Shown: positions 1 through 42,813 of the stretch, one piece after another | Position numbering within the stretch: position 1 is the first letter of the stretch | Layout: each line of letters begins with the position of its first letter | DNA from: Lacrimispora sp. | GTDB lineage: Bacteria; Bacillota; Clostridia; Lachnospirales; Lachnospiraceae | DNA: 42,813 bases | Direction: 5' to 3' | Assembly: GCA_029256305.1 (NCBI GenBank) | Contig: JAQSYE010000010.1 | Span: forward strand, 1-42,813 | Notes under the pieces: generated by a model | Told to the model about the DNA's origin: nothing | Database searches by the model: none | Seen by the model: only the letters and a program-made list of their open reading frames with translations | Made by a program: the position numbers and the translations under genes

Positions 1-42
1 CGGAACGCGGATTAAATATAAAAAGCATCTTCTTCATTATTA

Positions 43-1137
43 TCACCTAATTAACTTTGTATACGCCTTGAATGCCCCAGGCAGGGAATAAGTTTTTTTG
101 ATCTCTTCCGGAGTGACCCACAGATAGTCACCTTTTGGTAATTCTGCAAGTTCCACCCGAAAACCAGTCATATGCCATTCCACATGGCTGAAAATATGCT
201 TTGCCTCAGGAAGTTGCGTAATCTTTGCCTCTGTCACGCCAAGTGTTTTCTTTATCAGCTCCTGGGGAATCAATCCATCAAGCCCCGGAAGCTCATAAAG
301 AGAGGCAAGAAGTCCTGTATCCTCTCTTTTTCGGATAGCCACGCGTCCGTCTTTTGTCAAAATAAGAATTGTTCGGTATTCTGTTCTTCGTTCTTTTTTA
401 GGAGCTTTTACAGGTATGATCCCGGTAAGCGCCTTCTGCCTGGCTATGCATAAAGAAGAAAGAGGACAGGTGTCGCACAGGGGTGCGCCATTTGGCACAC
501 ACACAATGGCCCCCACTTCTATAAGCGCCTGATTATAGGATCCTGGATCTTCCTGTGGCATAACGCCTTTAATCAGTTCTTCCATGTCCTTTTTTACAGA
601 CTGCTTTGTAATATCTTCCATACTCCCTGTTAACCTGGAGATGACCCGCAGTACATTCCCGTCTACTGCAGGAACCGCAATTCCAAAGGCGATGGAGGCG
701 ATAGCTCCTGCCGTATAGGACCCAATCCCAGGAAGTGCTTTAAGCTCCTCATAGGATGACGGAAGCTCTCCTCCGTACTTCTCTACAAGAAGCTCAGCCG
801 CTTTTTTTAAATTTCTTGCCCTGCTGTAATAGCCTAATCCTTCCCAAAGCTTTAAAAGGCGGTCTTCTGTCACCTCACCCAGCGCGTCCACTCCGGGCAA
901 AGCTTCCATAAACCGGTCAAAATATGGTTTTACTGCTTCCACTCTCGTTTGCTGAAGCATGATTTCCGATATCCATACGCCGTAAGGTTCTGGACTCTCA
1001 CGCCACGGAAGTATTCTTCTGTGTTGGTGGTACCAGTTCAACAAGGGGCGCCCGGATAACCTTAACCGTTCTGCCTTATCCATAGACTGACCGGCTGGTT
1101 CTAAGACCTGTAATTTGTCATATAGGGAATGATTCAT
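43..1137 (-). CDS. mutY: A/G-specific adenine DNA glycosylase MutY
   Basis: Removes adenine mispaired with 8-oxoguanine in base excision repair. The 364-residue protein has the helix-hairpin-helix segment LPGIGSYTAG (about residues 135-144), the glycosylase motif EIMLQQTRV with Glu58, the catalytic Asp159 in VDGNV, and four cysteines (213, 221, 224, 230) for the [4Fe-4S] cluster. The C-terminal part (about 250-364) fits the NUDIX-like domain that recognises 8-oxoG. The start codon overlaps the stop of birA by one base (TAATG), so translation is probably coupled. The first 18 residues are poorly conserved and Met19 is a possible alternative start. The family assignment is secure. Confidence 0.95.
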   Translation of the reverse strand: MNHSLYDKLQVLEPAGQSMDKAERLRLSGRPLLNWYHQHRRILPWRESPEPYGVWISEIMLQQTRVEAVKPYFDRFMEALPGVDALGEVTEDRLLKLWEGLGYYSRARNLKKAAELLVEKYGGELPSSYEELKALPGIGSYTAGAIASIAFGIAVPAVDGNVLRVISRLTGSMEDITKQSVKKDMEELIKGVMPQEDPGSYNQALIEVGAIVCVPNGAPLCDTCPLSSLCIARQKALTGIIPVKAPKKERRTEYRTILILTKDGRVAIRKREDTGLLASLYELPGLDGLIPQELIKKTLGVTEAKITQLPEAKHIFSHVEWHMTGFRVELAELPKGDYLWVTPEEIKKTYSLPGAFKAYTKLIR

Positions 1138-2114
1138 TATACATATCCATAAATTCCCCGGACAGACACTTCTCCTGAGATTACATGTCTGACCTCTCCA
1201 TCCGGCATCTCTACAAGGAGTTCTCCCTTTTCATTAATTCCCAAAGCTCTCCCATTGTATTCACCTGATGGTTCCAGAATTCTTACTTCCTTTCCTGCAT
1301 TGACCATATTCTTATTATAGACACTTATCAGCCCGGATAAATCACCCTGGCTGATAAAATCTTCATAATAATGCTCAAATGCTTCTAAAACCGCTGCAAT
1401 CAGCTGACTTCTGCTCACCTTTTTTCCTGTTTCAAGAAACAACGAGGTTGCTGTGTCACTAACTTCCTGTGGAAATTCTTCCAGATTGACATTGATTCCG
1501 ATTCCAACCACCACATAGTGGATCCCCTCCAGCTCCGCACTCATCTCTGTTAAGATTCCGCAAAGCTTTTTCCCGCTTAAGACAATGTCGTTGGGCCATT
1601 TAATAACAGGAGAAAGTCCAGTTATGGTCTCAATACCGTCACGAACAGCCAATGCGGCCACCAGCGTCAGCATGGAGGCTTTTGTTGGAAGAATATCCGG
1701 TCTTAAAATAAGACTCATAAATATATTCTTCCCTTGAGGAGACACCCAGCTGCGGCCTCTTCTGCCTCTTCCCGCTTCCTGGGCATCTGCAGCCACAAGA
1801 GTCTCGCTCCCAGCGCCTTCCTCTGCCAGACGCCTGGCTCTTAAATTGGTGGAGTCTATGGTATCATGGAAATCTACAATCCATCCGAATTGTCCTCTTA
1901 TGCAGCTTTCTATCTCTGTTTTCGTCATTATATCACAGGAATCGAGTAAATGGTATCCTTTATTTCGCACTGCTTCAATTTGATATCCTTCTTCCTGAAG
2001 CTGACGGATCACTTTCCATACCGCTGTTCTGGAAACATGGAAGCTCTGACATATTTCCTGACCTGATATATATCCATCACTTTCCTTTAAAAGCTTTAAA
2101 ATTTCGGTTTTCAA
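1137..2114 (-). CDS. birA: Bifunctional biotin--[acetyl-CoA-carboxylase] ligase / biotin operon repressor BirA
   Basis: Activates biotin with ATP and attaches it to carboxylase carrier proteins; the N-terminal winged helix (about residues 1-65, containing SGQEICQSFHVSRTAVWKVI) makes it also a probable biotin-responsive repressor. The catalytic domain shows the GRGRRGRSW biotinoyl-AMP loop (about residues 116-124) and KWPNDI, followed by the C-terminal SH3-like domain. The length of 325 residues is normal for the bifunctional class. The start is a TTG preceded by GGGGGTGA, a site that overlaps the end of the upstream small membrane protein gene. It appears co-transcribed with argF, the membrane protein and mutY. 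Confidence 0.94.
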   Translation of the reverse strand: MKTEILKLLKESDGYISGQEICQSFHVSRTAVWKVIRQLQEEGYQIEAVRNKGYHLLDSCDIMTKTEIESCIRGQFGWIVDFHDTIDSTNLRARRLAEEGAGSETLVAADAQEAGRGRRGRSWVSPQGKNIFMSLILRPDILPTKASMLTLVAALAVRDGIETITGLSPVIKWPNDIVLSGKKLCGILTEMSAELEGIHYVVVGIGINVNLEEFPQEVSDTATSLFLETGKKVSRSQLIAAVLEAFEHYYEDFISQGDLSGLISVYNKNMVNAGKEVRILEPSGEYNGRALGINEKGELLVEMPDGEVRHVISGEVSVRGIYGYV

Positions 2115-2118
2115 GCGT

Positions 2119-2427
2119 TCACCCCCACCAGATGCTTACTGCACTGATCACTGCGAGAGCAAATAACAGACATCCTGCAACCAAGGAGGCGCCTCCAGCT
2201 GCTTTTTTACGCTTCTCTCTGCCGCTGAGCCTGATTTTATAAATTCCGTTAATGAAGTTCAAAGCCCCTGCCAGAAAAAATATGACCGGGAACATCAGCA
2301 TATTGTCTTCCGGATTCAAAAATGAAATAACCGCCAGTACCACAATTAAGATCCCTACCACAATGTGCACAAAATCCACCATCATGGAAGCATTTCTCAA
2401 ATTCTTTCCTCGTTCCTGTAAATACAT
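2119..2427 (-). CDS. Small membrane protein of unknown function
   Basis: A 102-residue protein with about three hydrophobic segments (roughly residues 17-38, 44-63 and 78-100) separated by a basic loop (SGREKRKK), so probably an integral membrane protein. No catalytic motif is visible and I do not recognise a named family. The ATG follows AGGAG with seven bases of spacing. It starts two bases after the argF stop and ends five bases before birA, so it lies inside the argF-birA-mutY transcription unit, but this says little about its role. Confidence 0.8.
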   Translation of the reverse strand: MYLQERGKNLRNASMMVDFVHIVVGILIVVLAVISFLNPEDNMLMFPVIFFLAGALNFINGIYKIRLSGREKRKKAAGGASLVAGCLLFALAVISAVSIWWG

Positions 2428-2429
2428 CT

Positions 2430-3365
2430 CTATTCTCCTAACGTCGCTACCATCACTGCCTTAATAGTATGCATCCTGTTTTCCGCTTCATCAAATACTA
2501 CCGATATGCCGGATTCAAAGACATCCTCTGTCACTTCGTTGCCTTTTACAGCCGGCAGGCAATGCATAAATATCGTAGTATCCTTGCCTGTTTTATCCAT
2601 CAGTTCCTTATTCACCTGATATGGTTTTAAGAGTGCAACGCGCTCTGCCGCCTTCTCTTCCTCCCCCATTGAGCACCATACATCGGTGTAAACAACATCT
2701 GCATCCTTTACTTTCTCACATTCCTCCGTCAGAGTAATGGTGCTTCCGCTTAAATCTGCATATCCCTGGCAAAGCTCCACCAGTTCTTTATTAGGCCAAA
2801 GGCATTCCGGCGCAAGAATTGTAAAATGAACTCCCATCTTACTCATGCCAATCATCAGGCTGTTGGCCATATTGTTGCGCCCGTCTCCTGCATATACAAA
2901 CTTCAGCCCTTTTAAGTATCCAAAATGTTCTTTGATCGTCAGAAGATCTGCAAGAATCTGAGTGGGATGATAATCCTCTGTCAGACCATTCCAAACCGGA
3001 ACACCTGCATATTCAGCCAGAGCTTCCACTGTTTTGTGTTTAAAGCCCCTGAATTCAATTCCGTCAAACATTCTGCCAAGGACTCTCGCTGTATCCTCCA
3101 CGCTTTCCTTATGACCCAGCTGTATATCATCTTTACCCAGATATTCCGGATGAGCCCCTTCATCCACTGCAGCTACTACAAACGCACACCTGGTGCGGGT
3201 AGACGGCTTTTCAAAAATGAGAGCAATATTCTTCCCTTTTAAGGAGCTTCCTGTAATTCCCTTTTGTTTCTTCGCCTTTAAATCCGCAGACAGATCCAGT
3301 AAGTACTGAATCTCTTCCGGTGTATAATCCTTTAATGTAATAAAATTTCTTCCCTTTAGATTCAT
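2430..3365 (-). CDS. argF: Ornithine carbamoyltransferase
   Basis: Transfers the carbamoyl group between carbamoyl phosphate and ornithine to form citrulline. Visible family motifs are the carbamoyl-phosphate site STRTR (in [12 protein letters not shown]), HPTQ, the ornithine-binding Asp/Ser-Met-Gly region DVWCSMGEE and the catalytic Cys in HCLP, with [12 protein letters not shown] at the end. I chose the ATG at 3365, which has GGAGG seven bases upstream; this gives 311 residues and drops an unconserved 11-residue extension. Two ARG boxes at the promoter indicate arginine control through ArgR/AhrC. No other arg gene is adjacent, and a carbamate kinase lies about 21 kb away, so an anabolic (ArgF) or catabolic (ArcB) role cannot be settled from sequence. 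Confidence 0.92.
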
Positions 3366-3381
3366 GTGATTTCCTCCGCTT

Positions 3382-3428
3382 GTTGTATTTTTATTCATTA
3401 TTATAGTATATCATGTATATTCATGCAA
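3382..3428 (-). promoter_or_regulatory. argF promoter with two ARG boxes
   Basis: Reading the minus strand, a -35 TTGCAT (3428-3423) is separated by 17 bases from a perfect -10 TATAAT (3405-3400). Two 18-base segments match the Bacillus AhrC/ArgR box (CATGAATAAAAATKCAAKT): 3425-3408 begins with CATGAATA and covers the -35 edge and spacer, and 3399-3382 (AATGAATAAAAATACAAC) lies just downstream of the -10. Occupation of both would block transcription, as expected for arginine repression of argF. The match was made by eye. Confidence 0.75.
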
Positions 3429-3454
3429 GCGATATTTTTAAAAATACAAATTAG

Positions 3455-4609
3455 CTAAAAAGGAACACCATCTTCCATGAAATGAATTTTTTTTCGGATC
3501 TCTAAAAGGAGGTCTTCTACCGTATAGATCTGGAAGCGTTTCACCTTTAGCCGCTTTGCCAAATCTTCCAGCAGGCCAAGATACATATCCTTGTAATCCC
3601 AGCCTTCTTTCAGTTTAAAATCCAAAGCCAGCTTGGGGAAAACCGTCTCCGTAAATATCCGGTATCCACTCAGCGCTTCCACGCCCTCTACACCGATCAT
3701 ATCTTTCATATACAGCTTTAAAAGTTCCATCTCTGACATCATCTTATCGAAATAATACGGTTCTGTCTTTGGCGCGTCGATATAATAGATTCGTCCCGCA
3801 AGATCATATAAGAACCTCTTGGCGTCGTAATATCCCAGTGTCAAATTCTTCCTGGCCTGTTTTTTATCGAATTCCAATATTCCGCCAAGATCCTGCCTGG
3901 GTGCAATATGGTAAACGCTGGTTCCATCCGGTATTTTCGCCACCCGTTCCTTATCAAATCCCCAGCCATAAATCCGGATTACGATAACATCCTCATATCC
4001 ATGGTCAATGAGAATATCCAGCGGAACATTATTAAATCCGCCGCCATCCATATAACGTTTTCCGCCCAGCTTCTCATTTTTAAAAGCGAGAAAATATGCA
4101 CTTGCCAAAAGCATGTCCTTAACTGTGCCCATTTCCCCTTTTCTTAAATCAACCACCAGCTCTTTCCGGTCGGACACGGAATAGGTGACGGAATAAAGTT
4201 CCCTGTCAGAATTAACAATCTTTGATTCATCCCCCACCACATCCGCAATCAGATCCTTAAGAGGAGTAATGTCAAATCCCCCGTCTTTTACGAGCTGAAA
4301 ACCTTTGGCAATTAACTCCTGTAAATTCAGGGATTTAAAATCCTTTTTTTTAAGAGCTTCCATGGTTTCATTGCTGACTGACATCACCTGGGAATAATCA
4401 ATGTTTTTCCAGATCTCCTCAGCCCGATCCAAATCATCCATACAGATCAGGGCACCGTTTAAAGATCCTACGGACGCGCCTGCGACCCCCTTTATCTTTA
4501 TCCCCGCTTCTCTAAGAGCCTTCCATGCACCGATCTGATACGCACCCTTGGCGCCTCCGCCTTCCAGAACAAGCCCGTATTCCCGTTCCAAATCCAGTTT
4601 AAGCTCCAT
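3455..4609 (-). CDS. Patatin-like phospholipase family protein
   Basis: Predicted serine acyl hydrolase (patatin / RssA-YlbK type) acting on lipid esters. The oxyanion-hole segment GGGAKGAYQIG (about residues 17-27), the nucleophile motif GASVG (about 44-48) and the catalytic Asp in MDGGGFNN (about 187-194) form the family Ser-Asp dyad. The C-terminal 170 residues are helical and not recognised. There is no signal peptide, so it is probably cytoplasmic. The start is well placed, with GGAGG five bases before the ATG. Substrate is unknown. Confidence 0.88.
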   Translation of the reverse strand: MELKLDLEREYGLVLEGGGAKGAYQIGAWKALREAGIKIKGVAGASVGSLNGALICMDDLDRAEEIWKNIDYSQVMSVSNETMEALKKKDFKSLNLQELIAKGFQLVKDGGFDITPLKDLIADVVGDESKIVNSDRELYSVTYSVSDRKELVVDLRKGEMGTVKDMLLASAYFLAFKNEKLGGKRYMDGGGFNNVPLDILIDHGYEDVIVIRIYGWGFDKERVAKIPDGTSVYHIAPRQDLGGILEFDKKQARKNLTLGYYDAKRFLYDLAGRIYYIDAPKTEPYYFDKMMSEMELLKLYMKDMIGVEGVEALSGYRIFTETVFPKLALDFKLKEGWDYKDMYLGLLEDLAKRLKVKRFQIYTVEDLLLEIRKKIHFMEDGVPF

Positions 4610-4637
4610 CTAAACCTCCAAATTCCTGTCTTTGTCT

Positions 4638-4679
4638 GCAAAAACCGCAGCAAGAAGTCATATGACATCTGCTGCGGTT
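4638..4679 (-). terminator. Intrinsic terminator after the nfeD/SPFH operon
   Basis: A 10-bp perfect stem (AACCGCAGCA / TGCTGCGGTT, 4643-4652 with 4670-4679) with a 17-base loop, followed on the minus strand by TTTTTG. It begins four bases after the SPFH stop codon. Confidence 0.8.
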
Positions 4680-4682
4680 AAC

Positions 4683-5455
4683 TCATTCTTTGGGTATCTC
4701 AGTAATGGAAGAAACAAGTCCTGCCAGCCCCTGAATCTCAGACGGAATAATGATTTTGGTTGCCTTTCCATCAGCTGCAGCCTTGAATGCTTCCAGACTT
4801 TTTATAACAAGAACCGCCCGGTCCGCTCCAGCCTCCCTTATCATGCGGATTCCCTCTGCATTGGCCTGCTGAATCTTTAATGTTGCTTCAGCCTCACCTT
4901 CTGCCTCACGGATTCTCTTTTCCTTTTCAGCTTCTGCCCGAAGAATCGCAGACTGTTTTTCAGCTTGAGCATCAAGAATCACGGATTCTTTTTTACCTTC
5001 TGCTACAAGAATTGTTGACGTCTTTTCTCCTTCTGCCCTTAAGATTGATTCCCCAAGGATCTGTCGCGATATCCAGAGTTTCTCTCATCTTCGCATTAAT
5101 GGTCTCTCTGGAAGTAAGCGTCTGGTCAAGCTCTAAATCACCGATGATATTACGAAGAGATGTTGCTGTTAAATTCTCAATTGCCATAAGTGGGTTTTCC
5201 ACACCATAAGCATAAAGCTTTGATAACTGGCTGAGGCGGGAAATCCGCTACCTGTTCCTTTAAATTCACTCTCTTTGCCACCCGGTCAATAAAAGGCATC
5301 TTAATGTGCACACCTACTGTCCACGCATCAAGGTATGCTCCAAGTCGTTCCACAACAAGCGCCTGGGCCTGCGGAACAATTCTGATACAGGATGACAATA
5401 CTGCCAGAATAATAACCAAAATAATAATAACTGCTGAATATCCAATTGCTCCCAT
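4683..5455 (-). pseudogene. SPFH/stomatin-like (QmcA/HflK-type) protein gene broken by two internal deletions
   Basis: The reading starts as a normal membrane-anchored SPFH protein (hydrophobic N-terminus, then ERLGAYLDAWTVGVH and FPPQPVI). At about 5230 the frame changes and resumes at KLYAYGVENPLMAIENL; at about 5050 it changes again and resumes at SILRAEGEKTST, ending in the usual coiled-coil tail ILDAQAEKQSAILRAEAEKEKR and ITEIPKE. Compared with the family from memory, about 20 residues are missing at the first break (the TKDNV...ITDP strand region) and about 33 at the second (after DPWGI). Both deletions shift the frame, so no continuous protein can be made. It lies one base after nfeD, the usual partner, so the original operon is clear. 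Confidence 0.85.
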
Positions 5456-5456
5456 C

Positions 5457-5897
5457 TTACTTTTCCTCCTGTTTCCTGCTTACAATCAGCTTGACTCCTC
5501 TAATTTCCTTTACTTCCACCATGACTCCCACCGGATAAATGCTGTCATCTTCCAATGCTCTTGCAGTCCATTCCTGTCCGTTTAAAACTGCAGCACCTTT
5601 TCCTTCCAGGTTATTGATCTCTGCCGTAACCCGGGCATATTTTCCAATCAGACTATCGATATTGGTTTTCACTGTATACCGGTTTACGTATTTTAAGGCA
5701 AAGGGTCTGGTAAAAAAAAGAAGTACAAAAGAAACAATTACAAACACTGCAAGCTGCACCTGCGTATTAACACCAAATAACGCAAGTACAAATGCAACCA
5801 GTGCCCCGCCTGCAAACCAGATGGTGGTGAGCGCCATCGTCGCTGCTTCAATTCCCAGGAGCACTACAAAACATATAAGCCAATAGATCGCTGCCAT
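5457..5897 (-). CDS. NfeD-like short membrane protein
   Basis: A 146-residue protein of the short NfeD type (no ClpP-like protease domain): two to three membrane segments (about residues 3-26, 28-45 and 48-68) followed by a small beta-barrel (OB-fold) domain with LIGKYARVTAEINNLEGKGAAVLNGQEWTARA. NfeD proteins pair with SPFH/stomatin proteins and are thought to help membrane microdomain organisation. Start chosen at the ATG preceded by AAGGGG. Its SPFH partner immediately downstream is broken, so this gene may be without its normal partner. Confidence 0.85.
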   Translation of the reverse strand: MAAIYWLICFVVLLGIEAATMALTTIWFAGGALVAFVLALFGVNTQVQLAVFVIVSFVLLFFTRPFALKYVNRYTVKTNIDSLIGKYARVTAEINNLEGKGAAVLNGQEWTARALEDDSIYPVGVMVEVKEIRGVKLIVSRKQEEK

Positions 5898-6026
5898 TAT
5901 CTCATTCCCCTTCCCTGCCATGATAGGCAAAGCACCACGGCAAATCTATCCGTTGACACTATCATACTATATGTTTAAGTATTTCTCAACATTCCCGCTG
6001 TAAAAAGGCCCGTTTTTTTCAAAACT

Positions 6027-6806
6027 CTAACCTCTTCGCTGTTTTGCAGTCTCAAACATCAGTACAGATGCAGCCACTGCCGCATTTAGAGACTCCACGC
6101 TTCCCATCATCGGGATCTTAATGTAGGCATCTGCAAGTCTTGCCGTATCCTCAGTAAGACCATTGGCTTCATTTCCAATTAAAAACCCTGTATCAACAGT
6201 ATAATCTTCTTTTTCATAATTATTCCTGCCATCTAGATGAGCTGCGTACAATTTAATTCCCTGCTCTTTTAACTGAAGAATGGAGGCAGTTAAATCATTT
6301 GTATAGACAAAAGGAACCCGAAAAACAGACCCCATAGTGGACCGGATTACCTTGGGATTATAAATATCCGCAGTTGTGCTGTTCATAAGCACGCCGGTAA
6401 TTCCTGCTCCTTCTCCTGCCCTTATGATCGTACCTAAATTTCCAGGATCCTGTATCGTTTCAAGTATCAATAAAAAGGCTGGTCCCGCAGCACGGGTAAG
6501 ATCCTCTGGAGTATAATAATGCTGTTTTACAAGAGCGAGTATGCCCTGGGGCGTCCTTGTATCTGACATCACAGAAAAGACCTCATCTGTAAGAACCTCA
6601 TGCTTTAACCCATCGATCAGCCGTCTCTGTTCATCCTCTTTTAAAAAGCTTTCCGAAACAAATACGCTGTCAATTAACTCCGGCGGAATCTCTTTAAATA
6701 TGCGAAGACCTTCTGTTACGAATAATCCGCTGTCATTTCTGGCTTTTGCTTTCTTTATCAGGTTCATCACCTGTTTTACTTTCCCATTGGCACTGCTGGT
6801 TATCAT
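6027..6806 (-). CDS. TrmH/SpoU-family RNA 2'-O-methyltransferase
   Basis: Predicted SPOUT-class methyltransferase that uses S-adenosylmethionine to methylate a ribose 2'-OH in rRNA or tRNA. The N-terminal substrate-binding domain (about residues 1-95, with FVTEGLRIFKE) precedes the SPOUT domain with its three signatures: LETIQDPGNLGTIIRAGEGAG (about 118-138), FLIGNEANGLT and IKIPMMGSVESLNAAVAASVLMFE at the knot. The length of 259 residues is standard. It starts 13 bases after the NAD synthetase stop, third in the MATE-NAD synthetase operon. The target nucleotide cannot be predicted. Confidence 0.9.
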   Translation of the reverse strand: MITSSANGKVKQVMNLIKKAKARNDSGLFVTEGLRIFKEIPPELIDSVFVSESFLKEDEQRRLIDGLKHEVLTDEVFSVMSDTRTPQGILALVKQHYYTPEDLTRAAGPAFLLILETIQDPGNLGTIIRAGEGAGITGVLMNSTTADIYNPKVIRSTMGSVFRVPFVYTNDLTASILQLKEQGIKLYAAHLDGRNNYEKEDYTVDTGFLIGNEANGLTEDTARLADAYIKIPMMGSVESLNAAVAASVLMFETAKQRRG

Positions 6807-6819
6807 ATGGTACCTCTCT

Positions 6820-8730
6820 TTATAAATTTTCCAGTTCTAAAAGCCATAAGCGGCTTACTGCATCACTAGGCATACGCAAATCCCCTCTTGGAGATACGGC
6901 CACAGAACCTACCTTTGGTCCATCAGGCATACAGGAACGTTTAAACTGCTGACTGAAAAATCTTCTGTAAAATACCTTCAGCCACTCTAAAATAACTTCC
7001 GGCTCGTATTGTTTTTCAAAGGCAACAAGTGCCATACGGTATACCTTTAAAGGCCTTGTTCCAAATCTTAAAATCTGATAGAGAAAGAAATCATGGAGTT
7101 CGTATGGCCCCACAAGGTCTTCTGTCTTCTGAGCGATCTTTCCATCCTTTGGTGGCAGCAGCTCGGGACTTACCGGCGTATCCAGAACATCGAGAAGCAC
7201 TTCCTTTAAAGCTTCCTCCTCACAGGCATCGGCATAGTAACGAACCAGATGGCGTACCAAAGTCTTTGGAACCGATGAATTGACTCCGTACATGGACATA
7301 TGGTCTCCGTTGTAAGTGGCCCAGCCAAGAGCCAGCTCAGACATATCTCCGGTACCGATCACAAGGCCTCCTAAGCGGTTGGCCAAATCCATCAGGATCT
7401 GAGTTCGTTCTCTGGCCTGGGAATTTTCATAAGTGACATCGTGCTGATTGGGGTCATGTCCGATATCACGGAAATGGATGGATACCGCTTCCCTGATATT
7501 AACTTCCGTTAATTCTGCCTCCAGTTTTTCCGTCAGAATGCAGGCATTCTGATACGTACGGTCTGTGGTGCCAAAACAGGGCATGGTCACTGCGTGAATG
7601 CGATTCCTTGGGATCTCAAGCATATCAAAGGCCCGGGCAGTCACTAAAAGAGCAAGGGTGGAATCAAGACCTCCGGAAATACCAATTACGGCATCCTTAC
7701 AGCCTGTGTGTGCCAGCCTCTTTTTTAATCCCATCGCCTGTATGGAAAGGATCTCTTCGCATCTGCGGTTTCGCTCTGCCTCGCCATCGGGAACAAAAGG
7801 TCTTGGATCAATCCTTCTTTTTAAATCCAGGTCTACCTGTTTCATGGAAAATGGAATCACCAGATAATTTTCTCTGTCGGGCGCCGGAAACGTAGTCATT
7901 CGTCTCCTCTCATGAATAATCCGTTCCAGATCCATATCTGCATAAATAGTCTCATTGCCAAAACGTTTTGATTCTGCAAGCAATAGTCCATTCTCAGCAA
8001 TTAAGTTCTGTCCCCCGAATACAAGATCCTGGGTGGACTCTCCTTCGCCTGCATTGGCATAGATATAGCCGCAGACCAGACTGGCAGAATGGCCTGTAAT
8101 CAAGCTTCTTCGATAAAGGTCTTTTCCAGTTGTCTCATCACTTGCAGAGCAGTTTACAATAACGGTTGCTCCCGCAACTGCATGGCGGATAGAAGGCGGA
8201 TTAGGCACCCACGCATCTTCACAGATCTCTGCTCCGATTAAAAGACCTGGGATGTCTTTGCAGGCAAAAAGCAGGTCTGTACCCATGGGAATCTCATATC
8301 CCTCCCAGTTTATCATAACAGTTTTTTTGTTTCCCGGCTCAAAATACCGCAGTTCATAAAATTCAGAATAATTAGGCAGATTTGTCTTGGGTATCATTCC
8401 AAGTATCCTGCCGTTTTGCACTGCAGCCGCCGTATTGTAAAGTTTTCCGTCTCTTTCCCATGGCAGTCCGATAAACGCAAGTAAGTCGCTGCCTTCTGTT
8501 TCTTTTACAATCACCTTTAACTCTTCTTTTGCCTTTGCAAGAAGAGCATCCTGCCCGAAAAGGTCTGCACAGGTATAAGCAGTGAGGCAAAGTTCAGGGA
8601 ACACCATGATTTTTGTATTTCTTTTTACGCCTTCCCTGATAAGCCCCACAATATTTTCTCTATTAAACTGCGGGTCTGCAACTTTCACGTCGGGGGTTGC
8701 AGCCGCAACCCTGATATATCCATGTTTCAT
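6820..8730 (-). CDS. nadE: Glutamine-dependent NAD(+) synthetase
   Basis: Converts deamido-NAD to NAD with ATP, taking ammonia from glutamine. The N-terminal nitrilase-like glutaminase domain (about residues 1-290) has the Glu (FPELCLTAYT), Lys (IPKTNLPNY) and Cys (VNCSASDE) triad; the C-terminal synthetase domain (about 320-636) has the P-loop GISGGLDST and the conserved GTGDMSELALGW. I start it at the ATG at 8730, preceded by AGGAG; an upstream in-frame extension of 37 residues is unconserved and overlaps the MATE gene. ATGA overlaps the MATE stop by four bases. The length of 636 residues is normal for the two-domain form. Confidence 0.95.
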   Translation of the reverse strand: MKHGYIRVAAATPDVKVADPQFNRENIVGLIREGVKRNTKIMVFPELCLTAYTCADLFGQDALLAKAKEELKVIVKETEGSDLLAFIGLPWERDGKLYNTAAAVQNGRILGMIPKTNLPNYSEFYELRYFEPGNKKTVMINWEGYEIPMGTDLLFACKDIPGLLIGAEICEDAWVPNPPSIRHAVAGATVIVNCSASDETTGKDLYRRSLITGHSASLVCGYIYANAGEGESTQDLVFGGQNLIAENGLLLAESKRFGNETIYADMDLERIIHERRRMTTFPAPDRENYLVIPFSMKQVDLDLKRRIDPRPFVPDGEAERNRRCEEILSIQAMGLKKRLAHTGCKDAVIGISGGLDSTLALLVTARAFDMLEIPRNRIHAVTMPCFGTTDRTYQNACILTEKLEAELTEVNIREAVSIHFRDIGHDPNQHDVTYENSQARERTQILMDLANRLGGLVIGTGDMSELALGWATYNGDHMSMYGVNSSVPKTLVRHLVRYYADACEEEALKEVLLDVLDTPVSPELLPPKDGKIAQKTEDLVGPYELHDFFLYQILRFGTRPLKVYRMALVAFEKQYEPEVILEWLKVFYRRFFSQQFKRSCMPDGPKVGSVAVSPRGDLRMPSDAVSRLWLLELENL

Positions 8731-10106
8731 TGACTTTTTTCTCCTATCTGATCTTCTTTCCCTTTCGGTATCCATTTTGCTTTCAATGCATAGATCCCGT
8801 CCATTCCCATGGTGGTAAGCCATGTTATAGGATAACACCACATCACCGCTTCAAAACTGGGGAAAAATGGTACCAGTAAATTAATATATATCATTCGCAG
8901 GATACACATGTTTCCCACTCCGATCAACATGGTCACCATAGTTCTTCCGCTTCCCCGGATGCTTCCCATTAAGATCTGGTGTATGGCCATCGTCCAGTAA
9001 AACGGAAGCAGAATCAACATGGAGGAGTAGCCATATGCGATCACATCATGATCCGGGGAAAAAACCCTTAAAATACGTTCCGCATTAAAATAAAGAATAA
9101 TGGAAATAAGAATGGTATAAATCATGCTGATAACAAGACCCTGAAAGACCCCCTGTTTCACCCGTCTGGACTTTTTGGCACCAATATTCTGTCCGGTAAA
9201 TGTAGTTGCTGCCATACAAAAGCTTTGTAAAGGCAACATGGCAAAACCGTCAATCTTGCTATAGGAACCGAAACCTGCCATGGCAGCTGCACCGAAGCTG
9301 TTGACATTGGCCTGAACGATTACGTTGGAAAGGGAAATAATTGACTGTTGTATCCCGCTTGGAATTCCTATTTTTAAAACTCTGGCCATCATGCGCCGAT
9401 CAATTCTTATTTTGCTCAGTTCCAATCGGTATATATCATCGGTATGAATCAGCGCCCTCACTGTAAGCAGAGCTGATACCCCCTGTGCTGCCACGGTCGC
9501 ATAACCGACTCCTGCAGTTCCCATCTGAAAGACCACTACAAACACAAGATCCAGAACGATATTAATGACAGAGGAAATGCAAAGAAAGATCAGAGGCCGT
9601 TTGGAATCTCCCACAGCCCTTAGTATACCCGAACCCATGTTATATACCAGATTAAACAAAGATCCGCAGAAAAAGATCCGCAGATATGCAACTGCGCCCG
9701 GCATAACCGATTCCGGTGTTCCCGTTAAAACGAGTATAATCGGGGATAAGAAAACCCCAAGTATGATCAGCAAAACGCCTCCTACAATGCCAAGTGCCAT
9801 GGTGGTATGCACAGCCCAATGCAGCTTTTGCTTTTCTCCTGCTCCGTAATACTGGGATATAATTACTCCCGCTCCTGTTCCGATTCCCATAAACATACCG
9901 ATAATCAAGTTTATCAGGGAATTGCTGGAGCCAACTGCAGCCAGTGCGTCACTGCCGATAAAGTTGCCGACTACGACTGAGTCCACCGTATTATAGAGCT
10001 GCTGAAACAGATTTCCAACCAGGAGTGGCAGGGAAAAAGCAAGAAGCTGTCTCCAGATTACGCCTTCTGTCATGATCACCTGAGTTGTATGCATTTTTTT
10101 ACTCAC
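8727..10106 (-). CDS. MATE family efflux transporter
   Basis: A multidrug and toxin extrusion (MatE) cation antiporter with about 12 membrane helices. Typical early residues are WRQLLAFSLPLLVGNLFQQLYNTVDSVVVG, and the repeat half starts near IGIPSGIQQSIISLSNVIVQ. I chose the GTG at 10106, because AGGAGG lies seven bases upstream; the ATG at 10094 is an alternative. The gene overlaps the NAD synthetase start by four bases, which suggests translational coupling, although no functional link is obvious. The substrate is unknown. Confidence 0.92.
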   Translation of the reverse strand: MSKKMHTTQVIMTEGVIWRQLLAFSLPLLVGNLFQQLYNTVDSVVVGNFIGSDALAAVGSSNSLINLIIGMFMGIGTGAGVIISQYYGAGEKQKLHWAVHTTMALGIVGGVLLIILGVFLSPIILVLTGTPESVMPGAVAYLRIFFCGSLFNLVYNMGSGILRAVGDSKRPLIFLCISSVINIVLDLVFVVVFQMGTAGVGYATVAAQGVSALLTVRALIHTDDIYRLELSKIRIDRRMMARVLKIGIPSGIQQSIISLSNVIVQANVNSFGAAAMAGFGSYSKIDGFAMLPLQSFCMAATTFTGQNIGAKKSRRVKQGVFQGLVISMIYTILISIILYFNAERILRVFSPDHDVIAYGYSSMLILLPFYWTMAIHQILMGSIRGSGRTMVTMLIGVGNMCILRMIYINLLVPFFPSFEAVMWCYPITWLTTMGMDGIYALKAKWIPKGKEDQIGEKSQ

Positions 10107-10192
10107 AAATAATCCTCCTACTTTTTTCCAATCTCCCAATGAATATTAGTATACATCCTTTTTCGACAATTTGGAAGCCGGATAATTTAAGG

Positions 10193-10221
10193 TTTACTTT
10201 TTAATCTCAATCGTGTAAAAT
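10193..10221 (+). promoter_or_regulatory. Promoter of the Rrf2-family pseudogene
   Basis: TTTACT (10193-10198), a 17-base spacer and TAAAAT (10216-10221), followed about 40 bases later by a GGGGGG ribosome site and the ATG at 10273. The promoter looks intact although the gene is broken. Confidence 0.5.
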
Positions 10222-10272
10222 ATTTTAATATCCTACTAAACAGATAAGAATAATCAGGGGGGATTTACAGTG

Positions 10273-10622
10273 ATGAAATTTTCTACCAAGGGACGTTATG
10301 CGCTCCGCATGATGATTGAGTTTGCACTTCGTCCCGGTGAATGCACGAAGATCAACCATGTCGCAGAGCGGCAGGACATATCTGATATCTTGCCAAAGAC
10401 CCTTCCGAATACACCGTAGGAATGATCCTGCGGCTTGCAGAAGGCAGTCTGGTACCAGTATCCTGTATGGAGGAAGAAATCAACTCCTGCAGCAAAGCAG
10501 AGACGTGTGCAAGCATGCTGGTCTGGAAGAAACTGGACAAGGCCATCGCTGATGTGGTAGACAGCATCACACTTGCCGACCTTGTCATAGAGCAGAAACG
10601 CCTGGAAGGAATCGAAGACTGA
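10273..10622 (+). pseudogene. Rrf2-family (IscR/CymR-like) regulator with an internal out-of-frame deletion
   Basis: The ATG-initiated frame reads MKFSTKGRYALRMMIEFAL..VAERQDISD, the standard start of an Rrf2 winged-helix regulator, then stops at 10417 after 48 codons. The next frame carries the remainder: AKDPSEYTVGMILRLAEGSLVPV, three cysteines (C-x7-C-x5-C, the Fe-S ligand region of IscR-like members) and the normal C-terminus DSITLADLV. About 30 residues are missing at 10385-10395, covering the recognition helix and wing (the SEKYLEQ...RGAQGGY region in relatives). Without them no DNA-binding protein can form. What it regulated is unknown; no isc/suf or cys biosynthesis gene adjoins it. 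Confidence 0.85.
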
Positions 10623-10641
10623 CCGGTCCCGGTATCAACGC

Positions 10642-10694
10642 AAAAATCCGTTGGATTGCAGCAGCAAAACTGCTCTGCAATCCAACGGATTTTT
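10642..10694. terminator. Strong bidirectional terminator hairpin
   Basis: A 20-bp perfect stem (10642-10661 with 10675-10694) starting AAAAATCCGTTGG and ending in TTTTT, with a smaller internal stem (AGCA/TGCT) in the loop. It separates the convergent Rrf2 pseudogene (+) and the 89-residue ORF (-) and has A/T tracts suited to both directions. Confidence 0.9.
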
Positions 10695-10705
10695 TAATTT
10701 ATCTG

Positions 10706-10975
10706 TTAGATCCGGTCCGCTATCTCTTCAAATAAACGGGCCTTATCACGAAAATACTCTCTTGCAAATTCATCGGCTTCCTGCAGCGCTTCTTCCAGTG
10801 TCCCTGACCTAAGTTCTACGGACACCGCTTCAATCCCAGCTTCTATCACAAGGATAAAAACTCCGTCTCCATGTGTCTGCATCTGCAGGCTGATATAGTG
10901 ATGTTCTGCTTCAATACTTTTTCTGGCTGCTGCTCCCCCATCTCCAAACAGGACCCACGTATTCTCATATTCCAT
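10706..10975 (-). CDS. Hypothetical protein, 89 residues
   Basis: I do not recognise this family. The protein is acidic, has no membrane segment or signal peptide, and appears to be a small alpha/beta domain: beta-rich N-terminal half (YISLQMQTHGDGVFILVIEA) and a C-terminal helix (LEEALQEADEFAREYFRDKARLFEEIADRI). A good ribosome site (AAGGGG, eight bases before ATG) and a strong terminator on its 3' side support it being a real gene. It follows nrdD on the same strand, separated by the nrdD terminator-like hairpin. Confidence 0.7.
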   Translation of the reverse strand: MEYENTWVLFGDGGAAARKSIEAEHHYISLQMQTHGDGVFILVIEAGIEAVSVELRSGTLEEALQEADEFAREYFRDKARLFEEIADRI

Positions 10976-11001
10976 CTGCTATACCCCTTTCTGTCTAAAA
11001 C

Positions 11002-11042
11002 GTCAAAAGATTCTGTATTATTATAACACAGAATCTTTTGAC
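11002..11042 (-). terminator. Hairpin after nrdD
   Basis: Perfect 15-bp inverted repeat (11002-11016 with 11028-11042, arms GTCAAAAGATTCTGT) with an 11-base A/T loop, beginning 14 bases after the nrdD stop and followed on the minus strand by GTTTTAG. The T tract is short, so termination may be partial. Confidence 0.65.
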
Positions 11043-11055
11043 TGACTACAGTTTA

Positions 11056-13422
11056 TCAACAAGGGGTGCTCTCTGCAAATATACGAATATCAGAAGCATT
11101 GGTAATCTTCTGAATCAGACCATCCTTTACCAATACAAGAGTAGGGGCCTGCATAATTCCCAGTTTATGAGCCAGTTCTGCGTTCTCTTCTGCATCTACC
11201 GTTTCATAATCCACATTCTTAAGAAACTGCTTTGCCAGCTTGCAGTTGGGGCAGGTTTTCGTGGTAAACAGATAAGCACCTGCCGGCATCTCCAATTTCT
11301 TATCTGTTCCTTTTTCTGCCTTCTGTTCCTGACTGCCATTTTTCAAAACGGAACTGGAAATATTGTAGGTAGTACGGTTTTTATACTCCTGGGTCTTTCC
11401 CTCATTCCAGTTTTGTACCGGGCGGTAATAACCGGTAATTCGGCTGTAAACCTCCGCTTTCCTGCCGCAATTCGGGCAGACATGATGTTCTCCTGCCAGG
11501 TATCCATGGTCCGCACAGATGGAATAGGTGGGAGACAGGGTGTAATAAGGCAGTTTATAATGGTCGGCAATGGTCTTAACCAGTTTGGCTGCTGCTGCCC
11601 AGTCAGGCAGCTTTTCGCCCAGGAATGCATGGAATACAGTTCCAGAGGTATAAAGCGTCTGAAGATCATCCTGAATATCCAGCGCATCAAAAATATCGTT
11701 TGTGGAATCCACCGGTAGATGGGAGCTGTTGGTATAGTAAGGCGTATCTCCCTCATGACCAGCTGTCTTAATGTCTGGATAGTACTTCCTGTCGTGTTTG
11801 GCAAGACGATAGGTGGTGGATTCTGCAGGAGTCGCTTCCAGATTGTAAAGATCTCCATACGTCTCCTGATAGTCGGAAAGCCGTTCCCGCATATAATTTA
11901 AAACAGCTTTTGTAAACTGCTGTGTCTTTGCATCAGTTAGGTCTTTTCCCAGCCATTTGGCGTTTAAACCAACCTCATTCATACCGATCAGTCCAATGGT
12001 GGAAAAATGATTCTCAAAGCTTCCCAGATAACGTCTTGTATAAGGATACAACCCCTGATCCAAAAGCTTTGTAATAACTTCTCTCTTGGTCTTTAGTGAT
12101 CTGGCTGATACATCCATCATACGGTTAAGGCGTTTATAAAAATCTGCTTCATCTTTTGCTAAATAGGCAATTCTTGGCATATTAATGGTTACCACTCCAA
12201 CCGATCCTGTACTTTCTCCTGATCCAAAGAAACCTCCGGTCTTTCTTCTTAACTCTCTTAAATCCAGTCTGAGACGGCAGCACATGCTTCTTACATCGCT
12301 GGGCTCCATATCGCTGTTGATATAATTGGAAAAGTAAGGAGTTCCATATTTGGAGGTCATTTCAAATAACAGGCGGTTGTTTTCTGTGTCACTCCAGTCA
12401 AAGTCTTTGGTAATGGAATAAGTGGGGATTGGATACTGAAAGCCTCTTCCGTTGGCATCTCCCTCAATCATGGTCTCAATAAATGCCTTATTTACCATAT
12501 CCATCTCTTTTTTGCAGTCTTTATATTTAAAAGCCATCTCTTTTCCACCTACAATGGCGTTTAATTCTGCCATATCCGGCGGAACAGTCCAGTCCAGAGT
12601 AATATTGGAAAATGGCGCCTGGGTTCCCCAGCGGCTGGGTGTATTCACACCATAAATAAAGGACTCAATACACTTTTTTACTTCCGGATAGGACAACTGG
12701 TCGCTCTTTACAAAGGGTGCCAGATAGGTGTCAAAAGAGGAAAATGCCTGAGCCCCAGCCCATTCATTCTGCATAATGCCAAGAAAGTTAACCATCTGGT
12801 TGCAAAGTACGGATAAATGCTTTGCCGGAGAAGAGGTGATTTTTCCCGAAATTCCTCCTAACCCATCTAAAAGCAGCTGCTTTAATGACCAGCCCGCACA
12901 GTAACCGGTAAGCATAGACAAATCATGGATATGTATATCTGCATTCCTGTGTGCCTCTGCAATCTCGTGATCATAGATCTCTGACAGCCAGTAATTTGCC
13001 GTTACTGCACCGGAATTACTTAAGATCAGCCCTCCTACGGAGTAAGTAACCGTTGAGTTCTCTTTCACACGCCAGTCCTCAACCTTTACATAGCTGTTCA
13101 CCACGTCTTTATAATCCAAAATGGTGTTCTTCATGTTCCGTATCTTTTCCCGTTGTTTTCTATATAATATGTAGGCCTTGGCCACATCTGTATATCCCGC
13201 ATGTTCCAGTACATGTTCCACACTGTCCTGGACCTGTTCCACTGTAATCTTTCCTTCATTCATTTTCTCCTGAAAATCTGCCGTCACACGCAGAGACAGA
13301 AGCTCTAAAATTTCGTTGTTGTACTCCTTTCCAGTTGCCTTAAATGCTTTCTTAATGGCTTCTGTGATCTTACCCAGACTAAATTCAGCTTCTTCCCCAT
13401 CTCTTTTCACTACCTGGATCAT
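11056..13422 (-). CDS. nrdD: Anaerobic (class III) ribonucleoside-triphosphate reductase with fused C-terminal redoxin domain
   Basis: Reduces NTPs to dNTPs under anoxia with a glycyl radical. Order of parts in 788 residues: ATP-cone (about 1-90), ten-stranded barrel with the active-site cysteine region SMCCRLRLDL, the zinc site CADHGYLAGEHHVCPNCG (about 640-657), the glycyl-radical loop RITGYYRPVQNW, and then an extra domain of about 75 residues that looks like a glutaredoxin/thioredoxin, with CPNC in LFTTKTCPNCKLAKQF and the cis-Pro region MQAPTLVLV. The tail may supply the reducing equivalents directly. The gene has a good ribosome site (AAAGGAG), a sigma-A promoter and two NrdR boxes upstream. 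No nrdG activase gene lies beside it, which is unusual. Confidence 0.95.
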   Translation of the reverse strand: MIQVVKRDGEEAEFSLGKITEAIKKAFKATGKEYNNEILELLSLRVTADFQEKMNEGKITVEQVQDSVEHVLEHAGYTDVAKAYILYRKQREKIRNMKNTILDYKDVVNSYVKVEDWRVKENSTVTYSVGGLILSNSGAVTANYWLSEIYDHEIAEAHRNADIHIHDLSMLTGYCAGWSLKQLLLDGLGGISGKITSSPAKHLSVLCNQMVNFLGIMQNEWAGAQAFSSFDTYLAPFVKSDQLSYPEVKKCIESFIYGVNTPSRWGTQAPFSNITLDWTVPPDMAELNAIVGGKEMAFKYKDCKKEMDMVNKAFIETMIEGDANGRGFQYPIPTYSITKDFDWSDTENNRLLFEMTSKYGTPYFSNYINSDMEPSDVRSMCCRLRLDLRELRRKTGGFFGSGESTGSVGVVTINMPRIAYLAKDEADFYKRLNRMMDVSARSLKTKREVITKLLDQGLYPYTRRYLGSFENHFSTIGLIGMNEVGLNAKWLGKDLTDAKTQQFTKAVLNYMRERLSDYQETYGDLYNLEATPAESTTYRLAKHDRKYYPDIKTAGHEGDTPYYTNSSHLPVDSTNDIFDALDIQDDLQTLYTSGTVFHAFLGEKLPDWAAAAKLVKTIADHYKLPYYTLSPTYSICADHGYLAGEHHVCPNCGRKAEVYSRITGYYRPVQNWNEGKTQEYKNRTTYNISSSVLKNGSQEQKAEKGTDKKLEMPAGAYLFTTKTCPNCKLAKQFLKNVDYETVDAEENAELAHKLGIMQAPTLVLVKDGLIQKITNASDIRIFAESTPC

Positions 13423-13474
13423 TAACCTTTACTCCTTTCGCAAAAACCGATACGACTTTTTTACATACAGATGT

Positions 13475-13544
13475 ATTATAACAGAACAAAAAGCAAAACA
13501 CAATATGTAGATTTTGTTTTTGTCCAAAATTCTACATATTGTGT
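13475..13544 (-). promoter_or_regulatory. nrdD promoter with paired NrdR boxes; also a hairpin after hflX
   Basis: On the minus strand the nrdD promoter is TTGTGT (13503-13498), 17-base spacer, TATAAT (13480-13475). Two 16-base sites match the NrdR consensus acaCwAtATaTwGtgt, each with one mismatch in the C..G core: 13498-13513 and 13529-13544. They start 31 bases apart, the helical-phase spacing typical of NrdR operators, and the proximal box covers the -35. The two boxes are inverted copies (ACACAATATGTAGA / TCTACATATTGTGT), so in the hflX mRNA, which ends at 13550, they form a 14-bp hairpin followed by T-rich sequence that probably also terminates hflX. Confidence 0.8.
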
Positions 13545-13549
13545 TTTTA

Positions 13550-14821
13550 TCATTCGTCGACAATATCCCGGTTTTCTGCCAGACCTGCGAATAATTCAGC
13601 CGGTACATAGGCGTTCACCAGTATTCCATCTTCCTGATATTCTTCTTTTAAAAGTTGACCGTATTTACGGATCTGCTGGATCTTTCCTGCATCTTTATAG
13701 GAATAGACTTTCTCTAAATAAATCCTTCTGCTTCTGAGTATCGATTCCAAAAGGTTTTGCAGTTCATCAAGCCCTTCTCCTGTACGTGCGGAGATGCGTA
13801 CCTGATAATCCGATGAGAAGTCCTTAAGCGTGGCATCGGTCACAGCAGCATCGATCTTATTAAATACCGTTACCATCACCTTGTCTACGACACCAAGCTC
13901 CCGTAAGGTCTCATAAACTACATGCATGTGAACATCCATCTGTGGATTGGAGCAGTCCACCACATGAAGAATAATATCACTGTATTTGGCCTCTTCCAGG
14001 GTACTTTTAAATGCTTCGATCAGATGATGTGGCAGTTTCCTTATAAACCCAACCGTATCCGTCAAAAGAATCTGCTGACCGCCCGGCAGGCTTAAATTCC
14101 TGGTAGTGGGGTCCAGTGTTGCAAACAGCTTGTCCTCAGCGAGAATCCCCGCTCCGGTCAAATGGTTTAACAGTGTGGATTTGCCCGCATTGGTATAACC
14201 TACGATAGCAGCTACTGGCATATGATTTTTATCTCTCTGCTGTCTTGCCACTTCTCTGTGACGCTTTACTTCATCTAAATCTGCTTTTAGGAAACCGATC
14301 CGGTCATGAATCAGTCTTCGGTCCATCTCAAGCTTCTTCTCACCCGGTCCTCTTGTTCCAATTCCTCCGCCCAGCCTTGATAAGGAACTTCTAAGTCCAA
14401 CCAGTCTTGCTGAACGGTATTTTAACTGGGCAAGCTCCACCTGTATCTTTCCTTCTCTTGTGGTAGCTCTGGCTGCAAATATATCGAGAATGACCATAGT
14501 CCGGTCCATCACCTTAATCTGCAAAGCATCCTCTAAATTACGCATCTGGGCAGGCGAAAGCTCATCATCGCACACCACTCCCGTTGCCCCAAGCTCAAAA
14601 ATTCTTTCCCGGATTTCTTCGATCTTACCTTTTCCAAGATAAGTTCCCGGATGAATCCTTTCCCGGTTCTGAATGACCTTATCCACAGTCACGGCCCCTG
14701 CTGTCCTAACTAGTTCTTCCAGCTCATCTAAGGATGCGCTCACATCAGTGCCGTCACCCGTGTTCACTGCTGTTAATATAACTTTTTCTTCTATTTCTTT
14801 TAACTCTATCAGTTCTGCCAT
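13550..14821 (-). CDS. hflX: GTPase HflX
   Basis: Ribosome-associated GTPase that splits or rescues stalled 70S ribosomes. The N-terminal HflX domain (about residues 1-190, with GTYLGKGKIEEI and DDELSPAQMRNLE) is followed by the glycine-rich linker SLSRLGGGIGTRGPGEKKLEMDRR and a Ras-like G domain with G1 GYTNAGKST, G3 DTVGFI and G4 NKID. The length of 423 residues is standard. It is the last gene of the scpA-scpB-dut-TPR-hflX run, starting 12 bases after the lipoprotein gene, and ends directly at the NrdR-box hairpin. Confidence 0.95.
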   Translation of the reverse strand: MAELIELKEIEEKVILTAVNTGDGTDVSASLDELEELVRTAGAVTVDKVIQNRERIHPGTYLGKGKIEEIRERIFELGATGVVCDDELSPAQMRNLEDALQIKVMDRTMVILDIFAARATTREGKIQVELAQLKYRSARLVGLRSSLSRLGGGIGTRGPGEKKLEMDRRLIHDRIGFLKADLDEVKRHREVARQQRDKNHMPVAAIVGYTNAGKSTLLNHLTGAGILAEDKLFATLDPTTRNLSLPGGQQILLTDTVGFIRKLPHHLIEAFKSTLEEAKYSDIILHVVDCSNPQMDVHMHVVYETLRELGVVDKVMVTVFNKIDAAVTDATLKDFSSDYQVRISARTGEGLDELQNLLESILRSRRIYLEKVYSYKDAGKIQQIRKYGQLLKEEYQEDGILVNAYVPAELFAGLAENRDIVDE

Positions 14822-14833
14822 TCCTTCTCCAAC

Positions 14834-15610
14834 CTATCTTGACTCCAAAAATGTGATTTCCCGTTGTGCTTCCTCATCCGCTCCATGTACCGAAACATAT
14901 TGCTCCATGGTATCCAGAGCTTTCTTAAACTCTCCCTTTCGCTCATAAACCACAGCGATGTTAAACAACAGCTCCGGTACGTTCGATGCTTCCGGTGCTG
15001 ATAACCCCTTTTGAAACGCCTCCAGTGCTCCATCCCAGTCCTTCTGGGCCATCTTGCATAGCCCCATCTGGTTGTAGAGCATAGAACCTGACTCACCGCT
15101 TGCCTCTGCGCTTTCATAAAGAGTCATGGCATCCGATGGAGATCCTGCTTTTTCCATGGCTGCACCTGCTGCCATAAGAGCATTCATTCTGCCCGGGGCT
15201 TTGCTATCCGGATCAAGTTCTTTGCTTCGATTGTAATCCGCTATGGCGCCGTCATAATCTCCTGCACCCGCTTTCGAAGCACTCCGCATATTCAAGTACT
15301 CCGGCTTTTCTCCATCAAGCTTAATTAAAATGTCATAGGTACCGACTGCTGCCTGATAATCATCGGAAAGATACTCCGCTTCGGCCCTGTATTTTAATAC
15401 ATCCATATCAAATTTCCCGACCAGGCCCTTTTTTGTATCAATGGCCTGGTCAAATGACTGTATGGCGTCCTTGTAATTTCCTTCACCCAGAGCCTTAATT
15501 CCATCGTCCCGGTAAGTATACCGGTTCTCTTTTTTGCCGCAGCCGGCTGACATGGCAAGAATCAGAATAAGAACAATTAAAAGCGTACCATATCCGGTTT
15601 TTCTTTTCAT
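14834..15610 (-). CDS. TPR-repeat lipoprotein
   Basis: A 258-residue protein with a type II signal peptide (positively charged MKRKTGYG, hydrophobic stretch LLIVLILILAM and lipobox SAGC), then tandem tetratricopeptide repeats through the whole mature chain (ALGEGNYKDAIQSFDQAI, AGDYDGAIADYNRSKELDPDSK, KDWDGALEAFQKGL, KGEFKKALDTMEQY). It is probably a membrane-anchored protein-protein interaction scaffold on the outer face. The ATG at 15610 is chosen over one eight codons upstream because TTGGAG sits eight bases before it. Its partner and role are unknown. Confidence 0.85.
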   Translation of the reverse strand: MKRKTGYGTLLIVLILILAMSAGCGKKENRYTYRDDGIKALGEGNYKDAIQSFDQAIDTKKGLVGKFDMDVLKYRAEAEYLSDDYQAAVGTYDILIKLDGEKPEYLNMRSASKAGAGDYDGAIADYNRSKELDPDSKAPGRMNALMAAGAAMEKAGSPSDAMTLYESAEASGESGSMLYNQMGLCKMAQKDWDGALEAFQKGLSAPEASNVPELLFNIAVVYERKGEFKKALDTMEQYVSVHGADEEAQREITFLESR

Positions 15611-15645
15611 TATAATATCTCCAACTTTTAACAAATCTATAAATG

Positions 15646-16083
15646 TTATTGTAATCCAGTGCTGCCGTGTCCGCCTCTGTCTTCATGATTTAAAGAATCA
15701 ACCGCCTCAAAGCAGATGGCAGGCTGATGCTCTGTAATACGAAACTGGCAGATCCGGTCATTGACATGAATCACGGTATCCCTAAGTGCATATGCAGGGA
15801 AAAACCACTGGTCATTGTCTCCGCAGTAAGTTTCATCAATAATTCCCATACTGTTGGTCTGAATAATACCGTAATTTTTAAATGTACTACTTCTTGGAAC
15901 CACATGGGCTTCATAGCCGGCAGGAAGTTCCATGGCAATACCAAGAGGAATCAGTTTAAATTCACCGGCTTTTAACTCCACTTCCTTCGCAGCCCTTAAA
16001 TCAATCCAGTCGGATTTGCCATCTATGTATCTCAGTCTTTCTATTTCATCTGTAAAGTATTTAATTTTAATGTTTGCTGTCAC
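15646..16083 (-). CDS. dut: dUTP diphosphatase (dUTPase)
   Basis: Hydrolyses dUTP to dUMP and pyrophosphate. All five trimeric-dUTPase motifs can be read in 145 residues: [47 protein letters not shown] and [11 protein letters not shown]. Motif III is slightly divergent (IIDETY with a Cys before the Gly-Asp). The start is a GTG with AGGAGG seven bases upstream, and GTGA overlaps the scpB stop by four bases. It is embedded in the scpA-scpB operon. Confidence 0.9.
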
Positions 16084-16739
16084 TCTATGTCCTCCTGCTG
16101 TCTGTCGCCGTTTTCTTCCTTAGCAAGCAATACTCCGCTTCCGGAAAGTTCTTCCTCCACCTCCATACGAATCTCCGCTGCTACCAAAGGATCTGCAGCC
16201 GGTAAATTCTGAGTGGAACCAATGCCAAATCTTCTTAAAAATTCTTCTGTTGTTGCAAAAAGTGCCGGGCGTCCCGGGGCGTCCAGCCTTCCCACTTCGT
16301 ACACCAGATTATATTCCACCAGCTTGTTTACCGCATGGTCTGATTTTACTCCGCGGATCTTCTCTATCTCAAGCTTTGTAACAGGCTGTTTGTATGCGAT
16401 GATGGAAAGTGTCTCCAGAACCACTTCCGATAATACCTGTTTTTTCGGAGCACAGGCAACACGGATTAAATTCTCATAGTATTCAGAGCGGGTGCACATC
16501 TGATAGCTGTTCTCCAGGGCAATGATCTGCATTCCCTTTTTCCCAGCCTCATAACGCTTCATCAGACGAAGCACTGCCTCTTTCGCAGTCTCCTCATCCT
16601 GATCGATGGCCGCAGCCAGCCTGCCAAGCTCCACCGAATTCCCCATGGTAAAAAGAACTGCCTCAATGACCGCTTCCCACTTTTTTTCTTCTTTCGCGTT
16701 CTTTCCTGACCCGTCTGCTGTCAGAGTTTCTTTATCCAT
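16080..16739 (-). CDS. scpB: Segregation and condensation protein B (ScpB)
   Basis: Kleisin-interacting subunit of the SMC-ScpA-ScpB condensin complex. Two winged-helix domains are recognisable: [25 protein letters not shown] at the start and [36 protein letters not shown] in the middle, with [17 protein letters not shown] near the end. The ATG at 16739 overlaps the end of scpA by eight bases and gives 219 residues; a longer in-frame extension reads into scpA and is not conserved. The acidic tail after about residue 180 is variable. Confidence 0.93.
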
Positions 16740-17538
16740 TGACTTTTTCTTCCTCTCCCAGATCCGAAAAATCCAGTTCCCCTTCCTCGCCTTCCGGTTC
16801 CAGGGTTTCAATCATCATATCATCAAATAAATGCTCCTGGGTCAGAGCGATCTTGCCGATCTTCATGAGCTCCAGAAGCGCTAAAAAAGTGACCACTACT
16901 TCAATCTTGTCAGACTGCCCCTCAAGTATCTTACGAAAGGAAAACTTTCGGTTTTGTCTGGCAAAATCCATAACCGATTTTATCTTATCTTCCAGACTCA
17001 CTGCTTCCTTACGGATGTTGCCAAACCGGCTTCTGATGGGATCCACCCGGTCCTCCGTCCGCTTTGTCACCGCACGAAAAATTTCCTGCAGCTTTGCCAG
17101 TGTAAGTCCGTCAAGGAGCTTGTCCAAATCAACGGGCGGCTCATACTTTGCCACCTGTGCAGGTACGGTAGGAATCTTGAAAAACAGGCGGTCTGCCCCT
17201 ACCTCCCGATCTTTTAACTCCGACGCCATGTATTTAAAGTATTTGTATTCCAGAAGTCTGGCAACAAGCTCTGCTCTTGGGTCCTCTTCCTCCCCGTCTT
17301 CATTGACCTCTTTGGGAAGAAGCATGCGGGCTTTAATGTCGATCAGCGTTGCCGCCATGACTAAGAATTCACTGACAATATTTAAATCCTCTGTTTCCAT
17401 GTGTTTCATGTAATCTAAATACTGTTCCGTAATTGTCACAATGGGAATGTCATAGATATTCACTTTGTTTTTATCAATCAAGTGAAGAAGCAGATCAAGC
17501 GGTCCTTCAAAATTATCCAGTTTATAAGAGATTCCCAT
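16732..17538 (-). CDS. scpA: Segregation and condensation protein A (ScpA, kleisin)
   Basis: Kleisin that bridges SMC heads in chromosome condensation. The N-terminus YKLDNFEGPLDLLLHLIDKNKVNIYDIPIVTITEQYLDYM is diagnostic, and the C-terminal winged helix (VVVTFLALLELMKIGKIALTQEHLFDDM) binds the SMC head. The start is the ATG at 17538 with GGAGG five bases upstream; the preceding in-frame TTG is inside the ribosome site. First gene of the five-gene operon, with its own promoter. Confidence 0.94.
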   Translation of the reverse strand: MGISYKLDNFEGPLDLLLHLIDKNKVNIYDIPIVTITEQYLDYMKHMETEDLNIVSEFLVMAATLIDIKARMLLPKEVNEDGEEEDPRAELVARLLEYKYFKYMASELKDREVGADRLFFKIPTVPAQVAKYEPPVDLDKLLDGLTLAKLQEIFRAVTKRTEDRVDPIRSRFGNIRKEAVSLEDKIKSVMDFARQNRKFSFRKILEGQSDKIEVVVTFLALLELMKIGKIALTQEHLFDDMMIETLEPEGEEGELDFSDLGEEEKVNG

Positions 17539-17575
17539 ATATTCCTCCAAAGCAAATTAAAACATGCTAAAAAGT

Positions 17576-17604
17576 AGTATACCAAATTAAGACCGATCTG
17601 TAAA
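17576..17604 (-). promoter_or_regulatory. Promoter of the scpA-scpB-dut-TPR-hflX operon
   Basis: TTTACA (17604-17599), 17-base spacer, TATACT (17581-17576) on the minus strand, about 40 bases before the scpA start. No operator-like repeat is visible. Confidence 0.7.
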
Positions 17605-17616
17605 TATATGGAAGAT

Positions 17617-18492
17617 TCAATTTGAGGATTTAGGCTTTAAATCCACCACTACCAGCTGAGGTTTGTTATTCAGCCGTACATTAATGGAGTGGGTGCCCAG
17701 GCCTCTGCTTACAATCATATATTTCTCATCTTTCTGAAACGTCCCTGCACAACAGGGATTAAAAAACTGATACTGTGGGGTCATGACTCCTCCCAGAAAC
17801 GGAAGACGAATGGTTCCCCCGTGAAAATGTCCGGAAAGGGTTAAGTCTGCCCCCCAATCCCGATATGTGTTAAAATAAAGGGGGGAATGGGACAGGAGTA
17901 TCTGAAACCGTTCCTCCGATGCTTTCCCTGCTTTTTGTTCCAGTTCTTCCGGGAGAAGGCGTTCAGGCCGAAAATCCTTATAACACCCTTCCTTTAAATC
18001 AACGCCTGTAATCGCAATATCCTTCCGGTATAATTCCGTCCGGTCGCTTAATACAATCACTCCAAGCTTTTTTAAACTGTCTACATACGCATCATACTGA
18101 TCTCCATAGACCAGACGTTCCCGGTCCATCCGGTTTTCATGATTCCCGTTTCCGTAAAAAACCGGGTAGCGGGAGGTCAGCCTCTCCATCAGTTTTAAAC
18201 TGACGACCGTATCTGCAGTCTTTTTTACAACCATCATATCACCGCCGACAAGCACCACATCCGGATTCACATGATCAATCGCCTTAAGAAGTCTCTCATT
18301 GTCTTCTCCAAAGCAATGATTGTGAAGGTCCGAAAGGAATATAAGCCTTAAGTTTTTTCCGATCTTACTGCTTTCTAAAACAGTTCTCTCTACAGAAAGC
18401 TGTTCTCTCTCGTATTCAGAACGCAGCAACGATACTGCGCCTGCAGCAGCACAAAAAACTCCGGCGGCAAACCACATTTGTTTATACCTCAT
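17617..18492 (-). CDS. Membrane-anchored metallophosphoesterase (YkuE/YaeI-like)
   Basis: A 291-residue calcineurin-type phosphoesterase with an N-terminal signal-anchor (residues 7-24). The metal-binding motifs are in order: LSDLHNH (about 53-59), GGDMM (about 83-87), GNGNHENR (about 113-120), HSP and SGHFHGG (about 220-226). Relatives act at the outer face of the membrane; a UDP-sugar or lipid-linked substrate is possible but not shown by the sequence. It stands alone, upstream of scpA on the same strand. Confidence 0.88.
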   Translation of the reverse strand: MRYKQMWFAAGVFCAAAGAVSLLRSEYEREQLSVERTVLESSKIGKNLRLIFLSDLHNHCFGEDNERLLKAIDHVNPDVVLVGGDMMVVKKTADTVVSLKLMERLTSRYPVFYGNGNHENRMDRERLVYGDQYDAYVDSLKKLGVIVLSDRTELYRKDIAITGVDLKEGCYKDFRPERLLPEELEQKAGKASEERFQILLSHSPLYFNTYRDWGADLTLSGHFHGGTIRLPFLGGVMTPQYQFFNPCCAGTFQKDEKYMIVSRGLGTHSINVRLNNKPQLVVVDLKPKSSN

Positions 18493-18662
18493 TCTTCTCT
18501 CATTCCTTCTTTTGCTGTCCTTTCATCATACAATGAAGAACCTGTCCCCGTCAAGTAAAAGGCTTTCTCATTTGCCTAACCCTTTCGTATAATAAAAACC
18601 AATTATGGATAATATGCAATACTGGATAATCACGGTTTAATAAGAGTGTGAGGTGACTAACT

Positions 18663-18914
18663 ATGATTGTTTATGACAGACTATGGGAAACCATGAAAAA
18701 GAAAAACGTCAGCCAGTATCATCTGATCAAATACTGCAAGGTCAGCGCTGGGCAAATCGGACGGCTTAAGAAAAACAATTTCGTATCTACTCATACGATT
18801 GACATGCTGTGCAAAATATTAGACTGCAGCGTGGAAGAAATTATGGAATATCAAACCGATATTTGCGAGGCAACAAACATAACCTGTGGTACTGACACTG
18901 AGGAAAATAAATAA
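18663..18914 (+). CDS. Small Cro/C1-type helix-turn-helix protein (YozG-like)
   Basis: An 83-residue protein that is almost entirely one HTH_XRE domain: RLWETMKKKNVSQYHLIKYCKVSAGQIGRLKKNNFVSTHTIDMLCKILDCSVEEIMEY, followed by a short acidic tail. Probable DNA-binding regulator; target unknown. It has a GAGGTG ribosome site and is transcribed away from the metallophosphoesterase and towards dacA, ending at a shared terminator. It is not next to any phage gene. Confidence 0.85.
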   Translation: MIVYDRLWETMKKKNVSQYHLIKYCKVSAGQIGRLKKNNFVSTHTIDMLCKILDCSVEEIMEYQTDICEATNITCGTDTEENK

Positions 18915-18943
18915 CAGCTTTTCCTCCAGAGGAGTTGACATAG

Positions 18944-18969
18944 AAAAAGAGCCATCGGGCTCTTTTTTT
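18944..18969. terminator. Bidirectional terminator between the small HTH gene and dacA
   Basis: AAAAAGAGCC-ATC-GGGCTCTTTTTTT: short G+C stem flanked by A and T tracts, suited to both convergent genes. Confidence 0.85.
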
Positions 18970-18979
18970 ATGCTTCCTC

Positions 18980-20212
18980 TTACGAAATCCAGACACCAGA
19001 CGCATCTAAGCGGTATCCATCAGGTGTCACCGTATCCTTTAACATTGCACCGTCACTGCCAAGATAATACCACTTTTCATTGGTTTTCACCCAGTAATTA
19101 CATGCCATGGCTCCATCTGTACGGTAATAGAACCACGTTCCTCCAGACTGCACCCAGCCGGTGGAAGCATTGGTATTTACACGACTGCTGCCTGCTCCCT
19201 TTATGGCAAAGCCATAATCAAGAAGAGCTTTGGTATCGTCATAATGGGTTGACTTGCTCTTCATTATAACTACAATTAAACGGGATCCATCCTTTTGTGC
19301 ATAGGTAACCAGAGTATTGCCTGCCAGGGATGTAAAACCCGTCTTTCCGCCCATCACTCCGGGATAATAACGGGAGTCCGAAGAATTGATCATCTTATGT
19401 CCCATGGTTACAGTTCTGGCGCCCGCTTTCTTAGTGGCCGGAATCTGATAGCGTACCGTGGAGCACACCTTCTGGACTACATTATTATTAAAGGCAGCTC
19501 TTGCAATCCGTGCCATGTCATGAGGCGTTGTGTAATGATTGGAATTATTAAGACCATTGGGATTGACAAAATTTGTATTGGTACAGCCAAGTTCCTTTGC
19601 TTTGGCATTCATAAGCTGGGAAAAAGAACTGACGCTGCCGGATACATGTTCCGCCAGGCCGTTGGCTACATCATTGGCGGACTTTAACATAAGACCATAG
19701 AGACATTGTTCTACAGTCAGCTTATCGCCTTCCGCCATATTTAAAGTCACGGCTCCAGCTTCCAGATTGGTGGTTGCAGTTTTGGAAAAGGTAACCGTGT
19801 CTGTAAGGCTGGTTCGTTCTGCCACCAAAAGCGCTGTCATAAGCTTGGTGATACTGGCCGGATAATACTTTGCCTCACTGTTTTTGGAATAAAGGAGTGC
19901 TCCTGTATCGGCATCCATTAACACTGCTCCCTCTGAAGAGATCTGGGGCACGCCTACTGTGGAAGTCTCTGTGGATTTCTCTGTGGATTTCTCTGTGGAA
20001 GTCGTTGTAGAAGCCTCTGTGGATTTCTGGCTGTCTAAGGGTTTGTCTGCCTGCCCGCTTTTAACTGCACCCGGTCCATCTGCTGCCTGTGTCTCTTTTA
20101 CAGAACCTGGAAAGGGCTGAACCGTAGGCACTTCCGTTGCATAAGAAATGCTTGATGCAAACATGGTAAAGCCGATGATAAGACTGATTAATCTGCAAGT
20201 TTTTTTTGTCAT
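18980..20212 (-). CDS. dacA: D-alanyl-D-alanine carboxypeptidase with cell-wall-binding repeats
   Basis: Penicillin-binding protein of the S11 peptidase family that trims the terminal D-Ala from peptidoglycan stem peptides. It has a signal peptide (residues 1-26, cleavage near SYA), a Ser/Thr/Lys-rich linker with STEKS repeats (about 60-85), and the catalytic triad motifs S120-I-T-K123, SAND (SxN) and GGKTGFTS (KTG). After about residue 345 come two choline-binding-type repeats (GWVQSGGTWFYYRTDGAM and YWVKTNEKWYYLGSDGAM) that would anchor the enzyme to cell-wall polymers. In the linker the DNA has near-identical 15-base repeats (about 19966-20030), which may vary in number between strains. 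Confidence 0.93.
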   Translation of the reverse strand: MTKKTCRLISLIIGFTMFASSISYATEVPTVQPFPGSVKETQAADGPGAVKSGQADKPLDSQKSTEASTTTSTEKSTEKSTETSTVGVPQISSEGAVLMDADTGALLYSKNSEAKYYPASITKLMTALLVAERTSLTDTVTFSKTATTNLEAGAVTLNMAEGDKLTVEQCLYGLMLKSANDVANGLAEHVSGSVSSFSQLMNAKAKELGCTNTNFVNPNGLNNSNHYTTPHDMARIARAAFNNNVVQKVCSTVRYQIPATKKAGARTVTMGHKMINSSDSRYYPGVMGGKTGFTSLAGNTLVTYAQKDGSRLIVVIMKSKSTHYDDTKALLDYGFAIKGAGSSRVNTNASTGWVQSGGTWFYYRTDGAMACNYWVKTNEKWYYLGSDGAMLKDTVTPDGYRLDASGVWIS

Positions 20213-20304
20213 AGCCTATTGTCTCCTGTATCTTACTGCCTGTTTTTTCTTCCATCAGTATACCATATAATCCAGTAATTGCTGCTTAAAATTTTCTTAC
20301 AATC

Positions 20305-20338
20305 AAAAAAAATGCACCACCCATGAAAGTGATGCATT
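20305..20338 (-). terminator. Terminator after the Nudix gene
   Basis: AATGCATCAC / GTGGTGCATT stem with one mismatch (20311-20320 with 20329-20338), followed on the minus strand by a run of T. It starts 17 bases after the Nudix stop. Confidence 0.75.
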
Positions 20339-20355
20339 GTCTAAAAGTGCCTGTA

Positions 20356-21027
20356 TTAATCTTCTTTTTCCAACTCTTCCAGTCTGTCCATGGCAATATT
20401 TAAAATTTCCGCATGGTCAAACGCCAGTTTATCCTGGTCAAGCATGTCAATTGCGGGTAGAAGTTCAATATCAATCTCTCTCTTCCACATCATGCCATCC
20501 CGTTCAAAGGATTCTGTAATCCGGTAGCTGATAAAAATATGTTCGTCCTCATTCTCAATGGTCAGCGCATAAGTAGCTCCATTTTCAAGGTCTGAAAGCT
20601 TCTTTTTCTTTACTTCAAACCAACACGCCTTGTCGGCATCATCACCGGCTTGTAGAGTTAACTGATCCTTAGGTACAGCCGCTAAGTAAGAAACGGAAAT
20701 CACTCTGGTCCTGGGATCTCTTTTTACGCTTCCCCAGGTATAAAGCTGTTCCATGTAGATTCCTTTTAATCCGGTTTCTTCGAACAGTTCTCTTGCGGCC
20801 GCTTCTTCCAGGGATTCATCCAGGTTCACAAATCCTCCGGGAATCGCCCACTGACCGATACAAGGATGGTTTTTCCGTTTAATGAGAAGAATATCTGTCG
20901 TTGACTCTTCCTGGTCATATGCAAAAATCAGCATATCCACTGTTACCGACGGGCGTTCATAATCTCCCGGACGGTATTGTAAAAGAAACTCTTTTTCCGT
21001 CAGCCCTTCTTCATTCTTTCGTTCCAT
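20356..21027 (-). CDS. Nudix hydrolase
   Basis: A 223-residue Nudix-fold pyrophosphohydrolase. The Nudix box is complete (GGFVNLDESLEEAAARELFEETGL, about residues 67-90; its sequence shows the required REx2EE core as RELFEE). The preceding strand (VTVDMLIFAYDQEESTTDILLIKRKNHPCIGQWAIPGG) is typical of the ADP-ribose pyrophosphatase / NadM-NrtR-like group. The C-terminal 60 residues do not look like the NrtR winged helix, so I read it as an enzyme. Substrate unknown. The COG2426-type membrane protein gene lies 23 bases upstream on the same strand. Confidence 0.88.
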   Translation of the reverse strand: MERKNEEGLTEKEFLLQYRPGDYERPSVTVDMLIFAYDQEESTTDILLIKRKNHPCIGQWAIPGGFVNLDESLEEAAARELFEETGLKGIYMEQLYTWGSVKRDPRTRVISVSYLAAVPKDQLTLQAGDDADKACWFEVKKKKLSDLENGATYALTIENEDEHIFISYRITESFERDGMMWKREIDIELLPAIDMLDQDKLAFDHAEILNIAMDRLEELEKED

Positions 21028-21050
21028 TCTGCCCTTCTTCCTACCAGTTT

Positions 21051-21533
21051 TTAAAATACAATGGACTGAAGCGCTCCAAGAACGCCTGCACTGGCAAGTC
21101 CCATAATAATTCCTGCCATTACAACGCCTCCCATTACAGCTAAAATACTGGATTTAAAATCAATATCAAGCAGGCTGGCTGCCAATGTGCCAGTCCAGGC
21201 ACCGGTGCCTGGAAGCGGGATTCCAACAAATATCAATAGAGCAATGAACAATCCCCTTCCGGCTTTCGCCTGCAGTTTTTCTCCGCCGTGTTTTCCTTTT
21301 TCCAGACACCATGTAAAGAAGCCGCCAATTACCGGCTTATCTACTCCCCACTCGAGAACCTTTCTGGCAAACAGATAGATAATGGGTACCGGAAGCATGT
21401 TTCCAATTATCGCAATAATATAGGACTGAAACAAAGGCAGTCCCACCACTGCAGAATAGGGAATCGCTCCTCTTAGTTCTATAAGCGGAACCATGGAAAT
21501 AAAAAACACTGTTATATATTTTTGTAACATCAT
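21051..21533 (-). CDS. Small multidrug-export-like membrane protein (PF06695/COG2426 type)
   Basis: A 160-residue protein with four to five hydrophobic segments. Characteristic segments are VPLIELRGAIPYSAVVGLP near the N-terminus, GNMLPVPIIYLFARKVLEW and FVGIPLPGTGAWTGTLAASLL in the middle. The family has been called a putative small multidrug exporter, but the function is not established. Its ATG is followed directly by a second ATG; either could be used. Confidence 0.82.
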   Translation of the reverse strand: MMLQKYITVFFISMVPLIELRGAIPYSAVVGLPLFQSYIIAIIGNMLPVPIIYLFARKVLEWGVDKPVIGGFFTWCLEKGKHGGEKLQAKAGRGLFIALLIFVGIPLPGTGAWTGTLAASLLDIDFKSSILAVMGGVVMAGIIMGLASAGVLGALQSIVF

Positions 21534-21673
21534 TCATTCCTTTCACAATAAAAGTCTGCCTTTATACTATACACAAAGATGGACAGTCTATCAACTATTT
21601 TATAAAAAGATTATATTTGCATACATGATTCCAAACCTTTACTGAATAAAATATTAACATTTATGAAATACTA

Positions 21674-21702
21674 TTGTACTGACAAAACGAGTGTGATATA
21701 AT
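21674..21702 (+). promoter_or_regulatory. Promoter of the PAP2 gene
   Basis: TTGTAC (21674-21679), 17-base spacer and perfect TATAAT (21697-21702), 55 bases before the ATG. Confidence 0.65.
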
Positions 21703-21756
21703 CCTCAAAAGTTGATTGTATAATCCCACGCATTAGTCTAAGAAGGGTGTCTTTTT

Positions 21757-22419
21757 ATGAATATCAAACAGTTTTTAATCAAGTACAGGCATGTCTGGAT
21801 TCTCAGCTACGCCTTCATTTATGTGCCATGGTTTGTATACCTTGAAAAAACAGTGACAAACAACTACCACATCATGCATATAGCAATTGATGACTATATC
21901 CCATTTAATGAATATTTTATTATTCCTTACCTGATGTGGTTTGGTTATGTGGCCGTCTCAGTCGCTTATTTTTTCTTTCAGGATGTGAAAGAATATTACA
22001 GACTTTGCACCATGCTGTTTACAGGAATGACCATAAGTCTGGTAATCTGTACCGTCTTTCCAAATGGAACGGATTTCAGACCGATTGTTGACTCCAATAA
22101 GAATATTTGTGCTACAATCGTTAATCTTCTTTACTCTGCAGATACCTGTACCAACGTATTTCCAAGTATCCATGTGTATAATTCCATCTGTGTGCACATT
22201 GCCATCTGCCGAAGCGAACGTCTGAAAAGTTACAAACTGCTAAAAACAGGATCTCTCATTTTAATGATTTTAATCTGTCTGGCAACTGTATTCTTAAAGC
22301 AGCACTCTGCTTTTGACGGACTTGGCTCCATCGCTATGGCGTATATCATGTATCAGTTTGTTTATTCTGATTCCCTTGTTCCTAACAGAAAAAAGGTGTC
22401 AGAAAAAGTAATCAGTTAA
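21757..22419 (+). CDS. PAP2-family membrane phosphatase
   Basis: A 220-residue polytopic membrane protein with about six hydrophobic segments. Two of the three acid-phosphatase motifs are clear: PSIHVYNS (the PSGH-type motif, with Ile replacing Gly) and LKQHSAFDGLG (the SRxxxxxHxxxD-type motif carrying the catalytic His and the Asp). The first, KxxxxxxRP, appears only as NGTDFRPIV. Such enzymes dephosphorylate phosphatidate, undecaprenyl pyrophosphate or related lipids, or act as inositol-phosphoceramide-synthase-like transferases; the variant motifs resemble the latter group, so the reaction is uncertain. Single-gene unit with its own promoter and terminator. Confidence 0.82.
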   Translation: MNIKQFLIKYRHVWILSYAFIYVPWFVYLEKTVTNNYHIMHIAIDDYIPFNEYFIIPYLMWFGYVAVSVAYFFFQDVKEYYRLCTMLFTGMTISLVICTVFPNGTDFRPIVDSNKNICATIVNLLYSADTCTNVFPSIHVYNSICVHIAICRSERLKSYKLLKTGSLILMILICLATVFLKQHSAFDGLGSIAMAYIMYQFVYSDSLVPNRKKVSEKVIS

Positions 22420-22420
22420 A

Positions 22421-22452
22421 AAAAGGCCTTCCCCAGCTGGGGGAGGTCTTTT
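22421..22452. terminator. Bidirectional terminator between PAP2 and glycosyltransferase genes
   Basis: AAAAGGCCTTCCCC / GGGGAGGTCTTTT stem (22421-22434 with 22440-22452) with A and T tracts on each side; it begins two bases after the PAP2 stop and serves the convergent glycosyltransferase gene too. Confidence 0.88.
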
Positions 22453-22463
22453 CTCATCCGATT

Positions 22464-23483
22464 CTAATTAAATCCAAAAAATTTCTGAGTCATCTTATAA
22501 ATGGCGATGGGGAATTTCATTCCGCCTTTACCAGGCAAATTGACTCCCTGTCCTAAGAATCCGTAACGAAGCCTTAGATAGAGCTTTAAGTCCTGTTTTC
22601 GCAGACTCTGCCACAATTCGTTCTTTTTCTCCATATTTTCCTCTGTTCCGGACTTAATGGCAAGTATGGAGGTAATGACCATCATAATCTCTAAATACCG
22701 CACCATATAACGCCGAAGCTTGTGCTGTTTAATCTTCATCACGTCGTAATAGGAAAGCATCAGCTTTGTCACTCGGATCTGCTGGTCAATTCGTCCGATC
22801 ATAACCTGTTCATTGACAGACTGATCATCTCTGCCTATGAAATAACGGTAAAAATTCACATTTAAATAATACAGGGTTTTCACATGAGGAAGGGGCTGAT
22901 AAACAAAAATATTATCTACATAAAAAGTATGCTTGGGCAATTCCAGACCGCATTGTTTTAAAAGCTCTGTCCTGTAAATGACAGAATGCATAAGAATGTA
23001 TTGTCCCAGAATAAAAACCTTCACATTGTCCCAGTCAATCAGCTGGTTCTCTGGAAGTGCAGTCCGGTAATTCATTACTTTTTTACGATTGGAACCCTGC
23101 TTTTCGTAAACAAAATTACTTACCAGCATGTCAAGCGTCTTCTCGCCGAAAACAAAACGTCTAAGGGTATTAAGGATTTCCATGTAAGCGGATTCATCCA
23201 CCCAGTCATCACTGTCCACTACCTTAAAATAAATTCCGTTAGCATTCCTTAATCCTGCATTAACTGCTTCTCCATGCCCGCCATTCTCCTGATGGATCGC
23301 CCTGCAGATTCCCGGATAGTTCCGTTCATATTCATCTGCAATTTCGGCTGTACGGTCTTTGGTGGAACCGTCATCTACAATAAGGATCTCAACCTCATCT
23401 CCGCCTGGCAGCAGGGACTCGATGCAGTGCCTCATATAGGATTCTGAATTATAACATGGAATTGCTACAGATAAGAGTTTCAC
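22464..23483 (-). CDS. Family 2 glycosyltransferase
   Basis: A 339-residue GT-A fold glycosyltransferase. The nucleotide-sugar motifs are IPCYNSESYM at the start, ILIVDDGSTKDRT (about 34-46), GGHGEAVNAGL and the DxD-type VVDSDDWVDE (about 93-102). No membrane helix is apparent, so it is probably cytoplasmic or peripheral. The start is a GTG with AGGAGG seven bases upstream; GTGA overlaps the stop of the CPBP protease gene by four bases, so the two are co-translated. Acceptor unknown; a role in cell-surface glycan or glycolipid synthesis is inferred. Confidence 0.88.
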   Translation of the reverse strand: MKLLSVAIPCYNSESYMRHCIESLLPGGDEVEILIVDDGSTKDRTAEIADEYERNYPGICRAIHQENGGHGEAVNAGLRNANGIYFKVVDSDDWVDESAYMEILNTLRRFVFGEKTLDMLVSNFVYEKQGSNRKKVMNYRTALPENQLIDWDNVKVFILGQYILMHSVIYRTELLKQCGLELPKHTFYVDNIFVYQPLPHVKTLYYLNVNFYRYFIGRDDQSVNEQVMIGRIDQQIRVTKLMLSYYDVMKIKQHKLRRYMVRYLEIMMVITSILAIKSGTEENMEKKNELWQSLRKQDLKLYLRLRYGFLGQGVNLPGKGGMKFPIAIYKMTQKFFGFN

Positions 23484-24271
23484 ACAATATCCTCCTTTAG
23501 GTTGTTTTTCCAATAAATACGGACAATACATAATACAGTCACAACGACTGATAAAGCTACGACAGCTACAGTTATTGCAGCATGTTCCTTTTGAAACAGA
23601 AGACCGGATAGTTCCGTGTTCGTTATGAAGAGCGAAAGTAAATTAGCCGAGATGTGAAGCATAAAGGGTGCCGACAGGGCTTTTGTTCTCTCATAAAGCC
23701 ACGCCGCAGCAAGGCCAATGATAAAAGCATAGACACCCTGAGGAAGATTTCCATGATAAAGACCAAATAAGCCGGCTGATACCACAGCCGATAGCCCAAA
23801 AGAGAACTTATCCCGGAGGGAAGCAAACATCATCCCTCGAAATATCAGTTCCTCCGCAGCCGGAATGATAAACCCGGATGCCAGCAACTGAAGCGCAAAC
23901 GGAGGGGAATAAAGGGCATTGGCCGCTTCCTGATATGCCTTTGATATTCTGGTCAGTCCCATAACTTCCACAACCGAATTACCCAGAATGCAAAGAGCCG
24001 CGCCAAGCAGCCAGATGGAAACAAGACTGTTAGAAGGTTTAAGACTCTCTGTCATAGAATAATCTCTATTTTTCTGATCATAAAAATAGACCCACAGCAA
24101 AACCGGAATATTCAGTGCTGCAGATAATCCCGTAGCCATAAGCGGATCCAAAGGCACCGCCAAATACAGGAACGTGGTGGCTAACGTATAGGTAAATAAG
24201 GGAAGAATCAGATGCAGAATGATTGCTATCATAAGTACCTGTCCTTTCATTTTCTGTATCTTCTTAAACAT
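23480..24271 (-). CDS. CPBP-family intramembrane glutamic endopeptidase
   Basis: A 263-residue membrane protein with seven to eight helices of the CAAX protease / bacteriocin-processing (Abi) family. The active-site motifs are present: AAEELIFRG (EExxxR), FGLYHGNLPQ (FxxxH) and LHISANL (HxxxN-like). Substrate unknown; relatives process bacteriocins, prenyl proteins or act in immunity, but no bacteriocin gene is nearby. I chose the ATG at 24271 (AGGTGG upstream) rather than a GTG nine codons earlier that lacks a ribosome site. Confidence 0.85.
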   Translation of the reverse strand: MFKKIQKMKGQVLMIAIILHLILPLFTYTLATTFLYLAVPLDPLMATGLSAALNIPVLLWVYFYDQKNRDYSMTESLKPSNSLVSIWLLGAALCILGNSVVEVMGLTRISKAYQEAANALYSPPFALQLLASGFIIPAAEELIFRGMMFASLRDKFSFGLSAVVSAGLFGLYHGNLPQGVYAFIIGLAAAWLYERTKALSAPFMLHISANLLSLFITNTELSGLLFQKEHAAITVAVVALSVVVTVLCIVRIYWKNNLKEDIV

Positions 24272-24368
24272 TATACCACCTGAATTCAGGATATTCACTT
24301 AATTTTTTTAAAATTATTTCTAAAATCCCTTGAAATATTTCCTCATATTCCAGGATGCCCGAAAGCGG

Positions 24369-24397
24369 TTGCTTTTTTTATCTGCTAATAATATAAT
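24369..24397 (+). promoter_or_regulatory. Promoter of the carbamate kinase gene
   Basis: TTGCTT (24369-24374), 17-base spacer, TATAAT (24392-24397), about 50 bases before the start. Confidence 0.65.
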
Positions 24398-24445
24398 GTC
24401 TTTATAATTTCTGATTAAAACTACATGAAACTGAGAGGAAATGAT

Positions 24446-25384
24446 ATGGCAAAAAAACGAATTGTGATAGCTTTGGGACACCATGCTTTAGGAACAAACC
24501 TTCCGGAACAGAAGACAGCAGTTGCCAGGACTGCCAAAGTAATTGCAGACTTTATTCAGTCCGGCTGGCAGGTGGCCGTTACTCACAGCAATGCTCCCCA
24601 GGTTGGAATGATCCATACTGCAATGAATGAATTCGGAAAACAGCATGACGGTTACACCTCCGCTCCCATGTCTGTCTGTTCTGCCATGAGCCAGGGCTAC
24701 ATCGGCTATGACTTACAAAACGGAATCCGTGGAGAACTTATGACACGGGGTATCTATAAATCTGTGGCTACGATTTTAACCCAGATGATGGTAAACCCAT
24801 ATGACGAGGCTTTCTATACACCCATGAAGCCCATTGGCCGTTTCATGTCTGCAGAGGAAGCAAAGGAAGAAGAGGAAAAGGGAAACTATGTGGAAGAGGT
24901 GAAAGGCAAGGGCTTTCGCAGAGTAGTCGCTTCCCCGAAGCCCGTTTCCATCGTTGAAATTGATATCATAAAGGCCGTTATGGATGCAGATCAGATTGTG
25001 ATTGCCTGCGGAGGCGGCGGAATTCCTGTTATGGAGCAGGGCTGCTACTTAAAAGGCGCCAGTGCTGTTATTGAGAAGGATCGAGCTGCCGGACTGCTGG
25101 CAAAAGAAATCGATGCCGACGTGCTGATGATTTTAACAAATGTGGATAACGTAACCTTAAACTTCGGAAAACCAGAAGCCAGCCCCATTGGCCGCATGAG
25201 CAAAACTGAGGCTGCCGCTTATATTGAGGACAATCAGTTCGAATCCTCTTCCATGCTTCCAAAGATTGAGGCATCCCTTGATTTCATTGAACATGGAAGA
25301 AATCGTAAAGCGATCATTACTTCCCTGGAAAAAGCGGAAGAAAGCCTAGATGAAAAAGCAGGTACCGTTATAACAGAAGCATAA
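24446..25384 (+). CDS. arcC: Carbamate kinase family protein
   Basis: Predicted to interconvert carbamoyl phosphate + ADP with carbamate + ATP, usually the last step of arginine or agmatine fermentation. The amino-acid-kinase fold is clear over 312 residues: NLPEQKTAV, SAMSQGYIGYDLQN, the lid ending GFRRVVASPKP, IACGGGGIPV, KDRAAGLLAKEIDADVLMILTNVD and SMLPKIEA near the end. The first phosphate-binding loop reads ALGHHALG where the classical enzyme has GGNA, and HGNGPQVG reads HSNAPQVG. I recall similar loops in other clostridial members, so the protein may still be active. The ATG at 24446 is preceded by GAGAGGAAA. It is a single-gene unit, not linked to arcA or arcB. Confidence 0.87.
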   Translation: MAKKRIVIALGHHALGTNLPEQKTAVARTAKVIADFIQSGWQVAVTHSNAPQVGMIHTAMNEFGKQHDGYTSAPMSVCSAMSQGYIGYDLQNGIRGELMTRGIYKSVATILTQMMVNPYDEAFYTPMKPIGRFMSAEEAKEEEEKGNYVEEVKGKGFRRVVASPKPVSIVEIDIIKAVMDADQIVIACGGGGIPVMEQGCYLKGASAVIEKDRAAGLLAKEIDADVLMILTNVDNVTLNFGKPEASPIGRMSKTEAAAYIEDNQFESSSMLPKIEASLDFIEHGRNRKAIITSLEKAEESLDEKAGTVITEA

Positions 25385-25389
25385 ATTTG

Positions 25390-25440
25390 AAAAAGGACTT
25401 TTGCCCGGTTGTAAAAGACGCGGAACAGAAGTCCTTTTTT
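25390..25440. terminator. Bidirectional terminator between carbamate kinase and phzF-like genes
   Basis: AAAAAGGACTT (25390-25400) pairs with AAGTCCTTTTT (25429-25439) around a 28-base loop; lies five bases after the kinase stop. Confidence 0.8.
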
Positions 25441-25443
25441 CGA

Positions 25444-26346
25444 TTACAATACCAGTTCCGTTGAAAAAACCGTCACTGCTTCACCGGTGATTTCTACATT
25501 AACCGGATTGCCCCCTTTGATTGTTACCGTAACGGACATCTTTCCCTTACGCCCAATGGCTTCTCCTTGTACCGCTTCAAAGCAAAATTCTTCGTCATCC
25601 TTACCAAACAGTCCATACGTAACGAAGTAAGCGCCTAAAGGACCGTTGGCATTTCCTGTCACCGGATCTTCTGCAATTCCGATAGCAGGCGCGAACATCC
25701 TCCCATGGACAAGAGTGGCATCTTCTGGATGAAGGGTAAAAACATAATATCCATTGCAGCCAATCCGGGGGCTGATTTCCGACAGTTTTGTAAGGTCTGG
25801 CTTTAAGTCATGGAGCAGATCTAACTCTGTGATACCAATCATTACCTTGGAGTGACCAGTTGAGGCGATGGCAATGGGGCAATCCCTTCTGTGTTTTTCT
25901 TCTGGAATCCCAAGGGCAGATAAAATTTCCATCTGAATGGGTAAGGACAGCGGCTCTCCCACTTTCACTTCTCCCTGCGTCATAGTGATGGTGTAATTTC
26001 CGTCCTCCGACTGGATCTCAACAGGAAGAATTCCTGCCCCGGTTTTCTGTATGACTATTCCGGAGGTCATCCCGCTTTCCAATGCTCTCACATAATGGGC
26101 TGCGATTGTGGCATGGCCGCAGATGGGCACTTCGCAAAACGGTGTAAAAAACCGCACATGAACATCATACTCTCCTTCCGATCCGGGAAACAGGAATGCT
26201 GTTTCCGAATTGTTTAACTCTCTTGCTATTTTAAGCATCATACTGTCGCTTAATCCCTCCGCATTGGCCACCACTCCTGCCGGGTTTCCGGTGAATCTCT
26301 CTCTGGTAAATGAGTCTACCTGATAAACCCTATACGATTTTTTCAT
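25444..26346 (-). CDS. PhzF-family isomerase
   Basis: A 300-residue protein with the two-domain diaminopimelate-epimerase-like fold of the PhzF family. Family features are the N-terminus YQVDSFTRERFTGNPAGVV, the Glu in LNNSETAFLFP (the catalytic Glu in PhzF), CGHATIAAHY and EDPVTGNANGPLGAYF. Reaction unknown; relatives act on small metabolites. The ATG at 26346 with AGGAGG eight bases upstream is chosen over a 19-codon extension. It is divergent from an HxlR regulator, which probably controls it. Confidence 0.9.
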   Translation of the reverse strand: MKKSYRVYQVDSFTRERFTGNPAGVVANAEGLSDSMMLKIARELNNSETAFLFPGSEGEYDVHVRFFTPFCEVPICGHATIAAHYVRALESGMTSGIVIQKTGAGILPVEIQSEDGNYTITMTQGEVKVGEPLSLPIQMEILSALGIPEEKHRRDCPIAIASTGHSKVMIGITELDLLHDLKPDLTKLSEISPRIGCNGYYVFTLHPEDATLVHGRMFAPAIGIAEDPVTGNANGPLGAYFVTYGLFGKDDEEFCFEAVQGEAIGRKGKMSVTVTIKGGNPVNVEITGEAVTVFSTELVL

Positions 26347-26396
26347 GGAAAATCCTCCTGTTTCTGTTTTCTCTATTTTAATTCCACCTGTTCCTC

Positions 26397-26430
26397 TTGA
26401 CAAGTAATTACATTTTCGTTATATAATTAC
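26397..26430 (+). promoter_or_regulatory. hxlR-type promoter with candidate HxlR operators
   Basis: Consensus TTGACA (26397-26402), 17-base spacer, TATATA (26420-26425). GTAATTAC (26404-26411, a perfect palindrome) and ATAATTAC (26423-26430) repeat 19 bases apart, about two helical turns, one in the spacer and one over the -10. This layout fits autorepression by the HxlR protein and control of the divergent phzF-like gene. Inference from position only. Confidence 0.55.
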
Positions 26431-26479
26431 ACAAAAGATACTAAGTGTCGAAAAAAAATAACTACGAGGCAGAAAAACC

Positions 26480-26809
26480 ATGAAAAACAAAGAAATAAAA
26501 CCAAAAACCCTGGAATGTCATGTCGAAAAAATGTTTAATATCATCGGCGGAAAATGGTCTTTTCTTATTGTGAAAAATCTTTTTGCGGGTACAAAGCGTT
26601 TCGGAGAGCTTCGAATGAGCTTACATGGAATCAGTCCCAAGACGCTGACTGCCTGTCTGCGCTCTTTAGAATCCCATGGCATATTAACAAGAGAAGTCAT
26701 TCCCACCATACCGCCTGAAGTCCGTTATACACTGACAGAGAAAGGCATGGATTTACAAAACGTCGTCAGTCAGATGAAAATCTGGGGAGAAAAATGGTCT
26801 GAGCGTTAA
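26480..26809 (+). CDS. HxlR-family winged-helix transcriptional regulator
   Basis: A 109-residue HxlR (DUF24) regulator: ECHVEKMFNIIGGKWSFLIVKNLFAGTKRFGELRMSLHGISPKTLTACLRSLESHGILTREV, then the wing PPEVRYTLTEKGMDL. The single Cys near the N-terminus (TLECHVEK) is at the position used for thiol sensing in YodB-like members, so redox or electrophile sensing is possible. Divergent from the PhzF-like gene across a promoter with repeated TAATTAC sites. Confidence 0.88.
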   Translation: MKNKEIKPKTLECHVEKMFNIIGGKWSFLIVKNLFAGTKRFGELRMSLHGISPKTLTACLRSLESHGILTREVIPTIPPEVRYTLTEKGMDLQNVVSQMKIWGEKWSER

Positions 26810-26875
26810 TCCTTCCGAATATATTCCCGAAACTCTGTCATATATTGAAACAAACATACATGATGGAGTTTTACT

Positions 26876-27733
26876 ATGAAATGGTTTCACCGATTAAGAC
26901 TGACGGAAAAAATCAGAACATTTTCCGTTTCCCCTGAAAAGGGAAAGAACGCCCTGATGGCGTTTCTGTTCCTTTTATGCGCCTTTTTTGCCGGGCGCCT
27001 GGGGGCTATGCTGACGGAGCACCAGCGTGCCGTGGAAACTGCTGCAGAGGGGAACTGGGGATTAAGCTTCCAGCAGGAAGGGCAGCCTCCCGTGGCCAAT
27101 GCCACCATGGATTATTTAAAGCAGTATAATGCCTATTATGCTCAAAAAACTCAGGATAAGGTCTTATATCTCACCTTTGACGCCGGATATGAAAATGGGA
27201 ATACTGCTGCGATTCTGGATGCATTAAAAAAGCACCACGCACCCGCGACCTTTTTCATTGTGGGCAACTACATAGAAACTGCACCGGAGCTGGTCAAACG
27301 AATGATAGCGGAAGGGCATGCCGTCGGCAATCACACCTACCATCATCCGGATATGTCGAAAATGAACTCAAAGGAATCCTTTGAAAAAGAGCTTGGAGAA
27401 TTGGAAACACTGTTTGAGCAGACCACCGGGCAGAAGATGAAAAAGTATTACCGACCGCCTCAGGGCAAATACAGTGAATCCAACTTACAGATGGCAAAGG
27501 ATATGGGATATAAAACCTTTTTCTGGAGTCTGGCTTACGTTGACTGGTATCAGGATAAACAGCCTACAAAGGAAGAAGCCTTTAAAAAGCTTTTAGGTCG
27601 GATTCATCCCGGCGCAATTGTACTTTTACACAGTACTTCCAGTACCAACGCCCAGATCCTTGATGAACTGCTGACCAAGTGGGAAGAAATGGGCTATCAG
27701 TTTAAACCGTTAGATCAACTGGTAAATCCATAA
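26876..27733 (+). CDS. PdaA-like polysaccharide deacetylase
   Basis: A 285-residue NodB-homology (carbohydrate esterase 4) protein with an N-terminal membrane anchor (about residues 26-46). Metal and catalytic motifs: TFDAGYENG (TFDDG-type motif with the PdaA-specific GYENG), HTYHHPDMS (HxxxH) and YYRPPQGKYS. The TFD-GYENG form is characteristic of PdaA, which removes the acetyl group from N-acetylmuramate during muramic-delta-lactam formation in spore cortex; a sporulation role is therefore likely but inferred. The start follows GGAG by seven bases. Confidence 0.86.
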   Translation: MKWFHRLRLTEKIRTFSVSPEKGKNALMAFLFLLCAFFAGRLGAMLTEHQRAVETAAEGNWGLSFQQEGQPPVANATMDYLKQYNAYYAQKTQDKVLYLTFDAGYENGNTAAILDALKKHHAPATFFIVGNYIETAPELVKRMIAEGHAVGNHTYHHPDMSKMNSKESFEKELGELETLFEQTTGQKMKKYYRPPQGKYSESNLQMAKDMGYKTFFWSLAYVDWYQDKQPTKEEAFKKLLGRIHPGAIVLLHSTSSTNAQILDELLTKWEEMGYQFKPLDQLVNP

Positions 27734-27775
27734 AAAAGAAACCGAAGCTCATTGATTGAACTTCGGTTTCTTTTT
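27733..27775. terminator. Bidirectional terminator between the deacetylase and SulP genes
   Basis: 15-bp perfect stem (27733-27747 with 27761-27775, core GAAACCGAAG) with a 13-base loop, A-rich on one side and T-rich on the other. It overlaps the end of the deacetylase stop codon and serves both convergent genes. Confidence 0.9.
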
Positions 27776-27783
27776 ATGATAAG

Positions 27784-29418
27784 TTAAAGATTTGCCGCGG
27801 CAGAAAGTGCGTCATCAATACATCCTGCCAGGTTTTCCCTTCCCATTGATTCCAAAAAGCCCGCCCGTTCCATCATAGACATGGGCTGCTCATTGACATG
27901 GGATAAAATAAGGGTCACCTGCTTCCTCTTTAAATTATGATATAATTTTTCCAAACTCTTTAATGCCGTCGCATCCATAGCCGGAACACTTCTCATACGA
28001 AGAATGAGGACTCGTTTCCCCTCTTCTATAATCAGCTGAGAAATCTTCTCTGCAGCGCCGAAAAACATGGGCCCACTCACCTCAAAAACTGCAACATGTT
28101 TTGGCACAGGCTTTAGATCTATGGACTCGTTGCTGTCTTCTTCATCTTCTAAATACTTCCAGCTGCTTACTTCCGTTACATCTGCCATACGCTTCATAAA
28201 TAACAGAGAAGCAAATAAAATCCCGACTGCAATGGCTGTAACCAGATCAAATGCAACGGTAAAGACAAATGTCACAAGAAGCACGGACCAGTCACTTTTG
28301 GGCGCTGTCTTCATAATGGAAAGGAAGACTCTCCATTCACTCATGTTATAAGCTACCACAAAAAGAATAGCTGCTATGGCCGGCATGGGAATTAGCGCAG
28401 CATAAGGCATTAAAAATACTAAAACCAGAAGAAGCATAACTGCATGAACCATACCTGCAACTGGCGTTCTTCCGCCATTTTTTATGTTTGCAGCGGTTCT
28501 TGCAATGGCTCCAGTAGCTGGAATTCCACCAAAAAGAGCGGAGCAGATATTACCGGCACCCTGAGCAACAAGCTCCATGTTGGAATTATGTCTGCTTCCT
28601 ACCATTCCATCCGCTACAACGCAGGATAATAAAGATTCTACCGCTGCCAGAACTGCTATGGTAATTGCATCCGGCATTACCTGCTTCATCATACTCAAAG
28701 AAAATACAGGCAGATGAAATGCAGGCAGATCCGATGATATAGTATATAAATCCCCGATGGTGTTTACAGGAAGATGAAATACTTTCACAAGGCCAGCCGT
28801 AAGGATGACTGCAATCAGTGACGGCGGTATGGTCTTAAAAAATTTGGGCCATACAATTAAAACGATGAGCGCTATAAATCCCACCGCAAGAGCCATGGGA
28901 TTAAGCGTACCAAAGCTGCGTACGATCTCACTCACTTTTCCAAGGGTCTCAATGGGCGCATGCCCAAAGGTAAGTCCCATAAAATCCTTGATCTGTCCGA
29001 TAAAAATAGTAACTGCAATTCCAGTCGTAAATCCTGTGGTGATGGTAAATGGAATAAAGCGGATCAGGCTTCCCATCCGTAATAATCCCATTATAACCAG
29101 AATGACTCCCGCTATAATGGTTGCCATAACCAAACCGTCAAAACCGTTTTTCGCAGCAATACCGGCCACAATGGAGGCAAAGGCGGCGGTAGGACCTGCG
29201 ATCTGAACCTTACTTCCTCCCAGAAAAGAGATGACTAAACCGGCAATAATGGCAGTGTAAAGCCCCTGCTCCGGAGTAACGCCGCTGGCTAACGCCAGGG
29301 CAATGGAAAGCGGAAGGGCAATAATGGCAACAATAATTCCAGAAACGAAGTCTTTAAAAAACTGTTCCTTCGTATAATGCTTCATTGATAAAAAAAACTG
29401 GGGTACCAAATCTTTCAT
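27784..29418 (-). CDS. SulP-family anion transporter with STAS domain
   Basis: A 544-residue SLC26/SulP permease: membrane domain with about 12-14 helices (start FVSGIIVAIIALPLSIALALASGVTPEQGLYTAIIAG, typical of the family; AGPTAAFASIVAG; GNICSALFGGIPATGAIARTAANI) followed by a cytoplasmic STAS domain (about 430-544, HVAVFEVSGPMFFGAAEKI). Substrates of the family include sulfate and bicarbonate; the sequence alone does not decide. A Crp/Fnr-type regulator is encoded upstream, with an inverted repeat in the promoter between them. Confidence 0.9.
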   Translation of the reverse strand: MKDLVPQFFLSMKHYTKEQFFKDFVSGIIVAIIALPLSIALALASGVTPEQGLYTAIIAGLVISFLGGSKVQIAGPTAAFASIVAGIAAKNGFDGLVMATIIAGVILVIMGLLRMGSLIRFIPFTITTGFTTGIAVTIFIGQIKDFMGLTFGHAPIETLGKVSEIVRSFGTLNPMALAVGFIALIVLIVWPKFFKTIPPSLIAVILTAGLVKVFHLPVNTIGDLYTISSDLPAFHLPVFSLSMMKQVMPDAITIAVLAAVESLLSCVVADGMVGSRHNSNMELVAQGAGNICSALFGGIPATGAIARTAANIKNGGRTPVAGMVHAVMLLLVLVFLMPYAALIPMPAIAAILFVVAYNMSEWRVFLSIMKTAPKSDWSVLLVTFVFTVAFDLVTAIAVGILFASLLFMKRMADVTEVSSWKYLEDEEDSNESIDLKPVPKHVAVFEVSGPMFFGAAEKISQLIIEEGKRVLILRMRSVPAMDATALKSLEKLYHNLKRKQVTLILSHVNEQPMSMMERAGFLESMGRENLAGCIDDALSAAANL

Positions 29419-29435
29419 TTCTTCATCCTCTGTCT

Positions 29436-29464
29436 ATTATAAAGTTTTTATAAACTTTTTATAA
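29436..29464 (-). promoter_or_regulatory. SulP gene promoter with an inverted repeat between -35 and -10
   Basis: A perfect TATAAT (29441-29436, minus strand) follows a weak -35 TTATAA (29464-29459). The spacer holds AAAGTTT-TTAT-AAACTTT (29441-29458), a perfect inverted repeat whose 5-N4-5 core (AGTTT-N4-AAACT) has the geometry of Crp/Fnr sites. A candidate operator for the Crp/Fnr protein encoded directly upstream; its position would give repression. Confidence 0.45.
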
Positions 29465-29528
29465 TATAACGTTCCCGATAGAAGAAAGCAAGTTTATTTT
29501 TCATGTTTGTTAAATAATACAAGAGGAT

Positions 29529-30197
29529 TTATCTTAAACTGTGGGCCGCCAGCACCTCTAAACCTTTTTCATCAAGAAGTTCCACGGCGCCCCTGGTGAT
29601 CTTCACCAGGTTCTCTCCCTGAAGCATGCGAAGCAGACGGGTTACCACCTCTCTGGCAGTACCTAGGTGACGGGCAATCTGTTCATGAGTAATGGAAAGT
29701 TCCTTGGTTTCATTCAGCCTGCACTCTTCCAGTAAAAATGCAGCCAGCCTTCCATCCATCTTTTTGTTCATCACCTGATCCATCAGCCACATCACATCGG
29801 AGAATCTCGATGCCATCAGCTCATTGGTAAAGTTTGAAACTATAGCTGACTCTTCCATTAAATCACGGTAGACATCGGCAGGTATTTGAAACACTACCGT
29901 ATCCTGCTCCGCCTCCACGGTTAAGTCAAACTGAATGTTCTTCACCATGCAGGAACCGGAAAACAAGCAGATATCCCGCTCAAACAATCGGTATAAAGTA
30001 AGTTCCCGCCCTTCATCCGATATCGTAAACACTCTTAGCTGACCTTCTGTTACAAGAAGGAAACCACTGCATTCATCGGATTCCCCATGTACCAGCATTC
30101 CCTTTTCAAATTTCATTTTTTTTGATTTTGACGACAGCTTCTCTCTCTGTTTATCTGTCAGCTTGTTCCAAAAAGGAAGATATTCTCCCAGTGTCAT
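29529..30197 (-). CDS. Crp/Fnr-family transcriptional regulator
   Basis: A 222-residue protein with an N-terminal cyclic-nucleotide-binding-like beta barrel (about 20-120), a long dimer helix (about 122-145) and a C-terminal winged helix with ITHEQIARHLGTAREVVTRLLRML, in which Glu and Arg occupy the base-contact positions of Fnr-type recognition helices. The cAMP-contacting residues of Crp are not evident, and there is no N-terminal cysteine cluster for an Fnr-type Fe-S centre, so the signal is unknown. It begins 20 bases after the FokI-like gene with a GGAGG site and may be co-transcribed with it. Confidence 0.9.
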   Translation of the reverse strand: MTLGEYLPFWNKLTDKQREKLSSKSKKMKFEKGMLVHGESDECSGFLLVTEGQLRVFTISDEGRELTLYRLFERDICLFSGSCMVKNIQFDLTVEAEQDTVVFQIPADVYRDLMEESAIVSNFTNELMASRFSDVMWLMDQVMNKKMDGRLAAFLLEECRLNETKELSITHEQIARHLGTAREVVTRLLRMLQGENLVKITRGAVELLDEKGLEVLAAHSLR

Positions 30198-30217
30198 ATT
30201 ATCAGGCCTCCCTGCAA

Positions 30218-31951
30218 TTATTCATGTGAAAATGATATCTCATCATTGGTATCAAACGATCGAAAGAATTCTTCATACCCCATTATTCCTGATTTTAACT
30301 TTTCCGCCATGATAAGAAGATTCGCAGAGCTTACTGCTGCCCCCCTCAAGCCCGAGCGCATGGAAATATGGTTTAATCTGTCCCGAAAGCCTCCCGTAAA
30401 CTCTCCTGACAGAAAGGCAAAGTGAAATGTTTTCACATCCCTGTGGAAGATCTTCCACCAGCAGTTAGGATTTAGCAGCTCGCTGCGCTCTTTATTTTCT
30501 TCTATATAACGATACATCTCATCTGCCTGTTTCATAGGAAGGGAATATCCCTTTCCATATGCTTTATTGTCGATGATCAGTCCATTGTCTTCGTAGTAAA
30601 TGCAGACATCAGGTTTTCTGGTATCTCCAAGCCTTCCCCCAAGAAAGGAAAGTTCTGCAGTAAGCAGCTGGGCTGTCTGAATCTCGTAATCCCGGTCAGA
30701 GGTGCCGTCATAGCCTAAATCTACAAGAATTAAGTACTTATGGTCGATATGTGTTAAATGAGATCGTAAATAATCTTTCAGTATGGACACTTCTGATTTT
30801 ACCGGAAGGAAAGACTGAAGTATTTCCGGAAATAAAAGTCCCGTAATCTCATCGGTAATACGGTATGAATCTCTGGTCTTTTGAACCTGCAGTCCGATAT
30901 TTTCCAGACTCTTTAAATCATCAAGAATGGTTTCGGTCTCTTCCTCCAACCCTTTCTGCTTTAAATATTCCTGAATCTGCAAAGGAGTTAAGGCTGATTT
31001 TTCCAGGCACTGTATGATATGAGTTCTTCGGTTTCGTAAATATTCCCGGTCTGCTGCCTTGGTGGCCAGCATATCCCACATCACCCGCTTTGGTATCTTC
31101 CTGCATCTGGATACTCCAGTTATATGGTTGCATATGGTCCTTCCCTTTAGCGTCAGCTGATAGGACTGGGGAATCACCTCTGTACTCCCCTGCCCCCTGC
31201 ATACCCCGGGAATCTGTTTTGGTATTTTCTTTACCCAGCCGACCGAAATCAGCCAGCTGCAGATCGTTCTGACGTATTTATCGCTGGTTCCTTCGGTATC
31301 CTGAAGCAGCTTTGTCTTTTCTTCTTTTTCTTCTGCAGCGGAAAGACCCTCCACAATCATGGACTGAGGAATCGAAGTAAATCCCGCTTCTCCGATAAAT
31401 CCAAGCTTTGCACCTATCTCAAATTTAGTCATATGCCCTTCTTTCATCAGAAGGGACAGTACCCTGCATACCGGAGGATAGGAAAGAAGGGCCGTTTTTA
31501 ATACTTCTTCCTCCTCTTTGCTTCCTTCCACTGCTTCAGCATACTGCATTCCCAAGGCGGATAAGGAGCATTCATCCGCTGCCCTGTCATAATCCAGAAA
31601 GCCGATGCTGACCGCCCATCTTAAAAATGAATCTGCCGGCCAGTCGGACTGATACTCTTTTCTCTGCCCGGGAAGTACCGCCTGTATGATGCCGGAACAG
31701 GGTGCATTGCTTCTGGTATAGCCTTTTGGTGTACCCTTTCCTTTTAAATGAGTATAGGGAATGCGGATTTCTTCTTGATCCAGTTCTCTTATGAATTCCT
31801 CTCGTTTGTCCTCATCCGGAATGAGCCTTGGAATCTTATCCGTTTTCAGCAGCCGGTTTATCCTGGAATCCGGTACAAATACAGATACCACATTTTTTAA
31901 ATTGTCCAGGGTATAGGCTTCCTGTACCCAGCCAAATGTTCTCTCAGCCAC
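30218..31951 (-). CDS. FokI-like type IIS restriction endonuclease (no adjacent methyltransferase)
   Basis: A 577-residue protein that aligns end to end with FokI from memory: N-terminus RTFGWVQ..NLKNVVSVF (FokI RTFGWVQ..NLKRVVQVF), SNAPCSGIIQA, LTKFDLG-like MTKFEIGAKLGFIGEAGFTS, EGTSDKYVR and PKRVMWDMLAT in the DNA-recognition domains. The nuclease domain (about 385-577) keeps the PD-(D/E)xK residues Asp448, Asp461 and Lys463 (KPD and IIDNK) and the FokI dimer-interface Asp/Arg pair (Asp477, Arg481 in QADEMYRY). Start is a GTG with a GAGGA site. Of the FokI base-contact residues I remember, Arg79, Trp105, Glu220, Lys225 and Arg228 have counterparts; Asn13 and Asn217 are changed. No DNA methyltransferase gene lies in this window. 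It has its own promoter. Confidence 0.88.
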   Translation of the reverse strand: MAERTFGWVQEAYTLDNLKNVVSVFVPDSRINRLLKTDKIPRLIPDEDKREEFIRELDQEEIRIPYTHLKGKGTPKGYTRSNAPCSGIIQAVLPGQRKEYQSDWPADSFLRWAVSIGFLDYDRAADECSLSALGMQYAEAVEGSKEEEEVLKTALLSYPPVCRVLSLLMKEGHMTKFEIGAKLGFIGEAGFTSIPQSMIVEGLSAAEEKEEKTKLLQDTEGTSDKYVRTICSWLISVGWVKKIPKQIPGVCRGQGSTEVIPQSYQLTLKGRTICNHITGVSRCRKIPKRVMWDMLATKAADREYLRNRRTHIIQCLEKSALTPLQIQEYLKQKGLEEETETILDDLKSLENIGLQVQKTRDSYRITDEITGLLFPEILQSFLPVKSEVSILKDYLRSHLTHIDHKYLILVDLGYDGTSDRDYEIQTAQLLTAELSFLGGRLGDTRKPDVCIYYEDNGLIIDNKAYGKGYSLPMKQADEMYRYIEENKERSELLNPNCWWKIFHRDVKTFHFAFLSGEFTGGFRDRLNHISMRSGLRGAAVSSANLLIMAEKLKSGIMGYEEFFRSFDTNDEISFSHE

Positions 31952-31979
31952 GTTTCATTCCTCACTGTAGTTTTCTAAC

Positions 31980-32008
31980 AGTATAGCATAGCCCTAACAG
32001 ATAGGCAA
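31980..32008 (-). promoter_or_regulatory. Promoter of the FokI-like gene
   Basis: TTGCCT (32008-32003), 17-base spacer, TATACT (31985-31980) on the minus strand, about 30 bases before the GTG start. No C-box-like repeat of a restriction-modification controller is visible. Confidence 0.65.
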
Positions 32009-32020
32009 AATATTTTGGTC

Positions 32021-33184
32021 CTATTCTTCCGTCTCTTCTTCGTAAGAACGCCCAGCCGCTATGGGTCTGACTGTGATCCCGTTGATTTCCACATGCTCAC
32101 TGATCCCGATTACAATACAGGGACGTCCCTCGATCATCCGGTTCTCCACCAGATAGGTTTTATCCGGAGCTACCTTTATGCTTACATCCGTAGTCTTGAT
32201 TTCAAAGCTTCTTGCATTGACAATATTGGAAGCAAGAAATCCCGGATTTTTCTCCTGCTCATCCTGAGTAAAGCGCTGTTCTAACTCCTCAAGCTTTTCC
32301 TGTGATGCGCCGTTGTTCTCCAGAAGCTTCTTCATCTGGTATCTATCAATGGTAAAGGGGGCCGGCTCATCCTTTGTCTCTTCTAACATCTCATTAATGG
32401 TATCATGAATGTTTTTTACTGTCTCAAAATCACAGTTTTCTCCAAGCGTTTCCTCGATTATCGTCTGAAAGGTTTCCTTCTGGCTCTTTGCAGTCATTGG
32501 AATCACGCAACCTAAGAATTCGTCAATAAGACGCTCTGGCAATAGCTCCGGGTTTTTGGAATAATAAACAAGCCCATGGATGTCAGTATTGCGATCATTA
32601 AATGCCGGAAATAAAAAGCCTGTTTCCGGAGCCTCCACAATCCAGTCCCTGTTCCTGTTCTCGATTACATTGGCCTGGGAATTATAACAAAGGCCTGCCT
32701 TTGACAGTTTTACCGGACAGATGGTACACTGGATAAATTCATAGACAAAATCAGAGGCATCGTACATCTCAAGCCCATCGGAAGATCTTGCCGGTATATC
32801 ATAGGCACAGTGAATCAGGATTATGTAGTAGTTTTCACCGTAATCATAGCTTGCTATGACCTTATCGTAAAATTCTTCAATCAGACCATCATCCTTTAAC
32901 TGGCTGTCCCTCAGTTTTAACAGGAAATTCTGGGTTCCTCCCTCTGCTTCTGTATGAAGGGGGAATTCCATATTCACCAGATTTTTCCCCAGTGTGCCGG
33001 AAAGCGCGCTTTTGAAAATGGTAAAGTATTTAAATGCCTCTTCTTCCGGAAGGGAGAGAAAGGCCTCCTTTAGTTCTGTCCGTTTATTCTTTTCTGCGTC
33101 TACATAGCAGCCGCATATCCGGCTGATGGTGCAGTTAGCCGGGGTAAAAAGCTTTTTTAATTCGCTTGCTTCTTTCTTGTTCAT
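32021..33184 (-). CDS. DUF4317 family protein
   Basis: A 387-residue protein matching the DUF4317 family common in Lachnospiraceae: N-terminus MNKKEASELKKLFTPANCTISRICGCYVD, with IHCAYDIPARSSDG and a C-terminal segment on conservation of KVAPDKTYLVENRMIEGRPCIVI. There is no signal peptide or membrane segment, and no known enzyme motif. Function unknown. It has a modest ribosome site (CAGGAG, ten bases before ATG) and stands between superoxide reductase and the FokI-like gene; nothing suggests a joint role. Confidence 0.8.
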   Translation of the reverse strand: MNKKEASELKKLFTPANCTISRICGCYVDAEKNKRTELKEAFLSLPEEEAFKYFTIFKSALSGTLGKNLVNMEFPLHTEAEGGTQNFLLKLRDSQLKDDGLIEEFYDKVIASYDYGENYYIILIHCAYDIPARSSDGLEMYDASDFVYEFIQCTICPVKLSKAGLCYNSQANVIENRNRDWIVEAPETGFLFPAFNDRNTDIHGLVYYSKNPELLPERLIDEFLGCVIPMTAKSQKETFQTIIEETLGENCDFETVKNIHDTINEMLEETKDEPAPFTIDRYQMKKLLENNGASQEKLEELEQRFTQDEQEKNPGFLASNIVNARSFEIKTTDVSIKVAPDKTYLVENRMIEGRPCIVIGISEHVEINGITVRPIAAGRSYEEETEE

Positions 33185-33232
33185 TGATGATACTCTCCTG
33201 TCTTATTGCTGTCTGTTTCCTTGGATATGACC

Positions 33233-33267
33233 AAAAAGCCCACGGACCAAAGGTCTGTGAGCTTTTT
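33233..33267 (-). terminator. Terminator after the superoxide reductase gene
   Basis: AAAAAGCTCACAGACC / GGTCCGTGGGCTTTTT stem on the minus strand with one mismatch, one G-U pair and a 3-base loop, ending in TTTTT; starts eight bases after the stop codon. Confidence 0.82.
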
Positions 33268-33275
33268 AATTCTAT

Positions 33276-33650
33276 TTATTTCTCTGCTTTCCATAAGCCG
33301 TGAAGATTGCAGTACTCATAGGCTGCCACAACCTCATCACCTTCACACATCATGAATTTTGCTGCCGGTTTATCACCGGGGGTTAAGATCTTTCTCTGGT
33401 TACCCATCTTTGTTTCCAATACAATCCAGCCAATGAAATGTTCAGGAAGCATGGGATGTTCTACAGAACCAACCGTAACCGTAACGCTCTGGCCATCGAT
33501 CTCGATAACCGGTACATGTTTTTCAGTCGCTGCGTCTGTGGTATTGGCTTTCATCTCCTGCATGTTGTCTCCGCAACAGGTAATGGTGCCGCCTTTTTCT
33601 TCTACAACCGCTACAATATTTCCGCAATGATTACACTTTAAAAACTTCAT
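33276..33650 (-). CDS. Desulfoferrodoxin (2Fe-superoxide reductase)
   Basis: Reduces superoxide to hydrogen peroxide in anaerobes. The N-terminal desulforedoxin domain has the full FeCys4 set, CNHC (Cys6, Cys9) and TCCGDN (Cys25, Cys26). The catalytic domain supplies the FeHis4Cys site: EKHVPVIE, EHPMLPEHFIGW and YCNLHGLWK. All ligands are present, so it should be active. The ATG at 33650 has GGAGGG seven bases upstream; a 14-residue upstream extension covers the ribosome site and is rejected. 124 residues, normal for the class. Its electron donor (rubredoxin) is not in this window. Confidence 0.95.
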   Translation of the reverse strand: MKFLKCNHCGNIVAVVEEKGGTITCCGDNMQEMKANTTDAATEKHVPVIEIDGQSVTVTVGSVEHPMLPEHFIGWIVLETKMGNQRKILTPGDKPAAKFMMCEGDEVVAAYEYCNLHGLWKAEK

Positions 33651-33737
33651 GTGAATACCCTCCTTTTTCTTATGACTGCTGTGAAATTGCATGGTAATTA
33701 TACCATAAATCCCACAATCTTACAACACAATCCTCCT

Positions 33738-35483
33738 CTATCCAATTGACCAGTTTTGGCTCTGATTTTGCAAGTCTGTCATATGACGGTAGATTCCGTC
33801 TCTCTTGTAAAGCGCTTTTGGACTGCCCTCTTCTGCCACTCTGCCCTCTTTTAAAACCACTATTTTATCTGCTTGGGCAACCGTTCTCATCCGGTGGGCG
33901 ATAATGAGAACGGTCTTACTGCGAATCAGATTTGATATGGCGCTCTGTATCAAAGATTCGTTCTCCACATCGAGGGAGGCTGTTGCTTCATCAAGAATGA
34001 TAATAGGCGCATCCTTTAATAAAGCTCTTGCAATGGACAGCCGCTGCCGCTCTCCTCCGGATAGTGCTGACCCATTCTCACCGATCCTGGTCTGAAAGCC
34101 TTCTGGCAGGCGGCTGATAAATTCCATACACTGAGCTGCTCCTGCCGCTTCCATCACCTCTTTGTCCGATGCATCCTTTCTGCCGATCCGGATATTTTCC
34201 ATGACTGTATTATTAAAAAGCATTACATCCTGAAATACCACAGAGATGTGTTTTAACAGATATTCCGGATCTATCTCTTTTACATCCACGCCTCCAATTG
34301 TTACGTTTCCTTTTTCCACATCCCAGAAACGGGCCGCCAGCCTGGCCGCTGTGCTTTTTCCTCCGCCTGAAGGACCGACCAGTGCGGTAACCTGACCCTG
34401 TCTGGCGCAAAAGGATACATCCTCCAAAACAGTTTCACTCTGATGATAGGAAAATCCAACATGATCATACACAATGTCATATCCACTGAGTTTACTGACC
34501 TCTTCCCCTTCCTGCACCGGCTCCTCTTCAATGGCTCTCATTCGTTCCACCTGCAGCAGAGTGGAATAGACAGCCGATAAATTATTTAAGCATCCGGTGA
34601 GAGGACCGTAGATACGGGTGGCCGCAACCATGAACATAAGAAATACCATGAGATCCAACTTTCTTTCCGTCATGAGAAATGCACCGGTAAGAACGGTTGT
34701 GGCCATTCCAAGCCGTAATACCATCTGAGAAGCCGTCACGAAGCCACCATTTAAGACCTCCATCCGGACAGTTCCCTTTTCCACTGCAATGATCTTTGAA
34801 TCTAATTCCTTTAAATAAGCTTCTCTCTGATTATTGGCTTTTATATCCTGAATCGTTTCGATACACTCCTGGATTCCATCGGAGGCTGCCAGTTTCTTCT
34901 GTTTTTCCTTCCGTTCCATCCGGTCAATCACGGGTCTGGTCCCCGCCGAAAGCATAAATGCAGCGGGAATTACCCACAAAAGGGCCAGTGCCATTTTAAA
35001 GTCCAGAAAAAGCATACCCAGTCCGACAAGGGCGGTGGAAAGCAGGGCACCGATCAGTTCCGGTATAAAGTGGGAAAATGCAGTCTCCATCCAGGCACAG
35101 TCTGCCATTATGGTGGTGGTTAAATCTGCCAGATCTCTCTTGCCAAAAAAGGAAAGCGGAATCTTTCTTAATTTTTCTGCCAGCCGAATGCGCAAATTGG
35201 CGCTTTCCTGATAGGAGGCAAGAAAGGTCTTATTATACTGAATATATTGAAGTACGAAAATAAGAATTAGAAAAAGAGCGCTCAATCCAATGAATCCAAA
35301 CAGCCCTATTTTTGTTCCAGCCCCTCCTGTAACAGGCATCAGCAATTTTTGAAGAAAAAGAATCAAAAGAACCATGGGGAAGATAAGTCCCAGGTTTGCC
35401 GCTGCACAGGCAAATACTGCTCTCGTAAGATCTTTTCCTCCCTGCTCACTAAGAGCAAACCGCCTCTGTAAATACTTACTCAT
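33738..35483 (-). CDS. ABC exporter-type half transporter (ATPase + permease), second subunit
   Basis: A 581-residue fused membrane domain (six helices, about residues 20-310) and ATPase domain. ATPase motifs: Walker A GPSGGGKST, Q-loop VFQDVMLFN, signature LSGGERQRLSIARA, Walker B IILDEATASLD and switch His in IAHRM. All catalytic residues are present. Overlaps the stop of the first subunit by eight bases if the ATG at 35483 is used (a GTG at 35492 is also possible). Its TetR-ABC-ABC arrangement resembles both multidrug exporters and the YbtPQ/Irp6-7 metal-siderophore type; the cargo is unknown. Confidence 0.9.
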   Translation of the reverse strand: MSKYLQRRFALSEQGGKDLTRAVFACAAANLGLIFPMVLLILFLQKLLMPVTGGAGTKIGLFGFIGLSALFLILIFVLQYIQYNKTFLASYQESANLRIRLAEKLRKIPLSFFGKRDLADLTTTIMADCAWMETAFSHFIPELIGALLSTALVGLGMLFLDFKMALALLWVIPAAFMLSAGTRPVIDRMERKEKQKKLAASDGIQECIETIQDIKANNQREAYLKELDSKIIAVEKGTVRMEVLNGGFVTASQMVLRLGMATTVLTGAFLMTERKLDLMVFLMFMVAATRIYGPLTGCLNNLSAVYSTLLQVERMRAIEEEPVQEGEEVSKLSGYDIVYDHVGFSYHQSETVLEDVSFCARQGQVTALVGPSGGGKSTAARLAARFWDVEKGNVTIGGVDVKEIDPEYLLKHISVVFQDVMLFNNTVMENIRIGRKDASDKEVMEAAGAAQCMEFISRLPEGFQTRIGENGSALSGGERQRLSIARALLKDAPIIILDEATASLDVENESLIQSAISNLIRSKTVLIIAHRMRTVAQADKIVVLKEGRVAEEGSPKALYKRDGIYRHMTDLQNQSQNWSIG

Positions 35484-37290
35484 GATTTTCACCTACTTTC
35501 CATGAAACTGAGGTCTGATAATTCTTCCACATAGAAGCGTACAACCCCTGTCTTTGAAGCAGTTCCTCATGACTGCCTTCCTCTTCTATCCTTCCATGGT
35601 CCATAACTAAAATCCGATCTGCTCCACGGACAGTGGAAAGGCGGTGGGCAATCATCAGTACTGTTTTTCCTTTTATCAGAGTTTCAAAGGCTTTCTGAAT
35701 GTGGTATTCATTGTCAGGGTCAGCAAATGCCGTTGCTTCATCAAGAAGAACAATGGGGGCGTTCTTTAACACAGCTCTTGCTATGGCGATTCTCTGGCAT
35801 TCTCCGCCTGATAAGTAAACGCCTCTGGTGCCGACCACAGTTTCATACCCGTCCGGGAATTTGTCAATGATATCCTGACAACAGGCTGCCTTTACCGCCC
35901 GCTCCACATCTTTTCTTGATGCTTCCAGTCTTGCCGCCCGGATATTATTTAGAATGGTATCTTTAAAAAGGTGGCTGTCCTGGAAAACAAAACTGATCTT
36001 CTCCATCAGTTTTTCCGTATTCATTTCCCGGATATCAACGCCGCCCACGCAGATACTTCCGCTGTCAACGTCATAAAACCTGGGAATGAGACTGGCTGCT
36101 GTGGTCTTTCCTCCTCCTGATGGCCCCACAATTGCCACAGTGGCGCCCTGGGGAATTTTAAATGACACATTTTGCAAAGCGGGTTGCTTTCCCTTTTCAT
36201 AAGAAAAGGACACATCTTTAAATTCTACAGATGAATCTCCTGGAACGCCGGCATGTTCCGGTTCTTTTAAAGGATGTTCTTCTATAATAAGCATTACTCG
36301 CTTTAAGGCATCCTTTGCTTTTAACGTATTCTCACTGGTCCACATGATTTTATCCATCATGGTAACGCAGACAGGTGTGAACAACACATAAAAAAGAATA
36401 TCCAGAACAACCTTGAGATAAGCAGCACCATAGCCTAAATCCGCAGTCAGAATAAGACCTGCCGGAATGAGGAAAGCAAAAATTCCATTGATGCTGACAG
36501 TATAGGCGCACATGGGAATCCGTAAAGAAACGGTATAGTTAACTGCCCAGTTTTTATAACGGAGAATGGCGCCGTAAAAATTTTTAAAGGAAAAAATACT
36601 CTGCTGAAATGTTTTTACAACCGGAATTCCTCTCACATATTCCACAGCTTCATTATTCATATCCTCCAGTGCGTTCTGGTACTGCGCCATAGTATTTTCC
36701 ATGTTTCCCATCATTACGCGGGTTAACACAAAAAGTCCCACTGCCATGGGCAAAAGGCTGATCAGCCCAAACCTCCAGTCAAAAAACAACAGGAGAAACA
36801 ACACGGCCACAGGTGTCACCATTGCCCCTGCTAAATCGGGAAGCTGATGGGCCAGATAGGTCTCCGTCTGCCCGGCTCCGTCGTCAATGATCCGGCGCAG
36901 TTTACCGCTGCCCATACGTTTCACATATCCTACCGGAAGCCTAGTTAAATGATGAAGTGCAACTGTCTTCATATTCCTGGCTGTGCGGAATGCGCACAAA
37001 TGGGTGCATAAAAGAGCACCGAAATAGATAATCATACTGCTAAGTGCCGCTCCCACAGCATACCAGCCATAAGTAACCATTTCACCTGCTGAAGAGACAT
37101 CTGGCCAGGCGGTTACTGCTGTTTTCACCGCCTTCCACATAAATACGTATGGAAACAGTCCGATTACGGCACTGATTCCTGACAGAAGACATCCCAGCCA
37201 CGTTAAATATTTATAATTTCCTGCAAATGTCAGGAGTGTGACCTTCCCGGTAACCGGAAGTTCTGTCATCAGATTCTTTTTTTCTTCCAC
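35476..37290 (-). CDS. ABC exporter-type half transporter (ATPase + permease), first subunit
   Basis: A 604-residue half transporter: membrane domain (about 30-320) and ATPase with Walker A GPSGGGKTT, signature LSGGECQRIAIARA, Walker B IVLLDEATAFADPDNE and switch His IAHRLST. The AFADPDNE form after Walker B is the one I associate with YbtP/YbtQ-like pairs. I start it at a GTG that has AGGAGG six bases upstream, rather than at an ATG ten codons earlier. It precedes the second subunit, so the pair should form a heterodimer. Direct repeats lie in the gap between tetR and this gene. Confidence 0.9.
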   Translation of the reverse strand: MEEKKNLMTELPVTGKVTLLTFAGNYKYLTWLGCLLSGISAVIGLFPYVFMWKAVKTAVTAWPDVSSAGEMVTYGWYAVGAALSSMIIYFGALLCTHLCAFRTARNMKTVALHHLTRLPVGYVKRMGSGKLRRIIDDGAGQTETYLAHQLPDLAGAMVTPVAVLFLLLFFDWRFGLISLLPMAVGLFVLTRVMMGNMENTMAQYQNALEDMNNEAVEYVRGIPVVKTFQQSIFSFKNFYGAILRYKNWAVNYTVSLRIPMCAYTVSINGIFAFLIPAGLILTADLGYGAAYLKVVLDILFYVLFTPVCVTMMDKIMWTSENTLKAKDALKRVMLIIEEHPLKEPEHAGVPGDSSVEFKDVSFSYEKGKQPALQNVSFKIPQGATVAIVGPSGGGKTTAASLIPRFYDVDSGSICVGGVDIREMNTEKLMEKISFVFQDSHLFKDTILNNIRAARLEASRKDVERAVKAACCQDIIDKFPDGYETVVGTRGVYLSGGECQRIAIARAVLKNAPIVLLDEATAFADPDNEYHIQKAFETLIKGKTVLMIAHRLSTVRGADRILVMDHGRIEEEGSHEELLQRQGLYASMWKNYQTSVSWKVGENHE

Positions 37291-37306
37291 CTTTTTCCTC
37301 CTTTGA

Positions 37307-37351
37307 CTAATTCTGATCATTCACGAGTTAGTTTTGGCTAATTCATGATCA
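37307..37351. repeat. Repeated CTAATTC-TGATCA elements between tetR and the ABC genes
   Basis: CTAATTCTGATCA (37307-37319) and CTAATTCATGATCA (37338-37351) repeat 31 bases apart, with an inverted copy of the half-site, GAGTTAG (37325-37331), between them. They sit just upstream of the ribosome site of the first ABC gene. They could be sites for a second regulator or an internal promoter control; no clear promoter is seen. Confidence 0.45.
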
Positions 37352-37366
37352 AAATAATATGGAGCG

Positions 37367-37984
37367 CTAGAGCCCCATAATTTTTTTCCAGCCCGCATGC
37401 TGGAAGGTTCCAAGTACCAGCCCATAAGACAGGGCCTTTTCTCTGGGAACGTCATGAGCCACAAACTCCCAGAGCTGCTGAAAAAATGACCGTGCTAAAA
37501 TATGAATGATGGTGCTGTCAATCTCCATGACCTCATGCCCCAATTCCTTCATTGCCTCTACAAACTTCCAGGTTGAAGCTTCTTCAATCTCCGTCAGCTG
37601 GCTTAAGTAACTGTCACAGTATTCTTTGCTGCTTTTACAGAAGATCAGTTTAAATAAATCAAACCGGTCATAAACATAATCCACCATCCATGGAATACTC
37701 TCATCTGAGATTACATCAAGGGCTTCCGCCTGTTTTTCGGGAGACAGCCCTGCAAAATCCACATGCATCGTTCTGTAATTTTCCATCAGCCCGTCTGCAG
37801 CGTCTCCGGTTAGTTCCTCAAAAAGAGCCTCCTTGCCTGGAAAATATCCATAAATCGCTCCGGTTGTTACACCGGCCTCTCCTGCAATCCGCCTTAATGA
37901 AGCCCCTTCATATCCGTATTTTAAAAATTCCTGTTTCCCCGCTTCCAGGATAGCGAGGCGTGTATCATATCCCTGAGTACTCAT
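37367..37984 (-). CDS. TetR/AcrR-family transcriptional regulator
   Basis: A 205-residue TetR-type repressor. The DNA-binding N-terminus reads RLAILEAGKQEFLKYGYEGASLRRIAGEAGVTTGAIYGYFPGKEALFEEL, and the remaining all-helical domain would bind a ligand. It is first in the unit with the two ABC half-transporters, and a 26-base palindrome overlies the region just upstream of its start, so autoregulation and control of the transporter are likely. Ligand unknown. Confidence 0.92.
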   Translation of the reverse strand: MSTQGYDTRLAILEAGKQEFLKYGYEGASLRRIAGEAGVTTGAIYGYFPGKEALFEELTGDAADGLMENYRTMHVDFAGLSPEKQAEALDVISDESIPWMVDYVYDRFDLFKLIFCKSSKEYCDSYLSQLTEIEEASTWKFVEAMKELGHEVMEIDSTIIHILARSFFQQLWEFVAHDVPREKALSYGLVLGTFQHAGWKKIMGL

Positions 37985-37996
37985 TTATTCTCCTTT

Positions 37997-38022
37997 ATAA
38001 CGCCGTTATATAACGATGTTAT
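37997..38022. promoter_or_regulatory. Palindromic operator upstream of tetR
   Basis: A 26-base palindrome: perfect core CGTTATATAACG (38004-38015) flanked by ATAAC and GTTAT arms (37997-38001 and 38018-38022). It ends 12 bases before the tetR start. Position and symmetry fit a TetR-family operator. The exact -10 cannot be fixed because several TATA-like hexamers lie within it. Confidence 0.7.
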
Positions 38023-38029
38023 TATCATA

Positions 38030-38059
38030 CAAAAAATGCAGGGCGTCAACACGCCCTGC
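38030..38059 (-). terminator. Terminator of the cysteine-type ABC importer operon
   Basis: Perfect 8-bp G+C stem GCAGGGCG / CGCCCTGC with a six-base loop (38038-38059), followed on the minus strand by ATTTTTT. It isolates the operon from tetR. Confidence 0.9.
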
Positions 38060-38122
38060 CGGTTATTTTTTCTCAATAACACTTATTTTTGTACCATCGA
38101 TAAAAGTTATCATCTGTCAGGT

Positions 38123-39001
38123 TTAAACCTGACCGCCTTCCACTACCAGATTCTCCGGATCTATTTCATCTCCGTATACTGGTTCCAAAGTCTCTTTATA
38201 ATCCTGATGGAAGAACTGCTCGCCTGCCAAAGATTTAATTTCCTCATTCAGCCAGTCTAAAAGTGCCGTATTCCCTTTCTGTACAGCTGGAGCAATGGTG
38301 TCAAGATTTCCAATAGACTCAATTCCTACTGTGAACCCTTTGTTTTGAAGCGCCCATGCAAGAACTTCTGTATTATCAGTGGAGAATGCAGCCCCTCTGC
38401 CGTCAGCAAGGGCATCATACGCCTCCTGGTATTCGTCAAACTTTAACAATTTGACTTCCGGATGATTCTGAGAGAAATAAGTCTCGGCTGTGGTGCCTTT
38501 TACTACAATTAAGGTTTTATCCTTTAACTGGGACACATCGGAGATTAAAGCTTTATCCGGTGATACTACCCCCAGTGCAACTTTCATGTAAGGAAGTGCA
38601 AAATCCACCTGTTCCTTCCGTTCATCAGTCACTGTAAAATTAGCCAGAATCACATCAACCTTGGCAGATTTCAAGTATTCCACACGGCTGGCAGCTTCCA
38701 CATAGACAAATTCCACTTTATCCTCGCTGCCTAACAAATCCTTTGCAATTCTTTTTCCAAAGTACACATCATACCCCTGGATCTTACCGTTGGAATCCAC
38801 GTATCCAAATGGATTTTTATCACTGAATACTCCGATGCGGATGGTTCCGGCTTTCTTAATTTCATCAAGAGACCTGGCTTTTGCAGAAGGAGACGCCTCC
38901 TGTGCCGGAGCGCCTGCCGGTGTTTTAGCCTGGCTGCATCCTGCTAAAAGCCCCGCCGCCATGGTAATTCCAATTAATGCACCTAATAATCCCTTTTTCA
39001 T
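38123..39001 (-). CDS. Amino-acid ABC transporter substrate-binding lipoprotein, CjaA-like (probable cysteine)
   Basis: Extracellular ligand-binding lipoprotein (signal MKKGLLGALIGITMAAGLLAGC, lipobox LAGC) of the polar-amino-acid (SBP_bac_3) family, 292 residues. From memory it follows the Campylobacter jejuni cysteine-binding protein CjaA (Cj0982) closely along its length: IRIGVFSDKNPFGYVD, GYDVYFGKRIAKDLLG, VEAASRVEYLKSAKVDVILANFT, VDFALPYMKVALGV, KGTTAETYFSQNHPE, DTIAPAVQKGN and EQFFHQDYKETL, ending VVEGGQV. I therefore predict cysteine or cystine as ligand. Last gene of the permease-permease-ATPase-SBP operon, which is preceded by a cysteine-codon leader ORF. Confidence 0.88.
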   Translation of the reverse strand: MKKGLLGALIGITMAAGLLAGCSQAKTPAGAPAQEASPSAKARSLDEIKKAGTIRIGVFSDKNPFGYVDSNGKIQGYDVYFGKRIAKDLLGSEDKVEFVYVEAASRVEYLKSAKVDVILANFTVTDERKEQVDFALPYMKVALGVVSPDKALISDVSQLKDKTLIVVKGTTAETYFSQNHPEVKLLKFDEYQEAYDALADGRGAAFSTDNTEVLAWALQNKGFTVGIESIGNLDTIAPAVQKGNTALLDWLNEEIKSLAGEQFFHQDYKETLEPVYGDEIDPENLVVEGGQV

Positions 39002-39019
39002 AAATAATATCCTCCTTTT

Positions 39020-39772
39020 CTATCGAGCTTCATAATGAAACATATTTAAAAATTGCTTTGCTCTCTCTGTTTTGGGTGAGTTAAAAAACTCCTTGGGACT
39101 TCCCTCTTCTACGACTACACCCTGATCCATAAACAGCACCCGGTCCGCAACTGCCCTTGCAAAATCCATCTCATGGGTTACAATCACCATTGTCATTCCC
39201 TCTCTGGCAAGTTCTAAAACCACCTGTAGAACTTCCCGGACCATCTCCGGATCCAGAGCCGCTGTTATCTCATCAAGGAGAAGGATCTCCGGATGCATGA
39301 TCAGCGCCCGTACAATGGCAACTCTCTGCTTCTGCCCCCCGGACAACTGTCTTGGATAGACATCCTTTTTATCCGACAGTCCAACCCGTTTTAAAAGCTC
39401 CTCCGCCTCTTTGGTCACTTCTGATTTTTCTCTCTTTTGAACCTTAAACGGTGCCAGCAGTATATTATCCAGGATGGTTAAATGGGGGAATAGATCATAG
39501 CTTTGAAATACCATCCCTATTTTTTGCCGCAGCTCATAAACCTCTTTATTCGCCCTGTCAATGACACGGTCTTTAAAACAAATGGCGCCGGAATCTACTG
39601 GCTCTAACATGTTTAAACATCGTAAAAAGGTGCTTTTGCCACAGCCGGAAGGACCTATTATCACAACCACTTCCCCCTTTTTCAGAGAGAATGTAATATC
39701 GTTTAAAACCTTCTGCCCATTTTCATAGGATTTATTTAATTGCTCCGTCTTTAAAATTTCTTCCAATCTCAT
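39020..39772 (-). CDS. Amino-acid ABC transporter ATP-binding protein
   Basis: ATPase of the polar-amino-acid uptake family, 250 residues: Walker [11 protein letters not shown]-loop [12 protein letters not shown], signature [15 protein letters not shown], Walker [16 protein letters not shown] and switch His VTHEMDFA. I use the ATG at 39772, two bases after the permease stop; a TTG two codons earlier would overlap it. It energises the two permeases encoded upstream; cysteine-type substrate is inferred from the binding protein and the leader. Confidence 0.93.
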
Positions 39773-39774
39773 AA

Positions 39775-40452
39775 TCAATCCCTCAATTTCTTATCTAACA
39801 GGGCCGCTGCCCGGGAAAACGGGTAACAGACTGCAAAATACATGATGAAGATAACTCCGTAAACCCAAAGCGCTGCATCGGGAACTGTATACCGGGAAGC
39901 GTCAATAATCTGCTTTCCCACCTTTACCACTTCAATCACACCGATGAGAACCACTAAAGATGTGGTCTTTATCATTCTCGTAAGAAGATTCATCATGGAA
40001 GGAAGAAGCCGGCGAATGGTCTGAGGAATAATGATATACCGGTAAACTCCCATTTTCCCAAGACCAAGTGCATAACCGCTTTGGTACTGATGAACCGGAA
40101 TGGATTCCAGTGCACTACGGACTAAATCCCCCATCTCAGCAGTTCCCCAGAACGTAAATACCAGCACTGCGGCGGTACCTCCTGAAAAATTCACATTTAA
40201 GTGCTTTGCTGCCCCGAAATAAACCAGAAACAAAAGTACAAGCTGGGGCATGATCCGTACCGACTCCAGATAAAGGCGGCTAATAACGCGTACAGACTTT
40301 TTGGTACTGGTCATTACCATTCCAAACAGCATTCCAAGACAGATGGAAAAGATCATTGATAGAACTGCCAGCTTTAGTGAAACCCATAAGCCTCCTAAAA
40401 GCCTTAAAAAGTTATTTCCCTGAAACAGGATTTGAATTCCCAAATTCTGCAT
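39775..40452 (-). CDS. Amino-acid ABC transporter permease (second)
   Basis: A 225-residue His/Glu/Gln/Arg/opine-type permease with five membrane helices; N-terminal [24 protein letters not shown] and the EAA loop [36 protein letters not shown], which docks on the ATPase. The start has GGAGGG six bases upstream and overlaps the end of the first permease gene by 41 bases, so coupled translation is likely. Confidence 0.92.
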
Positions 40453-41092
40453 ACCGAACCCTCCTTTCCAACCAAGTACAAAAAACGGATACCGGCAGCA
40501 GAATCAGTAAATAAGATATTACAAGCATGAAAAGTGCCTCATCTGTCTTATAGTAAATACCAATCAGATCCTTTGCCACAAACATGAGATCTGCAAGAGC
40601 GACTGCACTGAATACGGAAGTTTCCTTAATCAGGAAAATAATGTTGGCACAGAATACAGGAACAGAAGTGGCGACTGCCTGAGGAAGTATAATGAAGCGG
40701 AATATCTGTAACCTCGTCAGTCCCAGGCTTAAGCCGGAATCCGTCTGAATCTTAGGAACCTGTTCAATTCCCGTACGAAATGCCTCTGCCATATAACTTC
40801 CTCCCAGAAATGCCAGCCCTGTAACAGCACAAGTCTCTGAGCTGAGTACGATTCCAATCTTAGGAAGACCGAAATACAGGAAAAACAACTGAATTAACAG
40901 GGGCGTATTCCGAGATATCTCTATGTATCCATTCACAATGGCTGATAAAACCGGTATTTTAAAAATCTTTACCAGACTGCACAACAGACCGATCACAACC
41001 GAAAGTACAATTCCAAAAATCGCAATAGTGAGAGTTAAGCCTGCAGCGCTGGCGTAAAGCGGTGCATACGCACGTATAAATTCAAAGTCCAT
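40412..41092 (-). CDS. Amino-acid ABC transporter permease (first gene of operon)
   Basis: A 226-residue permease of the same type: AAGLTLTIAIFGIVLSVVIG, RNTPLLIQLFFLYFGLP and the EAA loop GIEQVPKIQTDSGLSLGLTRLQIFRFIILPQAV. The ATG at 41092 (AAAGGAG, eight bases upstream) is chosen; a longer in-frame extension would read through the terminator hairpin of the leader and is rejected. The start codon lies 25 bases downstream of that hairpin, so read-through decides expression of the whole operon. Confidence 0.92.
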   Translation of the reverse strand: MDFEFIRAYAPLYASAAGLTLTIAIFGIVLSVVIGLLCSLVKIFKIPVLSAIVNGYIEISRNTPLLIQLFFLYFGLPKIGIVLSSETCAVTGLAFLGGSYMAEAFRTGIEQVPKIQTDSGLSLGLTRLQIFRFIILPQAVATSVPVFCANIIFLIKETSVFSAVALADLMFVAKDLIGIYYKTDEALFMLVISYLLILLPVSVFCTWLERRVRYAEFGNSNPVSGK

Positions 41093-41117
41093 GATGGTAT
41101 CTCCTTTGATATCACGG

Positions 41118-41276
41118 AAAAAGGAGCAGATGACGCGCATCTGCCCCCTTTTCGCCCATGTTTCGTCTGTCACAGGAACTTAGCGGGAAATCAGATATTC
41201 ATACGCGCACTGGAAAAAACTATATCTCTTCCTACGAAGCATCTACAGTGAAAACAACACAGCCTGATATTTTCCG
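41118..41276 (-). promoter_or_regulatory. Predicted cysteine-responsive transcription attenuator (four pairing segments)
   Basis: Minus strand, by eye. Segment 1 (41276-41264, CGGAAAATATCAG) precedes the Cys codons of the leader ORF and can pair with segment 2 (41194-41184, CTGATTTCCCG), which covers the leader stop codon. Segment 2 (41196-41186) can instead pair with segment 3 (41148-41139, GGGGGCAGAT). Segment 3 also forms the terminator with segment 4: GGGGGCAGATG (41148-41138), loop CGCGT, CATCTGCTCC, then TTTTT (41122-41118). A ribosome stalled at the Cys codons covers segment 1 and frees segment 2 to block the terminator; a ribosome reaching the stop covers segment 2 and lets the terminator form. 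Folding energies have not been calculated. Confidence 0.65.
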
Positions 41277-41301
41277 GTACAAATGCAAATAAGTGATTCA
41301 T
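41191..41301 (-). CDS. Cysteine-rich leader peptide (36 codons)
   Basis: A 36-codon ORF between the promoter and the first permease gene. Its ATG has GGGAGG seven bases upstream, as good as any site in the window. It starts MNHLFAFVPENIRL, then LCCFHCRCF: Cys at codons 15, 16, 19 and 21 (TGT, TGT, TGT, TGC; 41259-41239), four cysteines in seven codons. The remainder (VGRDIVFSSARMNI) has none. The stop TGA lies about 40 bases before the terminator hairpin. Size, codon cluster and position fit a regulatory leader peptide rather than a functional protein; a metal-binding microprotein is the alternative. It is too short to appear in ordinary gene calls. Confidence 0.7.
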   Translation of the reverse strand: MNHLFAFVPENIRLCCFHCRCFVGRDIVFSSARMNI

Positions 41302-41338
41302 CTTCGTTCCTCCCTATAAACATACTATTAATATATGT

Positions 41339-41367
41339 ATATTACTATGTAAATCTGCATTTGTCAA
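41339..41367 (-). promoter_or_regulatory. Promoter of the leader peptide / cysteine-type importer operon
   Basis: Consensus TTGACA (41367-41362), 17-base spacer, TAATAT (41344-41339) on the minus strand. The predicted start of transcription is about 30 bases before the leader ATG. The stretch 41093-41471 between the first permease gene and the chemoreceptor gene is otherwise filled by the leader ORF, the attenuator and the chemoreceptor terminator. Confidence 0.8.
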
Positions 41368-41402
41368 TTATTTTTTGGCCTTTTAATAAAAATGGCTGGT
41401 AC

Positions 41403-41451
41403 AAAAAAATGCACCCAGATAATCGGCTGTCGAACCTCTTATCTGGGCACA
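41403..41451 (-). terminator. Terminator of the chemoreceptor gene
   Basis: 13-bp stem (41439-41451 with 41410-41422, core GCCCAGATAA) with a 16-base loop and a following T7 run on the minus strand; it separates the chemoreceptor gene from the importer promoter. Confidence 0.9.
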
Positions 41452-41471
41452 TTCTATTAATTAGAAAGAAA

Positions 41472-42813
41472 TTAAAGCTGAACGGATGTATCCGAAAGCC
41501 GGAATTGCATAATCAACTCTTTTAACATCTGCATCTGGCTTAACAGTTCTTCACTAGTTGCAGCGCTTTCTTCTGCAGTTGCTGAGTTAGCCTGGGTGAC
41601 CATGGAAATCTTTTGCGTACCGTCTTCTAACTGGGACACACTGTCCGCCTGACTCTTTAATGACTGGGATACCTTGGATACGAGCGTATCGATGGTATTG
41701 GTCTGATCCACAATCTTTTTAAATACTTCGGCAGTCGATTCTGTGTTTCGTTTTCCCTGTGCAACGGATTCCATCGTGCTGTGGATTAAGTCTGTTGTCT
41801 GCTTCGCAGCATCAGCGCTTTTTCCGGCCAGCTCTCTCACTTCATCTGCAACAACGGAAAAACCTTTTCCTGCTTCTCCTGCACGGGCTGCTTCAATGGC
41901 TGCATTCAGCGCCAGAATATTGGTCTGGAAAGCAATGTCATCAATAATATGTATAATCTCCTGAATCTTCTTGGAAGATGAATCGATGCTTGCCATTGAT
42001 TCCTGAAGCTTCTTCATCTCCTCATCTCCCTGCCTGGTTTCGAGAATTGCGGACTCCGTCATATTCTTTATGGTAAGGGAATACTGGGAATTATCTTTTA
42101 TGTGGCTGGAAACTGTCTCAAGAGACAGGCTTAAGCTCTCTATGGTGGCCGACTGTTCCGTGGAATTGGCAGCCAGATTCTGTCCTCCCAAAGCGACCTG
42201 GGCAGAGCTTGCACCTACCTGGTCTGCAGAACAGGCGATGTTACTTAATGTAGCATTAAGGGAAGAAAGAATCTTCAAAAGGGCAGTCTGAATTGGAACA
42301 AAATCGCCCATGTACTCCACAGAACTTGTCACTGTAAGATCATTATTTGCCACAGCATCCAGCACATGGGAAATATCCATAATATAAGACCGAAGCGCTT
42401 TGATGGTATTGTGAAGCGCAAGAATCAAGCGGGCGCTTTCATCTTTTCCCTTGCCAATCTCCACATCATCCTGCAAATCACCATGAGCCAGACGTTCTAT
42501 TCTATGTGTCGCCTCAATGATCGGCTTGGTTATCCGCTGTGCAAATACTCTTATTATTAAAATAGACACCACAAGAAGGGCCAGACCGATAAACACACTC
42601 ATCCAAAATGTATTGCGGACATTTCCCTCAATCTGTGTCAACGGTGCAGTCACAGCCACAGACCAACCTTCCGGACCGTCAAGAGGAATGTATCCCACCA
42701 GACGGCGGACTCCTTTATAATAACTGAATCCCGTTCCTGTCTTTCCCTCCGTCATTGCCTTAAAGATCTTAGCGGTAGGCTCATAAGAGGCATCCTTCTT
42801 TGCAAGTTCAAAG
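41472..42813 (-). CDS. Methyl-accepting chemotaxis protein (5' end beyond the window)
   Basis: The frame is open to the right edge, so the N-terminus is missing; the first internal Met (42755) is not the start. What remains is the end of a periplasmic Cache-type sensor ([27 protein letters not shown]), a membrane helix ([23 protein letters not shown]), HAMP ([22 protein letters not shown]) and the coiled-coil signalling domain with the conserved hairpin tip [21 protein letters not shown] and [23 protein letters not shown]. No C-terminal CheR/CheB pentapeptide is present. The ligand cannot be predicted from this part. Confidence 0.93.

Follow-up and report, generated by a model that had tools for sequence, protein, structure and literature searches.

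What controls an ABC importer operon whose first permease gene is preceded by a short open reading frame rich in cysteine codons and by a terminator-like hairpin? The question is raised by the region 41092-41367 of the window, the whole stretch of 42,813 nucleotides analysed here from Lacrimispora sp. (contig JAQSYE010000010.1). The preliminary description had proposed a trp-type attenuator reading cysteine codons, of the kind whose general mechanism is described in PMC1183508. Our analysis supports this proposal through comparative anatomy, namely a Cys run with variable flanks and a terminator with compensatory changes, and further through segment 2, the cysteine-type receptor encoded downstream and the codons of sister operons. 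We consider it very likely that the region is a trp-type ribosome-mediated transcription attenuator, sensing charged tRNA-Cys and controlling a cysteine importer operon.

The leader and the importer operon

The promoter, the ribosome site and the leader ORF with its cysteine codons are present, on the minus strand, just where the preliminary description had placed them (Table 1). The ORF (41301-41191) translates to MNHLFAFVPENIRLCCFHCRCFVGRDIVFSSARMNI followed by a stop codon; it has its Shine-Dalgarno sequence in the window, and leader ORFs are also found in relatives, as read from their sequences. The terminator is a G+C-rich hairpin with a five-T tail, and it ends 25 nt before the permease ATG at 41092, as had been claimed. 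The RNA from 41324 to 41092 folds with −70.6 kcal/mol and is more stable than its shuffles (z = −2.98).

Table 1 Features of the leader region and of the importer operon, in window positions
Feature	Position	Strand	Basis
-35 hexamer TTGACA	41362..41367	(-)	read from sequence; TTGAC kept in leader alignments
-10 hexamer TAATAT, 17-nt spacer	41339..41344	(-)	read from sequence
Leader-ORF Shine-Dalgarno GGGAGG	41309..41314	(-)	read from sequence; 7 nt before ATG 41301
Leader ORF, 36 codons + TGA	41191..41301	(-)	ORF listing and orthologs
Segment 1, leader start region; possible partner of segment 2 when no ribosome is bound	41288..41299	(-)	folding
Cys codons 15, 16, 19, 21 (TGT TGT ... TGT AGA TGC), proposed sensor	41239..41259	(-)	sequence; genus-wide Cys run
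Segment 2, UAUCUGAUUUCC, spanning leader stop TGA	41186..41197	(-)	alignments and folding
Segment 3, GGGGGCAGAUG, terminator 5' arm and antiterminator 3' arm	41138..41148	(-)	sequence, alignment, folding
Segment 4, terminator 3' arm (41123-41132) and U-tract (T-run 41118-41122)	41118..41132	(-)	sequence, folding, alignment
First-permease Shine-Dalgarno AAAGGAG	41101..41107	(-)	read from sequence
First permease (BPD_transp_1; HEQRo_perm_3TM)	40412..41092	(-)	family matches
Second permease (BPD_transp_1)	39775..40452	(-)	family matches
ATP-binding subunit; best NCBIfam score cystine TcyN, below cut-off	39020..39778	(-)	family matches
Substrate-binding lipoprotein (SBP_bac_3), nearest in PDB to 2YJP and 1XT8	38123..39001	(-)	family and PDB matches

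None of the operon proteins matches an NCBIfam equivalog at cut-off, and the substrate assignment therefore rests on likeness. The two best PDB matches of the binding protein are 2YJP (3.9e-91), described as the L-cysteine receptor NGO2014 of Neisseria gonorrhoeae (PMC7170509), and 1XT8 (3.5e-89), described as a cysteine-binding protein of C. jejuni (PMC4757695), in agreement with the earlier assignment of a cysteine-type receptor. The run of Cys codons matches this presumed amino acid. The upstream neighbour of the operon is a gene for a methyl-accepting chemotaxis protein, whose own terminator was identified by reading. Elsewhere in the window (35476-37984, minus strand) a TetR-like regulator (37367-37984) lies beside an ABC exporter-like gene (35476-37320), both named by reading.

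Conservation in the genus and recurrence beyond it

Homologous operons had been named as a check on the attenuator. In a search of 25 genomes of the genus, whose named relatives in the public set are Lacrimispora, the permease was found in 22, and 21 of these 22 orthologous operons have a Cys-rich leader ORF, followed in all 21 by a terminator-like hairpin; the T-run is no longer than four in several of these terminators and is broken in L044. The exception (L053, genome G012) is without both Cys leader and terminator, as is L067, a genus member among the named loci. The Cys motif reads CCFHCRC, CCFCCRC and once SCFCCRC in the window's clade, while the other 13 genus leaders have CCCCRC or CCCCCRC (nine) or else CCSCRC, CYCCRC or CCCCCRY. 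Invariant across 20 aligned leaders are CTGTAGAT (Cys-Arg) and TCTGA near the stop. Two leaders have altered ends: in L034 a 2-nt deletion 3' of the Cys run shifts the stop downstream, and in L043 an early stop ends the leader ahead of segment 2.

The 80 named loci comprise 14 genus members (13 with the leader, L067 without) and 66 loci from outside the genus. A Cys leader with terminator was accepted in 15 of these 66 (L068, L069, L070, L071, L072, L075, L076, L078, L088, L096, L101, L105, L113, L123 and L126), which are named as Lachnospiraceae, Clostridium, Cellulosilyticum, Eubacterium and unplaced clostridia. Their peptides have the Cys run in common and little else, and a terminator-like hairpin lies downstream in all 15. 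Two possible further cases, L104 and L079, were not counted. In 52 of the 80 named loci (2 possible, 1 untestable) no Cys leader was accepted within the 600-700 nt scanned. ORFs flagged in L095, L100, L102, L109 and L119 were not accepted on reading.

The frequency expected by chance was estimated from ORFs with at least four Cys in eight codons within 450 nt upstream of the permease, in 79 named loci (the 80 less L122, which has short upstream sequence). Such an ORF occurs in 25 of 79 loci; the rate is 41 in 3190 for control segments from these loci and 6 in 1580 for dinucleotide shuffles. The 25 positive loci are not independent, because 13 of them belong to the genus, and one (L109) was not accepted as a leader. 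The bare Cys-codon DNA pattern is common, with 43 places in the window's own genome and tens per genome, and the weight is carried by conservation and position, not by this pattern. In addition, a leader-peptide profile search of 397 genomes gave a match in 39, among which are four clear leaders; 14 other inspected matches were unconvincing.

Alternative pairings and proposed mechanism

Pair counts and the RNA model are based on alignment A5, whose 17 rows are the 19 of A4 minus L068 and L088, in which the terminators are misaligned. In A5, 99.0% of the terminator cells are paired and 5 pairs have two-sided changes; the cells with two-sided changes number 16 versus 5.5 in shuffles, and none of 500 shuffles is as high. 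In the antiterminator, UAUCUG-A-UUUCC joins the arm that lies before and at CAG(A/G)U; 93.3% of its cells are paired, versus 33-59% when it is slid. Two-sided changes were absent from the 2:3 helix in A5, which has only one-sided changes that G-U pairing tolerates: A/G changes in segment 3 are matched by segment 4, and segment 2 keeps the U that pairs with both. In each of the 20 genus leaders segment 2 can pair with the terminator 5' arm. The mutually exclusive pairings proposed earlier hold up, in that the predicted antiterminator excludes the terminator in all 20, with a 2:3 helix that is without two-sided covariation. The parts, their conservation and these exclusive pairings are established by computation.

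Masking the RNA as far as just beyond the Cys run lets 2:3 form with a probability of at least 0.72 in 18 of 20 leaders, all in one register; the register is shifted in L044 and L051. The stop state of this fold assumed, for all leaders, a stop inside segment 2. Such an overlap had been proposed for the window and was confirmed there (Table 1), while five of the 20 leaders (L034, L043, L046, L048 and L049) have a stop that does not fall in segment 2. With the ribosome placed at the real stop, 2:3 has no pairs in 15 of 20 leaders, window included, and 1.1-3.3 pairs in L034, L046, L048 and L049; it has 11.8 pairs in L043, where the ribosome leaves 2:3 intact.

The preliminary description had placed segment 1 just before the Cys codons, and this did not hold. 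When RNA ending before segment 3 is folded without ribosomes, all 20 genus leaders show segment 2 paired chiefly further 5', with the leader start region at 29-57 nt ahead of the first Cys codon. Another candidate for segment 1, AGAGAUA downstream of the Cys run, was dropped as well. A ribosome stalled in the Cys run together with one at the leader start gives a mean of 10.5 pairs for 2:3, with at least 8 in 19 of 20 leaders. If only the stalled ribosome is present, 1:2 is a competitor and the mean for 2:3 is 5.7 pairs (range 0.0-11.3). The window itself has 0.4 pairs of 2:3 in the stalled-plus-initiating state, and 8.6 or 7.7 when the 3' end is moved by 3 nt. A ribosome stalled in the Cys run does not mask segment 1, which an initiating ribosome would cover; we take such masking by the stalled ribosome to be a detail of the E. 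coli trp form and not a defining one. From these models, we read the protector pairing of the attenuator as one that involves the leader's own start.

All 20 leaders exceed the shuffle mean in the upstream pairing of segment 3, though modestly, with a median of 18 of 200 shuffles as good (89 of 200 in L051). Among 33 chosen diverged leaders this pairing is above the shuffle mean in 25, below it in 7 and level in 1. All 33 pass the terminator rule, which is loose: random 330-nt segments pass in 48 of 192 cases, or 31 of 192 at a stricter setting, in a matched control; a first control had passed less often (25 of 235).

We infer that the leader is translated, that ribosomes stall in it and that readthrough responds to cysteine, as follows. 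With ample Cys-tRNA, the ribosome would reach the leader stop and cover segment 2, so that the terminator (3:4) would form before the permease gene. When Cys-tRNA is scarce, the ribosome would stall in the Cys run, and segment 2, left free downstream, would pair with segment 3 and block the terminator, allowing the importer to be transcribed. Without translation, segment 2 could pair with the leader start region, favouring the terminator. The stalled ribosome would not lie directly over segment 1, whose cover would come from an initiating ribosome. Importer production is probably opened only at low charged cysteine tRNA, in a range of clostridia.

Sister leaders, other readings and known systems

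A covariance model made only from Cys leaders was run over 397 family genomes, and matches 18 of them at E up to 0.01. The matches include three Cys leaders and four loci with Met/Cys-rich ORFs, L197 (2.2e-8), L198 (1.9e-7), L199 (5.1e-6) and L202 (7.9e-4), of which MKTFNHQNTNQNMMMMVGCVNMCMMCMMNMAYLRMRRII is an example. In these four, UAUCUG lies at the stop or behind it and CAGGUA is part of the terminator; they stand upstream of MetN or, in L199, of an NlpA lipoprotein (Pfam for L197 and L199). The matches L201 and L203-L212 have no Cys/Met leader, and the ORF of L200 was taken as chance.

Searching the 25 genus genomes for MetN yielded 41 places, of which 30 loci were examined. A leader ORF with at least five Met/Cys in nine codons precedes metN in 24 of the 30, versus 3 of 412 control segments, and all 24 have a terminator-like hairpin (details for 10). 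In the window's own genome (L258, G000:C67; leader ATG at locus position 1262) the leader MRQLTAMQMNMDQMNGMCMMMCCFSECVKNR is followed by a terminator and then by metN, metI and metQ. A second metN lineage (L243-L250) has metN and metI followed by a dehydrogenase-like gene, named by reading; one of its members, L248, scores 4 Met/Cys, below the threshold. No Met/Cys leader is present in a third lineage, made up of five loci (L251-L254, L268). Across the wider family, the threshold of five Met/Cys is reached by 8 of 28 metN loci versus 2 of 385 control segments, in a set that leaves out L304 (short upstream sequence).

For cysK, 30 loci were taken out of 67 places, and 26 remain after setting aside four unplaced ones (L338, L339, L343, L344). 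One paralog lineage, in genomes G010, G016, G021 and G024, has a Cys leader in 4 of the 26 loci (L345, L346, L348, L340), with the motif NNKCCCQAVC or NNKCCCQAVY. The terminator rule is passed by three of these four; L348, whose T-run is interrupted, fails it. A CPGKCVWC frame at the cysK loci L321-L323 was not accepted as a leader.

Met joins or outnumbers Cys in the leaders before metN; as judged from their sequences, the leader codons correspond to the amino acid presumably supplied by the downstream gene, a match that is hard to explain unless the codons are the sensor. Since codons and gene agree in this way, a leader may predict the cargo of an unassigned transporter. The Met and Cys leaders may be homologous or merely alike, given that the model score comes partly from the terminator. 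Should the Met leaders work likewise, the Cys attenuator would belong to a wider leader-peptide regulon for sulfur amino acids. We give about even chances to the view that this is a Lachnospiraceae regulon whose attenuators descend from a single RNA frame (with UAUCUGA at the leader stop and CAGGUA in the arm of the terminator), and that Cys and Met sensor codons have replaced each other, or been mixed, according to the gene downstream; it would include the first attenuators reading methionine codons.

The same leaders bear on other readings of the ORF. Cysteine-rich leader peptides that sense copper are known, and the CC..C.C spacing could bind metal, so that the nascent peptide (CCxxCxC) would sense metal or redox state instead of codon supply. 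Against this, the number and spacing of Cys vary widely (CCCCC, CCCSCC, CMCC, CCCMNCC, CCCMCC), the downstream genes are those of cysteine-type or methionine-type uptake and cysK, and Met takes a share or the majority of the codons before metN; we regard this reading as very improbable. That the ORF encodes a small working protein, with the terminator as a constitutive tuning element, would suit the 67-75% identity of the peptide in seven close relatives, but beyond the close clade little except the Cys run persists, in leaders of 13 to 49 codons, and the naturally shifted or shortened C-termini of L034 and L043 also speak against it, which makes it extremely unlikely.

Control of the T-box or S-box type, where the leader RNA reads uncharged tRNA-Cys or SAM directly and the ORF is incidental, has a precedent in Clostridium perfringens, in which cysteine T-boxes are described as controlling cysK and cyst(e)ine transporters (PMC2940859); there are also 16 T-box matches in the window's own genome, of which 10 exceed the cut-off, and a single SAM riboswitch. 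Nevertheless, no Rfam family, T-box and SAM included, reaches the gathering score in the window, nor does any in 18 related loci; the covariance models of the T-box (RF00230) and the SAM riboswitch (RF00162) match neither the window nor these 18 loci, with no match of either kind in 41060-41400 at E up to 10, and a T-box motif was not seen in the 52 named loci scanned. The leaders' retention of start, Cys run and stop counts against it as well, and we see hardly any chance for this type of control. Two snoRNA names appeared in the scan of 41060-41400, far below their gathering scores. In the same genome (L284, L289), a T-box precedes a methionyl-tRNA synthetase gene (Pfam) and the SAM riboswitch a metK-like gene (by reading); T-box and SAM riboswitch sensors and the leader-peptide type live side by side there. 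A general translation-stress or antibiotic sensor, in which any leader stall opens the operon, recalls the ribosome-stalling leaders described for antibiotic genes in Firmicutes, but it does not account for runs of the very amino acid presumably supplied by the downstream gene and has next to no likelihood.

The attenuators of the E. coli trp/his type have runs of regulatory codons in the leader ORF, alternative 2:3 and 3:4 pairings, a finishing ribosome that covers segment 2 and an intrinsic terminator before the first gene. The Cys-codon attenuator proposed here is like them in these respects, and differs in that it would sense cysteine and control an importer, has segment 1 at the leader start and occurs in a clostridium. 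Cysteine leaders are described elsewhere. The uORFC-8-2 motif, before cysS in Rhodobacterales (PMC8632094), has by its description tandem Cys codons, two stems and a terminator, with Cys-tRNA sensing inferred; it belongs to another phylum and another gene, and usually has two Cys codons. Runs of Cys codons also precede cys operons in Actinobacteria (PMC1262725), and the polycysteine short ORFs of mycobacteria are reported to be cysteine-responsive attenuators (Canestrari 2020, cited in PMC9094748). The mycobacterial ones are leaderless by title, and no conserved terminator hairpin was found in Mycobacterium, whereas the leader in the window is led by a Shine-Dalgarno sequence and followed by an intrinsic terminator.

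The cysteine T-boxes described before cysK and transporters in C. perfringens and some relatives (PMC2940859) likewise link cysteine uptake and cysK to premature termination according to tRNA-Cys charging; there the tRNA is read by the RNA, and no leader ORF takes part. Also comparable are the His-codon leader peptides predicted before hisS/hisZ in Bacillus (PMC2965389), classical leader peptides in a Firmicute whose relatives use the T-box; they differ in reading histidine, in belonging to Bacilli and in the hisS-type genes. The authors of that paper knew of no earlier classical leader peptides outside Proteobacteria and Actinobacteria. The amino-acid attenuators given in a 2013 survey are those for His, Leu, Thr, Trp, Ile/Val and Phe (PMC3766115). 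We found no Cys or Met leader attenuator in clostridia in the open-access literature searched.

The preliminary description had called a Cys attenuator unusual for Firmicutes. As far as searched it is indeed new as a clostridial cysteine attenuator, but it is no singularity of this genome, since it recurs in other Lachnospiraceae and other clostridia. It would provide a translation-based cysteine sensor for clostridia, where T-boxes and S-boxes are described for sulfur genes, and is predicted to recur before the cysteine importer, a cysK lineage and metN operons. The Met/Cys leaders pose the question of whether the ribosome can report methionine supply when every leader also starts with Met, and a second one, of whether mixed leaders read both amino acids. 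In one locus (L098), two Met/Cys leaders (1636 and 1974) stand in tandem before a metN operon, with a terminator after each.
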